From NCBI RefSeq assembly GCF_000349325.1, contig NC_020504.1, forward strand, positions 2,514,053 to 2,578,052: DNA of 64,000 nt. The letters run 5' to 3'. Position 1 is the first letter of the stretch. Each line of letters begins with the position of its first letter. Shown in pieces: positions 1 to 64,000 of the stretch. A model generated the notes under the pieces. The model did no database searches, was not told where the DNA came from, and worked only from the letters and a program-made list of their open reading frames with translations. The position numbers were made by a program, and so were the translations under genes. The stretch is from Streptomyces davaonensis JCM 4913 (GTDB lineage Bacteria > Actinomycetota > Actinomycetes > Streptomycetales > Streptomycetaceae).

Positions 1-1071
1 GCGGCGCTGCTCGACGCCGTGCGCGAACACCCCGCTCTGCGGATCGCGCTGTTCGGCTCGCTGGACGCGCTGGCGGCCGCCGATCCACCCGGTGCGGCGC
101 GGGCACTGGCCGGATCGGGGCTGCCGGTGGGGCTTCAGACCGGATTCCCCCATCTGCGGATGTGCGTGGCGGCGGAGCCCGGGGGCGACCGGCTCGCCCG
201 GTTCCACGGGATGCTGCGCACGGCCGGGGTGTCCCCGCACGCCGACACCGCCGTACTGCGCACCGCGCTGCATCTGGTGTGGGCGGGGGTCCTGCCGACC
301 GGGCAGGAGGCGAGCCTGCTCCTGAACGAGCTCGGGTCGGATCTGCATCAGGCCGCCGGTACCCGGGACGTGCTGATCGAGGCCGCCCTCGCCGCGCCGC
401 CCGACGATCCCGACGTCCCGGACCTCGCCGTCGATCTGCTGCGCAGCTTCAGCACGGAACTGCGGCCCGCCGAGCGCCCGGCACTGCTCCTGCTGGAGTT
501 CGCGGGACTGCTGGGCACCTCCGGCGAGGGCGAGAACTGGGTCGCCCATGTGCTGACGTTGCGCGACGGCACGACCGAGCCGGTGCCGGACACGGTGATG
601 CAGCGCGTCTGCGACGCCCTCGCGGAGCGGCTGCTGGACACCTCGACGCCGGAGAGCGAGCTGTACGCCCTGGCCAGGTCCGGCGAGCCACGACTGCTGG
701 CCGCGTACGAACGCGCCGCGCGCTCCTCCCGGGTGGGCGACCGGCTGCGGGTCGTCCCGTCCTACGTCGCCGCCTGTTACTGCGCGTGGAGCGCCTACTC
801 CGGCACCCATCCCGCCTGGGACGAGACGAGTTCCGCGCTGCTCACCAAGGTGCTGCGGCCGATCGTGAAGGCGCTGCCCGCCGAGGACGTGGCCGCGGTG
901 GAGGCGGCGCTCGGGCGGGCCGGGCGGGGCAAGCTCGACGCGTTCCGGGGCTGGAACCGGCCCGGCGCGCTCGGGCGGCTCGCGGGGCGGCTGTCCGGGC
1001 GCGGCAAGCGCGTGGAGCCGGGCACCGCCTGGCCCGGGGACCTGGAGCCACCGTACCGGGGAGGCCGCTGA
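1..1071 (+). CDS. GTPase-associated protein 1 (GAP1)-like, C-terminal part
   Basis: The frame is open from the first base, so only about the last 356 residues of a longer protein are present. An internal GTG at 19 is a possible start but has no ribosome-binding sequence in view. The chain is soluble-looking, Leu/Ala-rich and probably helical, with no catalytic motif that I recognise and no membrane segment. Its stop overlaps the next start (TGATG, 1069-1073), so it is coupled to the GTPase downstream. Large proteins of this kind encoded directly before a zinc-ribbon GTPase are the GAP1 family described in predicted bacterial conflict systems. The call rests mainly on this neighbourhood and is an inference; the missing N-terminal part would decide it. 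Confidence 0.6.
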   Translation, partial: AALLDAVREHPALRIALFGSLDALAAADPPGAARALAGSGLPVGLQTGFPHLRMCVAAEPGGDRLARFHGMLRTAGVSPHADTAVLRTALHLVWAGVLPTGQEASLLLNELGSDLHQAAGTRDVLIEAALAAPPDDPDVPDLAVDLLRSFSTELRPAERPALLLLEFAGLLGTSGEGENWVAHVLTLRDGTTEPVPDTVMQRVCDALAERLLDTSTPESELYALARSGEPRLLAAYERAARSSRVGDRLRVVPSYVAACYCAWSAYSGTHPAWDETSSALLTKVLRPIVKALPAEDVAAVEAALGRAGRGKLDAFRGWNRPGALGRLAGRLSGRGKRVEPGTAWPGDLEPPYRGGR

Positions 1072-2708
1072 TGACCGCCATGACGGTGGTGTGGGGCTAC
1101 TTGGCGTGGTGCGGTGTGATCGCCGTCGGCGTCGGCATGGGCCGGGTGATGTGGGAGTTCCTCGGGATCGGGGTGCGCGGGATCTGGCAGGGCCTCGGGC
1201 CCTGGCGTTCGGGCCGCCCCGACCAGCGGATCCCGGCCGTCGGCGGCGACGAACCCGCCCCGCTCGCCTACTGGTGGCGGCAGATGTGGGTCGACGGGCT
1301 GAGCGCCGCGAGCTACGGCTTCGTGATCGTGTGGACCGAGCTGGCCGACCCGTGGCTGGAGCGGATCAGCAAGAACCTGTTCCGCGGCCGGCTGCCCTCG
1401 GGGGCGCGCGCCGCCTCCCCGGCGGGCGCGGTGCTGCTGGTCGTGTTCGTGGCCCCTGGCACGGCGGCGGGCGCGCTCGTGGGCACCGCCCTCGCCACCC
1501 TGCTGCTCGGTCTGTTCCTCGTGGTGTTCGCCCTGCTGCTGGCCCTGATCTGGCTGGGCTGCGCGGCGGCCGTGCCGGTGCTGCGGGGCGCCGAGCGGGC
1601 GTGGGCGCTGGCCCGGGGCGTGCGCGTCAAGTGCCCCTACCCGCTCTGCTATCGGCCCGTACCGCTGGCCGTGCACCGCTGCCCCGGCTGCGACGCCGAA
1701 CACGCCTCGCTCCAGCCCGGTCGCTACGGCCTGCTGTGGCACCGGTGCACCTGCGGGCGCCGGCTGCCGACGACCCGGTTCGCCGAACGCGGGGCACTGA
1801 CGACCCAGTGCCCGCACTGCGCCAAGCGGTTGCCGCAGGTCACCGGCTCCACCCGGGTGGTGCACACGCCGCTGATCGGCGGCACCTCCTCCGGCAAGAC
1901 GATGCTGATGGCGGCGATGGTGGAGGGTCTGCACGCGTTCGCGCGGCGCGGCGAGCTCACCGTCGAGTACGCCTCGGCCGACGACCGGACCGCCGCGAAC
2001 GACCTCGACCAGGAGCTCCAGCGGACCGGTTGGGCCCGCGCCACCACCGGCGGCCAGCCGCGCCCCCTGATGCTGACGGTCACCCGGGGGCGCCGCCGAC
2101 GGCTGCTGTATCTCTACGACCCGATGGGCGAGTCGGTCAGCGAGGCCGACCGGGTGCGCGCCCAGCCCTACCTCCAGCACTCCGACGGAGTCGTCCTCGT
2201 CGCGGACGTCCTGGCCGACCCCAAGGTGCGCGGCAGGCTCGGCGCGGATGACCTCGCGCGGGCCAAGGCGGCCCGCCCCTCGTCGCAGGGGCCGTGGGAC
2301 ACCTACCAGCGGCTGGCGGGCGAACTCCAGGCGCTGACCGGGCGACGGAAGCGGCTGTCCGTGGCCACGGTCGTCACCAAGCGGGACGTCCTGGACCAGC
2401 TGACCTCCCTGGCCGTGCCGGGCGCGGAGGTCGACGACTGGCTGACCAGGATCGGGCTCGATCCACTGGTCCGGATTCTCCGGAGCGACTTCCGGGCGGC
2501 TCGCTACTGGGCGGTCAGCGCCCGTGCCGCCACCGGCGCCGGGGCTCTGGAGAGCGAGCAGCGCCGGGCGGCCGAGCCGGTGCTGTGGCTGCTCGCCGCC
2601 TCGGGACTGCGCACCGGAGCGCTGGTCGGGCCGGGCGGCACCGCTGGACCCAAGGAGCGCAGGATCCGGCTGCGCGGCATCCGTGACCGCGAGAGGACCC
2701 CGGCATGA
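1071..2708 (+). CDS. Membrane-tethered zinc-ribbon GTPase (DO-GTPase-like)
   Basis: 545 residues starting at the ATG that overlaps the GAP1-like stop. Hydrophobic segments lie near residues 8-25 and 117-168 and should anchor it in the membrane. A cysteine-rich stretch follows with paired cysteines at about 188/193, 204/207, 226/228 and 247/250, consistent with zinc ribbons. The GTPase domain begins with a P-loop GGTSSGKT at about 270-277. Later come LYLYDPMGE in the switch II position, VVTKRD as the guanine-specificity TKxD motif, and AVSAR as the G5-like element. It probably switches between GTP and GDP at the membrane and signals to the GAP1, vWA, phosphatase and kinase proteins of the same operon. 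The DO-GTPase family name is from memory; the GTPase assignment itself is firm. Confidence 0.8.
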   Translation: MTAMTVVWGYLAWCGVIAVGVGMGRVMWEFLGIGVRGIWQGLGPWRSGRPDQRIPAVGGDEPAPLAYWWRQMWVDGLSAASYGFVIVWTELADPWLERISKNLFRGRLPSGARAASPAGAVLLVVFVAPGTAAGALVGTALATLLLGLFLVVFALLLALIWLGCAAAVPVLRGAERAWALARGVRVKCPYPLCYRPVPLAVHRCPGCDAEHASLQPGRYGLLWHRCTCGRRLPTTRFAERGALTTQCPHCAKRLPQVTGSTRVVHTPLIGGTSSGKTMLMAAMVEGLHAFARRGELTVEYASADDRTAANDLDQELQRTGWARATTGGQPRPLMLTVTRGRRRRLLYLYDPMGESVSEADRVRAQPYLQHSDGVVLVADVLADPKVRGRLGADDLARAKAARPSSQGPWDTYQRLAGELQALTGRRKRLSVATVVTKRDVLDQLTSLAVPGAEVDDWLTRIGLDPLVRILRSDFRAARYWAVSARAATGAGALESEQRRAAEPVLWLLAASGLRTGALVGPGGTAGPKERRIRLRGIRDRERTPA

Positions 2709-2830
2709 CCCAGGTGACACCGTCCATCGGGCGCTGGCGGCGGGCCGTGGCAAGCGTGTTCGTCGCCTCCATCGTGCTGACAGTGCTCGGCCTGGTGGGG
2801 CTGGCGCAGTGGCTGCTGGCCCGACTGTGA
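2705..2830 (+). CDS. 41-residue single-pass membrane peptide
   Basis: The ATG at 2705 overlaps the end of the GTPase gene by four bases (ATGA). The product has a short basic N-terminal part (GRWRRA), one hydrophobic helix at about residues 14-38 (contains FVASIVLTVLGLVGLAQWLL) and ends at ARL. No homologous family is recognised. The overlap and the codon choice like its neighbours argue that it is translated. A small helix encoded between a membrane GTPase and a vWA protein could be an anchor or assembly subunit of their complex; that role is a guess. Confidence 0.55.
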   Translation: MTQVTPSIGRWRRAVASVFVASIVLTVLGLVGLAQWLLARL

Positions 2831-2852
2831 CGACTCAAGGAGAGGAAACGGC

Positions 2853-3539
2853 GTGAGCGACATTCCCGGCGGGGCCATGGCCAACCGGCCGGTCCACTTC
2901 ATCTGGCTGCTCGACTGCTCGTACTCGATGCAGGGCGAGAAGATCGGCCAGCTCAACTACGCGATCAGAGAAGCGATCCCGGAGATGCGGGCGGTGGCGC
3001 ACGACAACCCGGCCGCCCAACTCCTGCTGCGCACCGTCAAGTTCTCCACGACGGCGCAGTGGCACCATCAGACCCCGGTCCCGGTCGACGACTTCACCTG
3101 GCAGGACGTCCAGGTGGACGGCACGACCAACCTCGGCGAGGCGCTCACCCTGGTCTCCCGGGAGCTCCAGAGCCCGCCGATGCCGCAGCGAGCCTTGAAG
3201 CCGGTGCTGGCGCTGGTGTCGGACGGGGTGCCCACGGACGACTGGAAGGCCGGTCTGAAGGCGATCGACGCGACGCCGTGGGGCCGTAAGGCGGTCCGGG
3301 TCGCCATCGCGATCGGCGCCGACGCCGACCGCGCGGTCCTCCAGGAGTTCCTCGGCAATCCCGAGCTCCAGCCGCTGGACGCCAACAGCCCCAAGCAGCT
3401 CGCGGCGGCGATCCGCTGGGCCTCCACGGCGGCCGTGAAGGCGGCCTCGCAGCCGGTGGCGGGCGCGGCCGACCCGCTGGCGAAGCAGCCGTACGCGCCG
3501 CCGGTGCTGGACGACGATGACGATGACGACGTGTGGTGA
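2853..3539 (+). CDS. TerY-like von Willebrand factor A (vWA) protein
   Basis: 228 residues from a GTG start preceded by an AAGGAGAGG ribosome site at about 2837. The MIDAS metal site is complete: DCSYS at residues 21-25 (DxSxS), the threonine in DGTTN near 91-92, and SDG at 123-125. vWA domains bind a divalent ion and partner proteins. TerY-type vWA genes next to a PP2C phosphatase and a zinc-ribbon kinase form the TerY-P triad known from tellurite-resistance-related and predicted conflict signalling gene clusters. The C-terminal tail is a run of aspartates ending in Val-Trp, read from GAC/GAT repeats. The end overlaps the phosphatase start, so stoichiometric production is likely. Confidence 0.85.
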   Translation: MSDIPGGAMANRPVHFIWLLDCSYSMQGEKIGQLNYAIREAIPEMRAVAHDNPAAQLLLRTVKFSTTAQWHHQTPVPVDDFTWQDVQVDGTTNLGEALTLVSRELQSPPMPQRALKPVLALVSDGVPTDDWKAGLKAIDATPWGRKAVRVAIAIGADADRAVLQEFLGNPELQPLDANSPKQLAAAIRWASTAAVKAASQPVAGAADPLAKQPYAPPVLDDDDDDDVW

Positions 3540-4405
3540 CGCTCGGGGTGCGGCGCTGGGACACGATGGGCGACAGCGTGCAGGGCGTCGGCAAGCGGTG
3601 CAACCAGGACTGGTGGGCCTGTGAGGGCACCGGCGCCGGGGACGAGCCGCTGGTGCTGGCGGTGGCCGACGGGCACGGCTCGGCGGTGCACGCCCGCAGC
3701 GAGCTGGGGGCGCGGTTCGCCGTGGACCGGTTCGTGGGACTGGCGGCGGCCTTCGGACGGGCGGCCCGGGACTGCCATGAACCGGGGCGGCTCGCCCGGC
3801 TGATGGCCTACGCCCGCGACGACTTCCCGCGTGCCCTGGTGCACGAGTGGCGGTCGGCGGCGCTCGGTCACTGGGACCGGCACCGCTCGGTCGCCGACGG
3901 CGACGCGCCCGAGCCGGAGGCGGGCGAGAAGCTGCTGCTGTACGGCACCACCCTGATCGGCGCCGTGCTGACGCCGTGGCTGTTCGTGGCGTGGCAGATC
4001 GGTGACGGCGATCTCGCGGTGGTCGAGCACGACGGTGAGCTGCTGCGGCCGCTGGCCCCGGCCGAGGAGGACCTGGGCGACGAGACGGAGTCGCTGTGCG
4101 GCGCCCAGGCCTGGCGTGCGGTGCGCACGCACTGGGCACCCCTGTTCGACGAGGCGCGCGGGCCGCGTCTCGTCGTGCTGTCGACGGACGGTCTGTCGAA
4201 GAGTTTCGCCTCGGCGGACGGGTACCGGGAGTTCGTCGTGGGTCTGGACGACCGGCTGACGGACGAGGGCGCGGACGGGGTGCGGGCCGTGCTGCCCGAG
4301 TGGCTGCGGCATGCCTCGCGGTATTCCGGGGACGACACGACGCTGGTGGCCGCGCTGCGGCCGGAACACCTGGCACTGGAAACGGAACAGAAGACGGAGA
4401 GTTGA
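3533..4405 (+). CDS. PP2C-family serine/threonine phosphatase
   Basis: About 290 residues. The start is one of two adjacent GTG codons (3533 or 3536) inside the last codons of the vWA gene, so translation is coupled. PP2C motifs occur in order: RCNQD (residues 22-26), ADGHG with the metal aspartate (45-49), the GTT and GDGD strands, STDG, and a late GDDTT that supplies further metal-binding aspartates. It should be a Mg/Mn-dependent phosphatase acting on phospho-Ser/Thr. The obvious counterpart is the kinase encoded three bases downstream, giving a reversible phosphorylation pair around the vWA protein. The protein is cytosolic, with no signal or membrane helix. Confidence 0.85.
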   Translation: MVTLGVRRWDTMGDSVQGVGKRCNQDWWACEGTGAGDEPLVLAVADGHGSAVHARSELGARFAVDRFVGLAAAFGRAARDCHEPGRLARLMAYARDDFPRALVHEWRSAALGHWDRHRSVADGDAPEPEAGEKLLLYGTTLIGAVLTPWLFVAWQIGDGDLAVVEHDGELLRPLAPAEEDLGDETESLCGAQAWRAVRTHWAPLFDEARGPRLVVLSTDGLSKSFASADGYREFVVGLDDRLTDEGADGVRAVLPEWLRHASRYSGDDTTLVAALRPEHLALETEQKTES

Positions 4406-4408
4406 GCG

Positions 4409-5746
4409 ATGAGCGGCATGCTCGACAGCGGGACACGGCTGGCCGTGGACAACGGCGACGAGGTCGAGATCATCGGGATGCTGGGCGCCGGTGGCCAGGG
4501 CGAGGTGTACCGGGTGCGCACGGCGGCCGGGGACAAGGCCCTGAAGTGGTACTACCCGACGTGTGCGACACCGCAGCAGGAGGCGATCGTCCAGGAGCTG
4601 GTGGAGCGGGACTTCGACGACGACCGGTTCCTGTGGCCCGAGGCGTATGTGCCCGCGCAGGGGAGTTCGTTCGGCTATCTGATGGGACTGCGACCGGAGC
4701 GCTTCAAGGGACTGCCCGATCTGTTCCGCCGCCAACTGCGCACCAGCACCCGGGCGTTGCTGACGGCCTGTCTCTACACGGTGGAGGCGTATCAGGCGCT
4801 GCACTCACGCGGCATCGCCTACCGGGACATCTCCTGGGGCAATGTCTTCCTCGATCCGGCCACCGGTGACGTACTGATCTGCGACAACGACAACGCCGTG
4901 GTGGAGGGCGACGCGAGCGGGATCTCGGGGACGATGAAGTTCATGGCCCCGGAGCTGGTGTGCGCCGAGCCGGGCGCCCACCCGGGCACCCAGTCCGATC
5001 TGCACTCGCTGGCCGTGCTGCTGTTCATGCTGCTGATGAACCATCATCCGCTGGAGGGCAGGCGGGAGTTGGGCATCCACTGCCTGGACGATGCGGCGGA
5101 GAAGCGGCTGTACGGCAAGAGCCCGCTGTTCGTGTTCGATCCGGCGGACGACTCCAACGCGCCCGACCCGATGGAGCACGCGACGGTGCTGGCGACCTGG
5201 GACGCGGCCGTCGGCACCCTCCAGGACCTCTTCGTCCGCAGCTTCACCACCGGCCTGCGGGACCCCGCGGCCCGGGTGCGCGAGACGGAGTGGCGCAACG
5301 CGCTGCGGGCGGTGCTGGACTCGGTGGTGGAGTGCGCCTCCTGCGGGCGCCAGAACATGACCGAGCCGGGCGAGAAACCGCCGCCGCGGGCCTGTTGGGG
5401 GTGCGGGACGCGGCTGATGCTGCCGCCGCGGCTGACGGTGACGACCCCGCCGCCGCGCGCCGAGCATCACATCCGGCTGCGCCGCTCGGCCCGGGTGCAG
5501 GCCCACCATCTCCAGCCGGAACCGGCCCGGCACGACTGCTCGGACCAGAGCCTGGTGGCGGAGCTGGTCGAGCACCCGGCCAAGCCGGGGCGGTTCGGCA
5601 TCGCCAACCGCTCGCAGGAGACCTGGACGGGCACCCGCACGGACGGTACGTCCCAGCAGGTCGCCCCCGGCCAGACCGTACCGCTGCGCTCGGGTCTGGA
5701 GCTGGACCTCGGGGGCGGGGTACGGGCAGTGGTGCGCGCCAAGTAG
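4409..5746 (+). CDS. TerY-P type protein kinase with zinc ribbon
   Basis: 445 residues. The kinase-like domain has GAGGQGEVY (residues 26-34), the ATP-site lysine in ALKWYY (46), YRDISWGN (138-145) as the catalytic loop with Tyr in place of His of HRD, CDND (158-161) in the DFG position and APEL (180-183). The catalytic Asp140, Asn145 and metal Asp159 are kept, so it may be active although divergent. After the kinase come two CxxC pairs (309/312 and 329/332) forming a zinc ribbon. A beta-rich C-terminal segment of about 65 residues (from LVAELVEHP to the end) may be a degenerate FHA-like fold. It is the last gene of the operon and probably pairs with the phosphatase. Confidence 0.85.
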   Translation: MSGMLDSGTRLAVDNGDEVEIIGMLGAGGQGEVYRVRTAAGDKALKWYYPTCATPQQEAIVQELVERDFDDDRFLWPEAYVPAQGSSFGYLMGLRPERFKGLPDLFRRQLRTSTRALLTACLYTVEAYQALHSRGIAYRDISWGNVFLDPATGDVLICDNDNAVVEGDASGISGTMKFMAPELVCAEPGAHPGTQSDLHSLAVLLFMLLMNHHPLEGRRELGIHCLDDAAEKRLYGKSPLFVFDPADDSNAPDPMEHATVLATWDAAVGTLQDLFVRSFTTGLRDPAARVRETEWRNALRAVLDSVVECASCGRQNMTEPGEKPPPRACWGCGTRLMLPPRLTVTTPPPRAEHHIRLRRSARVQAHHLQPEPARHDCSDQSLVAELVEHPAKPGRFGIANRSQETWTGTRTDGTSQQVAPGQTVPLRSGLELDLGGGVRAVVRAK

Positions 5747-5747
5747 C

Positions 5748-6071
5748 TCACAGGCCCAGGACGCGTCCGATCTCCTGGGCCAGCGCGAGCCCGCCGCTGC
5801 CCGCCGCGACCCCGATGCCGATGGTCTCCAGGGCCGCCCGGATCCGCCCCCGGTCGGCCGTACGGCCGTCCTGCCCGGATCCGGCCAGCTCGCCCTGGAT
5901 GACCTGGGCCTGCGGGACCAGCGCGGGGCTCTCCACCCGCAGCCGCTCGACCAGCTGGTCGGCCAGCCGCAGCAGGGTCGCGGCGTCGGTGCCGTTGTTG
6001 ATCTCCATACGGCCGTTGTCACCGAAGATGGCCGGGCCGTTGACGTTGTTGATGTGGTAGTTGCTGCCCAT
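5748..6071 (-). CDS. Small protein with N-terminal Asn/Gly-rich motif shared with its neighbour
   Basis: 107 residues from the ATG at 6071. Residues 4-17 read NYHINNVNGPAIFG, then DNGRMEINNG. The rest is a helical domain of about 80 residues (LLRLADQLVERLRVESP... to AQEIGRVLGL) that I cannot assign to a family. The upstream gene of the same strand carries the same motif at its C-terminus with one substitution (Val for Ile). The two genes are 26 bases apart and should be co-transcribed. The motif followed by FGDNGRM resembles RHIM-type and bacterial amyloid signalling motifs, usually found as matching copies on a sensor and an effector. This is an inference from spacing and composition, not a proven function. 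Confidence 0.6.
   Translation of the reverse strand: MGSNYHINNVNGPAIFGDNGRMEINNGTDAATLLRLADQLVERLRVESPALVPQAQVIQGELAGSGQDGRTADRGRIRAALETIGIGVAAGSGGLALAQEIGRVLGL
5753..5781. terminator. Possible bidirectional terminator between convergent operons
   Basis: A perfect 9-bp inverted repeat (GGCCCAGGA / TCCTGGGCC) with an 11-base loop lies seven bases after the kinase stop and inside the last codons of the opposing small gene. No U-tract follows, which is usual in Streptomyces. The position between converging transcripts supports a terminator, but the arms are also coding, so the symmetry may be partly chance. Confidence 0.4.
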
Positions 6072-6235
6072 GTACCGGCTCCTGTTCCGTTCCCGAGTCA
6101 GGGCTTCGCCGACGGTTTCCCGCCGCCCCCGCCCCCGCTCCCGCCCTGCGGCCCGCCGCCCTGGGGGCCGTTGTTGTGCTGCGTGCCGCCGGCGCCGAAG
6201 ATGGCGGGCCCGTTGACGTTGTTGACGTGGTAGTT
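6022..6235. repeat. 41-bp direct repeat (6022-6062 and 6195-6235) encoding the shared motif
   Basis: The two copies differ at only three of 41 positions by eye and lie 173 bp apart. One encodes the N-terminal motif of the small protein, the other the C-terminal motif of the 501-residue membrane protein. Near identity at DNA level, including silent positions, points to a recent duplication or to exchange between the copies. Confidence 0.75.
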
Positions 6236-7603
6236 CTGCGTGATGATCTTCTGCGCGTTGTCGAAGGAACTCGTGTCGACGTTGTGGTCCTTCAGGAAGC
6301 GCTCGGTCGCGGTCAGCACGCCCTGCTGAAGGCGGACCAGGTAGTCCAGCGCGTCCATGCGCTCCGCGTAGCCCGCCTGCTCCCAGTCGCCGTGCAGCTC
6401 GCGCAGGCTGGTGGCGGCGCCGTAGTCGACGATGAGGTGCTGGTTCCTGACCTTGCGGCGCAGCTTGCGCAGTGCGCGCTCGTTCTTGTACAGCCAGCGT
6501 GAGCGCTCCACCATACGGCTCGGGGCGCCGCTCAGTTCGGGCCAGGTGTGGGTGGTGGCGTACTTGAAAAGGCTCCACCAGCGGTCGAAGCGGGCCAGCG
6601 GGAGGGTGCCGACCTCGTAGAAGCGGGCTTCGAGCGGCGGAATCGCGTAGGCGGCCACTTCCCAGCTGAGGCTGGGCTTGGCGAGTATCGCCCGCAGATA
6701 CATGGAGACAATGAGCCGTCCGCCCTCGCCGACGCGCTCCAGACAGAGGTGGGTGCGCATGCCCGCACCGCGCTTTTCCAGACCGGCCTGGACCAGCAGC
6801 TTGGAGACGTGCGCGTTCGGGCGCTTGGTCCGGTCGGGGACCAGCTCCGGGAGCAGGTAGGCGTTGCTGCCGACGACGTAGAGCCGGTTCCTGGTGCGCA
6901 GTCCGTCCAGGCCGGAGATGCTCTCCATCTGCCGGGCGACGTAGGTGTGCAGATCGATGGCGTCGAAGTCGGCGATGGCGAGCTTGGTGCCGCCCGGGCC
7001 CTCGGCAGGCTCGCTGACGTCGATGGGCCCCCAGATGATCTCCCTCTCCTGGAGCCGCGTGCCGCTGCCGACGAACGGATTGACGAACGCCGTCTCGTCG
7101 GCGTAAGGCAGCACGTTGGAACGCTTCAGCTCGTGCAGTCGCGCCTCGGCGTCCTGTTCGACGGGCGGGGCGAGCGTCTCCGACTTCTCGGCGCCGTGGT
7201 ACACCTGCTGAGCCGCGCCCCTGGCCCGGGCCTGCGTGTGCCGGACGAGGCCCCAGGTGACGACGAGGACGCCCGCGGGGCCGTAGACCGCGACCATGAC
7301 CAGGGAGCCGTGACCGGCGAGCAGGGACCACAGGGCCACCAGCAGCGAGCCGACGAACAGGGCGCCCAGCACGGCGAGTTGGCGGTCGAGCACCTTCCGG
7401 CGCCGTACCGCCGCCCGCGCATGCCGGGCCACGGCCACGAAGTTGATGCCGAGCGTGAGTCCGATCGCGGTGAGCCGGTCGCCGGTGAGGTCGCGGTCGA
7501 TGTCACGGGCGAGGTCGTCGTACAGGTGGACCGTGGCGCAGAACCGGCGCGTCACGCCGTCCTTTCGGTACTGCGGCAACACGGGTAAGACTCTGCCCGC
7601 CAC
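6098..7603 (-). CDS. Two-helix membrane protein with C-terminal Asn/Gly-rich motif
   Basis: 501 residues from a GTG start with an AGGGGGG sequence nine bases upstream. The first 75 residues are polar and basic (RRRK at 67-70). Two hydrophobic helices at about 77-96 and 99-120 make a hairpin anchor, so most of the protein is probably cytoplasmic. The middle 320 residues are a folded domain that I do not recognise. The end carries NYHVNNVNGPAIFG (about 457-470), then TQHNN and a flexible Gly/Gln/Pro tail ending in KPSAKP. The next gene starts with the same motif. The position of the motif (C-terminal here, N-terminal in the partner) is the arrangement seen for motif-coupled signalling pairs. 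No enzymatic motif was found. Confidence 0.55.
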   Translation of the reverse strand: MAGRVLPVLPQYRKDGVTRRFCATVHLYDDLARDIDRDLTGDRLTAIGLTLGINFVAVARHARAAVRRRKVLDRQLAVLGALFVGSLLVALWSLLAGHGSLVMVAVYGPAGVLVVTWGLVRHTQARARGAAQQVYHGAEKSETLAPPVEQDAEARLHELKRSNVLPYADETAFVNPFVGSGTRLQEREIIWGPIDVSEPAEGPGGTKLAIADFDAIDLHTYVARQMESISGLDGLRTRNRLYVVGSNAYLLPELVPDRTKRPNAHVSKLLVQAGLEKRGAGMRTHLCLERVGEGGRLIVSMYLRAILAKPSLSWEVAAYAIPPLEARFYEVGTLPLARFDRWWSLFKYATTHTWPELSGAPSRMVERSRWLYKNERALRKLRRKVRNQHLIVDYGAATSLRELHGDWEQAGYAERMDALDYLVRLQQGVLTATERFLKDHNVDTSSFDNAQKIITQNYHVNNVNGPAIFGAGGTQHNNGPQGGGPQGGSGGGGGGKPSAKP

Positions 7604-7645
7604 GCTGACCCGCCCCCCTGTTGCCGAAGTCCCGCGGCTCTCACT

Positions 7646-8668
7646 TTAGGGACAACGAGGGCCATTTGTCGTGGAGTTGGCCATCCCGATCAGCTCTTCC
7701 AACGGCATCGAACCGGGTGCGCGTCCCTCCCGCGCGAACGTGTTCGCGAGCTGCTGGAGCAGTTCGTTCAGCGGGGTCGGTATGCCGTGCAGGCGGCCGA
7801 GGAGATTGATCTCCCCGTTGAGGTAGTCGGCCTCGATCGTGCCCGTTCCCCGGGCCAGCGACTGCCAGGAGGAGCCGCCGCGGCGCGTGGCGCCGCCCAG
7901 TGGCACCGGAGTGACCTTGCCGTCCCGGACCGCCTGCTGCTCCTCGGCGCTCGCGTACGCGATGCCGGCCGCGTCGAGGACGGCCACGGCCTCCGCCCGC
8001 ACCCTGCGGTTGAAGGCGATCGCCTCGTCGCTCGCCACCGGGCCGGTGACGGCCTCCAGCATGTTGCCGAGGTTGAGCAGCAGCTTGGCGTACTGCCAGC
8101 GGGCCACGTCCGGCACCACCGGCGCCTCGAAGTGGGCCTTCTCCAGGTCGGCGGAAATGCTGTGGAGGGTGTCGTCGGTGCCGTGCGGGTAGCGGCCGAG
8201 GTGCAGGATCCCGGTGAGCGGAATGCAGGGTGCGGAGATCACGCCGGGTTCCAGGAAGGTGGCGGGCAGCCACACGCAGACGCCGTACACCTGGCGGAAG
8301 ACCCGCAGGGCCAGGCGTGGGCCCTCCACGCCGTTCTGCGCGCACAGCACGGGCAGTCGCTCGGCGGCCGTGCCGCCGCCCTCGACGGGGGCCGCTCCCC
8401 AGGTCCGGAGCGCGGCCGCGCCGTCCTGGGTCTTCACGGCGAGGAAGAGCACGTCGTCGGGGCGCAGCGGGCCGAGTTCGGCCGGGTCCTCGACGGCCGG
8501 GAGCCGGTGGACGTACTCGCCGTCCGGCACGGTGAGCCGCAGCCCGTGCTCTCTCAGCGCTGCCAGGTGTGCGCCGCGCGCCACCAGTACGACCTCGTGC
8601 CCCGCCCCCGCGAGCCGGCCGCCGATGGCCCCGCCGACGGCCCCTGCTCCGATGATGATGTATCGCAT
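7646..8668 (-). CDS. Ketopantoate reductase-family (PanE/ApbA) oxidoreductase
   Basis: 340 residues from an ATG start. A nucleotide-binding GAGAVGGAIGG (residues 7-17) opens a Rossmann domain, and YAKLLLNLGN in the C-terminal half contains the Lys/Asn pair typical of 2-dehydropantoate 2-reductases. The family reduces 2-oxo acids with NADPH, in the reference case ketopantoate to pantoate in coenzyme A synthesis. At 340 residues it is somewhat longer than the usual 290-310. No pantothenate gene is adjacent, so a different 2-oxo substrate is possible. It is separated by 27 bases from the DUF1697 gene upstream on the same strand and may share its transcript. Confidence 0.75.
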   Translation of the reverse strand: MRYIIIGAGAVGGAIGGRLAGAGHEVVLVARGAHLAALREHGLRLTVPDGEYVHRLPAVEDPAELGPLRPDDVLFLAVKTQDGAAALRTWGAAPVEGGGTAAERLPVLCAQNGVEGPRLALRVFRQVYGVCVWLPATFLEPGVISAPCIPLTGILHLGRYPHGTDDTLHSISADLEKAHFEAPVVPDVARWQYAKLLLNLGNMLEAVTGPVASDEAIAFNRRVRAEAVAVLDAAGIAYASAEEQQAVRDGKVTPVPLGGATRRGGSSWQSLARGTGTIEADYLNGEINLLGRLHGIPTPLNELLQQLANTFAREGRAPGSMPLEELIGMANSTTNGPRCP

Positions 8669-8695
8669 GGGACGAGCCTCGCACGGCCGACCGGG

Positions 8696-9244
8696 CTAAC
8701 TGCCGGTCATCTCCATGAGTTTGACCACCGTGTTCCAGTTGCGGCTGGTGGCGGTCAGTCCTTTGGTCACCCGGGGTTTGGCGAGCTGCTCGGCCAGCTT
8801 GGAGCGGCCGAGGCCGTCCGGGGCGTAGAGGTAGAGGCAGCGGTCGCCGAGGCGGAACTCCTCCGGCAGGAAGGCGGACCGGTCGATCCCGGCGAAGCGC
8901 TCCTCGTCGACCGGCGCGGAGAAGTACGTGACGTGCAGCTGCTTGCCCTCCAGCTCGGCGGCCGGGAAGGGGCAGGCGTCGACGACGGCCGCGAGGTAGG
9001 CGTGGTCACGGACGATGACGTCGACCGTGAACCCGAAGTGCTGCTCGATCGCCTCCGTGATCCTCGCGGTCCAGGACCGCGCGTCGCCCTGGCCGGCGGC
9101 GAAGACGGCCTGGCCGCTCTGGAGGTACGTGCGCACGTCGGCGAGGCCGAGGCCGGTCAGCAGGGTCCGCAGTTCGGCCATCGGGACCTTCTTGGCGCCG
9201 CCCACGTTGATCCCCCGCAGCAGCGCCGCATACGTCGTCGTCAT
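8696..9244 (-). CDS. DUF1697 family protein
   Basis: 182 residues. The ATG at 9244 is preferred over a GTG six bases upstream because an AGGG sequence sits about eight bases before it. The N-terminal YAALLRGINVGG followed by KVPMAELR and LQSGQAVF is the hallmark of the DUF1697 family, compact cytosolic proteins of unknown function found widely in bacteria. Length and motif order are typical. The gene probably forms a two-gene unit with the reductase downstream. Confidence 0.85.
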   Translation of the reverse strand: MTTTYAALLRGINVGGAKKVPMAELRTLLTGLGLADVRTYLQSGQAVFAAGQGDARSWTARITEAIEQHFGFTVDVIVRDHAYLAAVVDACPFPAAELEGKQLHVTYFSAPVDEERFAGIDRSAFLPEEFRLGDRCLYLYAPDGLGRSKLAEQLAKPRVTKGLTATSRNWNTVVKLMEMTGS

Positions 9245-9583
9245 GCGCACACCCTAGGTGGCCGTCGTGCCCCGTGGGGGCGGGCACGACGGCCGGGTCC
9301 GCAGCGGCGGACTGCGCTGAACTCTGGCGGATCCAGGGGGTTTCGATCAACCACTACACGCGCCTGTGACTTACACAACAAGCTTTCGTAAACACAAAGA
9401 GTCCCCAAATAGATGTAAGGGGCCGCCTCCTCCCCAGTGGGGAGAGAACGGGGTCCAGGGGGATGATTCCCGCCACGGTCACTTCACCGAGCAGCACGAT
9501 GAGATGCCTTTATCCGCCCCATACCTTCGAACGGAAAGGTGGCGGCGCCGGGCTGCCACCGCGCACGAGGGGGCAAGCCCATC
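9245..9583. other. Intergenic region between divergent genes
   Basis: About 340 bases without a convincing gene, holding the divergent promoters of the DUF1697 gene and the MMPL exporter. A stretch around 9366-9415 is A/T-rich for this genome (contains ACAACAAGCTTTCGTAAAC), a plausible promoter or regulator site. A small hairpin CTCCCC-AGT-GGGGAG lies at 9430-9444. I cannot assign -35 and -10 boxes with confidence. Confidence 0.4.
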
Positions 9584-11848
9584 ATGGGGAACGGAGACAT
9601 ACGGGTGCGGGGTCTCGCCGCCAGGGCAGGCGGCTGGAGTGCCCGGCACCGATGGGCTGCCGTCGGCATCTGGGTGCTGTTCGTCGTCCTGGCGATGGGG
9701 CTCGGTTCGGCGGCCGGCCGGGTGGACGTCAAGGACAGCGACCAACTGAAGGGCGAGACACACACCGCCGCCAAGATCGTCGAGGACGCGGGGATCGAGG
9801 AGCCGGCCGGTGAGACCGTCCTGATCCAGGCGAAGGACGGTTCGCTCAAGGCCACCGACGAAGAGTTCCGCAGCGCCGTCGCCGCCGTCATCGAGGCGGT
9901 CGAGGGCACCGGCAAGGTGACCGACGTGACCTCGCCGTACGACACGGAGACGATCTCCGAGAACGGCCGCAGCGCGCTGGTGCAGTTCGACATGCGCGGT
10001 GACTCCGACACCGCGGGTGAGCGCGTCGAGCCGGTGCTCAAGGCGGTCGAGAACGTCCAGAAGGACCATGAGTCGCTGCGGATCGAGGAGATCGGCGGCG
10101 CGAGCATGATGAAGACGTTCGACGACGCGTTCGGGGACGACTTCCAGAAGGCCGAGTACTCCGCGGTGCCGGTGGCGCTCGGCATTCTGCTCATCGCCTT
10201 CGGTGCCCTGGTGGCGGCGCTTCTGCCGGTGCTGCTGGCGGTCACCGCGATCATGGCGACGATGGGCCTGATGGGCGTCGTCAGCCATGTCATGCCGATG
10301 AGCGACACCGCCAACTCCGTGATGCTGCTGGTCGGTCTGGCTGTCGGCGTCGACTACTGCCTGTTCTATCTGCGCCGGGAGCGCGAGGAGCGCCTTGCCG
10401 GCCGGGACTCCCGGACCGCGCTGATGGTCGCCGCCGCCACCAGTGGCCGCGCGATCATCGTCTCCGGTGTCACGGTGTGCGTGGCGATGGCGGGCATGCT
10501 GTTCACCGGGCTCGCCGAGTTCGAGGCGATGGGCCTGGCCTCGCTGATGGTCGTGGCGGTCGCCATGGTCGGTTCGGTGACCGTGCTGCCGGCGCTGCTG
10601 TCCCTGCTGGGCGAGCGGGTCGAGAAGGGCAAGATCCCCTTCCTGCACCCGGAGAGCAAGCTCCGCCGCAAGCGGGGCAACGCCAACCGCGACAGCCGGT
10701 TCTGGACGGCCGTCCTCAAGGCCGTGCTCGCGCGGCCGGTCATCTCGGTCGTCGTCGCGGCCGGTGCGCTGCTGGCCATCGCCGCTCCCGCGCTCGGCAT
10801 GAAGACCCAGAACCTCACGCTGGACCAGGAGTTCGGCGACTCGCTGCCGATCGTGCAGACGTACAACAGGGTCAACGAGGCCTTCCCGGGCGGTTCCGAG
10901 CCGGCCGAGGTGGTCGTCAAGGCGGACGACATCAACTCCGCCGAGGTGCAGGGCGCCCTGGCCGACTTCCGCGAGCTGGCGATCAGTTCGGGCGCCTCGC
11001 GCGGGCCGGTCGAGATCAAGCTGCACGACGCACAGAACATCGCCTTCGTCTACGTCCCGCTGGTCGGCGGCTCCGACCTCGACAAGGCGGAAGAGAGCCT
11101 GGACAAGCTGCGCGACGACGTACGGCCCGCCACCCTCGGCAAGGTGGACGGCGTCGAGGCGCCGATCAGCGGACAGGTGGCCGGTTCGGCGGACTTCAAC
11201 GACCAGTTGGCGGGCGCGGTGGTCCCGGTCTTCGCCTTCGTCGTGGTCTTCGCCTTCGGGCTGATGCTGCTGTCCTTCCGCTCGCTGACCATCGCGATCA
11301 CCTCGATCGCGCTGAACCTCCTGTCGGTGGGCGCGGCCTACGGCATCCTGGTCGCCGTCTTCCAGCACGGCTGGGGCGCGTCCCTGGTGGGCGCGGAGGG
11401 CGTCGGCGCCATCATCACCTGGCTGCCGTTGTTCCTCTTCGTGATCCTGTTCGGCCTGTCCATGGACTACCACGTGTTCGTGGTCTCGCGGATCCGCGAG
11501 GCGCGGATGAAGGGCCGTTCGACCAACGAGGCGATCAAGCACGGCGTGGTCACCACGGCGGGTGTCGTCACCAGCGCAGCGGTCATCATGGTCGCCGTGT
11601 TCGCGATCTTCGGCACGCTGTCCATGCAGTCGATGAAGCAGATGGGTGTCGGCCTCGCGGCCGCGGTGCTGATCGACGCGACGATCATCCGGGGTGTGCT
11701 GCTCCCGGCGGTCATGGCGCTGCTGGGCGAGCGCAACTGGTACCTGCCCAAGTGGATGAACCGGCTGCCGGACCTCACCCACGACGAGTCGCCCGAGGTG
11801 GTCACCCGGCAGGCGCGGGACGACGAGGGGGAGCGCGTCCCGGTCTGA
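9584..11848 (+). CDS. MMPL-family (RND superfamily) membrane exporter
   Basis: 754 residues from the ATG at 9584; an in-frame GTG at 9539 has no usable ribosome site. The layout is the actinobacterial MMPL pattern: a helix at about residues 20-42, a large extracytoplasmic loop (VDVKDSDQLKGETH...), five or six helices including VGLAVGVDYCLFYLRRERE, then the second half with another loop and a helix bundle containing FGLSMDYHVFVVSRIREA. The two G-x-D-Y motifs are the proton-relay tyrosines/aspartates of MMPL pumps. It should export a lipid or hydrophobic metabolite using the proton gradient. Length is normal. It stands alone, with no adjacent TetR or biosynthetic partner, so the substrate is unknown. 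Confidence 0.88.
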   Translation: MGNGDIRVRGLAARAGGWSARHRWAAVGIWVLFVVLAMGLGSAAGRVDVKDSDQLKGETHTAAKIVEDAGIEEPAGETVLIQAKDGSLKATDEEFRSAVAAVIEAVEGTGKVTDVTSPYDTETISENGRSALVQFDMRGDSDTAGERVEPVLKAVENVQKDHESLRIEEIGGASMMKTFDDAFGDDFQKAEYSAVPVALGILLIAFGALVAALLPVLLAVTAIMATMGLMGVVSHVMPMSDTANSVMLLVGLAVGVDYCLFYLRREREERLAGRDSRTALMVAAATSGRAIIVSGVTVCVAMAGMLFTGLAEFEAMGLASLMVVAVAMVGSVTVLPALLSLLGERVEKGKIPFLHPESKLRRKRGNANRDSRFWTAVLKAVLARPVISVVVAAGALLAIAAPALGMKTQNLTLDQEFGDSLPIVQTYNRVNEAFPGGSEPAEVVVKADDINSAEVQGALADFRELAISSGASRGPVEIKLHDAQNIAFVYVPLVGGSDLDKAEESLDKLRDDVRPATLGKVDGVEAPISGQVAGSADFNDQLAGAVVPVFAFVVVFAFGLMLLSFRSLTIAITSIALNLLSVGAAYGILVAVFQHGWGASLVGAEGVGAIITWLPLFLFVILFGLSMDYHVFVVSRIREARMKGRSTNEAIKHGVVTTAGVVTSAAVIMVAVFAIFGTLSMQSMKQMGVGLAAAVLIDATIIRGVLLPAVMALLGERNWYLPKWMNRLPDLTHDESPEVVTRQARDDEGERVPV

Positions 11849-11868
11849 TCGTGACCCGGTAAAGGGCT

Positions 11869-11906
11869 GAGGGCCCGTCGACTCTCGGGGGAGTCGACGG
11901 GCCCTC
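11869..11906. terminator. Strong bidirectional terminator
   Basis: A perfect 16-bp inverted repeat (arms 11869-11884 and 11891-11906) with a 6-base loop lies between the convergent MMPL and glycosyltransferase genes. No U-tract is present, as is common for Streptomyces intrinsic terminators. It ends nine bases before the opposing stop codon. Confidence 0.85.
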
Positions 11907-11914
11907 GGTCATGT

Positions 11915-13111
11915 TCAGCGCGTGGGCAGTTCGGCCTCGATGAGGTCGGCCGCGCGGCGCGTGCCGCCCTCCTCGGCCATCTGCGCCTGGATCTCCTTCA
12001 GGCGCCGGGCCACCTCGGGGTCCTCCACGAGGGCGAGCGCGGTCTCCCGCAGCGCCTCGGCGGTGACCTCCTCGGTCGGCAACTGCCGGGCGACACCGAG
12101 CGCCTGGAGCATGTCCGCGTTCCCGAACTGGTCCACGGCCTGCGGTACGGCGATCATCGGGGTGGCGGTGGCCATGCCCTCCTGGCTGCCGCCGGCGCCG
12201 GCGTGGGTGACGAACAGGTCGGCCTGCTTCAGTACGGCCAACTGCGGCACCCACGACGCCACTTCGACGTTCGCCGGTACGTCTCCCAGCTCGGCCGGGT
12301 CGACATGGCGGCCGATCTGGAGTACCAGGTGCCAGCCCGGCAGCTCCCCGAAGGCCTTGACGCACTCCCGGTAGAAGCCGGGCTGCTTGGTGAAGGCCGA
12401 GCCGAGCGAGACGAGGACGACCTTCTCGGCCCCGGCGGGCCGCTGCCACTCCCCCTCGGCGGTGCGGTCGCCCTGGCAGGCGCCGACGAACGAGTACACG
12501 CTCTCGTCGACCCGGTCGGCGTTGGGCTGAAGCGCCTTCGGGATCAGCACCAGAGAGCGGTCGGGGCGGCCAGCGAACCGGTCCGGGTCGAGGGTGACGC
12601 CGTTCCCCTCCAGCCAGGCGCCGAAGCGGGCGTAGTAGGCCCGCCCGCGCTCGGTCTTCCTCGGCTCCGCCCACATCGGCTCGGCGATCTCCTTCTCGTA
12701 GCCCTCCCAGGCGACGAGGTTCGGCGACAGCGAGATACAGGGCACGCCCCAGCGGTGGGCGAGGACCCGGGCCGGGTAGGAGGTGATGTCGTGCAGGACG
12801 AGGTCCGGTTCGTCGCCCTCGTAGGCCGCAATGAGCTGAGGCAGCGCCTGGATCGCGTCGGCCAGGAACGGCTCGACGTTGTCCAGCAGGGTGCTGCCCC
12901 AGGCCTCCGGGTCGGCGTCCGGTCCGGGCAGGGTGGAGTTCCACGGCTTCGGCTCGGCGCCGGCCTCGGCGACCTTGTCGGCGAACGCGGGCGGGATCGC
13001 GTAGGTGACCCGGTGCCCGCGCGCGACGAGCTCACGGATCACTTCGAGGCTCGGGTTCACGTGGCCGTGAGCGGCGATGGAGAACATGGCGATGTGTGCG
13101 GGTGAGGTCAT
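11915..13111 (-). CDS. mgt: Macrolide glycosyltransferase (MGT family)
   Basis: 398 residues from the ATG at 13111. It is a GT1/GT-B enzyme: N-terminal [18 protein letters not shown], and a C-terminal UDP-sugar site with [19 protein letters not shown], then GGSQEGM and [15 protein letters not shown]. This matches Mgt/OleD-type enzymes that inactivate macrolides by adding glucose to the desosamine 2'-hydroxyl. The gene lies 10 bases after the erm stop, has no clear ribosome site of its own, and is therefore likely expressed by translational coupling. The erm(lrm)-mgt order is the one known from Streptomyces lividans, where the pair confers inducible macrolide-lincosamide resistance. The cytosolic location fits drug modification inside the cell. 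Confidence 0.88.
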
Positions 13112-13121
13112 GGGGACAAGG

Positions 13122-13925
13122 CTAAACGAGACGAGACGTCTCGTACAACTCATTCAGTGATCGATGCAGTCGCAGCCACCGCTCCGGCGGCACCTCCCCC
13201 ACCAGGACCCGCCGGTCCAGCCCCGCCGCGCGGAACGCCGCGTCCACCCGGCGCCCTGGATGGGCCCCGCGCAGCGAGGCGTGCAGGGAGCCGCCCACCC
13301 CTGAGAAGCCCAGCTCGACAAGGTGCCGCCAGCTCGTCCGCTCGGCGGGTCCGAGCAGCGGGGTGGCGCGCCGCTCGATGCGCAGGATCCCGGCGTCCAC
13401 CCGGGGCGCGGGCCGGAACCGGGTCCGGGCGACGCGTCCGACCAGCCGCCACTCGTGGCTCGGCCAGCTCCGCACGGTCAGCAGGGTCCAGCTCCCGTAG
13501 TCGCCGGTGCGTCTGCGCGCGTACTCCAGCTGGGTGATCAGGGTGGCGTCGGTGAGGGCTGGGGCGCGCAGACACCAGTCGACGATGGCGGCGGTCCGTG
13601 AGAAGGGGACGTTCCCGGCGACCGCGAAGGGGGTGCGCGGGGGCCGGGCGGCGAGGAAGTCGCCGCCGATGACGTGCACTTGGGGTGTCGCGGAGAAGCG
13701 GGTGCGCAGTCCCGGAAGGAGCCGGGGGTCGATCTCGTAGGCGTGCAGCTCGTGGCAGCGGGGGGCGAGTACGGCGGTCAACGCGCCTTTTCCGGCGCCC
13801 ACTTCGAGCAACAGTCGGGGGCGGTGGCCGGGCGGGACGGCGATGCGGGCGAAGCGGTCGGCGGTGGCGCGGTCGGTGAGGAAGTTCTGCGAGAGCGCGC
13901 GGGAAACACGCGTGGGGCGGGCCAT
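13122..13925 (-). CDS. lrm: 23S rRNA (adenine-N6)-methyltransferase, Erm family (lrm-like)
   Basis: 267 residues from the ATG at 13925 with an AAGGA ribosome site nine bases upstream. Erm/KsgA motifs are present: SQNFLTD near residue 12, the S-adenosylmethionine site [12 protein letters not shown] (about 39-50), YEIDPRL, GGDFLA and the catalytic NVPFS (motif IV, N-[IVL]-P-[FY]). Enzymes of this family methylate A2058 of 23S rRNA and so block macrolide and lincosamide binding. Linkage to mgt suggests the lrm (Erm(O)) type, which mainly monomethylates. A leader peptide and competing hairpins upstream point to drug-induced translation. The last codons contain a perfect 14-bp palindrome (13131-13144), probably incidental. 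Confidence 0.9.
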
Positions 13926-13934
13926 GGCCTGCGG

Positions 13935-14105
13935 TCCTTGTCTTCCGGGAGAAGGGAGATGGGCAGCCGAAGGCCCTGACCGGAAGACAGAGAAAAGGAA
14001 TGCGGGGGCGGTCGCTGGATCAGCGGGTGAGGCTCCCCGGGCCGGTCAGGGCTCCGAGGCCGCGGCGCATCCGGATGGAGTGCGTGCAGCCCCGGCCGAG
14101 ACCGG
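13935..14105 (-). promoter_or_regulatory. Erm translational attenuator (competing RNA hairpins)
   Basis: Four pairing segments can be read in the transcript. Segment 1 (14105-14100, CCGGTC) lies just after the leader codon Ser10 and pairs with GACCGG in segment 2. Segment 2 (14052-14042, GCCCTGACCGG) pairs perfectly over 11 bp with segment 3 (13983-13973). Segment 3 also offers TGTCTTCCGG (13989-13980) for a perfect 10-bp pairing with segment 4 (13948-13939), which abuts the AAGGA ribosome site of erm (13939-13935). Without drug, 1:2 plus 3:4 would hide the site. A ribosome stalled early in the leader would cover segment 1, allow 2:3 and free segment 4. The pairings are seen; the mechanism is inferred by analogy with ermC. 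Confidence 0.75.
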
Positions 14106-14133
14106 AGATGAAGATCGCGTTGAAGGCTCCCAC
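14020..14133 (-). CDS. Macrolide-sensing leader peptide of the erm operon
   Basis: A 37-codon frame from GTG 14133 to TGA 14020, upstream of erm on the same strand. The first ten residues, MGAFNAIFIS, closely resemble the ErmC leader arrest sequence MGIFSIFVIS, with Ile9-Ser10 at the same positions. Residues 17-24, THSIRMRR, resemble the ErmD leader (THSMRLRF) and contain an Arg-x-Arg arrest motif. Both types are known to stall drug-bound ribosomes. A good promoter places the transcript start at or next to the GTG, so the message is probably leaderless here. The peptide itself is not expected to act after release; its role is to position stalled ribosomes for the attenuator. Confidence 0.78.
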   Translation of the reverse strand: MGAFNAIFISGLGRGCTHSIRMRRGLGALTGPGSLTR

Positions 14134-14140
14134 GGACGGC

Positions 14141-14170
14141 ACGCTAGGCGGGCGGGGTCCGGGCCGACAA
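14141..14170 (-). promoter_or_regulatory. Promoter of the erm-mgt operon
   Basis: On the minus strand TTGTCG (14170-14165) and TAGCGT (14146-14141) are separated by 18 bases, a good match to a vegetative Streptomyces promoter. The leader GTG lies eight bases after the -10 box, where transcription should begin, which suggests a leaderless start. The promoter sits in the short gap after the ABC binding-protein gene. Confidence 0.65.
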
Positions 14171-14180
14171 CCGAATTACG

Positions 14181-15452
14181 TCAGCGCTGATAGCGGGCGA
14201 GCACCAGGTTCCCGTCCTCCTCCAGCCGCTCGCGCAGCTCACCGAGGTCGATCGCGCCGCTGTAGTACTCCTGGAGTGCGGGGGTGGCCACCTTGTCCTT
14301 CCACTCCGGGTAGCCCCGTACGGCCTGGGCGGGTGCCGGGTGCAGGTGGTCGGCGAGGGCCGTGCCGGTGGCCCAGTCGTGCTTCTCGGTGTGCAGGGCC
14401 GGGTCCTTCAGGGCCGCGGTGCCGGTGGGCAGCATCCAGTCGCCGAGGGCCAGCCGGACCATGTTCTCGGGCCGGAGCAGGAAGTCGACGAACTCGGCCG
14501 CCTCCCGCTGGTGCGGGCTGTCCTCGGCGATGGAGAGGGTCTGCGGGCTGACGCCCTGGGTGAGCCCGTCCGCGCCCGCCGGGGCGGGCAGCACCTGCCA
14601 GTCGAAGCCCTCCGGGGCCTGCTGCACGATCTGCTGGCGGTAGGAGAAGCCGAGCGGAACCATCGCGTACCGGCCGCCGAAGAAGCCGGGCAGGGTGTCC
14701 GAACCGCCGCTGCCGAGCGTCGTGGGTGAGGCGCTGCGGTCGGTGTTGACCTGGTCGTGGACGGTCCGCGGCAACACCTCGTCGGCGGCCTCGAAGCGGA
14801 CGGTGACCTTTCCGTCGGCGCCGCGGTGGAACAACTGCCCGCCGGTGGACAGCGAGAGGTTGAGGGTGGCGGAGACGGGGTCCTTCAGCGGCCAGGCGAC
14901 GCCGTACTTCCCGCCCCCGCTCAGCTCCTCGCTGATCTGTTGGAACTCCGGCCAGCTCCACGGCCGTTCGGGTGTGGGGATCCGTACGCCGGACTCCATC
15001 AGCCAGGTCGCGTTGGCGACGATGACCCGGGGTTCCTGGAGGAAGGGCACGCCGTAGACGCCCTCCCCGAAGGTCGCCGTCTGCCAACTGCGCTGCGGAA
15101 TATCGGACTTGAGCCGCTCGGGCAGCAGGTCGGTCAGGTCGGCGAGATAGCCGCCGTAGGCGAAGTCCGCGAGGTCGTCGGAGGCGTCGTGGATGATGTC
15201 CGGCGCCTCGCCGCCCTCGAAGGCGGTCAGCAGCTGGTCGTGGACGCTGTCCCAACTGCCCTGGACATACTCGACCTTGACGTCCGGATGACTGGCGTTC
15301 CACTCCTTGACCAGCTCCTGGTTGACCGCGACGGACTCCTCCTGCCAGGCGAGGGACTGGAAGCGCAGGGTCACCGGGCCGTCCGCGGATTCGCCGCCGC
15401 TCGTGCAGCCCGCGAGGAGAAGAAGGAGGACGACGAGCCAGCGGGCGCGCAT
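14181..15452 (-). CDS. Sugar ABC transporter substrate-binding lipoprotein
   Basis: 423 residues. The N-terminus LVVLLLLLAGC is a lipoprotein signal with a LAGC lipobox, so the mature protein should be tethered outside the membrane by a lipidated cysteine. The body is a cluster-B (family 1) solute-binding protein: VTLRFQSLAWQEE, WNASHPDVKVEYVQGSWD and APDIIHDASDDLADF are typical of oligosaccharide binders. The ATG overlaps the stop of the permease gene upstream (TGATG at 15450-15454). The binding protein is the last gene of a permease-permease-binding protein operon, an unusual order since it is more often first. The sugar bound cannot be read from the sequence. Confidence 0.88.
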   Translation of the reverse strand: MRARWLVVLLLLLAGCTSGGESADGPVTLRFQSLAWQEESVAVNQELVKEWNASHPDVKVEYVQGSWDSVHDQLLTAFEGGEAPDIIHDASDDLADFAYGGYLADLTDLLPERLKSDIPQRSWQTATFGEGVYGVPFLQEPRVIVANATWLMESGVRIPTPERPWSWPEFQQISEELSGGGKYGVAWPLKDPVSATLNLSLSTGGQLFHRGADGKVTVRFEAADEVLPRTVHDQVNTDRSASPTTLGSGGSDTLPGFFGGRYAMVPLGFSYRQQIVQQAPEGFDWQVLPAPAGADGLTQGVSPQTLSIAEDSPHQREAAEFVDFLLRPENMVRLALGDWMLPTGTAALKDPALHTEKHDWATGTALADHLHPAPAQAVRGYPEWKDKVATPALQEYYSGAIDLGELRERLEEDGNLVLARYQR

Positions 15453-16285
15453 CAGTTCTTCACCGCCCCGGCAAGCATGCCACCGGTGATCCGGCGCTGG
15501 ATGACCGCGAAGATCAGCAGCGAGGGCAGGGTCGCGAGGAAGGCCGCCGCGGCCAGCGGGCCGAGGTCGGCGACGCCCTCGGCGCCGATGAAGTGGGTGA
15601 GGATCACCGGAAGGGTCTGTTTCTCGGGGGTCTTCAGCAGGACCAGCGCGAAGAAGAACTCGTTCCAGGCGGTGACGAAGGCGAACAGGGCGGTCGCCGT
15701 GATCCCCGGCGCGAGCAGCGGCGCGACGACCGAGACGAGGGTGCGCAGCCGCCCGGCCCCGTCGACGGCGGCCGCCTCCTCCAACTCGGTCGGCACGGCC
15801 CGGACGTACCCCACGAGCATCCACAGCGCGAAGGGCAGCGCCCAGACGACGTAGACGAGGATCAGCCCGAACAGGGAGTTGATCAGGCGGAGTTCCTTCA
15901 GCACCAGGAACAGCGGGATGATCACCAGGACCAGCGGGAAGGCCTGGCTGACCACGACCCAGCCGGTCGCGGCGCGGGCGAGCGGGGTGCGGTGCCGGGC
16001 GATGACATAGGCCATGGGGGTCGCGATCAGTACGGCGATCAGCGCGGCGGAGAACGCGGCGATCAGGGAGTTCGACGCGGCTTCCAGGAGGGGCTGCTCG
16101 TCGAAGGCCTGGCGGAAGTTGTCGAGGGTGGGGTGCTCGGGGATCCAGGTGGGGTGCAGGCTGCCGAGTTCGCGGGGCGGCTTGAACGCGGTGGAGATCA
16201 GCCAGAGGAAGGGGAAGGCGAGGAACAGGAGATACGCGAGGAGTGCCGCGTACTGGCCGACCCGGGCCGTGGTGCTCGTCCTCAT
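15452..16285 (-). CDS. Sugar ABC transporter permease (MalG type)
   Basis: 277 residues with six predicted transmembrane helices. The cytoplasmic EAA loop that contacts the ATPase reads ELEEAAAVDGAG followed by R and TLVSVVAPLLAPG. The N-terminal helix (YLLFLAFPFLWLISTAFK) and the periplasmic TLDNFRQAF segment are typical of the second permease of carbohydrate uptake-1 importers. Its ATG overlaps the upstream permease stop by four bases. No ATPase gene is linked, which fits the Streptomyces habit of sharing the ATPase MsiK among sugar importers. Confidence 0.9.
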   Translation of the reverse strand: MRTSTTARVGQYAALLAYLLFLAFPFLWLISTAFKPPRELGSLHPTWIPEHPTLDNFRQAFDEQPLLEAASNSLIAAFSAALIAVLIATPMAYVIARHRTPLARAATGWVVVSQAFPLVLVIIPLFLVLKELRLINSLFGLILVYVVWALPFALWMLVGYVRAVPTELEEAAAVDGAGRLRTLVSVVAPLLAPGITATALFAFVTAWNEFFFALVLLKTPEKQTLPVILTHFIGAEGVADLGPLAAAAFLATLPSLLIFAVIQRRITGGMLAGAVKN

Positions 16286-17193
16286 GACTCGTCTCCTCCT
16301 CGCAGTCGGCCCACCAGGAACAGGGCCAGCAGGATCGAGATCAGGGCGACCATCACACAGCCCATCGCCGCCGCGTAGCCGAACTGGCCGTAGCGGAAGG
16401 CCTCTTCGTAGGCGAAGAGCATCGGCAGCCGGGTGCGGCCGCCGGGGCCGCCGCCGGTGAGGACGTAGACCAGCGCGAACGAGTTGAAGTTCCAGATGAA
16501 GTTGAGTGCGGTGATGGCCAGGGCGACCGGGCGCAGGGCGGGCCAAGTGACGGTCCGGAAGCGGCGCCAGGCGCCCGCGCCGTCCATGGCGGCGGCCTCG
16601 TGCAGCTCGCGCGGGGTGTTCTGGAGGCCGGCGAGCAGGGCGACGGTGGTGGTCGGCATCCCGGCCCAGACGCCGACGACGATGACGGCGGGCAGGGCGG
16701 TGGCCAGGCCGCTGAGCCAGTCGCGGCCCTCGCCGAGGCCCAGGTCGCGGAGCGTCTCGTTGAGGATGCCGGCGTCCGGGTTGTAGACCAGCCGCCACAT
16801 CACCCCGACCACGACCTCCGGCATGGCCCACGGGACGATCGCGAGGGCGCGGGCCAGCCAGCGCAGCCGTAGGTCCTGGTTGAGGAGCAGGGCCAGGCCG
16901 AGCGCGAGCAGGAACTGCGGGACGGTGACGCCGACGGCCCAGACCAGGCCGATCCGGAACGACTCCCAGAACAGGGTGTCGTGCAGCAGATCCCGGAAGT
17001 TGAGACCGCCGATCCACTGGGTGGGCTGGGTGCGGCCGGACTGGGAGTCGGTGAAGGCCAGCAGGATCCCGTACAGCAGCGGTCCGACGCTCAGCAGCAG
17101 GATCGGGATCAGCGCGGGCAGTACGAGGAACCAGGCCCCGCCCGCGCGAGGCCCGCCGGGCGCCGAGCGCCGTGTCGCGGTCACCAAGGCCAC
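16282..17193 (-). CDS. Sugar ABC transporter permease (MalF type)
   Basis: 303 residues from a GTG start, first gene of the importer operon. Six helices are predicted after a basic N-terminal tail, with the EAA loop ELHEAAAMDGAGAWRRF near residue 205. The pair with the downstream permease would form the heterodimeric channel through which the bound sugar passes. About 160 bases separate it from the divergent phosphotransferase gene; they must carry both promoters, but I cannot point to a clear operator. Confidence 0.88.
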   Translation of the reverse strand: MALVTATRRSAPGGPRAGGAWFLVLPALIPILLLSVGPLLYGILLAFTDSQSGRTQPTQWIGGLNFRDLLHDTLFWESFRIGLVWAVGVTVPQFLLALGLALLLNQDLRLRWLARALAIVPWAMPEVVVGVMWRLVYNPDAGILNETLRDLGLGEGRDWLSGLATALPAVIVVGVWAGMPTTTVALLAGLQNTPRELHEAAAMDGAGAWRRFRTVTWPALRPVALAITALNFIWNFNSFALVYVLTGGGPGGRTRLPMLFAYEEAFRYGQFGYAAAMGCVMVALISILLALFLVGRLRGGDES

Positions 17194-17356
17194 CCGATCG
17201 ACTCCTCGCTGGGGCTCGTGACGATCTCGGACTGGGCCTGGTCATGGTCGTGACAGGTGCATGAACCGTCAAGACACCTCGCACACGTGCCGACCTGTAC
17301 GAATGCGAGACTGGCCGACGGATGACCACGCACCGAGGGCGGCATGGAGGCGGACG

Positions 17357-18220
17357 ATGGACGAGACGCGGGCCCGTGAGGTACTGGCCGCGGCGGACGT
17401 GCTGCCCGGTCCGGCGCGGAACGCCGCCCTCCTCGCCCTGGGCGAGAACGCCGTGTTCGCCGCCGGTGACCTGGTCGTGAAGGTGGGCCGGGACGCCGAG
17501 CTGCTGGACCGGGCCCGGCGTGAACTCGACATCGCGCTGTGGCTGGCGAAGGCGGGCGTACCGGCGGTCCGGGCGGCCGAGCCCGAGCCGCTGCTGGCCG
17601 AGGGACACCCGGTGACCGTGTGGCACCGGCTGCCGGATCCGGTACGCCCGGCGGAGCCCCGCGATTTGGCCGAACTCCTACGGGTCGTGCACGCCCTGCC
17701 CGCGCCGCCGTTCCCCCTCCCCCCACGCGATCTGCTCGGCGGGGTGGAGCGCTGGCTGCGGCTGGCGGGGGACGCGATCGACCCGGCGGACGCGGCGTAT
17801 CTGCGGGAGCGCCGGGACGGTTTCGCGGCAGCGGCGAACGGCCTGACCCCCCACCTGCCGCCGGGCCCGATCCACGGCGACGCCCTCCCCCGCAACGTCC
17901 ACGTCGGCCCCGACGGCCCCGTCCTGGTCGACCTGGAGACCTTCTCCACCGACTTCCGGGAGCACGACCTCGTCGTCATGGCCCTGTCCCGCGACCGGTA
18001 CGGCCTGCCTGCCGCGGCCTACGACTCCTTCGTCGCCGCCTACGGCTGGGACGTCCGCGAGTGGGAGGGCTGCCCGGTACTGCGGGGCGCCCGGGAGACC
18101 GCGAGCTGCGCCTGGGTCTCCCAGCACGCGCCGAGCAACCCCAAGGCCCTGGCGGAGTTCCGGCGCCGGGTGGCCTCCCTGCGGGACGGGGACGAGACGG
18201 TGCGGTGGTATCCGTTCTGA
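17357..18220 (+). CDS. Aminoglycoside phosphotransferase (APH)-family protein
   Basis: 287 residues from the ATG at 17357, preceded by GGAGG. Upstream in-frame starts exist but lie outside the conserved region. The fold is kinase-like: GENAVFAAGDLVVKVGR provides the ATP-site lysine, IHGDALPRN (about residue 175) is the Brenner catalytic loop with HGD and Asn, and VLVDLE supplies the metal aspartate. Such proteins phosphorylate small molecules (antibiotics, choline, homoserine and others). With all catalytic residues present it should be active, but the substrate is unknown. It is a single gene divergent from the ABC importer. Confidence 0.78.
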   Translation: MDETRAREVLAAADVLPGPARNAALLALGENAVFAAGDLVVKVGRDAELLDRARRELDIALWLAKAGVPAVRAAEPEPLLAEGHPVTVWHRLPDPVRPAEPRDLAELLRVVHALPAPPFPLPPRDLLGGVERWLRLAGDAIDPADAAYLRERRDGFAAAANGLTPHLPPGPIHGDALPRNVHVGPDGPVLVDLETFSTDFREHDLVVMALSRDRYGLPAAAYDSFVAAYGWDVREWEGCPVLRGARETASCAWVSQHAPSNPKALAEFRRRVASLRDGDETVRWYPF

Positions 18221-18271
18221 GCGTGGTGGACCTACGGCGCCGGCCGGCCCGGCGACCGGGAGGGCGCGGGC

Positions 18272-19177
18272 TCAGGCCTCGGGCGCCTGGATCGAGCGGG
18301 CCGCGTGGCGAAGTTCGGTCAAGACCGTGCGGACCGCCTTTCGCGCGAGGCGTTCCGGGCGGTACAGGGCGTCGATGTGGCGTCTCGCCCGTACTCCGCT
18401 GAGGGGTCTGAGGGTCAGGGCGGGGTGCGGGCGCACGGTCCAGCGGGGCATCAGGGCGATGCCTCCTCCGGCGGCCACGGCCTCGGCCACCACCGCGAAC
18501 TCGTTGATGCGGTGGGCGAGATGGAGTCGGCGCCCGGCGGCCGCCGCGATGGCGTCGATCGTCGCCATCACCGGGAACCCGTCGTGCACGGTGATCCACG
18601 GCTCATCGGCCACATCGCGCGGCGTGACCCGGCGCTTCGCCGCCAGGGGGTGCTCCTTGGGCATGGCCACGTCCAGCGGTTCACGCAGCAGCGTGGTCAC
18701 CGTCACCGTGTCCGGCCAGGGCGGGGCATGTTCCAGGCGGTGGGCGAGGACGATGTCGTACTCCCGCGTCAGACGCGGAAAGTCCTCCTGCGTTACGTCC
18801 TCGTCGGCGAGCCTCGGCACCGGCTTGCCGGGACCGGCCAGCGCCCGCAGCAGCAGCGGGAAGAAGGCGCCGCCCGCGCTGTGGAACGCCGCCACCGACA
18901 CCTCCCCGTCCGGGCGCCCCACGAATTCCTCGACACTGCCCCGGGCGCGCGCCAGCGCCGTCTCCACCTCCACGGCGGCGCCCGCCAGCGCCTGCCCGGC
19001 ATCGGTCAGTACCAGCCGTCTGCCCTGCCGCTCGGTGAGCGGTACCGGGATCGCCCGCTGGAGCAGCCGGAGCTGCTGGGAGATGGCCGACGGAGTCACC
19101 AGCAACGCCTCGGCGACCGCCGTGACACTGCCCAGCTCACCCAGCTCGCGCAGGATCCTCAGCTGCCGTTCGTCCAT
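18272..19177 (-). CDS. LysR-family transcriptional regulator
   Basis: 301 residues from the ATG at 19177. The N-terminal helix-turn-helix reads LGSVTAVAEALLVTPSAISQQLRLLQ, followed by the linker helix and a periplasmic-binding-like effector domain. It is divergent from the EamA transporter gene with 93 bases between the starts. This intergenic stretch contains two TGTAGGA copies (around 19187 and 19199) and an A/T-rich patch, good candidates for its binding site. It probably controls the transporter and itself; the inducer is unknown. Confidence 0.88.
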   Translation of the reverse strand: MDERQLRILRELGELGSVTAVAEALLVTPSAISQQLRLLQRAIPVPLTERQGRRLVLTDAGQALAGAAVEVETALARARGSVEEFVGRPDGEVSVAAFHSAGGAFFPLLLRALAGPGKPVPRLADEDVTQEDFPRLTREYDIVLAHRLEHAPPWPDTVTVTTLLREPLDVAMPKEHPLAAKRRVTPRDVADEPWITVHDGFPVMATIDAIAAAAGRRLHLAHRINEFAVVAEAVAAGGGIALMPRWTVRPHPALTLRPLSGVRARRHIDALYRPERLARKAVRTVLTELRHAARSIQAPEA

Positions 19178-19270
19178 CCTCCCAGTGTAGGAACTCGATG
19201 TAGGAGTGCTAAAAGATCGTTTAAGAAACTGGCACTGGGCTTCAGGGACGTCCCAGGGCACCGTAAGGGG

Positions 19271-20218
19271 GTGTCCGACGTCCGCCGTACCGATGCGGTA
19301 CTCCTGCTGGTCGCGATCGTCTGGGGATCCAGCTACCTCTCCGCCCAGACCGCCACCGCCGCCCTGCCCGTCCTGCTGGTGCTGTTCGCCCGCTACGCCC
19401 TGTCCGCGCTCGCCTGTCTCGGCCTCTGCCTCTCCCGCCGGGGAGCGCGCCGCTGGACCCGGGAGGAACTGCGCGCCGGGGTGCCGCTGGGGCTGACCCA
19501 GGCGGCGGTGCTGATCGTGGAGACGTACGGCGTCGCCCACACCACCGCCGCCAACGCCGGGCTCATCATCAGCCTGACCATCGTGCTCACCCCGCTCCTC
19601 GACCGCGCCGGCCGCTCCGGCGGACTCCCGCCCGCCTTCTACGCCGCCACCGGCGTGTGTGTCCTCGCCGTCGGCCTGCTGATGTCGGGCAACGGCTTCC
19701 ACGCGCCGCGCCTCGGCGATCTGCTGATGCTCGGCGCGGCGGTGGTGCGGGCCGGGCATGTGGTCCTGGTCGGGCGGCTCACCGTCGGCCGGGCGATCCG
19801 TCCGCTGCATCTGACGACGGTGCAGACCCTCGTCGGGACCGTCCTCTTCCTTCCGGCGGCCGGGGCCGACCTGCCGACCCTCGTCCGGGCCGACGCCGCC
19901 ACCTGGACGCAGCTGGTGTATCTCGCCCTGTTCTGCAGCGTGTTCGCCTTCCTGGCGCAGACCTGGGCCGTGCAGCGCAGCTCCGCAAGCCGGGCCAGCC
20001 TGCTGCTGGGCACCGAGCCGCTGTGGGCGGTCGCGGTGGGCATCGCCCTCGGCGGTGAGCGTCTCACCGTGCTCACCGGCGTCGGCGCCGCGCTGATGCT
20101 CACCGGCACGTACTGGGGGCAGGCGGTGGAGCGCGCCCACCGAACGGAACAGCGAACCGAAAAGGACCTCACATGCCCGAGCACGACACGCACGAGCACG
20201 ACACCTACGAGCGTCTGA
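19271..20218 (+). CDS. EamA/DMT-family transporter
   Basis: 315 residues from a GTG start that follows AAGGGG closely. Ten hydrophobic helices in two EamA repeats are predicted; the N-terminal LLLVAIVWGSSYLSAQ is typical, with the second repeat starting near LGDLLMLGAAVVRAGHVVLVG. Members export amino acids, nucleosides or other metabolites. The gene is divergent from the LysR regulator, the classic layout for an inducible exporter. Its last 46 bases overlap the downstream YbaK gene in another frame, and the C-terminal residues in that overlap (CPSTTRTSTTPTSV) look non-conserved. Confidence 0.85.
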   Translation: MSDVRRTDAVLLLVAIVWGSSYLSAQTATAALPVLLVLFARYALSALACLGLCLSRRGARRWTREELRAGVPLGLTQAAVLIVETYGVAHTTAANAGLIISLTIVLTPLLDRAGRSGGLPPAFYAATGVCVLAVGLLMSGNGFHAPRLGDLLMLGAAVVRAGHVVLVGRLTVGRAIRPLHLTTVQTLVGTVLFLPAAGADLPTLVRADAATWTQLVYLALFCSVFAFLAQTWAVQRSSASRASLLLGTEPLWAVAVGIALGGERLTVLTGVGAALMLTGTYWGQAVERAHRTEQRTEKDLTCPSTTRTSTTPTSV

Positions 20219-20700
20219 TCGCTCTGCTGGACAGCTCCCGCATCGACTACCGACTCCTCGACCACGAGCCCGAAGGCGCCACCGAAGCCGTCTGCGCGCT
20301 GCGCGGTCACCCCGCCTCCCAGGCCGCGAAGTGCATCGTGCTCCGGGTCAAGGTCGACCGGCGCACCACCCGGCACGTCCTCGCGGTCGTCCCCGGGGAC
20401 CGCCGGGTGGACCTGGACGCCGTCCGGGACCTGTACGCGGCGCGCTACGTGGGCTTCAGCGACCCGGAGACCGCCGAGCGACTGGCCCGCTCGGTCCCCG
20501 GCACGGTCCTCCCCTTCAGCTTCGACCCCGCCCTCGAAGTCGTCGCCGACCCCGAGGTGGTGGCCCAGCCGAAGCTGTACTTCAACGCGGCCCGCCTGGA
20601 CCGCTCCCTGTGCCTCTCGGGCGCCGACTACGCGCGGCTGGCAAAGCCGCGCGTGGAGCGCGTCGCGGCGGCGACGGCCGATGTCACACCCCACCACTAG
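20173..20700 (+). CDS. YbaK/EbsC-family aminoacyl-tRNA deacylase-like protein
   Basis: 175 residues from an ATG with GAAAAGGA upstream. The YbaK fold is recognisable from QAAKCIVLRVK with the conserved lysine, VVPGDRRVDLDAV, VGFSDPETAERL and a late VAQPKLYFNAARLDRSL. Family members hydrolyse mischarged aminoacyl-tRNA (for example Cys-tRNAPro), although many paralogues have no proven substrate. The gene overlaps the 3' end of the transporter gene and is probably on the same transcript. Length is typical of a free-standing editing protein. Confidence 0.82.
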   Translation: MPEHDTHEHDTYERLIALLDSSRIDYRLLDHEPEGATEAVCALRGHPASQAAKCIVLRVKVDRRTTRHVLAVVPGDRRVDLDAVRDLYAARYVGFSDPETAERLARSVPGTVLPFSFDPALEVVADPEVVAQPKLYFNAARLDRSLCLSGADYARLAKPRVERVAAATADVTPHH

Positions 20701-20768
20701 CGTCCCGGCCATGACCGACGATCAGGACCTGAGCATGTGATTCGAGGGCCCGTTGGCCGCCGAGAGGA

Positions 20769-21491
20769 TCAGACCGTCTCGTCCGCCGGTTCCCGGACGG
20801 GCCACGTGCCGTCGATCACCGCGTCCGACTCGCCCTTGCGGCGCAGGAAGCTCTGGAAGTCCGCCGCCCACTCGGCGTACCACTCGATCTGGCGGCGGTG
20901 CAGCTCCGCCGGGCCGAGGGCCGCGATCTTGGGGTGGCGGTCGGCTATGGCGCAGGCGAGCCGGGCCGCGGCGAGGGCGTCGGCCGAGGCGTCGTGGGCG
21001 GAGTCGAGCCGGACGCCGTACTCCGCGCAGACCGCCTCCAGGTTCCGCTTGCCGCGGCGGTAGCGGTCGGCCCAGCGGTCGATGGTGTACGGGTCGATGA
21101 CGGGCGCCGGGTCATGGCCGCCGAGCCGCTCGCGCAGCGAGGGCAGTCCGTGGCGCCGCAGTTCGGCGGAGAGCAGGCTCAGGTCGAACGCGGCGTTGTA
21201 CGCGACGACCGGCACCCCCGTCTTCCAGTACCCCGCCAGGACGTCCGCGATGGCGTCCGCCACCCGGTCCGCGGGGCGGCCCTCGGCGGCCGCGCGTTCG
21301 TTGCTGATGCCGTGCACGGCCACCGCGTCCGCCGGAATCTCCACGCCGGGATCCGCCAGCCACTCCCGGCGCCCCAGCGTCTGTCCGGCCCTGACCTCTA
21401 TCACGGCTCCGGTGACGATGCGCGCCTCGCTCGGATCCGTCCCGGTCGTCTCCAGGTCGAATCCGATCAGCAGCTCACGGTGCCAGCCCAT
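20769..21491 (-). CDS. DEDDh 3'-5' exonuclease (DnaQ-like)
   Basis: 240 residues from the ATG at 21491 with an AAGAAGGGGGA ribosome site; a longer frame upstream lacks one. The four acidic residues and histidine of the DEDDh family are present: FDLETTG (residues 11-17), HGIS, YNAAFDL and HDASADA. It should remove nucleotides from 3' ends using two metal ions, as DNA polymerase III epsilon does, but it is free-standing and may act in repair or RNA turnover. The C-terminal 50 residues extend beyond the core domain. It is a monocistronic gene. Confidence 0.88.
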   Translation of the reverse strand: MGWHRELLIGFDLETTGTDPSEARIVTGAVIEVRAGQTLGRREWLADPGVEIPADAVAVHGISNERAAAEGRPADRVADAIADVLAGYWKTGVPVVAYNAAFDLSLLSAELRRHGLPSLRERLGGHDPAPVIDPYTIDRWADRYRRGKRNLEAVCAEYGVRLDSAHDASADALAAARLACAIADRHPKIAALGPAELHRRQIEWYAEWAADFQSFLRRKGESDAVIDGTWPVREPADETV

Positions 21492-21634
21492 GGGCGGTCC
21501 CCCTTCTTGGTGGTGCGTTCCCCCAGTGGTCTCCACCTTCCCATGAGCCACTGACAATCAGAGGACCGCATTCCGTTTGACGCTCGAGACGCCCGGGACG
21601 CTCGCGTCGTCCCCCGAGACACTCGCCGGACGAT

Positions 21635-22927
21635 TTAGGACACCGGCCGCGAATCCGCCCATGCCACCTCGAACTCCTCGCGGTATGTGGGGAAGAGCCC
21701 GCTGTCGTCCATCTCGCCCGACTTGACCACCCGGTTCCCGCCGCGCAGCACCAGCACCGGCGCCTCCATGCCGCGGGTGCGGCGCAGATAGGACTGGAGG
21801 ACCGCGATGCCGTCGGAGCCGTCGCCGTCGACGAGGTAGGCCGTGAAGCGCGGTGTCTCGTCGTAGACCTGGATCTCGAAGGCCCCGGGGTCGCGCAGCC
21901 GGGCGCGGACCCGGCGCATGTGCAGGATGTTCATCTCCACCGAGCGACTCAGTTCCCCGCGCTTGATGCCCAGTTCCCGCTCGCGCCGCTTGACCGCGCT
22001 GGAGGCCGGGTTGAGGAACAGCAGCCGCACCCGGCAGCCGGACTCGGCGAGGCGCACCAGGCGCCGCCCGGAGAAGTTCTGGACCAGGAGATTGAGACCG
22101 ATGCCGAGCGCGTCGAGGCGGCGGGCCCCGCCGAAGATGTCCTCGGCCGGGAACTGCCGCAGCAGCCGCACCCGGTCGGGGTGGACGGCCACCACATCGC
22201 CGTACCGGTCGCCCACCAGGTCCTCGACCGCGTCGACCGGCAGCCGGCGCGCGGAGGGGACGTCACCGCCCGCGCCGAGGGCGTCCAGCAGCCGCGCCGA
22301 GGCGCGTTCCGCCTGGCCCAGGACCGCCTCGGAGAGCGCCCGGTTGCGGGAGACGACGTTGCGGGTCACCTCCAGCTCGTCCAGGGCGAGTTCGACGTCC
22401 CGGCGCTCGTCCAGATAGGGCTCGAAGCACGGCCAGTGCTGCACCATCAGCTCGCGCAGCTGCGGCAGCGTCAGGAAGCTGAGGACGTTGTCGTCGGCCG
22501 GGTCCAGCAAGTAGCCCTTGCGGCGGCTGACTTCGCGTACGGCGACGGCGCGCTGCACCCATTCCTGTCCGGCGGGTCCGGCCGCCGCGACCACCCAGTC
22601 GTCGCCGTGGACGGGTTCGTAGATGGGACGCAGTACAGCGGCCACGACCGCGCGCAGCCGCTGCTCGACGAGGTTCAGCCAGATGTAGGCCCGGCCGGCC
22701 CGTTGAGCGCGGGTGCGTACCTCGCGCCAGGCGTCGGCGTCCCAGTCCAGCTCCGGTCCGATGGCGCCGGCGCCGGCGTCCATGGGACGCGCCAGGGGCA
22801 CCGTGCCGGGCGGGACGTCTGTGGAGTTCCCCTCGTGACCCTCGTCACCAGGGGGCAGCTCCAGCCCTCCCGAGCCCACCCGCGCACCGCCTTCCGCTCC
22901 CCCGAGCATCCCCGTCCCAACGATCAA
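21635..22927 (-). CDS. SAV2148-type HEPN domain protein with PLD-like C-terminal half
   Basis: 430 residues. After a variable Gly/Pro-rich N-terminus of about 60 residues comes a helical region (AWREVRTRAQ... to SRNRALSEAVLGQAERASARLL) that matches the actinobacterial HEPN family named after SAV2148. The C-terminal half (FGGARRLDALGIGLNLLVQ, VRLLFLNP, FTAYLVDGDG and VLVLRGGNRVV) looks like a degenerate phospholipase-D-type sensor domain of the DUF5919 kind. HEPN domains are often RNases in toxin and defence proteins, but the usual RxxxxH motif is not evident (Arg-Asn-Arg-Ala-Leu-Ser here). The protein is conserved in Streptomyces and may be regulatory. Function is not known. Confidence 0.72.
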   Translation of the reverse strand: MIVGTGMLGGAEGGARVGSGGLELPPGDEGHEGNSTDVPPGTVPLARPMDAGAGAIGPELDWDADAWREVRTRAQRAGRAYIWLNLVEQRLRAVVAAVLRPIYEPVHGDDWVVAAAGPAGQEWVQRAVAVREVSRRKGYLLDPADDNVLSFLTLPQLRELMVQHWPCFEPYLDERRDVELALDELEVTRNVVSRNRALSEAVLGQAERASARLLDALGAGGDVPSARRLPVDAVEDLVGDRYGDVVAVHPDRVRLLRQFPAEDIFGGARRLDALGIGLNLLVQNFSGRRLVRLAESGCRVRLLFLNPASSAVKRRERELGIKRGELSRSVEMNILHMRRVRARLRDPGAFEIQVYDETPRFTAYLVDGDGSDGIAVLQSYLRRTRGMEAPVLVLRGGNRVVKSGEMDDSGLFPTYREEFEVAWADSRPVS

Positions 22928-22990
22928 GGAAGGGTACTCCGGGACCGGTCGGCGGTGCAGCCGGATGGACAGGGTCGTTTCCCAACTGCC

Positions 22991-24313
22991 TCAGTCGAGG
23001 CGGCCGTTCGCTCCGGCCAACTCGGCTGGAGTGAGCGGATTCATAGCGGTGACGTCACGCGGGGCGAGCGAGAAGCCCTGCCAGTGGACCGGCATGGGCT
23101 GCTGGTCCTCGTCCCGGGCGATGTGGTGGAAGCCCACGTTCACCCACATCACGGGGTTGGTCAGGGCCTGGCCGTCAACCCACTTGTCGACCGACTTGGG
23201 GTGCCCGGTGGGGCAGTTGCCCTTGTTGTTGCTGGCGTACTGCTCGCACTTGTTGTACTGCGTGAAGTACACGTCGTGCTTGGTGAACGCGCGGCCGGTG
23301 TACTTGGCGTTGGGACCGGCGACCAGTTCGTAGGAGCGGGGGTGGCCGTCCTTGTTCTTTCCGGTCGCGCTGACCACGCGCCACCAGCGCATGTTCTTGG
23401 CGTCGCCCGCGGCTTCCTTGGTGATCTGGGTGCGGGTGGTCTTGTTGGTCGGCGCACGGTCGCCCGGGGCCTGCGGGCTGACCTTCGAGTCGTACTGCTC
23501 GATACGGCCCTTGGAGGAGCCGTCCAGAGCGAAGTTGAGCTTCCAGAAGACGTTGTGGCTGTGGCTGAGGGCCCTGGCCTTGGGGCCCTTGCCTATCGGC
23601 CAGCCCCGGCCGTCCGCGGCGTCGTAGTCCTGCGGCGCCAGGCTGCCGGTGGCGCCGGCGTTCATGTGGATGGTGCCGTCGTCCGAGAAGCGCCACTCGG
23701 TGATGTACTCGTACCAGCTGACCTTGTTGACGGCGTAGACGAGCAGGTCCTTGCCCTGCTTCTGGTAGAGCTTCTGGCCGCCTTCCATGGGCTGGTTGAG
23801 CATGCGGTACGCGTGCCCGCGCGCGCGTGTCGTGGTGCACAGGCCCTTGACGTTGCGGGTGTCGGTGGACTCGGGCGCGCGCACCTTGACGGTCCTGATG
23901 GTGCCGCCCGGGCACTCGCCCGGGGCCAGGTTCTCCAGACCGTCGCCGAAGTAGTAGCCCGTGACGTCGTCGTACTCCTCCGAGCCGTCGTCGTACGGCA
24001 CGTGGATCTGGGCGATCTTGGAGCTGTTGAGCACCTTGATCGGCTTGCTCTCGCCGGGCGGCTGGTAGGTGATGTCCTCCAGGACCATCCCGGACATGGC
24101 CTCGTGGCGCCAGCACATGCGCCAGGTCGTGCCGTTGGAGAGCTTCTGCTCGATGCGGTAGGCCGCGGAGCAGTCCGGAGCGGCGGCGGGCGCCGCCTTG
24201 GGCTGGGCGGTGGCCGGTCCGGCGCCCGCGGCCGCGCCCGCCGTCAGGCCGGCCACGGCGAAGGCGGCCAGGGCCGTCCGCGTGCGGGCACGGCTCACTC
24301 TGTTGACGCGCAT
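22991..24313 (-). CDS. Secreted copper amine oxidase-like protein (catalytic domain only)
   Basis: 440 residues from the ATG at 24313, preceded by AGGGAG ten bases upstream. A signal peptide (about residues 1-37, ending in ATAQ) directs export. The core resembles the C-terminal enzyme domain of copper amine oxidases: SWYEYITEWRF (199-209) around the tyrosine that becomes the TPQ cofactor, HSH (251-253) as two copper ligands, and a late FHHIARDEDQQPMP for the third. The residue before the tyrosine is Trp200 where Asn is nearly universal. At 440 residues it lacks the N-terminal domains of full-length enzymes (about 640), which seem to be encoded by the next gene upstream. It may be a divergent oxidase or a non-enzymatic binder. 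Confidence 0.65.
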   Translation of the reverse strand: MRVNRVSRARTRTALAAFAVAGLTAGAAAGAGPATAQPKAAPAAAPDCSAAYRIEQKLSNGTTWRMCWRHEAMSGMVLEDITYQPPGESKPIKVLNSSKIAQIHVPYDDGSEEYDDVTGYYFGDGLENLAPGECPGGTIRTVKVRAPESTDTRNVKGLCTTTRARGHAYRMLNQPMEGGQKLYQKQGKDLLVYAVNKVSWYEYITEWRFSDDGTIHMNAGATGSLAPQDYDAADGRGWPIGKGPKARALSHSHNVFWKLNFALDGSSKGRIEQYDSKVSPQAPGDRAPTNKTTRTQITKEAAGDAKNMRWWRVVSATGKNKDGHPRSYELVAGPNAKYTGRAFTKHDVYFTQYNKCEQYASNNKGNCPTGHPKSVDKWVDGQALTNPVMWVNVGFHHIARDEDQQPMPVHWQGFSLAPRDVTAMNPLTPAELAGANGRLD

Positions 24314-24374
24314 GAAGAATGGACTCCCTTGCATAAGGAGTGAAGTCGGAAGGGTGCTCGAAAAGGTGAGCTGA

Positions 24375-25196
24375 TCAGCGGTCGAGCTCGGCGACCGTGC
24401 GGGCGCTCAGGTCGATCACCAGGTGCCGCATGTCGATCCACGGGCCGTTGAGGGCCTTCGGGAACAGCCGCGCGCAGCGGTGCTCACCGCACTTGTCGAG
24501 CGCCGCGGGCTGGGCGCCCGGAGCGGCCCGGAAGACCATGCTGTCGATCTCCAGCTGGTCCGGTGAGGTCAGCTCCTTGCCGGTGGCGTCCTTGTAGTCC
24601 GCCTTCAGACCCGCGCTCAGCGGACTGGCCAGCAGGATCTTCACGGCCTCGGTGTTCTCGGAGCGGCTGAGCGGCGGCTGGACGCCCCGCTCGGTGCCGG
24701 TCCGCTCGACCTTGCCGGTGTCGAGGTTGACCGTCTTGATGACCAGCGTGTCGTCCTTGTAGTCGTAGAACGTCACGTCGGCGCGCCGGGGCGCGGACGG
24801 GTCGTCGAGCTCGTCGGCCTCCGGCTCGGCGAGGTCGATGCCGAGCCGCTGGGGACCGCGGTCCCCGTCGACGTCCTCGCTGGACCGGAACAGCTGCTGG
24901 TTGAGCGCGATCTGCTCGACGCGGGTCAGTTCGTCGTCGGTGAGCGGGTCGCGCCCCGTGCCCTTGTCGCCGTCGGCCGGTGCTTCCTGGACGACGCCGG
25001 GCTCGACGGCCTGGTCCTGGCCCTCGCCCTGCGCCTGCCCCTGGGCGCCCTGCCGGGCCCCCGTGTTCGTGCCTCCCGTGTCGTCCGCCCCTGCCGTCCC
25101 CGGCAGTGTGACCGCGACCATGGCCGCGGTCCCGGCCAAGGCGATGGCCGCACCGGCCACCACCTTGCCCAGATGGCGGTGCACTGTCCTGCGCAC
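24375..25196 (-). CDS. Secreted protein resembling the N-terminal domain of copper amine oxidases
   Basis: 273 residues from a GTG start. A signal peptide (HLGKVVAGAAIALAGTAAMV... to GTAGA) is followed by a low-complexity Gly/Gln-rich linker. The folded part (LTDDELTRVEQIALNQQLF, ADVTFYDYKDDTLVIKTV and NTEAVKILLASPL) is like the cystatin-like N2/N3 domains that precede the catalytic domain of amine oxidases. The gene lies 61 bases upstream of the oxidase-like gene on the same strand, so the two secreted proteins probably form one unit. C-terminal cysteines in KCGEHRCARLF could form a disulfide outside the cell. The domain match is by eye. Confidence 0.55.
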   Translation of the reverse strand: MRRTVHRHLGKVVAGAAIALAGTAAMVAVTLPGTAGADDTGGTNTGARQGAQGQAQGEGQDQAVEPGVVQEAPADGDKGTGRDPLTDDELTRVEQIALNQQLFRSSEDVDGDRGPQRLGIDLAEPEADELDDPSAPRRADVTFYDYKDDTLVIKTVNLDTGKVERTGTERGVQPPLSRSENTEAVKILLASPLSAGLKADYKDATGKELTSPDQLEIDSMVFRAAPGAQPAALDKCGEHRCARLFPKALNGPWIDMRHLVIDLSARTVAELDR

Positions 25197-25376
25197 TCGT
25201 TCCCCCTACTCCCCCTGGGTCCCCGGGAGTATGTGTTTGCCCCACTGGTTCGGCATACGGGATATGCCTGGTCGCCCGGTAAGAGGGACGTAAGTCATAG
25301 GTGGTTCCATCACTTTCGGGGAGACTCGGAGCCAAGGCGCCCCCGGCGGCGCGCTCCACCTGAAAGAGTCGTGTCC

Positions 25377-27497
25377 ATGCAGGTCTGGCCTGGAGAGGCG
25401 TATCCACTCGGTGCCACCTACGACGGCGCCGGCACGAATTTCGCGGTCTTCACGGAGTCCGCGGACCGAGTAGAGCTGTGTCTGCTGCACGACGACGGCT
25501 CGGAGACGGCGGTGGAACTGCGGGAGAGCGACGCGTTCGTCCGGCACGCGTACGTGCCGGGTGTGATGCCGGGGCAGCGGTACGGCTTCCGGGCGCACGG
25601 GCCGTACGCCCCCGAGCGCGGGCTGCGCTGCAACTCCGCGAAGCTGCTGCTCGACCCGTACGCCAAGGCGGTCAGCGGTTCGATCCACTGGGGCGAGGAG
25701 GTGTACGGCTATCACTTCGGCGCGCCCGACGAGCGCAACGACCTGGACTCGGCGCCGCACACCATGTCGTCGGTCGTGGTCAACCCCTACTTCGACTGGG
25801 GCGACGACCGGCGCCCGCGCACCGGGTACCACCACACGGTGATCTACGAGGCCCATGTGAAGGGCCTGACCATGCGTCACCCGGGGCTGCCGGAGGAGCT
25901 GCGCGGCACCTACGCGGCGCTCGCGCACCCGGCGGTCATCGAGCATCTGACCGAACTGGGGGTGACGGCGCTGGAGCTGATGCCCGTCCACCAGTTCGTG
26001 AACGATCACCGTCTGGTGGACATGGGCCTGAACAACTACTGGGGCTACAACACCATCGGCTTCTTCGCCCCGCACAACGCCTACGCCTCCTGGGGCGACC
26101 GCGGCCAGCAGGTCCTGGAGTTCAAGTCGGCGGTCAAGGCGCTGCACGAGGCCGGGATCGAGGTGATCCTGGACGTCGTCTACAACCACACCGCCGAGGG
26201 CAACCATCTGGGCCCGACGCTGTCCTTCCGGGGCCTGGACAACCTCTCCTACTACCGCCTCACCGGCGACCGCCGCTATTACATGGACACCACGGGCACC
26301 GGGAACTCCCTGCTCATGCGGTCCCCGCACGTCCTTCAGCTGATCATGGACTCGCTGCGGTACTGGGTCACCGAGATGCATGTCGACGGATTCCGCTTCG
26401 ATCTCGCCGCGACCCTGGCTCGCCAGTTCCACGAGGTGGACCGGCTGTCGTCGTTCTTCGACCTGGTGCAGCAGGACCCGGTGGTCTCCCAGGTGAAGCT
26501 GATCGCCGAGCCGTGGGACGTGGGCGAGGGCGGCTATCAGGTGGGCAACTTCCCGCCGCTGTGGACGGAGTGGAACGGCAAGTACCGCGACACCGTACGG
26601 GACCTGTGGCGGGGCGAGCCGCGCGCGCTGGCGGAGTTCGCCTCCCGGCTGACCGGCTCCTCCGACCTGTACCAGGACGACGGACGGCGGCCGCTGGCCT
26701 CCATCAACTTCGTCACCTGCCACGACGGCTTCACCCTGCACGACCTGGTGTCGTACAACCACAAGCACAACCAGGCCAACGGCGAGGACAACCGGGACGG
26801 CGAGAGCCACAACCGGTCCTGGAACTGCGGCGCGGAGGGCGAGACCGACGATCCCGCCGTGCTGGAGCTGCGGTCCCGCCAGATCCGTAACTTCATCGCG
26901 ACGCTGATGCTGTCCCAGGGCGTGCCGATGATCAGTCACGGCGACGAGTTCGCGCGCACCCAGCGGGGCAACAACAACGCCTACTGCCAGGACAGCGAGC
27001 TGGCCTGGCTGAAGTGGCCGGACCCCGCGCGGGAGGACGACGCCGCGCTGCTGGACTTCACGCGCGCGATGGTGTGGCTGCGCCGGGACCATCCCGTCTT
27101 CCGGCGACGCCGCTTCTTCCACGGGCGGCCGGTGGAGGGCACCCACGACGACCTGTCGGACATCGCCTGGTTCACTCCCGAGGGCAAGGAGATGGCGCAG
27201 CGGGACTGGAACTCCGCGCAGGCGTCCGCGCTGACGGTGTTCCTCAACGGCAACGCGATCTCCGAACCCGGCTCGCGGGGGCAGCGCATCAGCGACGACT
27301 CGTTCCTGCTCATGTTCAACGCGGCTCCGAAGACCCTGGACTTCGTGGTGCCGGTCAACCACGGCCGCCAGTGGCAGGTGGTGGTCGACACCGCACGCGT
27401 GGAGGGCGTACCGACGGGCAGCGGGCCGAAGGTGCAGGCCGGGGATCGGCTGACGCTGGTGGACCGGAGCATGGTGGTGCTCCAGCGGCCGGTCTAG
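25377..27497 (+). CDS. glgX: Glycogen debranching enzyme GlgX
   Basis: 706 residues from the ATG at 25377, chosen over a GTG six bases earlier because GAAAGAG is then correctly spaced. An N-terminal isoamylase domain (VWPGEAYPLGATYDGAGTNF) precedes a GH13 barrel with LDVVYNHT, the nucleophile in DGFRFDLA, the acid in LIAEPWD and the third carboxylate in FVTCHDG. It hydrolyses alpha-1,6 branches of phosphorylase-limit glycogen and releases short malto-oligosaccharides. The treY gene follows 79 bases downstream and treZ lies 6.7 kb away, so debranching would feed trehalose production. Length is normal for GlgX/TreX of actinobacteria. Confidence 0.95.
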   Translation: MQVWPGEAYPLGATYDGAGTNFAVFTESADRVELCLLHDDGSETAVELRESDAFVRHAYVPGVMPGQRYGFRAHGPYAPERGLRCNSAKLLLDPYAKAVSGSIHWGEEVYGYHFGAPDERNDLDSAPHTMSSVVVNPYFDWGDDRRPRTGYHHTVIYEAHVKGLTMRHPGLPEELRGTYAALAHPAVIEHLTELGVTALELMPVHQFVNDHRLVDMGLNNYWGYNTIGFFAPHNAYASWGDRGQQVLEFKSAVKALHEAGIEVILDVVYNHTAEGNHLGPTLSFRGLDNLSYYRLTGDRRYYMDTTGTGNSLLMRSPHVLQLIMDSLRYWVTEMHVDGFRFDLAATLARQFHEVDRLSSFFDLVQQDPVVSQVKLIAEPWDVGEGGYQVGNFPPLWTEWNGKYRDTVRDLWRGEPRALAEFASRLTGSSDLYQDDGRRPLASINFVTCHDGFTLHDLVSYNHKHNQANGEDNRDGESHNRSWNCGAEGETDDPAVLELRSRQIRNFIATLMLSQGVPMISHGDEFARTQRGNNNAYCQDSELAWLKWPDPAREDDAALLDFTRAMVWLRRDHPVFRRRRFFHGRPVEGTHDDLSDIAWFTPEGKEMAQRDWNSAQASALTVFLNGNAISEPGSRGQRISDDSFLLMFNAAPKTLDFVVPVNHGRQWQVVVDTARVEGVPTGSGPKVQAGDRLTLVDRSMVVLQRPV

Positions 27498-27576
27498 GAG
27501 TGGCCGCCCCGCGCGTGTGGGGGCAGGTTCGGCGGTCGATGACAGGAAGGGCGGCCGGGCGGGTACGTACGTTTGC

Positions 27577-29922
27577 ATGACACCTGAGCGACCTGACCCG
27601 GTGGCGCCCACGGCCACGTACCGGCTGCAATTGCAGCCCGAGTTCCCGTTCGCGGCCGCGGCCGAGGCGGTGCCGTACCTGGCCTCGCTCGGCGTCTCGC
27701 ATCTGCATCTGTCCCCCGTGCTGGAGGCGGTGCCGGGCTCCACGCACGGCTACGACGTCGTCGACCACGCGCGGGTGCGCGAGGAACTGGGCGGCGAGGA
27801 CGGCCTGCGCGCGCTGTCCCGCACCGCGCGGGAGCACGGGCTCGGCCTGATCGTGGACATCGTCCCGAACCACATGGCCATGACGCCGCGGCACAACCAC
27901 GCCCTGTGGGAGGTGCTGCGCGAGGGCCCCAAGTCGCCGTACGCGCGCTGGTTCGACATCGACTGGGAGGCGCAGGGCGGGCAGGTGCTGCTGCCGGTGC
28001 TCGGCGGGCCGCTCGGGCAGGAACTGGGCCGCCTGGAGGTCGACGGCGACGTACTGCGCTACTACGACCAGACCTTCCCGCTGCGCGAGGGCACCGGGGA
28101 CCTGCCGCTGCCGCGACTGCTGGACGCCCAGTGGTACCGGCCCGCGTGGTGGCGGCTGGCCCGGACCGAGCTGAACTACCGCCGGTTCTTCAGCATCTCG
28201 GAGCTGATCGGGGTGCGGGTGGAGGACCCGGAGGTGTTCGAGGCCACCCACGACAAGATCCTGTCGCTGCTCCACGAGGGCGTGCTCGACGGGCTGCGCA
28301 TCGACCATCCCGACGGGCTCGCCGACCCCGACGGGTATCTGCGGCGGCTGTACGAGGCGACCGGGGGCCGCTGGACGGTCGTGGAGAAGATCCTCTCGGA
28401 CGGCGAGCGGCTGCCCGCCGCCTGGCCCGTCGCCGGCACCACCGGCTACGACGCCCTGCGGCAGATCGACGGACTGTTCACGGACCCGGCCGGGTTCGGG
28501 GAACTCCTCGGACACTACCGCCGGTTCGCGGCCCCGCAGACCGATCGGGGCGGGCAGTGGGAGGCGACCGTGCGGCGGGCCGCGTACAAGGTCGTCACGC
28601 ATGAGCTGGCCGCGGAGACCGAGCGGCTGACCCGGGTGGCGGAGCGGGTGTGCGCCACCTCGCCGGAGCCCGCGCTGCGCGACCGTGCGCCCTGGGCGCT
28701 GCGCACCGCGCTCCAGGAGCTCCTGGTCCGCATGGAGGTCTACCGGCCCTACGCCAGTGGTGACCCGGCCACTGTCCTCACCGAGGAGGCCGCCGCCGAG
28801 GCGCGGCTCGCCTTCGTCGTCCCGGAGGAGGCCGGCGCCGTCGACGTCGTACGCGATCTGCTGCTCGGACGCCTGGGTGAGGGGCCCGAGCACGCCGAGT
28901 TCCGTGCCCGGTTCGCGCAGACGGCGTCGGCGCTGCGGGCCAAGTCCGTGGAGGACACGGCCTTCTACCGCTATGTGCCGCTGCTGTCGGCGACTGAGGT
29001 GGGCGGCAATCCGGGGAGTCCCGCGGTGCCCCCGGAGGACTTCCACGCCTACTGCGCGCGCGTACAGCGCGACTGGCCGGCGACGGGGGTCGTCGTGTCG
29101 ACGCACGACACCAAGCGCAGCGCCGATGTGCGGGCCGCGCTGGCGGTGCTCACCGAGTGCCCCGAGTGGTGGGCGGACGTGCTGGCCGAGGTGACCCGCA
29201 CCGGCGAGGGCGTGCCCGACGCGCAACTGGCGTGGGCGGCCTGGCAGACCGTGTTCGGGCTCGGCCCCTCGGACCCGGAGCGGGTGCAGGGGGCACTGCT
29301 GAAGCATGTGCGGGAGTCGGGGCTGTTCACGAGCTGGACGGAGCAGGAACCGCCGTACGAGGACGCGGTGGCGGCCTTCGTCGCGGCGGGGCCCTGCGGT
29401 CCGCCGGGGGCGCACGTGGCCGCCCTGCGCGAGCGGCTGGAGCCGTACATCCGGGCGAATCTGCTGGGCACGGCCCTGCTCCACCTGACGATGCCGGGCG
29501 TGCCGGACGTGTACCAGGGCACGGAGAGCGAGTACCGGGCGCTGGTGGACCCGGACAACCGGCGGCCCGCGAAGTTCCCGCCCGCGGACGCGGGGGAGAA
29601 GAACACGGTGACCGCGGCGGCCCTGCGGCTGCGCGCCCGCCGCCCCGCCGCCTTCGGGGACGCGGCGACGTACGCCCCGCTCGTCGCGGAGGGTCCGGCG
29701 GCCGCCCACTGTGTCGCCTTCGCGCGCTCGGACGAGGTCGTCACGGCGGTGACCCGGCTGTCGCTGCGGCTCGCGGAGGCGGGCGGCTGGCGGGAGACCC
29801 GGCTGCCGCTGCCGCCGGGGCGCTGGGTCGACGTACTGACTCCGGAACGGGAGTTCACCGGGCACGCACGCGTGGAGGAGCTGTTCGGAGAGCTTCCGGT
29901 GGTGTTGCTGGAGCGGGGGTGA
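27577..29922 (+). CDS. treY: Malto-oligosyltrehalose synthase TreY
   Basis: 781 residues from the ATG at 27577. The N-terminal TATYRLQL and SHLHLSPVLEAVPGSTHGYDV are diagnostic of TreY. GH13 elements LIVDIVPNHM, GLRIDHPDGL (nucleophile Asp) and VEKIL follow, with the third carboxylate at VVSTHDTKRS. The enzyme turns the reducing-end alpha-1,4 glucose bond of a malto-oligosaccharide into an alpha-1,1 bond, giving maltooligosyl trehalose for TreZ. It acts in the cytosol. It is probably expressed with glgX upstream. Confidence 0.95.
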   Translation: MTPERPDPVAPTATYRLQLQPEFPFAAAAEAVPYLASLGVSHLHLSPVLEAVPGSTHGYDVVDHARVREELGGEDGLRALSRTAREHGLGLIVDIVPNHMAMTPRHNHALWEVLREGPKSPYARWFDIDWEAQGGQVLLPVLGGPLGQELGRLEVDGDVLRYYDQTFPLREGTGDLPLPRLLDAQWYRPAWWRLARTELNYRRFFSISELIGVRVEDPEVFEATHDKILSLLHEGVLDGLRIDHPDGLADPDGYLRRLYEATGGRWTVVEKILSDGERLPAAWPVAGTTGYDALRQIDGLFTDPAGFGELLGHYRRFAAPQTDRGGQWEATVRRAAYKVVTHELAAETERLTRVAERVCATSPEPALRDRAPWALRTALQELLVRMEVYRPYASGDPATVLTEEAAAEARLAFVVPEEAGAVDVVRDLLLGRLGEGPEHAEFRARFAQTASALRAKSVEDTAFYRYVPLLSATEVGGNPGSPAVPPEDFHAYCARVQRDWPATGVVVSTHDTKRSADVRAALAVLTECPEWWADVLAEVTRTGEGVPDAQLAWAAWQTVFGLGPSDPERVQGALLKHVRESGLFTSWTEQEPPYEDAVAAFVAAGPCGPPGAHVAALRERLEPYIRANLLGTALLHLTMPGVPDVYQGTESEYRALVDPDNRRPAKFPPADAGEKNTVTAAALRLRARRPAAFGDAATYAPLVAEGPAAAHCVAFARSDEVVTAVTRLSLRLAEAGGWRETRLPLPPGRWVDVLTPEREFTGHARVEELFGELPVVLLERG

Positions 29923-29946
29923 GACAGGGGGCGCGGGACGCCCGGG

Positions 29947-29978
29947 GAGGGGCGTGAGTCGAGCTGTGCGCGCCCCTC
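29947..29978 (+). terminator. Possible terminator after treY
   Basis: An 8-bp inverted repeat (GAGGGGCG / CGCCCCTC) with a 16-base loop lies 25 bases after the treY stop. The arms are perfect and G/C only, with no U-tract. The long loop makes this a moderate candidate. Confidence 0.35.
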
Positions 29979-30256
29979 GGTTGCCCTCTCCCCCGGCACA
30001 CACCCGCGCCCGCTCCCCGCGCGAGCCCCGCCGGGGCGGCGCACGGTGATGAACGGCATTCGGACTCTCCGCTCCCGGTGCCCCTGGTTCCGCTACGGGC
30101 CCGAGGGCGCCTCACCGCTCCCACCGGCATCATGCGCCCAGCCCTCCGGCGGTGAGTGCCCCTGGGCGCCCCCTGGAGCCTCCCCCTGGATGTCCTTGAC
30201 AGTGCTCGGCGGCCGTGGGGTACTGCGGATTGCGAAGCCGGGCGGATGTGACGGGG
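29979..30256 (+). promoter_or_regulatory. Intergenic region with candidate promoter for the M14 peptidase
   Basis: The 334 bases from the treY stop to the peptidase start hold no convincing gene. TTGACA at 30196-30201, a perfect -35 consensus and rare in this genome, is followed 19 bases later by TACTGC (30221-30226), a weak -10. This would start transcription about 25 bases before the GTG. The remainder is G/C-rich without clear structure. Confidence 0.4.
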
Positions 30257-31507
30257 GTGAGTCTCCTGCCGGAGCTGCGCTACCCCACAGTGACCGAAGT
30301 CGTCTCGGCGGCCCGGGCGTTGGCGGCACAACGACCGGGCCTGTGCACTCTGCGGCAGGTGGGTGTCTCACGGGCCGGCCGCCCCCTGCACCTGCTGTCC
30401 GTGGGCCGTGCCCGGCCCGCCGTGCTGGTGGTCGCGGGGGCCCACGCCAATGAACAGACCGGCGGCCCGACCCTCCTGGCGCTCGCCGAACGCGTCCTGT
30501 ACGAGCGGGCGTTGCGGGCCGACACCTCCTGGCACTTCCTGCTCTGCGCCGATCCCGACGGGACGAGCCTGCACGTCACGCCGGCGCCGCGGAACCTGTT
30601 CGACTACCACCTCGGGTTCTTCCGGCCCGCGGGCCCGGAGCAGCCGGAGTGGTCGCCCGCCGTGCTGCCGCCCGACCGGCTGCCGCCCGAGACGCGAGCC
30701 CTCACCCGCGTCATCGACGAGGTGCGCCCCTACCTCCAGGCGACCCTGCACGGCACCGATCTGGGCGGCAGCTGGGTGCAGTTGACGAAGGACGTGCCCG
30801 GCCTGGCCGAGCCGTTCACCAAGTCGGCGGCGGAGCTGAACATCCCCGTGGAGACGGGCGCCTCGGACGCGGCGGGCTGGCCCGCGTCCGGGCCCGGGGT
30901 GCATGTGATGCCCGCGCCGGGTGCGGGGGCCGCCTACCCGAGCATGCCGGACGACGCACGGCACAGCACCTGGTACCACGTCCACCGCTACGGCGGACTG
31001 ACGGCGGTCGTGGAGGTGCCGATGTGGGCGAGCGACCTGGTGGACGACCCCGTACCGCATCCGGCGCCGGCCGTGGCGCTGCGGCGGCTCGCGGACCGGC
31101 TGGTGCGGGACGCGCTGGAGGTGGAGCGGGTGTACACCGACGCGCTGCCCCGCCTGGACGGCCTCGACGGGCCCCTGTTGCGTGCCGCCCGATGGGCGCT
31201 GGAGCTGGTGCCGGGGCTCGCCGCGGACTGGACGCACACGGCGCCGGCGGACAACACGCGCGCGTACATCGGAAGTGTGGACGCCTTTGGGCGCCGGCTG
31301 CCGTTGCGGTCCGCGGCGATGCTGCTGCGGGTGCTGCTGGAGACCGAGGACCGTGCGGCGCCGCGTCTGGAGCGGCTCGTGGCGCGGTGGAGCAGTTCCT
31401 TCGAGCGGCGCTTCAGGGCCCGGTGGGTGCCCTTGGCGCACCAGGTCGAGCACCAGTCCCGCACGGTCGTGGCGGCGGCACTGCACGCGCGTGACCGGGC
31501 GACGTGA
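30257..31507 (+). CDS. M14-family zinc carboxypeptidase
   Basis: About 416 residues from the GTG at 30257; in-frame GTGs at 30248 and 30215 are alternatives. Zinc-site residues are seen in VVAGAHANEQTGG (HxxE) and in LHGTDLGG (third ligand), and VVEVPMW near residue 260 is in the place of the catalytic glutamate strand. No signal peptide is apparent, so it is probably cytoplasmic. The family removes C-terminal amino acids or acts on cell-wall peptides. It is a clear paralogue of the product of 32025-33371 (shared LRYPTV, SVG and the LFDYH/YFRNFFRP regions). Convergent with the inhibitor gene downstream. Confidence 0.78.
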   Translation: MSLLPELRYPTVTEVVSAARALAAQRPGLCTLRQVGVSRAGRPLHLLSVGRARPAVLVVAGAHANEQTGGPTLLALAERVLYERALRADTSWHFLLCADPDGTSLHVTPAPRNLFDYHLGFFRPAGPEQPEWSPAVLPPDRLPPETRALTRVIDEVRPYLQATLHGTDLGGSWVQLTKDVPGLAEPFTKSAAELNIPVETGASDAAGWPASGPGVHVMPAPGAGAAYPSMPDDARHSTWYHVHRYGGLTAVVEVPMWASDLVDDPVPHPAPAVALRRLADRLVRDALEVERVYTDALPRLDGLDGPLLRAARWALELVPGLAADWTHTAPADNTRAYIGSVDAFGRRLPLRSAAMLLRVLLETEDRAAPRLERLVARWSSSFERRFRARWVPLAHQVEHQSRTVVAAALHARDRAT

Positions 31508-31545
31508 GCGCCGCCGGGCCACGCGCGCGTGCCGCCGCAGATCGG

Positions 31546-32028
31546 TCAGTCCAGGTCCAGGCCCGGCAGCCCGCCGACCTGACCGTTGTCCAGGGCGAAC
31601 ACCGCACCGGTCCACGCCGCCATCTCGCACGCGTTGCCGAAGGTCCGCGTGTACTCGACCGGTCGGCCGTTCCACTGGCCGCTCGCCCTGGCGGTGACCG
31701 GGGCGTAGATCATCGTGCAGACGGTGTTCTCGGGAGTCATTGCGTCGATGTCGCCCTGGACCGCCGCCAGTTGCCCGCAGGCCTCGGCCGCGCGTCCGTG
31801 GCCCTGCGGCGGGTCGCACATCAGGAGGGTGCCGCGGGTGTCGCTGGACTGCTCGTCGCCCGTGGTGAGGGTGAGCTGGAGCCAGTTGCCCGGCAGGGTC
31901 TCCCGGTCGGCGGCCTGCGCCGGGACCGTCGCGAGGACGAGGAGCGAGGCGGCCGCCAGCAGGACGCCCCGGACACCGGCCCGTCCCGCCTTCGCGGTGC
32001 CTGCCTTCACAGTGATGGAATGTGTCAT
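31546..32028 (-). CDS. Subtilisin inhibitor-like (SSI family) secreted protein
   Basis: 160 residues from the ATG at 32028. A signal peptide (VLLAAASLLVLATVPAQAA) is followed by a mature domain of about 115 residues. SSI hallmarks are present: LQLTLTTGD, RGTLLMCDPPQG, AAEACGQLAAVQGD, the reactive loop CTMIYAPV (P1 Met by alignment) and a second disulfide through ACEMAAWTG. SSI proteins are dimeric exported inhibitors of subtilisin-like serine proteases. The ATG overlaps the stop of the M14 peptidase gene upstream by four bases, so an exported inhibitor is translationally coupled to a peptidase. Its targets may include secreted subtilases such as the one at 52081-53880. Confidence 0.9.
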   Translation of the reverse strand: MTHSITVKAGTAKAGRAGVRGVLLAAASLLVLATVPAQAADRETLPGNWLQLTLTTGDEQSSDTRGTLLMCDPPQGHGRAAEACGQLAAVQGDIDAMTPENTVCTMIYAPVTARASGQWNGRPVEYTRTFGNACEMAAWTGAVFALDNGQVGGLPGLDLD

Positions 32029-33371
32029 TCCCGATGCATCGGCACGGCGGCCTCGGAACCCCACCCCGGCTCACCCGAACGGGAACGCCCGCCCCCGTGC
32101 CGCGCGGCCAGGTCGAACGCGGCGAGCACCACGCGGGACTGGTACTCGACCTGGCGTGCCACCGGGATCCAGCGCGCCCCGCAGCCGTCGCGGTAGTCGT
32201 CGCACCAGACGTCGATGAGCCGGTCCAGTTCGGGCAGCACCCCGGCCGGATCGCTCCCCGCGCCGGTGACCAACTGGTGCAGCAGGCCCGCGGTGCGCAG
32301 CGCGAGGCGCCGCCCGGCGATCCGCAGGGTGGCCAGGTGGGCGGTGCTCAGCGGGGGGAGCGGCTGGGCGTCGACGGTGACGATGTCGGGGTCCCACGCA
32401 TCGGCCAGGCCGGGGCAGACCAGTAAATAGTCGTCGACCGGGGCGAGCAGCCGCTCCGTGTCGGGGGTGGCGGGGAGCCGGTGGCGGGTGCGGGCGAGGA
32501 GCCGGGCCAGCAGCCGGGAGTCGTGCCGCAGGGTGCGGCTGACCGTGCGCAGGAAACCGGCCGCGTCGGCCGGTGTGGTGTCGTCCTCCACACCCGCCAC
32601 GCCCCACATGGGTGCCTCCACCACAGCCGTCACGGTGCCGTACCGGTAGGGGTGGAACCAGGTCGACTCCACCGCGGCCTCGGTGATGGCCGCGGCCAGA
32701 TCGCCCCGGCGCGGCGGCGGGATCCGGTAGACGGCGGGGCCGAGGCGGGGCCAGTACAGGGTGTCGTACGGGCCGAGTTCGCGGGGGATGCCGAGGCGGG
32801 CCGCGGTGTGCGCGAGGCGGCGGGAGAAGCCGGACAGGTCGTGGGTCAGCTCGACGAAGCCGCCGCCGACGTCGACGCCGTGCAGGGAGCACTGGAGAAG
32901 GGGCCGCAGTTCGTCCTGGAGGGCGAGCAGGGCGCGGGTCTCGGGCAGCGCGGCGTGGTCCGCGCCGTCGGGCAGCCACTCGGGCTGTTCCAGGAAGCCG
33001 GGCCGGAAGAAGTTCCGGAAGTAGCGGCCGAGGGTGTACGGGCCTTGCAGCCAGCCCTCGTTGCGGCGCAGCCCGTCGGGGTCCAGGCAGAGCAGGAGGT
33101 TCCAGGTGGCGTCCTCCTGGCGGCGGGGGTCGGCCAGGACGCGCTCGGCGAGCCGGAGGACGGTGGCGCCGCCCACGGGTTCATTGGCGTGCGGGCCCGC
33201 GACGATCAGGGCCTGTCTGGCGCCGTGGCCCACGGAGAGCAGCCAGAGCGGGGTGCCCGCGCGGGAGGTCCCGGCTCGGCGCAGGCGCGCTTGGGAGGGA
33301 TGGCGGGTGACGAGCGCGGCCGCCCGGGCTCCGATCTCGTCGACGGTCGGGTAGCGGAGGAGTGGCAGCAG
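32025..33371 (-). CDS. M14-family zinc carboxypeptidase, probable CTG start
   Basis: 448 residues if read from CTG 33371. The conserved N-terminus (LRYPTVDEIGARAAALV..., RAGTPLWLLSVGHG) extends well upstream of the first GTG (33233) and matches the paralogue at 30257-31507. In that stretch no ATG, GTG or TTG exists before an in-frame TGA at 33407. A GGAGG ribosome site lies six bases before CTG 33371, so CTG is the likely start. The zinc motif is IVAGPHANEPVGG, with the third histidine in LHGVDVGG. It probably trims peptides in the cytosol. It is the first gene of an operon with the SSI inhibitor. Confidence 0.75.
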   Translation of the reverse strand: MLPLLRYPTVDEIGARAAALVTRHPSQARLRRAGTSRAGTPLWLLSVGHGARQALIVAGPHANEPVGGATVLRLAERVLADPRRQEDATWNLLLCLDPDGLRRNEGWLQGPYTLGRYFRNFFRPGFLEQPEWLPDGADHAALPETRALLALQDELRPLLQCSLHGVDVGGGFVELTHDLSGFSRRLAHTAARLGIPRELGPYDTLYWPRLGPAVYRIPPPRRGDLAAAITEAAVESTWFHPYRYGTVTAVVEAPMWGVAGVEDDTTPADAAGFLRTVSRTLRHDSRLLARLLARTRHRLPATPDTERLLAPVDDYLLVCPGLADAWDPDIVTVDAQPLPPLSTAHLATLRIAGRRLALRTAGLLHQLVTGAGSDPAGVLPELDRLIDVWCDDYRDGCGARWIPVARQVEYQSRVVLAAFDLAARHGGGRSRSGEPGWGSEAAVPMHRE

Positions 33372-33434
33372 GGCGCACCTCCGCGAGCCGGTGCCGTCGT
33401 TTCACTTGATGTGCACGAGGTACGCACAGTCAGT

Positions 33435-33465
33435 CACGACTTGTGGTGGTACGTCAACAGTCGTG
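33435..33465 (-). promoter_or_regulatory. Dyad-symmetry site upstream of the M14-inhibitor operon
   Basis: CACGACT (33435-33441) and AGTCGTG (33459-33465) form a perfect 7-bp inverted repeat with 17 bases between. A TTGACG sequence, usable as a -35 box on the minus strand, lies inside the loop (33457-33452). The site is about 65 bases upstream of the CTG start and could be an operator; no regulator is known. Confidence 0.3.
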
Positions 33466-33525
33466 CATGTAAAGGGATTTCACCCACTGCACCCCGTAAT
33501 GCCCAGGCCAGAGCTAAGGCCGGAC

Positions 33526-34077
33526 TTAATTCACGGCGAGCCGGAACGCCATCTGTCCGAAGCCGACCTGATCGCCCTCGCGCACGACGGCCGCCCCGAT
33601 GACACGCCGACCGTTCACCGTCGTGCCGTTGGTCGAGCCGAGGTCCCGCAGCACCCACAGGCCGCCCTGGCGGGTCAGTTCGGCATGCACCCGGGAGACC
33701 GTCTCGTGGGCCAGCCGCAGTCCGTTGGCGGGATCGCGCCCGATCCGCAGCGGGTGGCCCCCGCCGGGGTGGGGCAGCAGCAGCTTGGGCAGCCGCTCGG
33801 CCTGCCAGGCCCTGCGCAGCCGTACGCCGAAACCGGAGACGGCCTCGACGGTGCCGAAGACCAGGCGGGAGAACCTGTTCTCCTGGGGCAGATCGGCGGT
33901 CAGGGCGAGCAGTTCGTCGGAGCGGCGGGCGGCGAGGGCCAGTTCCATGCGCCGGATGAACGTGTCGTGCGAGAGCCGGCCCATGGCGACGCCGTCCCGC
34001 AGCACGCTCAGCGCTTTGTCGCGCTCCGCGTCGGAGAGCCGCGCGGGGTACGTGTTGAACTCGAAGGACGACGTCAC
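33526..34077 (-). CDS. DUF1707-FHA domain protein
   Basis: 183 residues. Residues 9-65 (YPARLSDAERDKALSVLRDG... to LLALTADLP) are a DUF1707 domain, a short helical module common at the N-terminus of actinobacterial regulatory and envelope proteins. Residues 105-180 are an FHA domain with LRIGRDPANG, ETVSRVHAEL and DLGSTNGTTVNG, which binds phosphothreonine peptides. It is presumably a phosphorylation-dependent adaptor for Ser/Thr kinases. No membrane segment is seen. It is divergent from treZ with 173 bases between them. Confidence 0.9.
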   Translation of the reverse strand: MTSSFEFNTYPARLSDAERDKALSVLRDGVAMGRLSHDTFIRRMELALAARRSDELLALTADLPQENRFSRLVFGTVEAVSGFGVRLRRAWQAERLPKLLLPHPGGGHPLRIGRDPANGLRLAHETVSRVHAELTRQGGLWVLRDLGSTNGTTVNGRRVIGAAVVREGDQVGFGQMAFRLAVN

Positions 34078-34250
34078 GTTCGTGATTGTCGGTCAGCGGG
34101 GCCGGAGTGTCCAGAAGACGAGAAAACCACCGCCACGCGCGCGTATCCGACGACACCTGCCGCAAAAGGGAAGATTCAAAAGCGGATTGATCTCGTTTGA
34201 CGCACCATGGACGGGCTACATCACGGTGAGCAGACGAAGGGGAACCGTCC

Positions 34251-35996
34251 GTGCAGTTCGAGGTGTGGGCACCGCAGGCCGGCCGAGTGACGCTCCATCA
34301 CGGGGACGCCACGCGCGCGTTGGAGCGCGATCCGGAGCGAGAGGGCTGGTGGCAGGGGGAGGCGGAGGCGGCGGACGGCACCCGTTACGGCTACGCGCTG
34401 GACGACGGGCCGGTGCTGCCGGACCCGCGTTCGCGCCGTCAGCCCGACGGACCGGACGGACGCAGCGCGGTCGTGGAGCACGGCGCCCACTCCTGGCGCA
34501 TCGCGTGGGCCGGGCGTCCGCTGCCGGGCGCGGTGCTGTACGAGCTGCATGTGGGGACGTACACCTCCGAGGGCACGCTGGACGCGGCGGCCGAGCGGCT
34601 CGGGCACCTGGTCGAACTGGGCATCACGCACGTCGAGTTGATGCCCCTGTGTCCCTTCCCCGGCCGGCACGGCTGGGGGTACGAGGGGGTCTCGCTGTGG
34701 GCGGTGCACGAGCCGTACGGCGGCCCCGCGGCGCTGAAACGGTTTGTCGACCGGGCGCATGAACTCGGGCTCGGGGTCGTCCTCGACGTGGTGCACAACC
34801 ACCTCGGCCCGTCGGGCAACTACCTGCCGGTCTTCGGGCCGTACTTCACCGAGACCCATCACACCCCGTGGGGAGCGGCCGTCAACCTGGACGCGCCCGG
34901 CTCCGACGAGGTGCGGGACTACTTCGTGGGCAGCGCGCTGGCGTGGCTGCGCGACTACCGGATCGACGGGCTGCGTCTGGACGCGGTGCACGCGCTGCGG
35001 GACACGCGCGCGTGCCACTTCCTGGAGGAGCTGTCGACGGCGGTGGACGCCCTGGCGGCAGAGCTGGACCGGCCGCTGTTCCTGATCGCCGAGTCGGACC
35101 TGAACGACCCGCGGATCATCACCCCGCGCGGGGAGGGCGGCCTCGGGATCCAGGCGCAATGGAACGACGACTTCCACCACGCCCTGCACACCGCGCTGAC
35201 CGGCGAGTCCCAGGGCTACTACGAAGACTTCGCGCGCTCCCCCTTCGCCGCGCTGGCCAAGACGCTCACCGGCGGTTACTTCCACGACGGCAGCTATTCC
35301 GCCTTCCGGGGCAGGCACCACGGGCGGGCGCTGAACCGGGCGCGGGTGGCGGGGCACCGGCTGCTGGGCTACAGCCAGACCCACGACCAGGTCGGCAACC
35401 GCGCCCAGGGCGACCGGCTCGCCGCCACGCTCTCCCCCGGCCTGCTGGCCTGCGCGGCCACGCTGACCCTGACCGCGCCCTTCACGCCGATGCTGTTCAT
35501 GGGCGAGGAGTGGGCGGCGGGCACGCCCTGGCAGTTCTTCACCGACCACACCGACCCCGAACTCGCCGAGGCGGTACGGCGGGGCAGACGCCGGGAGTTC
35601 GCCGCGCACGGGTGGGCCGAGGAGGACGTACCCGACCCGCAGGACCCGGCGACCCGGGACCGCTCCTGCCTGGACTGGTCCGAGCCGGACCGCGAGCCCC
35701 ACGCGCGCGTGCTGGCCTGGTACCGGCAACTCATCGCACTGCGCCACGAACAGCCCGACCTCACCGACCCCGACCTCGCCGACACCAAGGTGGCCTACGA
35801 CGAAGGGCAGCGCTGGCTCGCCTTCCGACGCGGGGACGTCCGAGTGGCCGTCAACCTCGGCAAGGAACCGGCCGAGATCCCCCTGGGCCCGCGCCACGCA
35901 CGCGTACTGGCCGCGTGGGAGCCTGTGCAGGCCCCCGGCACGGACGGTGTGCTGCACCTGCCCGGGGAGTCGGGTGTGGTGCTGCTTCAGGAGTGA
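34251..35996 (+). CDS. treZ: Malto-oligosyltrehalose trehalohydrolase TreZ
   Basis: 581 residues from a GTG start preceded by GAAGGGGAA. An N-terminal beta domain (FEVWAPQAGRVTLHHG) is followed by a GH13 barrel: HVELMPLCPFPGRHGWGYEGV, LDVVHNHLGPSGNYLP, LRLDAVHAL (nucleophile), IAESDLNDPR (acid) and GYSQTHDQVGN (third carboxylate). It cleaves the alpha-1,4 bond next to the trehalose unit made by TreY, releasing free trehalose as a storage and stress sugar. Length is normal. It is separated from treY by the peptidase and FHA genes, whereas treY and treZ are often adjacent. Confidence 0.95.
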   Translation: MQFEVWAPQAGRVTLHHGDATRALERDPEREGWWQGEAEAADGTRYGYALDDGPVLPDPRSRRQPDGPDGRSAVVEHGAHSWRIAWAGRPLPGAVLYELHVGTYTSEGTLDAAAERLGHLVELGITHVELMPLCPFPGRHGWGYEGVSLWAVHEPYGGPAALKRFVDRAHELGLGVVLDVVHNHLGPSGNYLPVFGPYFTETHHTPWGAAVNLDAPGSDEVRDYFVGSALAWLRDYRIDGLRLDAVHALRDTRACHFLEELSTAVDALAAELDRPLFLIAESDLNDPRIITPRGEGGLGIQAQWNDDFHHALHTALTGESQGYYEDFARSPFAALAKTLTGGYFHDGSYSAFRGRHHGRALNRARVAGHRLLGYSQTHDQVGNRAQGDRLAATLSPGLLACAATLTLTAPFTPMLFMGEEWAAGTPWQFFTDHTDPELAEAVRRGRRREFAAHGWAEEDVPDPQDPATRDRSCLDWSEPDREPHARVLAWYRQLIALRHEQPDLTDPDLADTKVAYDEGQRWLAFRRGDVRVAVNLGKEPAEIPLGPRHARVLAAWEPVQAPGTDGVLHLPGESGVVLLQE

Positions 35997-36037
35997 GCCG
36001 GGCGGCGGGCGCCGGGCCGGAGCTGTGGCACGGCCGC

Positions 36038-36985
36038 TCAGGACTCGCCGTCCGCATCGCCGTCCTCGCGCAGCTCGGTCACGCGTTCCAGCAGGATCGG
36101 TTCCCAGGCCAGGTCGAGTTGGCGTTGCAGTTCCGGGAGCGGGGTGCGGGTGGTGGCGTTGAGGGCCTCGGCCAGGTTGAGGACCGTGTCGCAGCGGGCC
36201 AGCCACAGGCCGCGCAGGCAGGGGCGGGCGCCGTAGCCGGCCAGGGTGGCGGCTCGGACGGCGGCCGGGGAGCCGACGGCGCGGGCCAGCCCGGCGATGT
36301 CCTCGGCGGGGTCGCCGACGACCGTGTCGGTCCAGCCGAGGACGCCGCGGACCCGGCCGTCGGCGCTCACCACGAGGTGCTCGCCGGTCAGGCCGTGGTG
36401 GACGAGGACGGCGCTGCCGGGCTGGGCGGCGAGCTGGACCGCGGCCGGCTGGGTGAGCTGGTGCATGCGGGCGGCGTCGAACTCGTCGGCAGCGGCGAGG
36501 CGTCCGGCGGCGCGCTCGGCGCTGCGGCGCAACGCCTCCAGGGAGCGCGGGCCGGTGCGCGGCACCCCGAGGGACTCGGCCTGCCGGACGGGCACCTCGC
36601 GCAGCCCGGTGAGCAGTCCGGCGAGGTCGGCCTCGCCGACGGCGGACACGTCGTGCACCTCGGCCGAGCCGCCGGGCACCTTCGTGTCCAGGGTGTAGCT
36701 CAGTCCGGGCGCCCATTCGCCGTGCGCGACGCTCGTCGGCACGGCGACCGGGACATGGCCGCGCACGAGATCGCGCAGCCGCAGCTCGCGGCGCTGCCGG
36801 ACTGCCCCCTCGCGGTCGGGGGCGAGCCGCAGCACATGGCGGGCGCCGACCCACCACGTCACGGCCTCGCCGCCCGCGGCGACGGGCCGGACCTCGGGTC
36901 CTGCGGTGTCGTCCGCGCCCTCCTTGAGCAGGGAACGGACGAGTCTGCGGACGGTGTCCGCGGTGGGTGTCGGTGCCTGGGTCAT
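36038..36985 (-). CDS. APH-family phosphotransferase-like protein, divergent catalytic loop
   Basis: 315 residues. The N-lobe (VRPVAAGGEAVTWWVGARHVLRLAP) and C-lobe layout are those of aminoglycoside/homoserine phosphotransferase-like kinases. The catalytic loop reads LVHHGLTGEHLVV, so the usual HGD-x4-N is changed (Asp to Leu and Asn to His), and the metal motif is LGWTDTVVGDP with Trp-Thr-Asp. Loss of the catalytic aspartate suggests it may not be a phosphotransferase and could be a binding or regulatory protein. It converges on treZ. Substrate unknown. Confidence 0.68.
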   Translation of the reverse strand: MTQAPTPTADTVRRLVRSLLKEGADDTAGPEVRPVAAGGEAVTWWVGARHVLRLAPDREGAVRQRRELRLRDLVRGHVPVAVPTSVAHGEWAPGLSYTLDTKVPGGSAEVHDVSAVGEADLAGLLTGLREVPVRQAESLGVPRTGPRSLEALRRSAERAAGRLAAADEFDAARMHQLTQPAAVQLAAQPGSAVLVHHGLTGEHLVVSADGRVRGVLGWTDTVVGDPAEDIAGLARAVGSPAAVRAATLAGYGARPCLRGLWLARCDTVLNLAEALNATTRTPLPELQRQLDLAWEPILLERVTELREDGDADGES

Positions 36986-37037
36986 GGGTCGCGCCGTTGG
37001 TCGCTGGAGGGGGTGCCGGGACTGCTGAGGGGCTGTA

Positions 37038-38165
37038 TCAGTCCACTATGACCATGTCGCGGGTGGTCTCGTTGAGGCGTCGGCCGCCGTCCTCGGTGAC
37101 CGTGACGATGTCCTCGATCCGCACCCCGAACCGCCCGGGCAGATAGATGCCGGGCTCCACCGAGAAACACATCCCGGGCACCAGGGGCTGTTCCTCGCCC
37201 TCGATCATGTACGGCGGCTCATGGGTGGTGACGCCGATGCCGTGCCCGGTGCGGTGGATGAAGTACTCGCCGTACCCGGCGTCCGTGATCACCGCACGGG
37301 CGACCCGGTCGACCTCCTGGCACGCCACGCCGGGCCGTACCGCGCGGAAGCCCGCCTCCTGGGCCTCGCGCACGATGTCGTGCACCCGGCGCTCCTCCTC
37401 GGTGGGCTCCCCGACATGGACGGTGCGGGAGGTGTCGGAGCCGTAGCCGCCGAGCAGGCCGCCGAAGTCGAGGACGACCATGTCGCCGCGTTCGATGACC
37501 CGGTCGCCCGCCTCGTGGTGCGGGTTGGCGCCGTTCGGGCCGGAGGCGACGATGGTGAAGTCGACGGTGCTGTGGCCGTGCTCGCGCAGCAGCCGGGCCA
37601 GGTCCGCGGCGACCTCGGACTCGTGGCGGCCGGCGAAGGGAACCTTCCGGATCTCCTCGAACGTTGCGTCAGCAGCCGCGCCCGCGGCTGCCAGCCGCTC
37701 CAGTTCCGCCGCGTCCTTGACCGCGCGGAGCATCGGAAGCGCCTCGGTGAGAGAGGCGTAGGACGAGCCGGGCAGGGTGTGGGAGAGGCGCAGCAGATGC
37801 ATGGCCCAGGCGTTGTCGCTGATGCCGAACCGGCCGCCGGAGTCCACGAGGGCGGCGGTGGCGGCGTAGGGGTCCTTGCCGTCGGTCCAGTCGCGCAGGG
37901 TCAGCGCGGCAGCTCCGGCCGCCTTGGCGGCGTCGGGGGCCTCCAGCGCGGGGACGATCAGGGCGGGGTCCTGGCCGGGGACGAGGACGAGCAGGGTGAG
38001 CCGTTCGGTGATGGCCGTGGGCGCGTAGCCGGTGAGCCAGACCAGGTCGGGGCCGGGGGCGACGAGGAGCCCGGCGAGACCGGCGTCGGCGGCCGCCCGC
38101 GCGGCGCGCTCCATACGGGCGCGGTAGTCGTCGGCGGTGAAGGGGGCGGGCGTACGGGCGATCAT
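37038..38165 (-). CDS. M24-family Xaa-Pro dipeptidase
   Basis: 375 residues from the ATG at 38165, with GGGAGG five bases before it; starts further upstream lack this. A creatinase-like N-terminal domain (PGPDLVWLTGY) precedes the pita-bread catalytic domain with its five metal ligands: LDFGGLLGGYGSDTSRT (two Asp), HRTGHGIG (His), SVEPGIYL (Glu) and VRIEDIV (Glu). It is a dinuclear metal peptidase that cleaves dipeptides with C-terminal proline, recycling peptides in the cytosol. Domain order and length are standard. Confidence 0.9.
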   Translation of the reverse strand: MIARTPAPFTADDYRARMERAARAAADAGLAGLLVAPGPDLVWLTGYAPTAITERLTLLVLVPGQDPALIVPALEAPDAAKAAGAAALTLRDWTDGKDPYAATAALVDSGGRFGISDNAWAMHLLRLSHTLPGSSYASLTEALPMLRAVKDAAELERLAAAGAAADATFEEIRKVPFAGRHESEVAADLARLLREHGHSTVDFTIVASGPNGANPHHEAGDRVIERGDMVVLDFGGLLGGYGSDTSRTVHVGEPTEEERRVHDIVREAQEAGFRAVRPGVACQEVDRVARAVITDAGYGEYFIHRTGHGIGVTTHEPPYMIEGEEQPLVPGMCFSVEPGIYLPGRFGVRIEDIVTVTEDGGRRLNETTRDMVIVD

Positions 38166-38260
38166 CCGGGCCTCCCTGGGCGCGGTGAAGGTGACTACGG
38201 GCAGCATCCTGCCCGGACGGCGGGGGCGGCGCGAGCCGGTCGGCACTGTTGCCCGGCCTC

Positions 38261-38893
38261 TCAGCCGTCCAGGGCCATGCGGACGCCGAGGAGCAGCAGG
38301 ACGCCTCCGGACACCTGTTCAAGGCGTCGGCGCACTCCCGCGCGGGACAGCAGGCTCTTCATCCGGCCGACGAACCACACGTACAGGCCGTAGTAGCCGA
38401 CCTCGTAGACCGCCCAGAGCGCGGCGAGGCCCACCATGGCCGGCAGGTGCGGGGCTCCGTCGGGGACGAACTGCGGCAGGAAGGACAGGGCGAAGACGGC
38501 CGCCTTGGGGTTGGCGAGATTGAGCAGCAGCCCCGCGCGGTAGGACGCCCAGCCGCTGCGGACTCCGTCCGGCGCGGCCTCGTCCTCGGGTTCCTTCCTG
38601 GTGCGGCGGGCCGCTCGCAGGGTCTGGACGCCGAAGCCGACCAGGACGACCGCGCCGACGACCCGCATCACGTCGTACGCCGGCTCGGAGGCCGTGAGCA
38701 GGGCGGTGAGGCCGAAGGCGGCGACCACGCCCCAGACGAAGACGCCGGTCTCGTTGCCGAGCACGGTCAGGAAGCCGGAGCGGCGGCTGTGCAGGGACTG
38801 CCGGATGATCAGGACGGTGCTGGGTCCCGGCGAGGCGGCCACCAGGGTGCAGGCGCCGAGGAAGGCGACGAGAGTGGTCAGCATGGGGGTCAT
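38261..38893 (-). CDS. LysE/RhtB-family amino-acid exporter
   Basis: 210 residues from the ATG at 38893; a GTG nine bases earlier is possible. The signature SPGPSTVLIIRQSL near residue 25, GNETGVFVWGV and NLANPKAAVFALSFLPQF identify the LysE/RhtB group, with five or six transmembrane helices. Such proteins export amino acids and related metabolites. A LysR-family gene lies about 0.8 kb upstream beyond the PDZ gene, but not in the divergent position typical of LysG-LysE. Substrate cannot be predicted. Confidence 0.88.
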   Translation of the reverse strand: MTPMLTTLVAFLGACTLVAASPGPSTVLIIRQSLHSRRSGFLTVLGNETGVFVWGVVAAFGLTALLTASEPAYDVMRVVGAVVLVGFGVQTLRAARRTRKEPEDEAAPDGVRSGWASYRAGLLLNLANPKAAVFALSFLPQFVPDGAPHLPAMVGLAALWAVYEVGYYGLYVWFVGRMKSLLSRAGVRRRLEQVSGGVLLLLGVRMALDG

Positions 38894-38964
38894 GGTGGCC
38901 ACATCGTGCCGGTGGGGACAGTGGTTTTACTGGACTGGTCAAGTGACCGTCCTCGCCGGACCGG

Positions 38965-39576
38965 TCAGGTGACGACGCCGGGGACGACCGTGAGCTGCTG
39001 GTAGCCGCCGCTCTCATGACGCACGGTCAGGGTGACCTCGCTGCCGGGCTCGGCGTCGGCCACCGCGCGGGCGAGGTCGGCGGCGGTGTCGATCCGGGTC
39101 CTGCCGAAGACGAGGAGGACGTCGCCGCGGACCAGGCCCGCCGAGTAGCCGGGGCCGGGCACATGGACGCCGACGACCCGGGCGCCGGACTTCTCCGCGT
39201 CCACCGCTTCCACGCCGAGGGTCGCGCCGGCTGGCGCGGATTGCGGGCGAGGCGTCGCGGAGGGGGTGGGTCGGGGCCCGACCGAGGTGGTGGGGGCACC
39301 CTGCGCACGGGCGCCCGGCGCCTGCGCCGTCGCTCCCTTTCCGGCCTGCTGGAGTTCGGCGAGTCTGCTCATGCCGATCACGGTGGCGCCGACGGTGCCG
39401 AGGCCCACGCCCGACAGCACCAGGACCGTGCCGACGAACAGCGCGAACAGCAGGGTCATGAGTCGGCGTCCGCGTCGGCGCGCGGCGTGCGGGCGGCGGG
39501 CGGATGCCTTTCGCGTGACGCCACCGGGCTCCTGGCCGCCGGGCATCGGCTTGGGACGCAGCGCGGTGTGTTCCAT
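38965..39576 (-). CDS. Membrane-anchored PDZ-domain protein
   Basis: 203 residues. A basic cytoplasmic tail of about 38 residues (AARRRGRR) leads into one transmembrane helix (LLFALFVGTVLVLSGVGLG), then a Pro/Thr-rich spacer and a C-terminal PDZ domain (LGVEAVDAEKSGARVVGVHV, GPGYSAGLVRGDVLLVFG and DLARAVADAEPGSEVTLTV). The protease domain of HtrA-type proteins is absent, so this should be an extracytoplasmic binding protein. The PDZ part may recognise C-termini of exported proteins. Partner unknown. Confidence 0.85.
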   Translation of the reverse strand: MEHTALRPKPMPGGQEPGGVTRKASARRPHAARRRGRRLMTLLFALFVGTVLVLSGVGLGTVGATVIGMSRLAELQQAGKGATAQAPGARAQGAPTTSVGPRPTPSATPRPQSAPAGATLGVEAVDAEKSGARVVGVHVPGPGYSAGLVRGDVLLVFGRTRIDTAADLARAVADAEPGSEVTLTVRHESGGYQQLTVVPGVVT

Positions 39577-39672
39577 GGATCGCCTCCGGCTGGCGGACTT
39601 CGGTTCGGCTCCGGCTGAGGACTACCCGGAGCGCCGGCGCACGACGTGCCACGAACGAGTGAGACTGACACT

Positions 39673-39708
39673 CGGTCAGAAGCGGAAGCCCGGTCAGAAG
39701 CGGAAGTC
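39673..39708. repeat. Tandem 18-bp repeat
   Basis: Two adjacent 18-bp units (39673-39690 and 39691-39708) beginning CGGTCAGAAGCGGAAG differ by one base, and a truncated third start (CGTCAGG) follows at 39710. It lies just after the LysR stop codon on its transcript, in a non-coding gap. It may reflect slippage or a regulator site. Confidence 0.6.
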
Positions 39709-39711
39709 CCG

Positions 39712-40599
39712 TCAGGACCCGGCGTCCGGCGACCCCTCCCCGGACGTCAGCGCGACCGCCAGCTCCCCTGCCGCGCCCTGGAGCGAGCCCGAGTGCACCA
39801 GTTCCGTGCGGTGGACGAGCCGGGGCTCGGTGACCGGTACGGCGACCCCGCCCGGCACCCCGGTCGCGGCCGGGCGGGGCAGCAGGGTCAGGCCGTGGCC
39901 CGCGACGGCCAGCGCGGTGAGGGCGCGCAGGTCGGTGCCCTCGTAGCGCAGGGCGGGACGGAAGCCGAGGCCGCCGCCCGCCGCGCGGAGTTGGGCCAGC
40001 GGCAGGCCCGCGTCGGGGGCGTCCAGCCAACGGGCGTCGACGAGGTCGCCGAGGCGCAGTCCAGGGCGCCGGGCCAGCGGGTGCGCCGCCGGCAGCAGCA
40101 CGCACACCGGTTCCTCGCCCGCGCCGCGCGTGCTCAGCGGTGCCACGTCGGGCAGCCGCAGCGGATCGCTCGGGGCGGCCAGGCCGTCGACGAGTCCCAG
40201 ATCGGCGCCGCCGGTGGCGACGGCGGCCGGGATCGCGTCCCTGGACAGCACCTTCAGGGTCACCCCGGCGGCCGGGAGCGCGGCGAGGACCCGGGGTCCG
40301 AGGGCGGTCGGCGCGGCGGCGAGGGTCAGCCCGTGGGCGGGCGCGGCGGCGAGGCGTACGACGTCGGCGCGGGCCGCGTCCAGTCGCAGCAGCAGCGGGC
40401 CCGCGTGCTCCAGCAGACGCTCGCCCGCCGAGGTGGGGGCGACCGGGCGGCGGGTGAGGAGCGTGGCGCCGAGGTCCTGTTCGAGGGCCGCGATGTGCTG
40501 GGACACCGCCGACTGGGTGTAGCCGAGTTCGCGGGCGGCCTCGGAGAAGGAGGCTAGGCGGGCAACGGTGACATAGGTGCGCAGCAGATGCGGGTCCAT
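39712..40599 (-). CDS. LysR-family transcriptional regulator
   Basis: 295 residues from the ATG at 40599. The helix-turn-helix reads LASFSEAARELGYTQSAVSQHIAALEQDLG, followed by RRPVAPTSAGERLLEHA and a two-lobed effector domain (VCVLLPAAHPLARRPGL). The gene is divergent from the glutamine-amidotransferase-like gene with 88 bases between the starts. That is the usual layout of a LysR regulator and its target, so it probably controls that gene. The effector is unknown. Confidence 0.88.
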   Translation of the reverse strand: MDPHLLRTYVTVARLASFSEAARELGYTQSAVSQHIAALEQDLGATLLTRRPVAPTSAGERLLEHAGPLLLRLDAARADVVRLAAAPAHGLTLAAAPTALGPRVLAALPAAGVTLKVLSRDAIPAAVATGGADLGLVDGLAAPSDPLRLPDVAPLSTRGAGEEPVCVLLPAAHPLARRPGLRLGDLVDARWLDAPDAGLPLAQLRAAGGGLGFRPALRYEGTDLRALTALAVAGHGLTLLPRPAATGVPGGVAVPVTEPRLVHRTELVHSGSLQGAAGELAVALTSGEGSPDAGS

Positions 40600-40687
40600 G
40601 GCCACCAGCATCGCATCAGCTCTGCTTATCGAGGGTGCAGGAATCATCGTTGGACGTGAACTGGCCGTGGCGCCCAGGATGAACGGC

Positions 40688-41401
40688 ATGACCGAGACCC
40701 TCGCGCGGATCGCCCTGGTCGGCGACCGCTCCCCCAACGTCGTGTCGCACACCCGCATCCCCCTGCTGCTCGACGCCCTCGCCGCCCGCGAGCGGCTGCT
40801 CCTCGACGCGTACTGGATCCCGTCCGAGCAGGCGGGCGAGCCGGGCGCCGTGGACGGCTTCGACGCGGTGTGGGTGGTGCCGGGCAGCCCGTATCGCAGC
40901 GAGGCCGGGGTGCTCGCGGCGATCCGTGTCGCACGGGAGCGGGGCATCCCCTTCCTGGGGACGTGCGGCGGGTTCCAGCACGCACTGCTGGAGTTCGCCC
41001 GTCATGTCTGCGGCCTCACCGGCGTGGCGCACGCGGAGAACGACCCGGACGCCGGGGACCCGCTGATCGAACCGTTGGCCTGTTCGCTGGTGGGCCATGA
41101 GGGTGCGGTCCTCGTCGAGCCGGACTCGCTCGCGCAGTCCGTGATCGGCTCGGAGCGGACGGTCGAGCGGTACTTCTGCGCCTACGGTCCCTCGCGCCAC
41201 CTCGACGCCCTGAGCGGGCACGGCCTGCGCTTCTCCGGGCGCGACGAGGACGGCCACGTCCGGATCGCCGAACTGCCCGGCCACCCCTTCTTCCTGGTCT
41301 CGCTCTTCCAGCCGGAGCTGTCCGGCGACGGTTCGCGCCCGCACCCGATGGTCACGGCGTGGGCCAGGGCCGCCGTGGAACACGCAGGTCAGCGCGTGTG
41401 A
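40688..41401 (+). CDS. CTP synthase C-terminal-related glutamine amidotransferase-like protein
   Basis: 237 residues from ATG 40688 (an ATG at 40679 is equally in frame). The class I amidotransferase fold is clear: RIALVGDRSPNVVSHTRIP, VDGFDAVWVVPGSPY, and the nucleophile elbow PFLGTCGGFQHALLEFAR with Cys. The end reads SLFQPELS, where active glutaminases have His-Pro-Glu; here the histidine is Gln. This subgroup is known as CTP synthase C-terminal region-related proteins, free-standing and without a synthetase domain. Loss of the histidine suggests altered or absent glutaminase activity. Probably regulated by the divergent LysR protein. Confidence 0.75.
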   Translation: MTETLARIALVGDRSPNVVSHTRIPLLLDALAARERLLLDAYWIPSEQAGEPGAVDGFDAVWVVPGSPYRSEAGVLAAIRVARERGIPFLGTCGGFQHALLEFARHVCGLTGVAHAENDPDAGDPLIEPLACSLVGHEGAVLVEPDSLAQSVIGSERTVERYFCAYGPSRHLDALSGHGLRFSGRDEDGHVRIAELPGHPFFLVSLFQPELSGDGSRPHPMVTAWARAAVEHAGQRV

Positions 41402-41475
41402 GGTGGGGGGGGCGAGGCCCGGGTTCGGAGGGCGGGCGCGGCCCGTTGTCAGTGGGGCCTGTTACTTTCTGTGAC

Positions 41476-45175
<3,700 letters not shown>

Positions 45176-45361
45176 CTACCCGGGCCCTGAACGGACATCC
45201 GCAGGGCGGGACATGATCACACCATCGCGTGAATCCGGGACGAACCCGCGAACTCCCCGGAGCCCTTGTGGCGTTCGTCTCCGCGCGCGTGTGGCGGGAC
45301 GTGTACGTCCACCGAACCGCGTGCTCTTGCCGAGGCCGGGCCGGGGCGCCACCGTGTTCGC

Positions 45362-46177
45362 ATGACCTCCTTCACGCTCCCCCATGAGCTGCACGGCGAC
45401 GGTGCCCACAAGGTGTTCGCGGTGCATGGCTGGTTCGCCGACCGGTCCGCGTACGCGAGCGTCCTGCCCGACCTCGACATCACGTCCTTCACCTACGCAC
45501 TGGTCGATCTGCGCGGCTACGGCGAGGCGAAGGACGCGGTCGGCGCGTACTCGACGGCCGAGGCGGCGCAGGATCTGCTGGAGCTGGCCGACCGGCTCGG
45601 CTGGGAGCGGTTCTCGGTGGTGGGGCACTCGATGGGCGGGGCGGTGGCCCAGCGGCTGCTGGCGCTGGCTCCGGGGCGGCTGCGCCGGATCGTGGGTGTG
45701 TCGCCGGTGCCCGCCTCGGGGCTGCCGCTCCCGGCCGACCAGTGGGAGCTGTTCGCGGACGCGGCGCACCTGCCGGAGAACCGCCGGACGATCATCGACT
45801 TCACCACCGGCGGGGTACGGCCCGCGGCCTGGCTGGAGCGCATGGTGGCCCGCTCCCTCGCGGTGAGCGACCCGAAGGCGTTCCGGTCCTGGCTGGACTC
45901 CTGGGCGGGAGAGGACTTCCACGCCGAGGTGGCGGGCGTCCGGGTGCCCGCGCTCGCGGTCGCGGGCCGGCTGGACCCGGCGCTGTCGGCCGCGCTGCTG
46001 CGGGAGACCTGGCGACGCTGGTATCCGTACGGCGAGGTCCGCGAGCTGTCGGGGGCCGGGCACTACGCCATGGACGAGTCCCCGCTGGAGCTGATCCAGG
46101 TGGTGGAGGCCTTCCTCGACGCGGACGACGAGGACGAGGACGAGAGCGGGACCGGGGCCGAGGGCGAGGAGGCGTGA
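45362..46177 (+). CDS. Alpha/beta-fold hydrolase
   Basis: 271 residues from the ATG at 45362. The oxyanion region KVFAVHGWFADRSAYA, nucleophile elbow VVGHSMGGAVAQ (Ser), VAGRLDPALS (Asp) and GAGHYAMDE (His) make a complete catalytic triad. The C-terminus is a run of Asp/Glu residues. The gene overlaps the P450 gene by four bases (GTGA at 46174-46177), so the two enzymes are co-produced and may act on the same metabolite, for example an ester substrate. No signal peptide is present. Substrate unknown. Confidence 0.85.
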   Translation: MTSFTLPHELHGDGAHKVFAVHGWFADRSAYASVLPDLDITSFTYALVDLRGYGEAKDAVGAYSTAEAAQDLLELADRLGWERFSVVGHSMGGAVAQRLLALAPGRLRRIVGVSPVPASGLPLPADQWELFADAAHLPENRRTIIDFTTGGVRPAAWLERMVARSLAVSDPKAFRSWLDSWAGEDFHAEVAGVRVPALAVAGRLDPALSAALLRETWRRWYPYGEVRELSGAGHYAMDESPLELIQVVEAFLDADDEDEDESGTGAEGEEA

Positions 46178-47436
46178 CCGTCCGGCCCTCCCCGCCCGTC
46201 CCCGATGTCTTCGACCCCCGGCAGTACGCCGCCGGTGTGCCCTACGCCGCCTACCGCGTCCTGCGCGACCATCACCCGGTGGCCTGGCAGGACGAGCCCG
46301 AGGTGCTGGGCTGGCCGGCCGGCCCGGGGTTCTGGGCGGTGACGCGGCACGCGGACGTGGTCCGGGTGCTGAAGGATCCGCTGACGTACTCCTCCCACCT
46401 CGGCGCCACCCAGATCCGGGATCCCGACCCGCAGGACCTGCCGTTCATCCGCCGCATGATGCTCAATCAGGATCCGCCGGGACACGGCAGGTTACGGCGA
46501 CTGGTGAGCCGGGCCTTCACCCCGGGGCGGGTCGACCGGTTCACCGCGCTCGCCGAGAAGCGCGCCCAGAGCCTGTTCGCGGGGGCCCTGGAAACGGCCC
46601 GGGAGCAGGACGGCACCGTCGATCTCGTCACCGCCGTCACCGATGACTACGCCCTGCTCAATCTGGCCGATCTGCTGGGCGTCCCCGAACGGGACCGCGG
46701 TTTGCTGCTGCACTGGACGCAGCGGGTCATCGGGTACCAGGACCCCGACGAGTCCGGCCCGCCGGTGCTGGACGGGGCGGGGAAACCGGTCAATCCGCGG
46801 TCCCCGGCGATGCTGCGGGACATGTTCGACTACGCCGGTGAACTGGCCGTGTACAAGCGCCGGTACCCGGCGGACGACGTGCTGACCATCCTCGCGCACG
46901 ACGCCGAACTCACCGGCCCCGAGCTGGAGATGTTCTTCTTCCTGCTTACCGTCGCCGGGAACGACACCGTGCGCTCCGCGGCCCCGGGCGGACTGCTGGC
47001 GCTGGCCGAGCACCCGGAGTCGTACGAGCGGCTGCGCGCCGGGGACGTCGAACTCGCCCCGGCCGTTGACGAGTTGCTGCGCTGGCATCCGCCCGTGCTG
47101 ACCTTCCGCCGTACCGCCGACCGCGACACCGAGCTGGCCGGGCGGCGGATCCGGGCCGGGGACAAGGTCGTGGTCTTCCATGCCTCGGCCAACCGGGACG
47201 AGCGGGTCTTCGCCGACCCGGACCGGCTGGACCTGACCCGTACGCCGAACCCGCACGTCTCCTTCGGGGACGGCCCGCATGTCTGTCTGGGCGCGCACTT
47301 CGCCCGGCTCCAGCTGCGGGTGCTGTACCGGGAGGCGCTGCGGACCCTGCCCGTGCTGCGGAGCGCGGGCCCGCCGGGCCGACTGGTGTCGAACTTCATC
47401 AACGGGATCAAGTCGCTGCCGGTCGAGGTGACATGA
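46174..47436 (+). CDS. Cytochrome P450
   Basis: 420 residues from a GTG overlapping the hydrolase stop. P450 features are all present: the C-helix region MLNQDPPGHGRLRRLVSRAFTP, the oxygen-activating I-helix VAGNDTVRSA, the ExxR motif ELLRWHPPVLTFRR and the haem ligand loop FGDGPHVCLGAHFAR. The N-terminus has no membrane anchor, as expected for a soluble bacterial enzyme fed by ferredoxin. The C-helix and I-helix sequences resemble the steroid/fatty-acid hydroxylases of actinobacteria (CYP124/125/142-like), but this is only a general impression. It ends three bases before the convergent DUF89 gene. Confidence 0.9.
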   Translation: MTVRPSPPVPDVFDPRQYAAGVPYAAYRVLRDHHPVAWQDEPEVLGWPAGPGFWAVTRHADVVRVLKDPLTYSSHLGATQIRDPDPQDLPFIRRMMLNQDPPGHGRLRRLVSRAFTPGRVDRFTALAEKRAQSLFAGALETAREQDGTVDLVTAVTDDYALLNLADLLGVPERDRGLLLHWTQRVIGYQDPDESGPPVLDGAGKPVNPRSPAMLRDMFDYAGELAVYKRRYPADDVLTILAHDAELTGPELEMFFFLLTVAGNDTVRSAAPGGLLALAEHPESYERLRAGDVELAPAVDELLRWHPPVLTFRRTADRDTELAGRRIRAGDKVVVFHASANRDERVFADPDRLDLTRTPNPHVSFGDGPHVCLGAHFARLQLRVLYREALRTLPVLRSAGPPGRLVSNFINGIKSLPVEVT

Positions 47437-47439
47437 GTG

Positions 47440-48615
47440 TCAGCGGCGCACCTGGATCAGGGCGTGGCTGCCGCTGGTGCGCCAGCGCTGTCCCTCGGCG
47501 GCGGTCAGGGCGGTCTCCGTCCCGGCGTCGAGGCCCGTGATCACCTCGGACTTCAGGGTGCGCAGGGCGGCGACGGGTCCGGGGAACCAGTCGGTGACGT
47601 CCGCGAAGCCGGTGGTCGGCGGCCACTTGCGGTCCCCCACCAGGCGCCGGTAGTTGAGATCGCCCTTGAGGATCGTCAGCGTGGCCCGCGCCCACTCCTC
47701 GCGCAGGTCGCCGGGCATCCGCTCGTACGGCAGGGGCGCGCAGGAGAAGGGGTGGGCGCGGACCGCGAGCCGGCCGTCGGTCAGCGCCGCCCAGAGGGTG
47801 TCGCCGTACGACCGTGCCGCGCCCGGTGCCGTCCTGAGCCTGCGCAGGGCGTCGAGTACGTCGGCGGGGGTGGCGTCGGAGACGAAGTAGGGGTGCGGTT
47901 TGACGTGCAGGACTGCCCGCTCCACACGCCCCTGGCCGAGCAGGTGGGCGATCAGGAGGAGGTCGGGGATGAGTTCGCGGCCGGCGTTGTCGGCGATCAG
48001 GCACAGAAGCGGGGCGGCCGGGGCGGGCGGCAGCAGGGACCACAGGGCCGCGCTGTCGTCGGCGACCAGGGGCGGGGTGCCGGAGGCGGCCGTACCGTCG
48101 GCGGCGGACAGCCGGAAGCCGAGATCGGCGCGGTTGCCCCACAGGGAGCCGTGCAGCAGGGCCCGGTCCCGCTCGTCGGGGGAGAGCGCGGCGAGACCGT
48201 CCAGCGCGGACAGTTCCTCGTCCGTCTCCGGGGAGTCCAGCTCGGCCAGCTTGGCGGGGCGGAAGGGGTCGACGCCCTGCCAGGTGCCGGGGGTGAAGTA
48301 GCCGACGGCGCCGAGGAGTCGGCGGTAGAAGTAGCTCTCCGACCACAGCCACGGTACGTCGGTCCAGGGGCGGCCCGCGTAGGTGTCGGTGCCCCACTCC
48401 CGCCAGCGGTCCCGGTCGTGGGCGTCGGCGGGGAGCGGCTCGATGACGCCCTTGGTGCAGTCGTGCAGCAGCGCGTCGAGCGCGGCCTGCCGGTCGGGGC
48501 CGTACGGGAGGGCCGCGCGGACCTGGTCGATGATCGCGGGGTGGCGTTCGGTGAGGACGGAGTACGGGAAGGTGCCGGGTTCGTCGCCGAGGATCACGGG
48601 CGGGGTGACGTCCAT
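47440..48615 (-). CDS. DUF89/ARMT1-family protein (damage-control phosphatase-like)
   Basis: 391 residues. The metal-binding signature LIADNAGRELIPDLLLIAHLL (Asp-Asn) in the middle and TLTILKGDLNYRRLVGDR near the C-terminus are typical of the DUF89/ARMT1 family. Characterised members are metal-dependent phosphatases that remove damaged or excess sugar phosphates such as fructose-1-phosphate, although a methyltransferase activity was also proposed for the human protein. Length fits the single-domain subfamily. Cytosolic. It is convergent with the P450 gene and lies downstream of the TetR gene on the same strand. Confidence 0.85.
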   Translation of the reverse strand: MDVTPPVILGDEPGTFPYSVLTERHPAIIDQVRAALPYGPDRQAALDALLHDCTKGVIEPLPADAHDRDRWREWGTDTYAGRPWTDVPWLWSESYFYRRLLGAVGYFTPGTWQGVDPFRPAKLAELDSPETDEELSALDGLAALSPDERDRALLHGSLWGNRADLGFRLSAADGTAASGTPPLVADDSAALWSLLPPAPAAPLLCLIADNAGRELIPDLLLIAHLLGQGRVERAVLHVKPHPYFVSDATPADVLDALRRLRTAPGAARSYGDTLWAALTDGRLAVRAHPFSCAPLPYERMPGDLREEWARATLTILKGDLNYRRLVGDRKWPPTTGFADVTDWFPGPVAALRTLKSEVITGLDAGTETALTAAEGQRWRTSGSHALIQVRR

Positions 48616-48661
48616 GCGGCGACGGTATCGCGCGCACCGGGCCCGTCCCCGGCACGCGCCC

Positions 48662-49309
48662 TCAGACGCCTCTGGCCTCCCGCTCCAGTTGGGTGGCGAG
48701 GGTGAGGTAGCGCGGACGGCGGGGCACCGGGACCATGCCGCGGATGAGGAGGGCCCACATCTCGGCGACCCGGCGGGGCTGCCGGGCGACCGGTTCGACG
48801 GACCGTCCGACGGTCCGGGTGCCGACGAAGAAGCAGACGAGGGAGTGGGCCGCGGCGTCGATGTCGACGTCCGGATGGAGGTCCGACTCCTTGACCGCGC
48901 CGAGGAGTTTGCGGGAGGCGATCTCCAGCCACTCCGAGAACGGGTGTTGCATGGGCGCCCTGACGGCGACCGGGCCGGTGGCGAGCCGGAGCCCGGCCCG
49001 CGGGATCGGGCCCTCGACCGACATCCGGGTGATGCCGAAGGTGGTGCGCATCAGCGCTTCCAGCGAGGAGTAGCCGCGGGCGTCCATCTCCCCGGCTATC
49101 TGGCGGGAGGCCTGGGACTGAAGCTCCATGATCGCGTGCGCCAGGTCCTCCTTCGCCGCGAAGTGGAAGTACAGCGCGCCCTTGGTGACTTGGGCGTGCT
49201 CGACGATGTCGCTCAGACTGGTCGATTCGTAGCCGCGACGATCGAACAGGTCAGCGGCAGCGGTGATGATCGTCGCGCGGGTCTGCTCAGCGCGTAACTG
49301 CCTCGCCAT
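48662..49309 (-). CDS. ArpA-type TetR regulator (gamma-butyrolactone receptor-like)
   Basis: 215 residues from the ATG at 49309. The DNA-binding part (ATIITAAADLFDRRGYESTSLSDIVEHAQVTKGALYFHF) is of the gamma-butyrolactone receptor type. The ligand domain keeps the FSEWLE tryptophan that corresponds to the ligand-contacting Trp of ArpA/CprB. An ARE-like operator lies 20-45 bases upstream. It follows the AfsA-type gene on the same strand with a 67-base gap. It may be a second receptor or a pseudo-receptor answering another signal or antibiotic. Confidence 0.85.
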   Translation of the reverse strand: MARQLRAEQTRATIITAAADLFDRRGYESTSLSDIVEHAQVTKGALYFHFAAKEDLAHAIMELQSQASRQIAGEMDARGYSSLEALMRTTFGITRMSVEGPIPRAGLRLATGPVAVRAPMQHPFSEWLEIASRKLLGAVKESDLHPDVDIDAAAHSLVCFFVGTRTVGRSVEPVARQPRRVAEMWALLIRGMVPVPRRPRYLTLATQLEREARGV

Positions 49310-49328
49310 CGTCTGGACTCTCCTACGG

Positions 49329-49354
49329 AAACGAACGGGTCATGCCGTTTGTTT
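49329..49354 (-). promoter_or_regulatory. ARE-like operator upstream of the TetR gene
   Basis: AAACGAACGG (49329-49338) and CCGTTTGTTT (49345-49354) form an inverted repeat, 9 of 10 positions complementary, with a 6-base centre. Half-sites of this sequence are those bound by gamma-butyrolactone receptors. The centre is four bases longer than the classic 22-bp element, so affinity for the receptor is uncertain. Confidence 0.6.
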
Positions 49355-49376
49355 TTCACTCCGCATACACCTTAGC

Positions 49377-50291
49377 TCACCGCGCCACCGTGCCCACCCG
49401 GCATGCGAAGACTGGTGAATCCCCTTGCACACCGATGACTTGGAGTTGGGCGTCGGGACCGAGTTCCGCCTCGATCCACGTGGGCTGATCCAGTTCGGCG
49501 TACCGGTCGAAGGTGGCGTGGAACGATATCGGCTCGTACTCCCCGCCCCCGGTAACACGGGCAGCCTGACCCGCCGCCTCCAGGAGCAGCATGCCGGGGA
49601 CATGGTCGAGAGGGTGGTCGAAAAAAACGGGATGAGCGGTATCGACTCGCAACTGCCAGCGCCCCGGACGGTCCGGCCGGGCCAGTACGACATCGGCGGG
49701 AACCGTACGCTCCACCACGGCGGACGGCAGTCCGGGCGGTGGCTCGAGTGCGGTGACGGAGGCGGCCGTTCGGCCGCCGCGCAGTCTGCGGTAGACGGGC
49801 TCGCTGGTCCAGGACGCGGCGAAGAAGGCGCTCGCGACCTGCGTGTTCTCGATGCTCACGGCCGCGGTGAGGTCGAACGCGACCACGCGTCCTGCGCGGC
49901 GGCGGATGTCGAGGATGGTGATGTCGACGACCGGTTCGGCGGGTGCCGGACCCACGGCGAGGTACTCGGGACGGGTGCTGACGCGCAGTTCCTGAAGGAC
50001 GAACCGGTGGTCCAGCGGCACGTCGTACTCGGTGTGGGCGAGGAGTGTGCCGCCCTGGCGGACGGTTTCGGTGACGAGCAGCGGCTCGTATGCGGTACGG
50101 TCGCTCGACACGTGCAGCGGGTGCGCTCGCGGCCATTGCGCGGCTACCCTGAACTGGTCGGTTCCGATCCGTCGCCAGCCGGTGAGGAGGGTCTCGGCGA
50201 AGGCCGCACGATGCACCAGCTGGCGGGGCACGGTGGCGGTGAGGGCGTCGGACGCCGTCGGGAAAACGGCGAGTTGCGGCAATTCAGGCAT
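49377..50291 (-). CDS. AfsA/ScbA-family gamma-butyrolactone biosynthesis protein
   Basis: 304 residues from the ATG at 50291 with GGGAG four bases before it. Two hotdog-fold repeats are visible, each with the family's motif: RQLVHRAAFAETLLTGWRR in the first and DVVLARPDRPGRWQLRVD plus FFDHPLDHVPGMLLLEAAGQAA in the second. AfsA-type enzymes condense a beta-ketoacyl thioester with dihydroxyacetone phosphate, the key step to A-factor-like signals. It is divergent from a receptor gene (50468) with an ARE site between them, the standard scbA-scbR arrangement. Length is typical. Confidence 0.92.
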   Translation of the reverse strand: MPELPQLAVFPTASDALTATVPRQLVHRAAFAETLLTGWRRIGTDQFRVAAQWPRAHPLHVSSDRTAYEPLLVTETVRQGGTLLAHTEYDVPLDHRFVLQELRVSTRPEYLAVGPAPAEPVVDITILDIRRRAGRVVAFDLTAAVSIENTQVASAFFAASWTSEPVYRRLRGGRTAASVTALEPPPGLPSAVVERTVPADVVLARPDRPGRWQLRVDTAHPVFFDHPLDHVPGMLLLEAAGQAARVTGGGEYEPISFHATFDRYAELDQPTWIEAELGPDAQLQVIGVQGDSPVFACRVGTVAR

Positions 50292-50355
50292 GTTTCTCCC
50301 TGGCTCCCTCGACAGTGTTGACAGACGGCGAGGTGCCCGTGCCGTGAGCGCTAGA

Positions 50356-50377
50356 GTACGAGCCGACCGGTTTGTTT
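50356..50377. promoter_or_regulatory. ARE-type gamma-butyrolactone receptor operator
   Basis: The 22-bp site ends in CGGTTTGTTT, which fully matches the right half of the ARE consensus; the left half (from GTACGAGCCG) matches 7 of 9 fixed positions. It lies between the divergent afsA-like and receptor genes, about 65 bases from the former and 90 from the latter. It is well placed to control both promoters. Confidence 0.68.
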
Positions 50378-50467
50378 TCAATGAGACCAGGGTGACCAGG
50401 ATCGGTGCGCGTCCGCGCCGTCGCACTGTGGGCCATCCGGTCAACTCGGCGCATCGGAGGGGCCCTT

Positions 50468-51154
50468 ATGGCGAAGCAGGAACGCGCCATCAGGACGCGC
50501 AGAGCGATCCTGGAAGCCGCGGGTGCGGTGTTCGACGAGCACGGGTACGCCTCGACGACGATCTCCATGGTTCTGGAGCGGGCCGAAGTCACCAAGGGCG
50601 CGCTGTACTTCCACTTCCCTTCCAAGGAGTCCCTCGCCCAGGCGGTGCTGGACGAGCAGGTGCCGTTCGGCGCGGTGCCGCCGCAGCCGTGCAAGCTCCA
50701 GGAGATCGTGGACATGAGCTTCGTCTACGGCCGACGCCTGCTGAGCAACCCGCTGCTTCAGGGCAGTGTGCGACTGACCGTGGACCAGGCCACGCCCCCC
50801 GGGGTCGATCACTCCGGGCCGTTTCGGCAGTGGGCCGACCATGTGGTCGATCTGCTGGAAGAGGCTGACAAACAGGGCGAGTTGCTGCCCACGGTCGTGC
50901 CGAGGGACACCGTTGAGCTGCTGGTCGGCTCCTTCGCCGGTATTCAGCTGATGTCCAGGGCGCTGACCGGGCGGGAGGATCTCGGGCACCGGATCTCGGT
51001 GCTGTGGTCGCACGTCCTGCCGAGCATCGCGGTACCGGGGCTGCTCGGCCGCCTCGACACCGCCCCGGACCGGGGCGTACGAATCCTGGCCCTGCTCGGC
51101 GAGGACGAGGACGAGGACGGGAACGGGGAGCTGATGGAGGGGTCGGAGCCGTGA
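50468..51154 (+). CDS. ScbR/ArpA-type gamma-butyrolactone receptor (TetR family)
   Basis: 228 residues from the ATG at 50468, with GGAGGGG five bases upstream. The DNA-binding part (RTRRAILEAAGAVFDEHGY, then ISMVLERAEVTKGALYFHF) is nearly canonical for receptors of A-factor type, and FRQWADHVVDLLEEA holds the conserved ligand-pocket tryptophan. It should repress its targets until a gamma-butyrolactone binds. It is divergent from the synthase gene and shares an ARE with it. Its last codons overlap the reductase gene (GTGA), so receptor and reductase are co-translated. The C-terminus has an acidic Glu/Asp run. Confidence 0.9.
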   Translation: MAKQERAIRTRRAILEAAGAVFDEHGYASTTISMVLERAEVTKGALYFHFPSKESLAQAVLDEQVPFGAVPPQPCKLQEIVDMSFVYGRRLLSNPLLQGSVRLTVDQATPPGVDHSGPFRQWADHVVDLLEEADKQGELLPTVVPRDTVELLVGSFAGIQLMSRALTGREDLGHRISVLWSHVLPSIAVPGLLGRLDTAPDRGVRILALLGEDEDEDGNGELMEGSEP

Positions 51155-52014
51155 TCCTGCTCACCGGCGCGACCGGCACCGTCGGCGGGCTGGTCGCACG
51201 CCGCCTGCGCGGCACCGCTCCCCTGCGCCTGCTGACCCGTCGCCCGGAGCGGGCCGCGGATCTCGCCGGACCCCGAGTCGAGGTCGTGGGCGGCGACTTC
51301 GACGATCCGCACAGTCTGCGCAGAGCGCTGACGGGAGTGACGTCCGCCCTGCTGGTCACCGCGAACCCGCTGACCCACGCCCATGACGAGCACTTCCTGG
51401 CGGCGGCACGCGCCTGCGGGGTCCGGCACGTGGTGAAGCTGTCGGCGCTCGCGGTGACCGACCTCGACGCCACCGACCTGATCACGAACTGGCAGCGCGA
51501 CAACGAGCAACTCGTCACCGACTCCGGCCTGTTGTGGACGCACCTGCGGCCGCGCGCGTTCATGTCCAACACGCTCGGCTGGGCCATCTCCATCCGCGCG
51601 GAGGGCGTGGTGCGAGCCGCTTGCGGTACGGCCGTCAACGCCACCGTCGATCCACAGGACATCGCGGAGGTGGCGGCGCTGACGCTGCTGGCGCCCGAGG
51701 CGCACGCCGGGCGGGCGTACCCGCTCACCGGTCCGGAGGCGATCAGCCCCGTGGACCAGACGAAGATCCTCGGCGAACTGCTGGAACGGCCGCTGGTGTT
51801 CGACGAGTTGAGCGAGGAGGAGGCGCGGCGCCGTCTGCTCGTACGCTATCCGGCGCCGATCGCCGAGGCGCTCGCCGAGAGCGCGTCCCGGGGGCGGTCC
51901 GGGGCGAAGTCGGAGGTGGACCCCACCGTCGCCGAGTTGCTCGGGCGGCCCGCCGGGGACTATCGGCAGTGGGCAGTCGATCATCTGGCGGCGTTCCGCG
52001 GCGACGGGACATGA
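51151..52014 (+). CDS. NmrA-like NAD(P)-binding reductase/epimerase
   Basis: 287 residues from a GTG overlapping the receptor stop. The N-terminus VILLTGATGTVGGLVARRL is a Rossmann nucleotide-binding motif (GxxGxxG), with VEVVGGDFDDPHSLRRAL and VKLSALAV as in atypical short-chain dehydrogenases of the NmrA type. No Tyr-x3-Lys catalytic pair is obvious, so it may bind NADP as a reductase of a different kind. Being co-translated with the receptor suggests that it modifies the signalling lactone, for instance by ketone reduction, like reductases linked to other butyrolactone loci. Confidence 0.8.
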   Translation: MILLTGATGTVGGLVARRLRGTAPLRLLTRRPERAADLAGPRVEVVGGDFDDPHSLRRALTGVTSALLVTANPLTHAHDEHFLAAARACGVRHVVKLSALAVTDLDATDLITNWQRDNEQLVTDSGLLWTHLRPRAFMSNTLGWAISIRAEGVVRAACGTAVNATVDPQDIAEVAALTLLAPEAHAGRAYPLTGPEAISPVDQTKILGELLERPLVFDELSEEEARRRLLVRYPAPIAEALAESASRGRSGAKSEVDPTVAELLGRPAGDYRQWAVDHLAAFRGDGT

Positions 52015-52015
52015 C

Positions 52016-52056
52016 GACGGGCCGGCCGATGCCCCATCCGCACCGGCCGGCCCGTC
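52016..52056. terminator. Strong bidirectional terminator
   Basis: A 13-bp perfect inverted repeat (52016-52028 with 52044-52056, arms starting GACGGGCCGGCC) with a 15-base loop lies directly after the reductase stop and 25 bases before the opposing protease stop. It should end both convergent transcripts. Confidence 0.8.
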
Positions 52057-52080
52057 CGCTCAAGCGGTCGGAGGTTCAGC

Positions 52081-53880
52081 TCAGAAGGTCAGCTTCCAGC
52101 TGTTGATCCGACCCGTGTCCTGCGCCGCCGTGTCCTGCACCCGCAGCTTCCAGGTGCCGTTCGCGACCTCGCTGGAGGCGTTCACCGTGTAGGTGGTGAT
52201 GACGTTGTCCGCGGAGTCCGAGGAGCTGGCGGACTTCAGGCGGTACGTCGAACCGTCCGGAGCAACGAGGTCGATGACCAGGTCACCGCGCCAGGTGTGG
52301 GTGATGTCCACGCCGACCTGGAGCGTCGAGGGGGCGTTGCCGCTGACGCCGGAGACGGTGATCGGGGACTCGACCGCGGAGCCGGCGTCCGGGATGGAGA
52401 CGGCCGAGGTGCTGGTGAAGGTGGTGCCCCCCGTGGAGCCGCCGGAGCCGCTCACCGCCTGCACCGTCTTGGTCGCGTCCGCCAGGCCCGCGCCGCAACC
52501 GCCGGAGCAAGTACCGGCCAGAGCACGCGAGTTGGTCTTGATCGCGGACTCGATCTGGGCCGGGGTCAGCGCGGAGTTCGCCGACTTCATCAGCGCGGCG
52601 AGGCCCGCGATGTGCGGGGCGGCCATGCTGGTGCCCTGGTAGTACTCGTAGCTCTCCGCGCCGGGACCCTGCTCGCCGGCGTTCAGCGTGGACAGGATGC
52701 CGTTGGCGGTGGTGGCGGTCTCACCGCCGGGGGCGGCGATGTCGACGACCGTGCCGTAGTTGGAGTAGGAGGCGCGGTTGCCCTGCCGGTCGGCGGCCGC
52801 GACGCTGATCACGTTGTTGCAGCTGGCGGGCGAGTAGTTGGCCGCGTTGGCGTTGCTGTTGCCCGCCGCGACGACGACCGTGGTGCCGCGGTTCACGGCG
52901 CCGTTGATCGCGTTCTGGGTCGCGGTGGAGCAGGTACCGCCGCCACCGAGGCTCATGTTGATGACCTTGGCGACATTGGCGTTGGCCGGAACACCGGAGA
53001 CGGTGCCGCCGGACGCCCAGGTGATGGCGTCGATGATGTCGGAGTCGTAGCCGCCGCACTTGCCGAGGACGCGCAGCGGGGAGACCTTCGCGCCGTAGGC
53101 GATACCGGCGACGCCCTTGCTGTTGTTGGTGACTGCGGCGATGGTGCCGGCGACGTGCGTGCCGTGCCAGGAGGAGCCGTAGGCCGGGTCACCGGAGGCG
53201 CACTCGTTGGCGGCGGTCCAGTCGCCCGGGTCGGCCGGGTTGCTGTCGCGGCCGTTGCCGTCGTTGCCGACGGTGGCGTCCGAGATGAAGTCGTAGCCGC
53301 CGACGATGTTCGCGGCGAGGTCGGAGTGGGCGACATAGCCGGTGTCGATGACGGCGACGGTGACCCCGGTGCCGGTGGCGACGTCCCAGGCACCCGGCAC
53401 GTTCATGCCCGCGGTGGTCTCGAACAGGTCCCACTGCTTGCTGTACTCGGTGTCGTTCGGCGTGGCCAGCGGCTTGTTCAGCCGGTCCGGTACGACGTAG
53501 GCGACCTGCGGGTCGGCCTGATACTCGGCGACGACGTCGGCGACATCGGCCTTGGTGAGGTCCTCGCCGAGGTCCACGAGGGCGGCGCCGGTGCCGAGGC
53601 GGCGCTGGAAGTCCAGCGACTCGCCGGCTTCCTTGCCCTTGGCGGCGGCGTCCGCGTCGGCGGCCTTGTTCGACTTCGCCTCGGCGGCGCCGGACTTGTA
53701 GCCGACGATGAGGCGCTCGGCCGGGGCGCCGGGGGCGGCCTCGGTACGGGCGGCGGGGGCGTCCGTGGGGGCGGTGGAGTCCTGGGCGACGGCGACCGTG
53801 GCGGTAGCGGCCGTGAACAGCGCGGCGGAGACCGCGGCGGCGGATATCAGCTTCCGACGCACGGGGGGAGAGGTACGCAA
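52081..53880 (-). CDS. Secreted subtilisin-like protease (S8) with C-terminal P-domain
   Basis: 599 residues. A signal peptide (RRKLISAAAVSAALFTAATATVA) is followed by an inhibitor-type propeptide (AERLIVGYKSGAAEA... to PDRLNKPL). The S8 catalytic domain has Asp in VAVIDTGYVAHSD, His in HGTHVAGTIAAVT and Ser in QGTSMAAPHIAGL. A serine/glycine linker leads to a C-terminal proprotein-convertase P-domain (VDITHTWRGDLVIDLVAPDGSTY, GTWKLRVQD). It should be exported, self-processed and active on extracellular proteins. The SSI-like inhibitor at 31546-32028 is a possible regulator. Cysteine pairs in the catalytic domain fit an extracellular enzyme. Confidence 0.95.
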   Translation of the reverse strand: MRTSPPVRRKLISAAAVSAALFTAATATVAVAQDSTAPTDAPAARTEAAPGAPAERLIVGYKSGAAEAKSNKAADADAAAKGKEAGESLDFQRRLGTGAALVDLGEDLTKADVADVVAEYQADPQVAYVVPDRLNKPLATPNDTEYSKQWDLFETTAGMNVPGAWDVATGTGVTVAVIDTGYVAHSDLAANIVGGYDFISDATVGNDGNGRDSNPADPGDWTAANECASGDPAYGSSWHGTHVAGTIAAVTNNSKGVAGIAYGAKVSPLRVLGKCGGYDSDIIDAITWASGGTVSGVPANANVAKVINMSLGGGGTCSTATQNAINGAVNRGTTVVVAAGNSNANAANYSPASCNNVISVAAADRQGNRASYSNYGTVVDIAAPGGETATTANGILSTLNAGEQGPGAESYEYYQGTSMAAPHIAGLAALMKSANSALTPAQIESAIKTNSRALAGTCSGGCGAGLADATKTVQAVSGSGGSTGGTTFTSTSAVSIPDAGSAVESPITVSGVSGNAPSTLQVGVDITHTWRGDLVIDLVAPDGSTYRLKSASSSDSADNVITTYTVNASSEVANGTWKLRVQDTAAQDTGRINSWKLTF

Positions 53881-54259
53881 GGGATTGCCTTTCGTGGCCG
53901 TACTCCGGGCAGCGCGGAGCGGCGGTCAAATCGCTTCGTCGTCGAAGCGGAGGGGGGCGAACCGAGAACCGAAAAGCGTTGCGCTGTGGCCGGCCAGGCG
54001 CGGTGGGGACCGACCTGTCGGGGGTTACCTGTGGGTCGGCTGTGCTGGAACGATAGGCAAACAGAAGGTCATAGGGATACAGGGGAAACCCTCGATCCGG
54101 CCGGAAACCAACCCTCGGCGTCCGCCTGTTGAACGCTTGTGTCCGCTTTTGCATGGGCTCGCGCCCCGTTGAACGCGCCGGGCCGCCGGCCCGTACTGGA
54201 CAGAAGCAGACCTTGCACTGGACAGCAGCGGACACCCGCCCGGCCGAGGAGACCCCCAC
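53881..54259 (+). promoter_or_regulatory. Divergent promoter region with direct repeats upstream of the LPMO
   Basis: The 379-base gap between the protease and LPMO starts holds no gene. ACTGGACAGAAG (54195-54206) and ACTGGACAGCAG (54217-54228) are 11/12 identical with starts 22 bases apart, about two helical turns, and lie 30-65 bases before the LPMO ATG. GTTGAACGC is repeated at 54128-54136 and 54168-54176. Paired direct repeats are typical of Streptomyces chitinase and polysaccharide-degradation promoters, but the sequence is not the classic chitinase repeat. Confidence 0.45.
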
Positions 54260-55165
54260 ATGACCCGGACCCGCGCCCGGTTCGCCACCGCCGTCGCGGC
54301 CCCTGTGCTGCTCGCCCTGTGGGCCGCGACCCCGGCCGCCGCACACGGCGCGCCGACGGATCCGGTGAGCCGGGTGATGGCCTGCTCTCCCGAGGGCGGC
54401 CCGGACGCGCGCTCGGCGGCCTGCCGGGCGGCGGTCGCCGCGAACGGCTCGCCCTTCACGGCCTGGGACAACCTGCGCATCGCGAACGTGAACGGACGGG
54501 ACCGGCAGATCGTCCCCGACGGAGAGCTGTGCAGCGGCGGCCTGCCCGCCTACCGGGGCCTGGACCTGGCCCGCGTCGACTGGCCGTCCACCCGGCTGAA
54601 CCCCGGCGCGGCGCTGACCATGCGCTACGTCTCGACGATCCCGCACACCGGCACGTTCCGGCTCTACCTCACCGAGCAGGGCTACGACCCCACCCGTCCG
54701 CTCTCCTGGTCCGACCTCCCGGAACAGCCCTTCGCCGAGGTGCGCGACCCGGCGCTGACGAACGGCGCCTACAGCATCCGCGCGACCCTGCCGAAGGACC
54801 GGACGGGACGTCATGTGCTGTACACGGTGTGGGAGAACAGCAGTACTCCGGACACGTACTACTCGTGCTCGGACGTGGTGTTCCCGGAGACGAAGCCGGA
54901 GCCGGAGACGACGACGCGGAAGCCGGAGAGCGCGAAGAAGCCGTCGGCCGGCGAGAGCACGAAGAAGCCGGAGACCACGCAGCCCACGGAGAGCCCCGAG
55001 GTCGCGAGGAGCCCTGACTCCTCCCCGGTTGCACAGAGCCGGACCGCGGCCACGACAAGCGCCCCGGACTCCGGCCCCTCGGCCCCGCTGCTCGCGGGCG
55101 GCGCCGCCGCGGTGCTTCTCCTCACCGGGGGCGCCGCCCTGGCCGTACGCCTGCGTCGGAGGTGA
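54260..55165 (+). CDS. Membrane-anchored lytic polysaccharide monooxygenase (AA10)
   Basis: 301 residues. The signal peptide ends ATPAAA before His29-Gly, leaving the copper-binding histidine at the mature N-terminus as AA10 enzymes require. The second copper ligand is His129 in TIPHTGTF, and the domain ends near SCSDVVF (about residue 212). AA10 enzymes cut chitin or cellulose oxidatively with a copper-histidine brace. Instead of a carbohydrate-binding module there is a Lys/Glu/Pro/Ser-rich stalk of about 60 residues, one hydrophobic helix (LLAGGAAAVLLLTGGAALAV) and RLRRR. That should hold the enzyme on the outer face of the membrane or in the wall. It may act on the cell's own surface or on nearby polysaccharide. 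Confidence 0.9.
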   Translation: MTRTRARFATAVAAPVLLALWAATPAAAHGAPTDPVSRVMACSPEGGPDARSAACRAAVAANGSPFTAWDNLRIANVNGRDRQIVPDGELCSGGLPAYRGLDLARVDWPSTRLNPGAALTMRYVSTIPHTGTFRLYLTEQGYDPTRPLSWSDLPEQPFAEVRDPALTNGAYSIRATLPKDRTGRHVLYTVWENSSTPDTYYSCSDVVFPETKPEPETTTRKPESAKKPSAGESTKKPETTQPTESPEVARSPDSSPVAQSRTAATTSAPDSGPSAPLLAGGAAAVLLLTGGAALAVRLRRR

Positions 55166-55183
55166 ACTCCGGGGCTACGGCTG

Positions 55184-56180
<997 letters not shown>

Positions 56181-56792
56181 ATGGAAAGCGGTACCACCAG
56201 CAGACCCGGGCGCGTCCGCGCCCGGCGCACCGCCGTACTGGCGGTCCCCGCCACCCTCACCCTCGCCGGGCTCGCCGTGCTCACCGCCCAGGGCGCGCTG
56301 GGTGTGCAGTTCGCGATCTCCGGGATGCCGTTCACGGTGACCGCCACCGAGCTGAACGGCACCGGCTTCGAGCAGTTCGGCGGCCTGGACAACATGGCTC
56401 CGGGCAGCCCCAACGAGGGCGACACCGGAGGCCAGGTACTGGTCGTCACCTCCGTGATCAAGGACGCCACGCTCACCAAGCTCTGCCAGAGCGTCGACCT
56501 CGGCGGCATCAATCTGCTCATCACCGCGGGCAGCGGCGCGGAGAAGGTGACCGCGAGCGATCTGGCCACCGACTCCACCGAGCTGTCCGGTGACGCCGCC
56601 TTCTCCAACATCGAGATCGGCAACGACGCCAGCACCCTCACCAAGGGCGGAGTGCAGGGCCCGAAGGGCGTCTTCAGCCAGCAGGCCGACACCGTGCGCA
56701 TCGCCGATCTGCGGCAGACCAACTACGCCACGACCGCCGGGGTGTTCAAGCTGCCCGGCCTCAAACTCCGTTTCAGCGAGTCGGGTTGCTGA
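56181..56792 (+). CDS. DUF6230 family membrane-linked protein
   Basis: 203 residues from the ATG at 56181 with GGGAG five bases upstream. After a basic N-terminus (RVRARRTAVLAVPATLTLAGLAVLTAQGALG) that forms one membrane helix or uncleaved signal comes a beta-rich extracytoplasmic domain (FAISGMPFTVTATELNGTGF, LCQSVDLGGINLLITAG, LPGLKLRFSESGC). This matches the DUF6230 family of Streptomyces, whose genes are usually followed by a DUF6114 gene, as here (TGATG overlap). Function is unknown. Confidence 0.82.
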   Translation: MESGTTSRPGRVRARRTAVLAVPATLTLAGLAVLTAQGALGVQFAISGMPFTVTATELNGTGFEQFGGLDNMAPGSPNEGDTGGQVLVVTSVIKDATLTKLCQSVDLGGINLLITAGSGAEKVTASDLATDSTELSGDAAFSNIEIGNDASTLTKGGVQGPKGVFSQQADTVRIADLRQTNYATTAGVFKLPGLKLRFSESGC

Positions 56793-57208
56793 TGTCGTCG
56801 GCATCCCGCGAGGGCTTTCGTCGCTGGCGGGGCGAGCGGCCGTTCTGGGGCGGGCTGCTGCTCGCCCTGGGCGGCGCGGAGATCCTGTTCACCGAGAAGG
56901 CGTCGCTGAAGGTCGTCCTGCACATCGGGATGCAGGGCCTGGCCGGATATCTCCTGCCGACGCTGATGCTGCTGCTCGGCCTGCTGATCCTGTTCAATCC
57001 CACGCAGCGCCTGTTCTACTCGATCACGGGCCTGATGCTCTCCCTGGGCACCTGGCTCACCTCGAACCTCGGCGGCTTCTTCCTCGGCCTGCTCCTCGGT
57101 GCCGCGGGAAGTTGTCTCGCCTTCGGCTGGCTCCCCGACCAGGAGCCGCGCCGCGGCCGCCGGCAGCGGCGGCGCGCGGTACAGCGGGAGGCGGGGGAGC
57201 CCGCCTGA
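56792..57208 (+). CDS. DUF6114 family integral membrane protein
   Basis: 138 residues from the ATG overlapping the DUF6230 stop; a TTG six bases upstream is less likely. A short N-terminus with FRRWRGERPFWGGLLLALGGAEI leads into four predicted helices (including LLPTLMLLLGLLILFNP and LGGFFLGLLLGAAGSCLAFGW). The C-terminal tail is strongly basic (RRGRRQRRR). It is the standard partner of DUF6230 proteins and probably forms a membrane complex with it. No enzymatic motif. Confidence 0.85.
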   Translation: MSSASREGFRRWRGERPFWGGLLLALGGAEILFTEKASLKVVLHIGMQGLAGYLLPTLMLLLGLLILFNPTQRLFYSITGLMLSLGTWLTSNLGGFFLGLLLGAAGSCLAFGWLPDQEPRRGRRQRRRAVQREAGEPA

Positions 57209-57330
57209 ACCCGGCTCCCCCGCCGTCCGTCACCACGGAAACCGAACCACGTTCGTAATACCGAACGGCGATACAGGACAGCGATACCGAACACTCCCCC
57301 GCATCGGCCGCGACCGCTCCTGGAGCCCCC

Positions 57331-58713
57331 ATGACCGCTCCCCTGTCCCGCAGAACCCTCCTCGGCCTGGCGGCGACCGCCCCGCTGGCCGCGACCGGTG
57401 CGCTGACCCTCGGAGCCGGGACCGCGCACGCCGCGGACTCGGCGTATGTGATGGCCTACTTCACCGAGTCGAACACGATGCTGGAGGCCAACTACGGCCT
57501 GCATCTCGCGGTCAGCACGGACGGGCTGCGCTGGACACCGCTGAACCAGAACGCCCCGGTGGTCACCCCGACCGCCGGTGCGGGCGGGCTGCGCGACCCG
57601 TTCGTGCTGCGCAAGCAGGACGGCACCTTCGTGGTGCTGGCGACTGATCTGAGCGGCACCGACTGGAGCCGCACCAGCGTGTACATCCATGTCTGGGACT
57701 CCACCGACCTGCGGTCGTTCACCGGTTACCGGTTGCTGAAACTGCACGACATGACCAACACCCACACCTGGGCGCCGGAGGCCTACTGGGACGCGGGACG
57801 CGGGCAGTACGGCATCCTCTACTCGTCGGTGAACAGCAGCGGCCACAACGTGATCATGGTCAGCTACACGACCGACTTCCGTACGACGGCCGGTCCCCAG
57901 GTCTTCTTCGATCCCGGCTACGACGTCATCGACGGCAATCTCACCATCGGCGTGAACGGCGTCAACCACCTCTATTTCAAGAGGGAGGGGACGCTCGTCG
58001 GGGCACGGTCGTCGTCTCTGACGCCAGGCAGCTTCGCTCCGTTCAGCACGGCGGTCGCACACGGCGGCACCGAGGCGCCGACCGTGGTGAAGTCACTGAC
58101 GTCCAACACGTATTACCTGTGGGGAGACACCTACACGCCGAACGGGGTCTTCTACGTCTGGCAGTCGACCGATCTCGCCTCCGGCACCTGGACGGCGCTC
58201 GACCAGAAGCTGTACACGCAGCCCCTCAACTCCAAGCACTGCGGCATCCATCCGATCACCTCGACCGAGTACGGCAATCTGCTCACTCGGTGGGGCGCTC
58301 CGGCCTGGAACCGGCTCAAGTCCTACAACTTCCCGGACCGTTACGTCCGGCACAGCGGATTCCTCGGGCGGATCGACGCCTACCCCTTCGACCCGTTCCC
58401 GGACTCCCAGTGGAAGCTGGTGCCGGGGCTCGCGGACTCGTCCGGGGTGTCCTTCCAGTCGGTCAACTACCCGACGCGCTATCTGCGGCACTACGACTAC
58501 GCGCTCCGACTCGACGCGAACGACGGCACGTCGGCCTTCGCCGGGGACGCGACCTTCTACCGTACGGCGGGGCTGGCCGACGCGTCCTGGGCGTCGTTCC
58601 GGTCGTACAACAACCCGACCCGGTACCTCCGTCACTACGGCTACGCGCTGCGGATCGATCCGATCTCCACGGCCACGGAGCGGCAGGACGCGACGTACCA
58701 GGTCGGGTACTGA
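57331..58713 (+). CDS. Secreted GH43-like glycosidase with AbfB arabinose-binding domain
   Basis: 460 residues. The N-terminus LSRRTLLGLAATAPLAATGALTLG is a twin-arginine-type signal. The catalytic part is a five-blade propeller: LHLAVSTDGLRWTPL, GLRDPFVLRKQDG (catalytic base Asp), WAPEAYWDAG (Glu-rich blade) and a later GTEAPTVVK (candidate acid). The C-terminal 145 residues contain beta-trefoil repeats (FPDRYVRHSGFLGRIDA, YPTRYLRHYDYALRLD, NPTRYLRHYGYALRID) of the AbfB/CBM42 type that bind arabinose side chains. It probably removes arabinose or xylose units from plant hemicellulose outside the cell. Confidence 0.88.
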   Translation: MTAPLSRRTLLGLAATAPLAATGALTLGAGTAHAADSAYVMAYFTESNTMLEANYGLHLAVSTDGLRWTPLNQNAPVVTPTAGAGGLRDPFVLRKQDGTFVVLATDLSGTDWSRTSVYIHVWDSTDLRSFTGYRLLKLHDMTNTHTWAPEAYWDAGRGQYGILYSSVNSSGHNVIMVSYTTDFRTTAGPQVFFDPGYDVIDGNLTIGVNGVNHLYFKREGTLVGARSSSLTPGSFAPFSTAVAHGGTEAPTVVKSLTSNTYYLWGDTYTPNGVFYVWQSTDLASGTWTALDQKLYTQPLNSKHCGIHPITSTEYGNLLTRWGAPAWNRLKSYNFPDRYVRHSGFLGRIDAYPFDPFPDSQWKLVPGLADSSGVSFQSVNYPTRYLRHYDYALRLDANDGTSAFAGDATFYRTAGLADASWASFRSYNNPTRYLRHYGYALRIDPISTATERQDATYQVGY

Positions 58714-58722
58714 GCTCTCCCG

Positions 58723-58741
58723 GTCAGTGCCGGGCGCTGAC
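58723..58741. terminator. Possible bidirectional terminator
   Basis: GTCAGTGC (58723-58730) and GCGCTGAC (58734-58741) form an 8-bp stem with one mismatch or wobble and a 3-base loop, ten bases after the glycosidase stop and just before the opposing stop. It is short but well placed for the two converging genes. Confidence 0.45.
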
Positions 58742-58743
58742 GG

Positions 58744-59679
58744 TCAGTCCAGGCCGGCCGACGCCAGCCAGGCCTTCGCCACGTCGAGCGGGTCCTTGTT
58801 CTCCAGCTGGACCTGCGAGTCCAGGTCCAGCAGGGTCGTGGTGTCGAGCTTGGCGGAGACCGCGTCGAGGGCGTCGATGCCCTCCTGCGACAGGCCCGAC
58901 TTGTAGACCAGCGGGGTCACGTTGGCGAAGCCGAAGAGGTTCTCCGGGTCCTTCAGGACGACGAACTTCTCCTTGGTGATGGTCGGGTCCGTGGTGAAGA
59001 TGTCCGCGGCCTGCACGGTGTTCTTCGTCAGCGCCGCCTGGGTCAGCGGACCGCCGGCGTCGAGCGCCTTGAAGGACTTGAACTCCAGACCGTAGACGTC
59101 CTTCAGGCCCAGCAGGCCCTGGTGCCGGGTCTGGAACTCGGGCGAACCGCCGATGACCAGGTCGGGGGCGATGTCCTTGAGGTCGGCGAGGGTGGAGTCG
59201 GCGGTCAGGCCGTGCTGCTTCGCCGTCTCCGCGTTGACGCTCACGGAGTCCTTGTCCTCGGCGGGAGAGGACTCCAGCAGCGTCAGCTTCTTGTCCAGCT
59301 TGGTCTTCACCGCGGCGTTCACCGCGTCGGCGCTCTTCTGTTCCGCCTTCGGGTCCAGGTACGCCAGCAGCGAGCCGTTGTACTCCGGGAGCACCGTGAT
59401 GGAGCCGTTCTTGAGCAGGCCGTAAGTGGTCTCACGGCTGCCGATGTTGGGCTTGTAGGTGACCTTGAGGCCCTTGGCCTTCAGGGCCTCGCCGTAGATG
59501 TCGGCGAGCAGGATGGACTCGGCGAAGTTGTTGGAGCCGACGACGACGGTGTCGCCGCTCGCCTTGTCCCCGGCCAGGGGATTGTCGTTGTCTTCGTCGG
59601 AGGAGCCACACCCCGCAAGCAGGGCCGCGGTGGCGGCGAGCACGATGATGGACCTGCTGCGTGAAGCGGTAGAAGTCAC
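58744..59679 (-). CDS. Osmoprotectant ABC transporter substrate-binding lipoprotein (OpuAC/ProX type)
   Basis: 311 residues from a GTG start. The signal IIVLAATAALLAGC has a lipobox, so the mature protein is lipid-anchored. The family signature GSNNFAESILLADIYGEALKAKG and LPEYNGSLLAYL identify the glycine betaine/choline/carnitine binding proteins of OpuC type. It should bind quaternary amines outside the cell. The cognate permease (partly in the window at 63767-64000) is on the same strand but about 4 kb upstream, separated by the conservon. No permease or ATPase is adjacent, and no clear ribosome site precedes the start. Confidence 0.9.
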   Translation of the reverse strand: MTSTASRSRSIIVLAATAALLAGCGSSDEDNDNPLAGDKASGDTVVVGSNNFAESILLADIYGEALKAKGLKVTYKPNIGSRETTYGLLKNGSITVLPEYNGSLLAYLDPKAEQKSADAVNAAVKTKLDKKLTLLESSPAEDKDSVSVNAETAKQHGLTADSTLADLKDIAPDLVIGGSPEFQTRHQGLLGLKDVYGLEFKSFKALDAGGPLTQAALTKNTVQAADIFTTDPTITKEKFVVLKDPENLFGFANVTPLVYKSGLSQEGIDALDAVSAKLDTTTLLDLDSQVQLENKDPLDVAKAWLASAGLD

Positions 59680-59841
59680 GAGACTGATCCAATCCAGCGG
59701 CTTCTTGCCCAGTCAAGAGAATCCGGGTCACCGATTGGCCTCAATGAGTAGTCAGTTGTGACCACATGTGAAGACGTATGCCTCAAGAGGCGATAGTCTC
59801 CCCGCAGTTGACGCCAGAGACTGATCAAACCAGGAGGAATG

Positions 59842-62268
59842 GTGTCCACGAGCGAGGTGGACGCGTCCACCACGACCCACGGTTCCCCTCTTGGCATACG
59901 GCGTTTCATCGACCGTCGGCCCTTCCGGCGCAAGCTCAATCTCCTGGTCGGCGTGCCGCTCGCCGTCGTGGCCCTGCTGCTCGCCTACCTCATCGACGAC
60001 CAGCTCGACCAGTCCTCCGCCGCCTCCGACGCGGCCCGGCTGGTCCGGGACAGCGCCGAAGTGGCCACGCTGGTGGACCGGGTGGAGGCCGAGCACCAGC
60101 AGGCCATCCTGCTTTCCGTACGGCACGAGGCCGCGGGCGAGGGCGCGGCCCCGCCCTCCACGGACTCCTACGACCGGGCGCAGTCCGCGGTGGACGCCCA
60201 GGTCGTCAAGGTCCGCGAGACCTTCGGCGACCGGCTGCCGCAGACCGAGGCACAGGCGCTCAAGGAGATCGGCGCCCTCGGCAGCCTCCGGGACACCATC
60301 GAGCAGGGCTATCTGCCCGCCGACAACATCGATCCGGCGTACACCAACGCCGCCAAGGGCGTCATCGACGGCCTGGGCCTGGACCGCAACGCCGGTCTCG
60401 CGGCCACCTTCACCGGCAACCTGCTGGACTCGCTGCTGCGCACCGACGCCGCCCACAGCGCCTTCGAGACCGGGGTGTTCTCCGCCTCCACCGGTGACTC
60501 CAACGCGCTCATCGAGTTCATCGGCGCGGTCGGCTCCTACGAGGTGTACACCTACCAGGCGGACCGTTTCGCCCGGTTCGCCACCACCGAGCAGACCGAG
60601 GAGCTGCGCGGGATCGAGCACAGCTCCCCGCAGGCCCTCATCGTCCGCGAGTACGCCGAACTCCAGATCGACCCCGGCACCCTCCAGGCGGACTCCCCCG
60701 ACGAGATCCGGCGGTCCTTCCAGGCCGCGCTCGTCTCCTACCCCGCCTACCGGGAGCAGGCCGAGATCCGGCTCGGGATCACCGCCTCCCTCATCGACCA
60801 GATCGCCGACCGCGCCGACGACGCCTCCGGGGACGCCGCCTGGCGCGCCGGACTGCTGCTCGCACTCGCCCTGTTCGGCTTCGCCTTCTGGTTCGCCCTG
60901 TCGGTCATGGTCCGCCGCTCGGTGGTCCGGCCCGTGCAGGCCCTCACCGGCGCCGCCCGGGAGGTCGCCGAGGTCGCGGACCGTGAGCTGGCACGGGTCG
61001 CCGACGACGACGCCGAGGACGACGGCCCGCCCCGCCTGCGCGAGGTGCCGGTCACCGCGCGCGACGAGATCGGCGAGCTGGCCGAGGCCTTCAACCGGGT
61101 GCAGACAACCGCCGCCGCGCTGCTGGAACGCCAGGTGCTCAGCCGCCGCAACGTCGCCGAGATGTTCGGCAACGTCGGCCGCCGCGTCAGCAATCTGACC
61201 ACCCGCCAGCTCTCCCTGATCGACGCCGTCGAGCGCGGCGAGACCGACCCCGAGCTGCTGGAACGCCTCTACAGCATCGACCACATCGCGGTCCGCCTGC
61301 GCCGTAACGCCGACAGCCTGATGCTGCTCGCGGGCATCCGTGAGTCGGGCCTCGGCTCCGGTCCGCTGGCCCTCACCACCGTCGTACGGGCCGCGCTCGG
61401 CCAGATCGAGGGCTTCCAGCGGGTACGGCTCCAGGCGCGGTCCGAGGCCGCGGTGGAGCCGGACGTCATCGGCGACCTGACGCTGATGGTGGCCGAACTC
61501 CTGGAGAACGCGGTGTCGTTCTCGCCCGCGGGCGCCCCCGTGGAGGTGACCGTGGCGGCGGGGGCGGACGGCGAGTCCGCGTCGATCGTCATCTCCGACC
61601 ACGGTCTGGGCATGAGCGCCGAGCGGCTCACCGAGGAGAACGCCCGCCTCGTCCGCCGTGAGCGCCTGGACCTGGTGCCGACCAAGGTGCTGGGCCTGTT
61701 CGTGGTCGGCACGCTGGCGCGCCGGTGGGAGATCGAGGTGACGCTGACCCGGACGCCGGGCGGCGGTGTGACGGCGGAGGTCAGTGTGCCCTCCTCGCTG
61801 CTGCTGCCGGTTCCGGAGGTGCCGGAACCGGCGGCCCCGGACACTCCGCCGACCGAGGCGCCGGCCACCGGCCCCCTCCCCGCGGCAGCGGCAGCGGCAG
61901 CGGTCTCGGCCGACTCCGGCTCCCTCCCCCGCCGGCTCCCCCGGCGCGAGGGTCCCGCCACCGACGTGCCCTCCACCGATCACGCACGCGCCGACCAGCC
62001 GGAAGCCTCCCCCGACGACCACGCGTCCGGTTCCCGTCCGCTGCGCCGCCGCGTCCGCGGTGCCACCCTGCGCACCGCCGAGGACACCGGCGCCCACCAG
62101 ATGCTGCGCCAGGCCGCCCACCCCGCCGACGCCGACGCCGTACGGTCCGCGCTGGAGGAGTTCGAGGCGGGCGTGGAGCGGGCGCACCGCGTCAGCGACA
62201 CCACACAACAGACCCCGATCCCCGAACAGCGGGACCAGAACAACCTCCCGGAAGGAGCGGAGCAGTGA
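59842..62268 (+). CDS. cvnA: Conservon sensor histidine kinase-like protein CvnA
   Basis: About 808 residues. AGGAGG at 59832-59837 favours the GTG at 59842 over an ATG three bases earlier. A basic N-terminus and helix (RRKLNLLVGVPLAVVALLLAYL) lead to a large extracytoplasmic nitrate-sensor-like domain, then a second helix (LLLALALFGFAFWFALSVMV), a HAMP region and an ATPase domain (LMVAELLENAVSFSP with the N-box, ISDHGLGM). A phosphorylated histidine motif is not typical in this family. The C-terminal 180 residues are disordered. CvnA proteins act at the membrane in a G-protein-like complex with CvnB-D. First gene of the conservon. Confidence 0.92.
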   Translation: MSTSEVDASTTTHGSPLGIRRFIDRRPFRRKLNLLVGVPLAVVALLLAYLIDDQLDQSSAASDAARLVRDSAEVATLVDRVEAEHQQAILLSVRHEAAGEGAAPPSTDSYDRAQSAVDAQVVKVRETFGDRLPQTEAQALKEIGALGSLRDTIEQGYLPADNIDPAYTNAAKGVIDGLGLDRNAGLAATFTGNLLDSLLRTDAAHSAFETGVFSASTGDSNALIEFIGAVGSYEVYTYQADRFARFATTEQTEELRGIEHSSPQALIVREYAELQIDPGTLQADSPDEIRRSFQAALVSYPAYREQAEIRLGITASLIDQIADRADDASGDAAWRAGLLLALALFGFAFWFALSVMVRRSVVRPVQALTGAAREVAEVADRELARVADDDAEDDGPPRLREVPVTARDEIGELAEAFNRVQTTAAALLERQVLSRRNVAEMFGNVGRRVSNLTTRQLSLIDAVERGETDPELLERLYSIDHIAVRLRRNADSLMLLAGIRESGLGSGPLALTTVVRAALGQIEGFQRVRLQARSEAAVEPDVIGDLTLMVAELLENAVSFSPAGAPVEVTVAAGADGESASIVISDHGLGMSAERLTEENARLVRRERLDLVPTKVLGLFVVGTLARRWEIEVTLTRTPGGGVTAEVSVPSSLLLPVPEVPEPAAPDTPPTEAPATGPLPAAAAAAAVSADSGSLPRRLPRREGPATDVPSTDHARADQPEASPDDHASGSRPLRRRVRGATLRTAEDTGAHQMLRQAAHPADADAVRSALEEFEAGVERAHRVSDTTQQTPIPEQRDQNNLPEGAEQ

Positions 62269-62741
62269 GTACGTCGACAGGTGCCACTCCGGCAGGAGCC
62301 GCCACGCCGGCCGAGCTCCAGGCCGCCGCAGCCGACTTCACCTGGCTGCTGAATCGCTTCGCGACCGAGACCGCGGGCGTCGTCGACGCCATCGCCGTCT
62401 CCTCCGACGGGCTGCTGATCGCGGTGTCCGAGCTGCGTGAGCACGCCGACTCCGAGCGGCTCGCCGCGATCGTCTCCGGCATCACCAGCCTGGCCGCCGG
62501 GGCCTCCGGCAACTACGGCCTCGGTGGCCTGAACAAGGTCATCATCGACCTGGAGGGCGGGCATGTCCTGGTCTCCGCGATCGGCAGCGGGGCGGTGCTC
62601 GGCGTGGTCACCGACAAGGAGGCCAAGCTCGGCAACATCGCCTACGAGATGACGCTGTTCGCCAACCGCGCCGGTGCCGCGCTCAACCCGCAGCTGGTGC
62701 TGGAGCTGAAGAACAGCGTCGGCGCCGCGTCGGCCCGCTGA
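62265..62741 (+). CDS. cvnB: Conservon roadblock/LC7 protein CvnB
   Basis: 158 residues from a GTG overlapping the cvnA stop. The roadblock fold is seen in DFTWLLNRFATETAGVVDAIAVSSDGLLIAVSE and LGGLNKVIIDLEGGHVLV. Roadblock proteins are small regulators of Ras-like GTPases, sometimes as GTPase-activating factors, and CvnB interacts with CvnD in other conservons. The N-terminal 12 residues are flexible. Confidence 0.93.
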   Translation: MSTSTGATPAGAATPAELQAAAADFTWLLNRFATETAGVVDAIAVSSDGLLIAVSELREHADSERLAAIVSGITSLAAGASGNYGLGGLNKVIIDLEGGHVLVSAIGSGAVLGVVTDKEAKLGNIAYEMTLFANRAGAALNPQLVLELKNSVGAASAR

Positions 62742-62783
62742 CCGGTTCCACGCCGGTTCTCGAGAAGGACGGTTACGGACCCC

Positions 62784-63200
62784 ATGGCGGACGGCACCCC
62801 ACCCCCGGGCCCCGACCCGGTCGGCCCCGCCCCCGCCGTACGGCCGTTCCTGGTCACCGCCGGCCGGGTGGCGCCCAGCGCGTCCGGCCGGACGATGCCC
62901 GTCGAGACCCAGGTGGTGGCCACCGCCGAGGGGCTCGACTCGCTTGACCTGCTCTCCTTCGAGCAGCACGACATCGTTGCCGCGTGCCGGCAGCCGCAGT
63001 CCATCGCGGAGATCGCGGCCCGGCTGCGGCTGCACCTGAACGTCGTCCGGGTGCTCGCGGAGGATCTGCGGGCCGAGGGGCGGCTGACGGTGCATGTGCC
63101 GAACGCCGATGCCGTCCACGATTCATCCGTACTGCGAAGAGTGATCGATGGCCTGCGGGCCATCCCCGACTCCCGGGGGGTTCTCCGTGACACCGACTGA
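62784..63200 (+). CDS. cvnC: Conservon DUF742 protein CvnC
   Basis: 138 residues. The DUF742 domain starts after a Pro-rich N-terminus (VRPFLVTAGRVAPS) and includes LDLLSFEQHDIVAACRQPQSIAEIAARLRLHLNVVRVLAEDL, a winged helix-turn-helix-like region. It is the third member of the CvnABCD set and is thought to help assemble the complex; whether it binds DNA is uncertain. Its 3' end overlaps the cvnD start by 14 bases. Confidence 0.93.
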   Translation: MADGTPPPGPDPVGPAPAVRPFLVTAGRVAPSASGRTMPVETQVVATAEGLDSLDLLSFEQHDIVAACRQPQSIAEIAARLRLHLNVVRVLAEDLRAEGRLTVHVPNADAVHDSSVLRRVIDGLRAIPDSRGVLRDTD

Positions 63201-63765
63201 ACCGGCCGCCGCCGTACGACCGCCGCTGCCGGTCAAGATGGTGATCGCGGGGGGTTTCGGCGTGGGCAAGACGACCGCGGTCGGCTCCATCTCCGAGATC
63301 GAACCGCTGACGACGGAGGCCGCGATCACGGAAGTCGCGGCGGGCGTCGACGACTTGACGCACACTCCGAGCAAGACGACCACCACCGTCGCCATGGACT
63401 TCGGGTGCATCACCATCGACCCGACGCTGAAGCTCTATCTGTTCGGTACGCCCGGACAGGAGCGGTTCGGGTTCATGTGGGACGACCTCGTCGAGGGCGC
63501 GGTGGGTGGGCTCGTCATCGTGGATACGCGCCGGCTGGACGACTGTTATGCGGCCGTCGACTACTTCGAGCACAAGGGGATCCCGTTCGCGGTCGCGGTG
63601 AACGCGTTCGACGGGAAGGTCGAGCATGAGATCGACGATGTGCGGTGGGCGCTGGATGTGAGTGACGGGGTGCCGGTCGTGGTGTTCGACGCGCGGGAAC
63701 GCGGCTCGGTGCGGGACGCGCTACTGATCGTCCTGGAGCAGGCGCTGGCCCGCACCGAAGCCTGA
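63187..63765 (+). CDS. cvnD: Conservon Ras/Arf-like GTPase CvnD
   Basis: 192 residues from the GTG at 63187, inside the end of cvnC. G-box motifs: VIAGGFGVGKTTAVGSI (P-loop), the switch I threonine region TTTTVAMDFG, LFGTPGQERF (G3) and VAVNAFD as a variant of NKxD. It is a small GTPase of the Mgl/Arf-like prokaryotic group and the switch of the conservon. No cytochrome P450 (cvnE) follows, unlike some conservons. The gene ends one base before the convergent permease stop. Confidence 0.93.
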   Translation: MTPTEPAAAVRPPLPVKMVIAGGFGVGKTTAVGSISEIEPLTTEAAITEVAAGVDDLTHTPSKTTTTVAMDFGCITIDPTLKLYLFGTPGQERFGFMWDDLVEGAVGGLVIVDTRRLDDCYAAVDYFEHKGIPFAVAVNAFDGKVEHEIDDVRWALDVSDGVPVVVFDARERGSVRDALLIVLEQALARTEA

Positions 63766-63766
63766 G

Positions 63767-64000
63767 CTAACCGACGTGCGCCCTGCGTACGCCACGGGAG
63801 ACCGTCAGTCTCGTCACCGCCCAGAACAGCGCCAGCGTCGCCAGCGCCATCGCCGCCACCAGCGTCGCTCCGCCCACCACCTTCTCGTAGTCCCGCTGGT
63901 ACAGGCCGTCCACGATGTAGCGGCCGAGGCCGCCGAAGCTGACGTACGCCGCGATCGTCGCCGTCGACACGATCTGGATCGCCGCTGAGCGCAGGCCGCT
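63767..64000 (-). CDS. Osmoprotectant ABC transporter permease (ProW/OpuCB type), C-terminal part
   Basis: The frame runs open to the right edge, so only the last 77 residues are visible. The sequence SAAIQIVSTATIAAYVSFGGLGRYIVDG followed by QRDYEKVVGGATLVA is the conserved C-terminal region of quaternary-amine importer permeases. It has one clear hydrophobic helix (LVAAMALATLALFWAV). It is on the same strand as the binding protein gene at 58744-59679 and is probably part of the same transporter. The rest of the transporter (ATPase, second permease) would lie beyond 64000. Confidence 0.88.
   Translation of the reverse strand, partial: SGLRSAAIQIVSTATIAAYVSFGGLGRYIVDGLYQRDYEKVVGGATLVAAMALATLALFWAVTRLTVSRGVRRAHVG

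Follow-up and report, generated by a model that had tools for sequence, protein, structure and literature searches.

Among described erm attenuators, one of the closest to the leader considered here is that of ermD, whose leader peptide ErmDL carries a Ser-x-Arg-X-Arg arrest motif and stalls with the X codon in the ribosomal P site and the second Arg codon in the A site, Ser4 and Met5 also being important for the response to erythromycin (PMC8298421). ErmCL (MGIFSIFVI; PMC5915450), which follows the same multi-segment attenuator logic, induces ermC when the ribosome stalls with its P site at Ile9 (PMC13148051). The arrest motif of ErmAL1 is given as IAVV (PMC12698558), and ermA differs from the locus described here in having two separate leader ORFs (PMC8274638). 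Outside the erm family, the leader of tlrB/yxjB in Bacillus subtilis (MIIQFIRYR) likewise uses an RXR sequence, at which tylosin stalls the ribosome while its P site holds the middle residue, ahead of a resistance methyltransferase gene; the peptide, however, has only 9 residues, the control element is a transcription terminator and the enzyme is another methyltransferase, RlmAII (PMC6851288). In toiL of Escherichia coli a single uORF senses drugs through stalls at different codons, but the gene is unrelated, at least five antibiotic classes are sensed, and the accessible part of the source describes no tandem macrolide motifs (PMC12121999). Erm attenuators, including those of the Streptomyces genes ermSF and ermSV, ErmDL-type arrests and inducible Streptomyces erm genes are all known already. 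Work ascribed to Kamimiya and Weisblum (1988, 1997) reportedly placed ermSV and ermSF/tlrA of Streptomyces under leader-peptide attenuation, and ermSV is said to be inducible by 16-membered macrolides.

The leader analysed here lies in a 64,000-nucleotide stretch of DNA from Streptomyces davaonensis JCM 4913, referred to below as the window. Whereas ErmDL stalls at codon 7, the corresponding motif of this leader is at codons 21–23, with an Ala-Ile motif upstream, and the leader is predicted to be leaderless and to follow a WblC-type promoter. Its first residues are like those of ErmCL, but the arrest-site residues 7–9 are not conserved among its relatives. With ErmAL1, in what we take to be the numbering of that peptide, it shares Ala6 followed by a branched aliphatic residue at codon 7, but codons 8–9 are variable in its Erm(O) clade. 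We conclude that the locus very probably encodes a translational attenuator that macrolides induce mainly through an ErmDL-type arrest at R21-X22-R23, a judgement that covers the Arg-X-Arg core only. A tentative extension is that one leader holds two macrolide-arrest motifs, an ErmA-like Ala-Ile at codons 6–8 and an ErmD-like Arg-X-Arg at codons 21–23, placed at the two windows of the RNA switch with a poorly inducing stretch between them, and that the underlying frame (leaderless, WblC-type promoter, Arg-X-Arg) recurs in actinobacterial erm genes as short Arg-X-Arg and long two-motif classes. No leader with two such motifs was found in the accessible literature on lrm, ErmO, ermSV and leaderless WhiB7 erm leaders, key older work on ermSV lying outside this search.

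The erm locus, its leader and its promoter

The gene order on the minus strand is 37-codon leader, erm, mgt (Table 1). The erm product exceeds the cut-off of the wider NCBIfam ErmE/H/O/R model (erm_SHROVE, 405.4 bits against 320) and stays under that of the ErmO model (435.4 bits against 450), and the mgt product matches NCBIfam NF033129 with 803 bits (cut-off 700). As in other translational attenuators of erm genes, a short leader ORF lies directly upstream of erm, and from the position of the promoter we infer that both are carried on one transcript. Sugar ABC transporter-like ORFs are found directly upstream (14181–17193), their binding-protein matches falling under curated cut-offs. An ORF ending in ARYQR-stop upstream of the leader was seen again, by eye, in many relatives, so that the erm locus looks syntenic.

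For comparison, loci were collected from a genome-contig scan (69) and from 392 genomes of the window's genus (90 Erm-matching). The upstream regions of 125 loci were checked; the S2 anchor of the attenuator is present in 84 and absent in 41, and there are 70 distinct leaders. Of these, 62, the window included, make up the codon alignment and are called close leaders below; the other eight are L080 (frameshift), L116, L118 and L122 (other frame), L033, L114 and L115 (distant) and L020 (one codon shorter). One genome, Streptomyces sp. F001, has two erm matches (L024 and L031), whose upstream 330 bases, including the leader, look identical by eye.

The leader peptide VGAFNAIFISGLGRGCTHSIRMRRGLGALTGPGSLTR runs from GTG 14133 to TGA 14022–14020, starts with MGAFNAIFIS and carries THSIRMRR at codons 17–24, as the preliminary description of this DNA had read it. 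A program-made ORF list puts the start at 14142, 9 nt earlier and within the −10 element; GTG 14133 is the better start. Seven nucleotides separate the end of the −10 element from this GTG, and the same spacing recurs in 60 of the 62 close leaders (one has 6 nt, and L113 gave no match), so that the transcript is expected to start at or next to the start codon. The spacer between −35 and −10 is 18 nt in 52 of the 62, 17 in 8 and 16 in 1, with one unmatched, and none of the 62 has GGAG, GAGG or AGGA just ahead of the leader start. The leader mRNA is accordingly predicted, from sequence, to be leaderless and to begin at or beside GTG 14133; the earlier claim that the promoter places the transcript start there holds as such a prediction. 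WblC-controlled genes carry GAAAWY 3 nt upstream of −35, and lrm (SCO6089) of S. coelicolor is a WblC target (PMC7157823). The box of the window, GTAATT, has one mismatch to this consensus; GWAAWY-N3-TTG is present in 50 of the 62 close leaders, in 36 of these 50 as GAAAWY.

Table 1. Features of the leader, attenuator and resistance genes in the window
Feature	Position	Strand	Basis or remark
mgt, macrolide-inactivating glycosyltransferase, start put at ATG 13111	11915..13111	-	NF033129
erm, 23S rRNA A2058 methyltransferase, ErmE/H/O/R family, Erm(O)-like	13122..13925	-	NCBIfam
erm Shine-Dalgarno sequence AAGGA	13935..13939	-	9 nt ahead of ATG 13925, read from sequence
Segment 4 (S4) CGGAAGAC	13940..13947	-	directly ahead of AAGGA 13939-13935
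Segment 3: S3 CCGGTCAGGGC (13983-13973) and stem arm GTCTTCCG (13988-13981)	13973..13988	-	
Leader ORF, 37 codons and stop, GTG start, predicted leaderless	14020..14133	-	sequence, relatives
Segment 2 (S2) GCCCTGACCGG	14042..14052	-	exact reverse complement of S3
Inner partner GCCTCGG	14054..14060	-	alternative: pairs just 3' of S2, local hairpin hiding S2
R21-M22-R23, +X+ arrest motif	14065..14073	-	Arg 62/62 at both positions
Segment 1 inner arm CCGGGGC	14089..14095	-	pairs with 14060-14054; single pairs kept in 58-62/62
Segment 1 (S1) CCGGTC, codons 10-12	14100..14105	-	outer S1:S2 helix in 62/62 close leaders
N-terminal conserved motif N5-A6-I7	14113..14121	-	N 59, A 60, I 59 of 62
Promoter: -35 TTGTCG (14170-14165), -10 TAGCGT (14146-14141), 18 nt spacer	14141..14170	-	sequence
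WblC/WhiB7-type box GTAATT, 3 nt upstream of -35	14174..14179	-	sequence

The Arg-X-Arg motif and the predicted RNA switch

Arg21 and Arg23 are invariant in the 62 close leaders and are encoded by synonymously varied codons (CGG 47, AGG 10, CGC 3, CGA 1 and CGT 1 for Arg21; CGC 32, CGT 26, CGA 2 and CGG 2 for Arg23), with pS values of 0.34 and 0.55 respectively. The residue between them is free (Met 47, Val 4, Lys 4, Arg 2, Leu 2, Thr 2, Pro 1). Since the two arginines are fixed while their codons and the residue between them vary, Arg-X-Arg is, on the evidence of this alignment, under peptide-level selection, with the +X+ arrangement of an ErmDL-type leader. The pN/pS ratio is 0.16 for codons 21–24 against 2.0 for codons 33–36, values that can be compared only among themselves because third positions are mostly G or C and synonymous rates are therefore low everywhere. 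A serine stands two residues ahead of R21 in 49 of the 62 leaders. In S1 and S2 (codons 10–15 and 28–30), near-invariance extends to all three codon positions, which indicates a constraint on the RNA.

Natural variants suggest where selection on the peptide stops. Frameshifts in close homologues had been named as evidence against the leader, and L080 does carry one, but only 3' of RMRR; the frame shifts right after this sequence and ends at a TGA within S2. The leaders of L030 and of L116, L118 and L122 also end at a TGA within S2, their frame past Arg-X-Arg being unlike that of the close clade, and their RxR is kept about 20 nt from the CTGACC core, against 21 in the close clade (by eye). Selection on the peptide therefore seems to end at Arg-X-Arg. 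In L006, Asn-Ala-Ile is lost and Arg-X-Arg is kept.

The four mutually exclusive pairing segments proposed in the preliminary description, the last of them beside the erm ribosome site, are found at positions refined by a base or a few. S2 and S3 are complementary over 11 bases, and all 11 pairs are kept in 61 of 61 parsed relatives; GTCTTCCG pairs with CGGAAGAC over 8 bases, single pairs being kept in 53–59 of 59 parsed relatives (S3 is unparsed in L104, and S4 in L104, L011 and L028). The S1:S2 and S2:S3 pairings, seen in 62/62 and 61/61 relatives, are more than expected by chance. Inside the close clade, however, the three stems are indistinguishable from simple conservation of the sequence. 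Covariation, which had been suggested as a check, is essentially nil there (one compensatory cell), as expected of an S2 that must pair with two partners, and as proof of the stems it was set aside as uninformative within this clade; a compensatory change, TGACC/GGTCA to TGGCC/GGCCA, is seen only between clades. No Rfam family reaches its gathering score anywhere in the window. Pair counts and folding together support mutually exclusive 1:2, 2:3 and 3:4 helices, the last beside the erm site, as in a translational erm attenuator.

The effect of a stalled ribosome was modelled by folding the RNA downstream of it for each P-site codon, with the first free base at P-site +17, a footprint that agrees with inverse toeprinting (PMC6238534), and by comparing P(2:3) with P(3:4). 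The scan and its repeat parsed 61 of the 62 close leaders (L104 absent). A late window is predicted with codon 22 in the P site, where 2:3 wins in 49 of the 61 loci and 12 do not flip; from codon 25 on 2:3 wins in none, and at codons 1–4 in at most 9. An early window is predicted at codons 6 to 8, 2:3 winning in 38/61 at codon 6 and in 41/61 at codons 7 and 8. Between the two windows 2:3 wins in 18–32 of the loci, and codon 9 falls in this valley (21/61). When the scan was repeated at 30 °C with a +16 footprint, the corresponding counts were 47/61 at codon 22, 40–41 at codons 7–8, 27 at codon 9 and 1/61 at codon 25. In the window itself P(2:3) stands at 0.96 for codons 6 and 7, falls to 0.72 at codon 8 and 0.25 at codon 9, and reaches 0.78 at codon 22; an extra rise at codons 18–19 (0.86 and 0.68) is absent from the average relative. 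Both maxima also stand out in a one-base scan, in which the ribosome at the late maximum covers the GGCCCCGG arm but not S2, and at the early maximum covers S1 while the S1 inner arm still holds the GGCCCCGG arm.

By folding, a stall with X22 in the P site would thus flip the switch, as an ErmDL-type arrest should, and the ErmD-like motif recognised in the preliminary description is borne out both by its codon-level selection and by its placement at the late window. A stall near codon 9, which had been expected to free the erm ribosome site, is predicted to do so in only the minority of leaders counted above, and not in the window. Accessibility of the AAGGA sequence (61 loci, L019 missing) moves only modestly: the mean unpaired probability is 0.25 in the whole mRNA and rises to 0.35 at codon 22, where 20% of the loci exceed 0.5; in the window it is 0.50 at codon 22 against 0.16 at codons 1–5. 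This readout was dropped as weak, and helix probabilities were chosen after its result had been seen.

The mechanism we envisage begins with a WblC-type promoter giving a leaderless mRNA that starts with the leader. In the absence of drug the ribosome would reach the leader stop, helix 3:4 would form beside AAGGA and erm would be off. When a macrolide or ketolide occupies the tunnel, we infer that the ribosome halts once X22 has reached the P site and Arg23 the A site. The downstream edge of the halted ribosome would then cover the arm that would otherwise hide S2, leaving S2 free for S3, and the 2:3 pairing would release S4 and the erm ribosome site. The Ala-Ile at codons 6–7 may act in either of two ways, by causing an early stall of some drug-bound ribosomes at codons 6–8 or by allowing passage past the drug to Arg-X-Arg.

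Leaders at other actinobacterial erm loci

A class-wide search covered 394 genomes, 96 of them with a match. Pooled with further stretches and with the loci collected above, its results made up a set of 177 erm loci from actinobacteria, which fall into 69 clusters; the 177 include duplicates of the same gene and exclude the distant or non-actinobacterial L043–L069 and the fragmentary or odd L087, L142, L143 and L156, with L157 unmatched. Leaders were sought by promoter only (an AT-rich WblC-type box, TTG and TANNNT) and were found in 117 of the 177 loci and 34 of the 69 clusters; the 60 loci with no promoter match, among them L030, L033, L038, L116 and L119–L126, stand outside the count. Every promoter-defined leader contains R/K-X-R/K (34/34 clusters, which are not fully independent, 10 being of Erm(O) type), against 20.5 ± 2.6 of 34 clusters in a length-matched control (at most 27 in any of 200 draws); in DNA as GC-rich as this, RxR often arises by chance, being present in some 60% of the control ORFs of matched length. 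One survey of leaders upstream of erm reports no universal conservation pattern among uORFs (PMC11264731). Here, the promoter-defined actinobacterial leaders share one peptide motif (117/117) and one start spacing, with the start codon exactly 7 nt behind −10 in 113/117, and most of the long leaders have a second motif in common.

Two classes can be distinguished by the position of X. In short leaders it lies at codons 9–18, as in MSPTCHAPLFFVRIRRGPVPGR and MCGISCGIAVMRLRRA; in long leaders it lies at codon 21 or later, mostly with Ala-Ile within codons 3–10, as in MAAFQAIVEGPQAWPAAALARLRSALPDR and MASFHAIVNRVQSWSASAHDLVVRPRSGSLDR. Strict Ala-Ile at codons 3–10 marks 18 of the 23 long clusters against 1 of the 11 short ones (Fisher p = 2e-4), including 9 of the 13 long clusters that are not of Erm(O) type, and its frequency in control ORFs is 0.6% (n = 725). 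With a looser motif (A then I or V, ALI, TLI, SI) the counts become 20/23 and 5/11. A short-leader class comprising L036, L175, L186, L197, L205, L144 and L150 has X at codons 9–14 and lacks Ala-Ile, which is also absent from the clades of L116 and L119–L126.

Folding of distant loci gives different answers for the two switch windows. Of 32 loci, 28 were scored (L134, L136, L178 and L192 were dropped because the wrong frame had been assigned); in 19 of them P(2:3) reaches 0.5 or more at X or the preceding codon, and in 2 it does so at the codon that follows X. Nine fail at both X and the preceding codon (L036, L126, L127, L129, L131, L135, L160, L173 and L193), and in L127, L129 and L160 the assigned helix never forms in folding. 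Among 17 long Ala-Ile-like leaders scored by eye (L033, L114, L127, L129, L131, L132, L135, L138, L038, L039, L160, L169, L170, L173, L179, L188 and L193), P(2:3) reaches 0.5 (rounded) or more at X in 9 leaders but in only 5 at the residue that follows Ile, with several dipping there. These predictions speak against a general early trigger, and an early switch window as a general rule was rejected, no consistent one being seen outside the Erm(O) clade.

A promoter-free, blind helix test places an open-frame RxR at offset 18 of the best helix with a frequency of 0.13 by clusters (0.40 by loci), against 0.00–0.05 at other offsets. When all strong helices are taken, the cluster-weighted frequency at offsets 10–18 is 0.07–0.23, only modestly above a background of about 0.09 that reaches 0.24 at single offsets; in the same set AI is in frame in 18 of 56 clusters, against 4/56 and 1/56 in the other two frames.

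Readings of the N-terminal Ala-Ile motif

A second conserved element does exist in the leader, as supposed when two sensors, one ErmC-like and one ErmD-like, were first proposed for it; it is, however, N5-A6-I7, with its predicted switch window at codons 6–8, and not an ErmC-like motif. Within residues 1–10 and 17–24, where codon-level conservation had been looked for, N5-A6-I7 and R21/R23 are kept, but among the first 15 codons of the 62 leaders none vary more than 8 and 9. The motif is closer to that of ErmAL1. In the short leader of L152, MCAIAVVIRTRRF, transcribed from a WblC-type leaderless promoter, the ErmAL1 motif IAVV stands directly ahead of Arg-Thr-Arg; exact IAVV is confined to the L152 cluster among the 34, the close leaders having A6 in 60/62, I7 in 59/62 and a free codon 8.

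An early sensor and a bypass element are about equally likely roles for Ala-Ile, and both remain tentative. In the second case only Arg-X-Arg would stall the ribosome, and the Ala-Ile N-terminus would let the chain slip past the macrolide, as would be needed when over 20 codons separate Arg-X-Arg from the start. The concentration of strict Ala-Ile in long leaders fits this, as does its position in other clades, mostly off the switch window (P(2:3) reaches 0.5 at the residue following Ile in 5 of the 17 long leaders scored by eye), and N-terminal residues are known to decide macrolide bypass, as for H-NS (PMC5915450, citing Kannan et al.). The motif is nevertheless unlike the H-NS N-terminus used in PMC5915450, the looser motif weakens the contrast between long and short leaders, codons 6–8 of the Erm(O) clade coincide with a predicted switch window (41/61 at codon 7), and the short leader of L152 carries an arrest motif of ErmAL1. 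Arrest at codon 22 on a leaderless mRNA and the N-terminal motif as drug sensor or bypass can now be tested, as can the way in which WblC-dependent transcription and translational control combine in soil bacteria that natively bear erm genes.

It is rather unlikely that the N-terminus is conserved for leaderless initiation or as part of an RNA element and not for the peptide. The Ala codon of Ala-Ile (14118–14116 in the window) is GCG in 91 of 91 promoter-defined loci, distant clades included; at Ala3 of the close clade, by contrast, all four codons occur. Much of this uniformity, however, is ordinary codon-pair preference: in 369 long ORFs from the window and the loci, GCG makes up 379 of the 535 Ala codons that precede Ile (71%), against 38% of all Ala codons. 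The GCG in Ala-Ile of the leaders is more uniform than the 71% of ordinary genes. A pure nucleotide explanation is further weakened in that GCGAT, wherever it occurs within the first 45 nt, is in frame, leaders that have ALI or TLI instead do without GCGAT, short leaders on the same promoter lack Ala-Ile in 10 of 11 clusters, and in the predicted fold of the window only the GAT of GCGAT pairs, with three neighbouring bases.

That the leader is a two-sensor device with an ErmCL-type arrest at Ile9-Ser10 is highly improbable. The MGAFNAIFIS of the window does resemble the MGIFSIFVIS of ErmCL, and a ribosome at that site would cover S1; but the IFVI of ErmCL is not conserved at codons 6–9 across the 62 leaders, where codons 8 and 9 are hypervariable, codon 9 lies in the switch valley (21/61, and 0.25 in the window), and Phe7 of ErmCL, whose change to Ala relieves arrest (PMC5915450), has no conserved counterpart. 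The ErmCL identity of the N-terminus, and with it the ErmC-like arrest motif first seen in this leader, was rejected on the first two of these grounds. Purely transcriptional regulation by WblC, with the leader as a by-product, is the least credible reading, since the WblC-type promoters directly ahead of 117 leaders, which agree with it, were themselves the means by which those leaders were found, and codon-level selection on R21/R23 and the conserved pairing segments speak against it.
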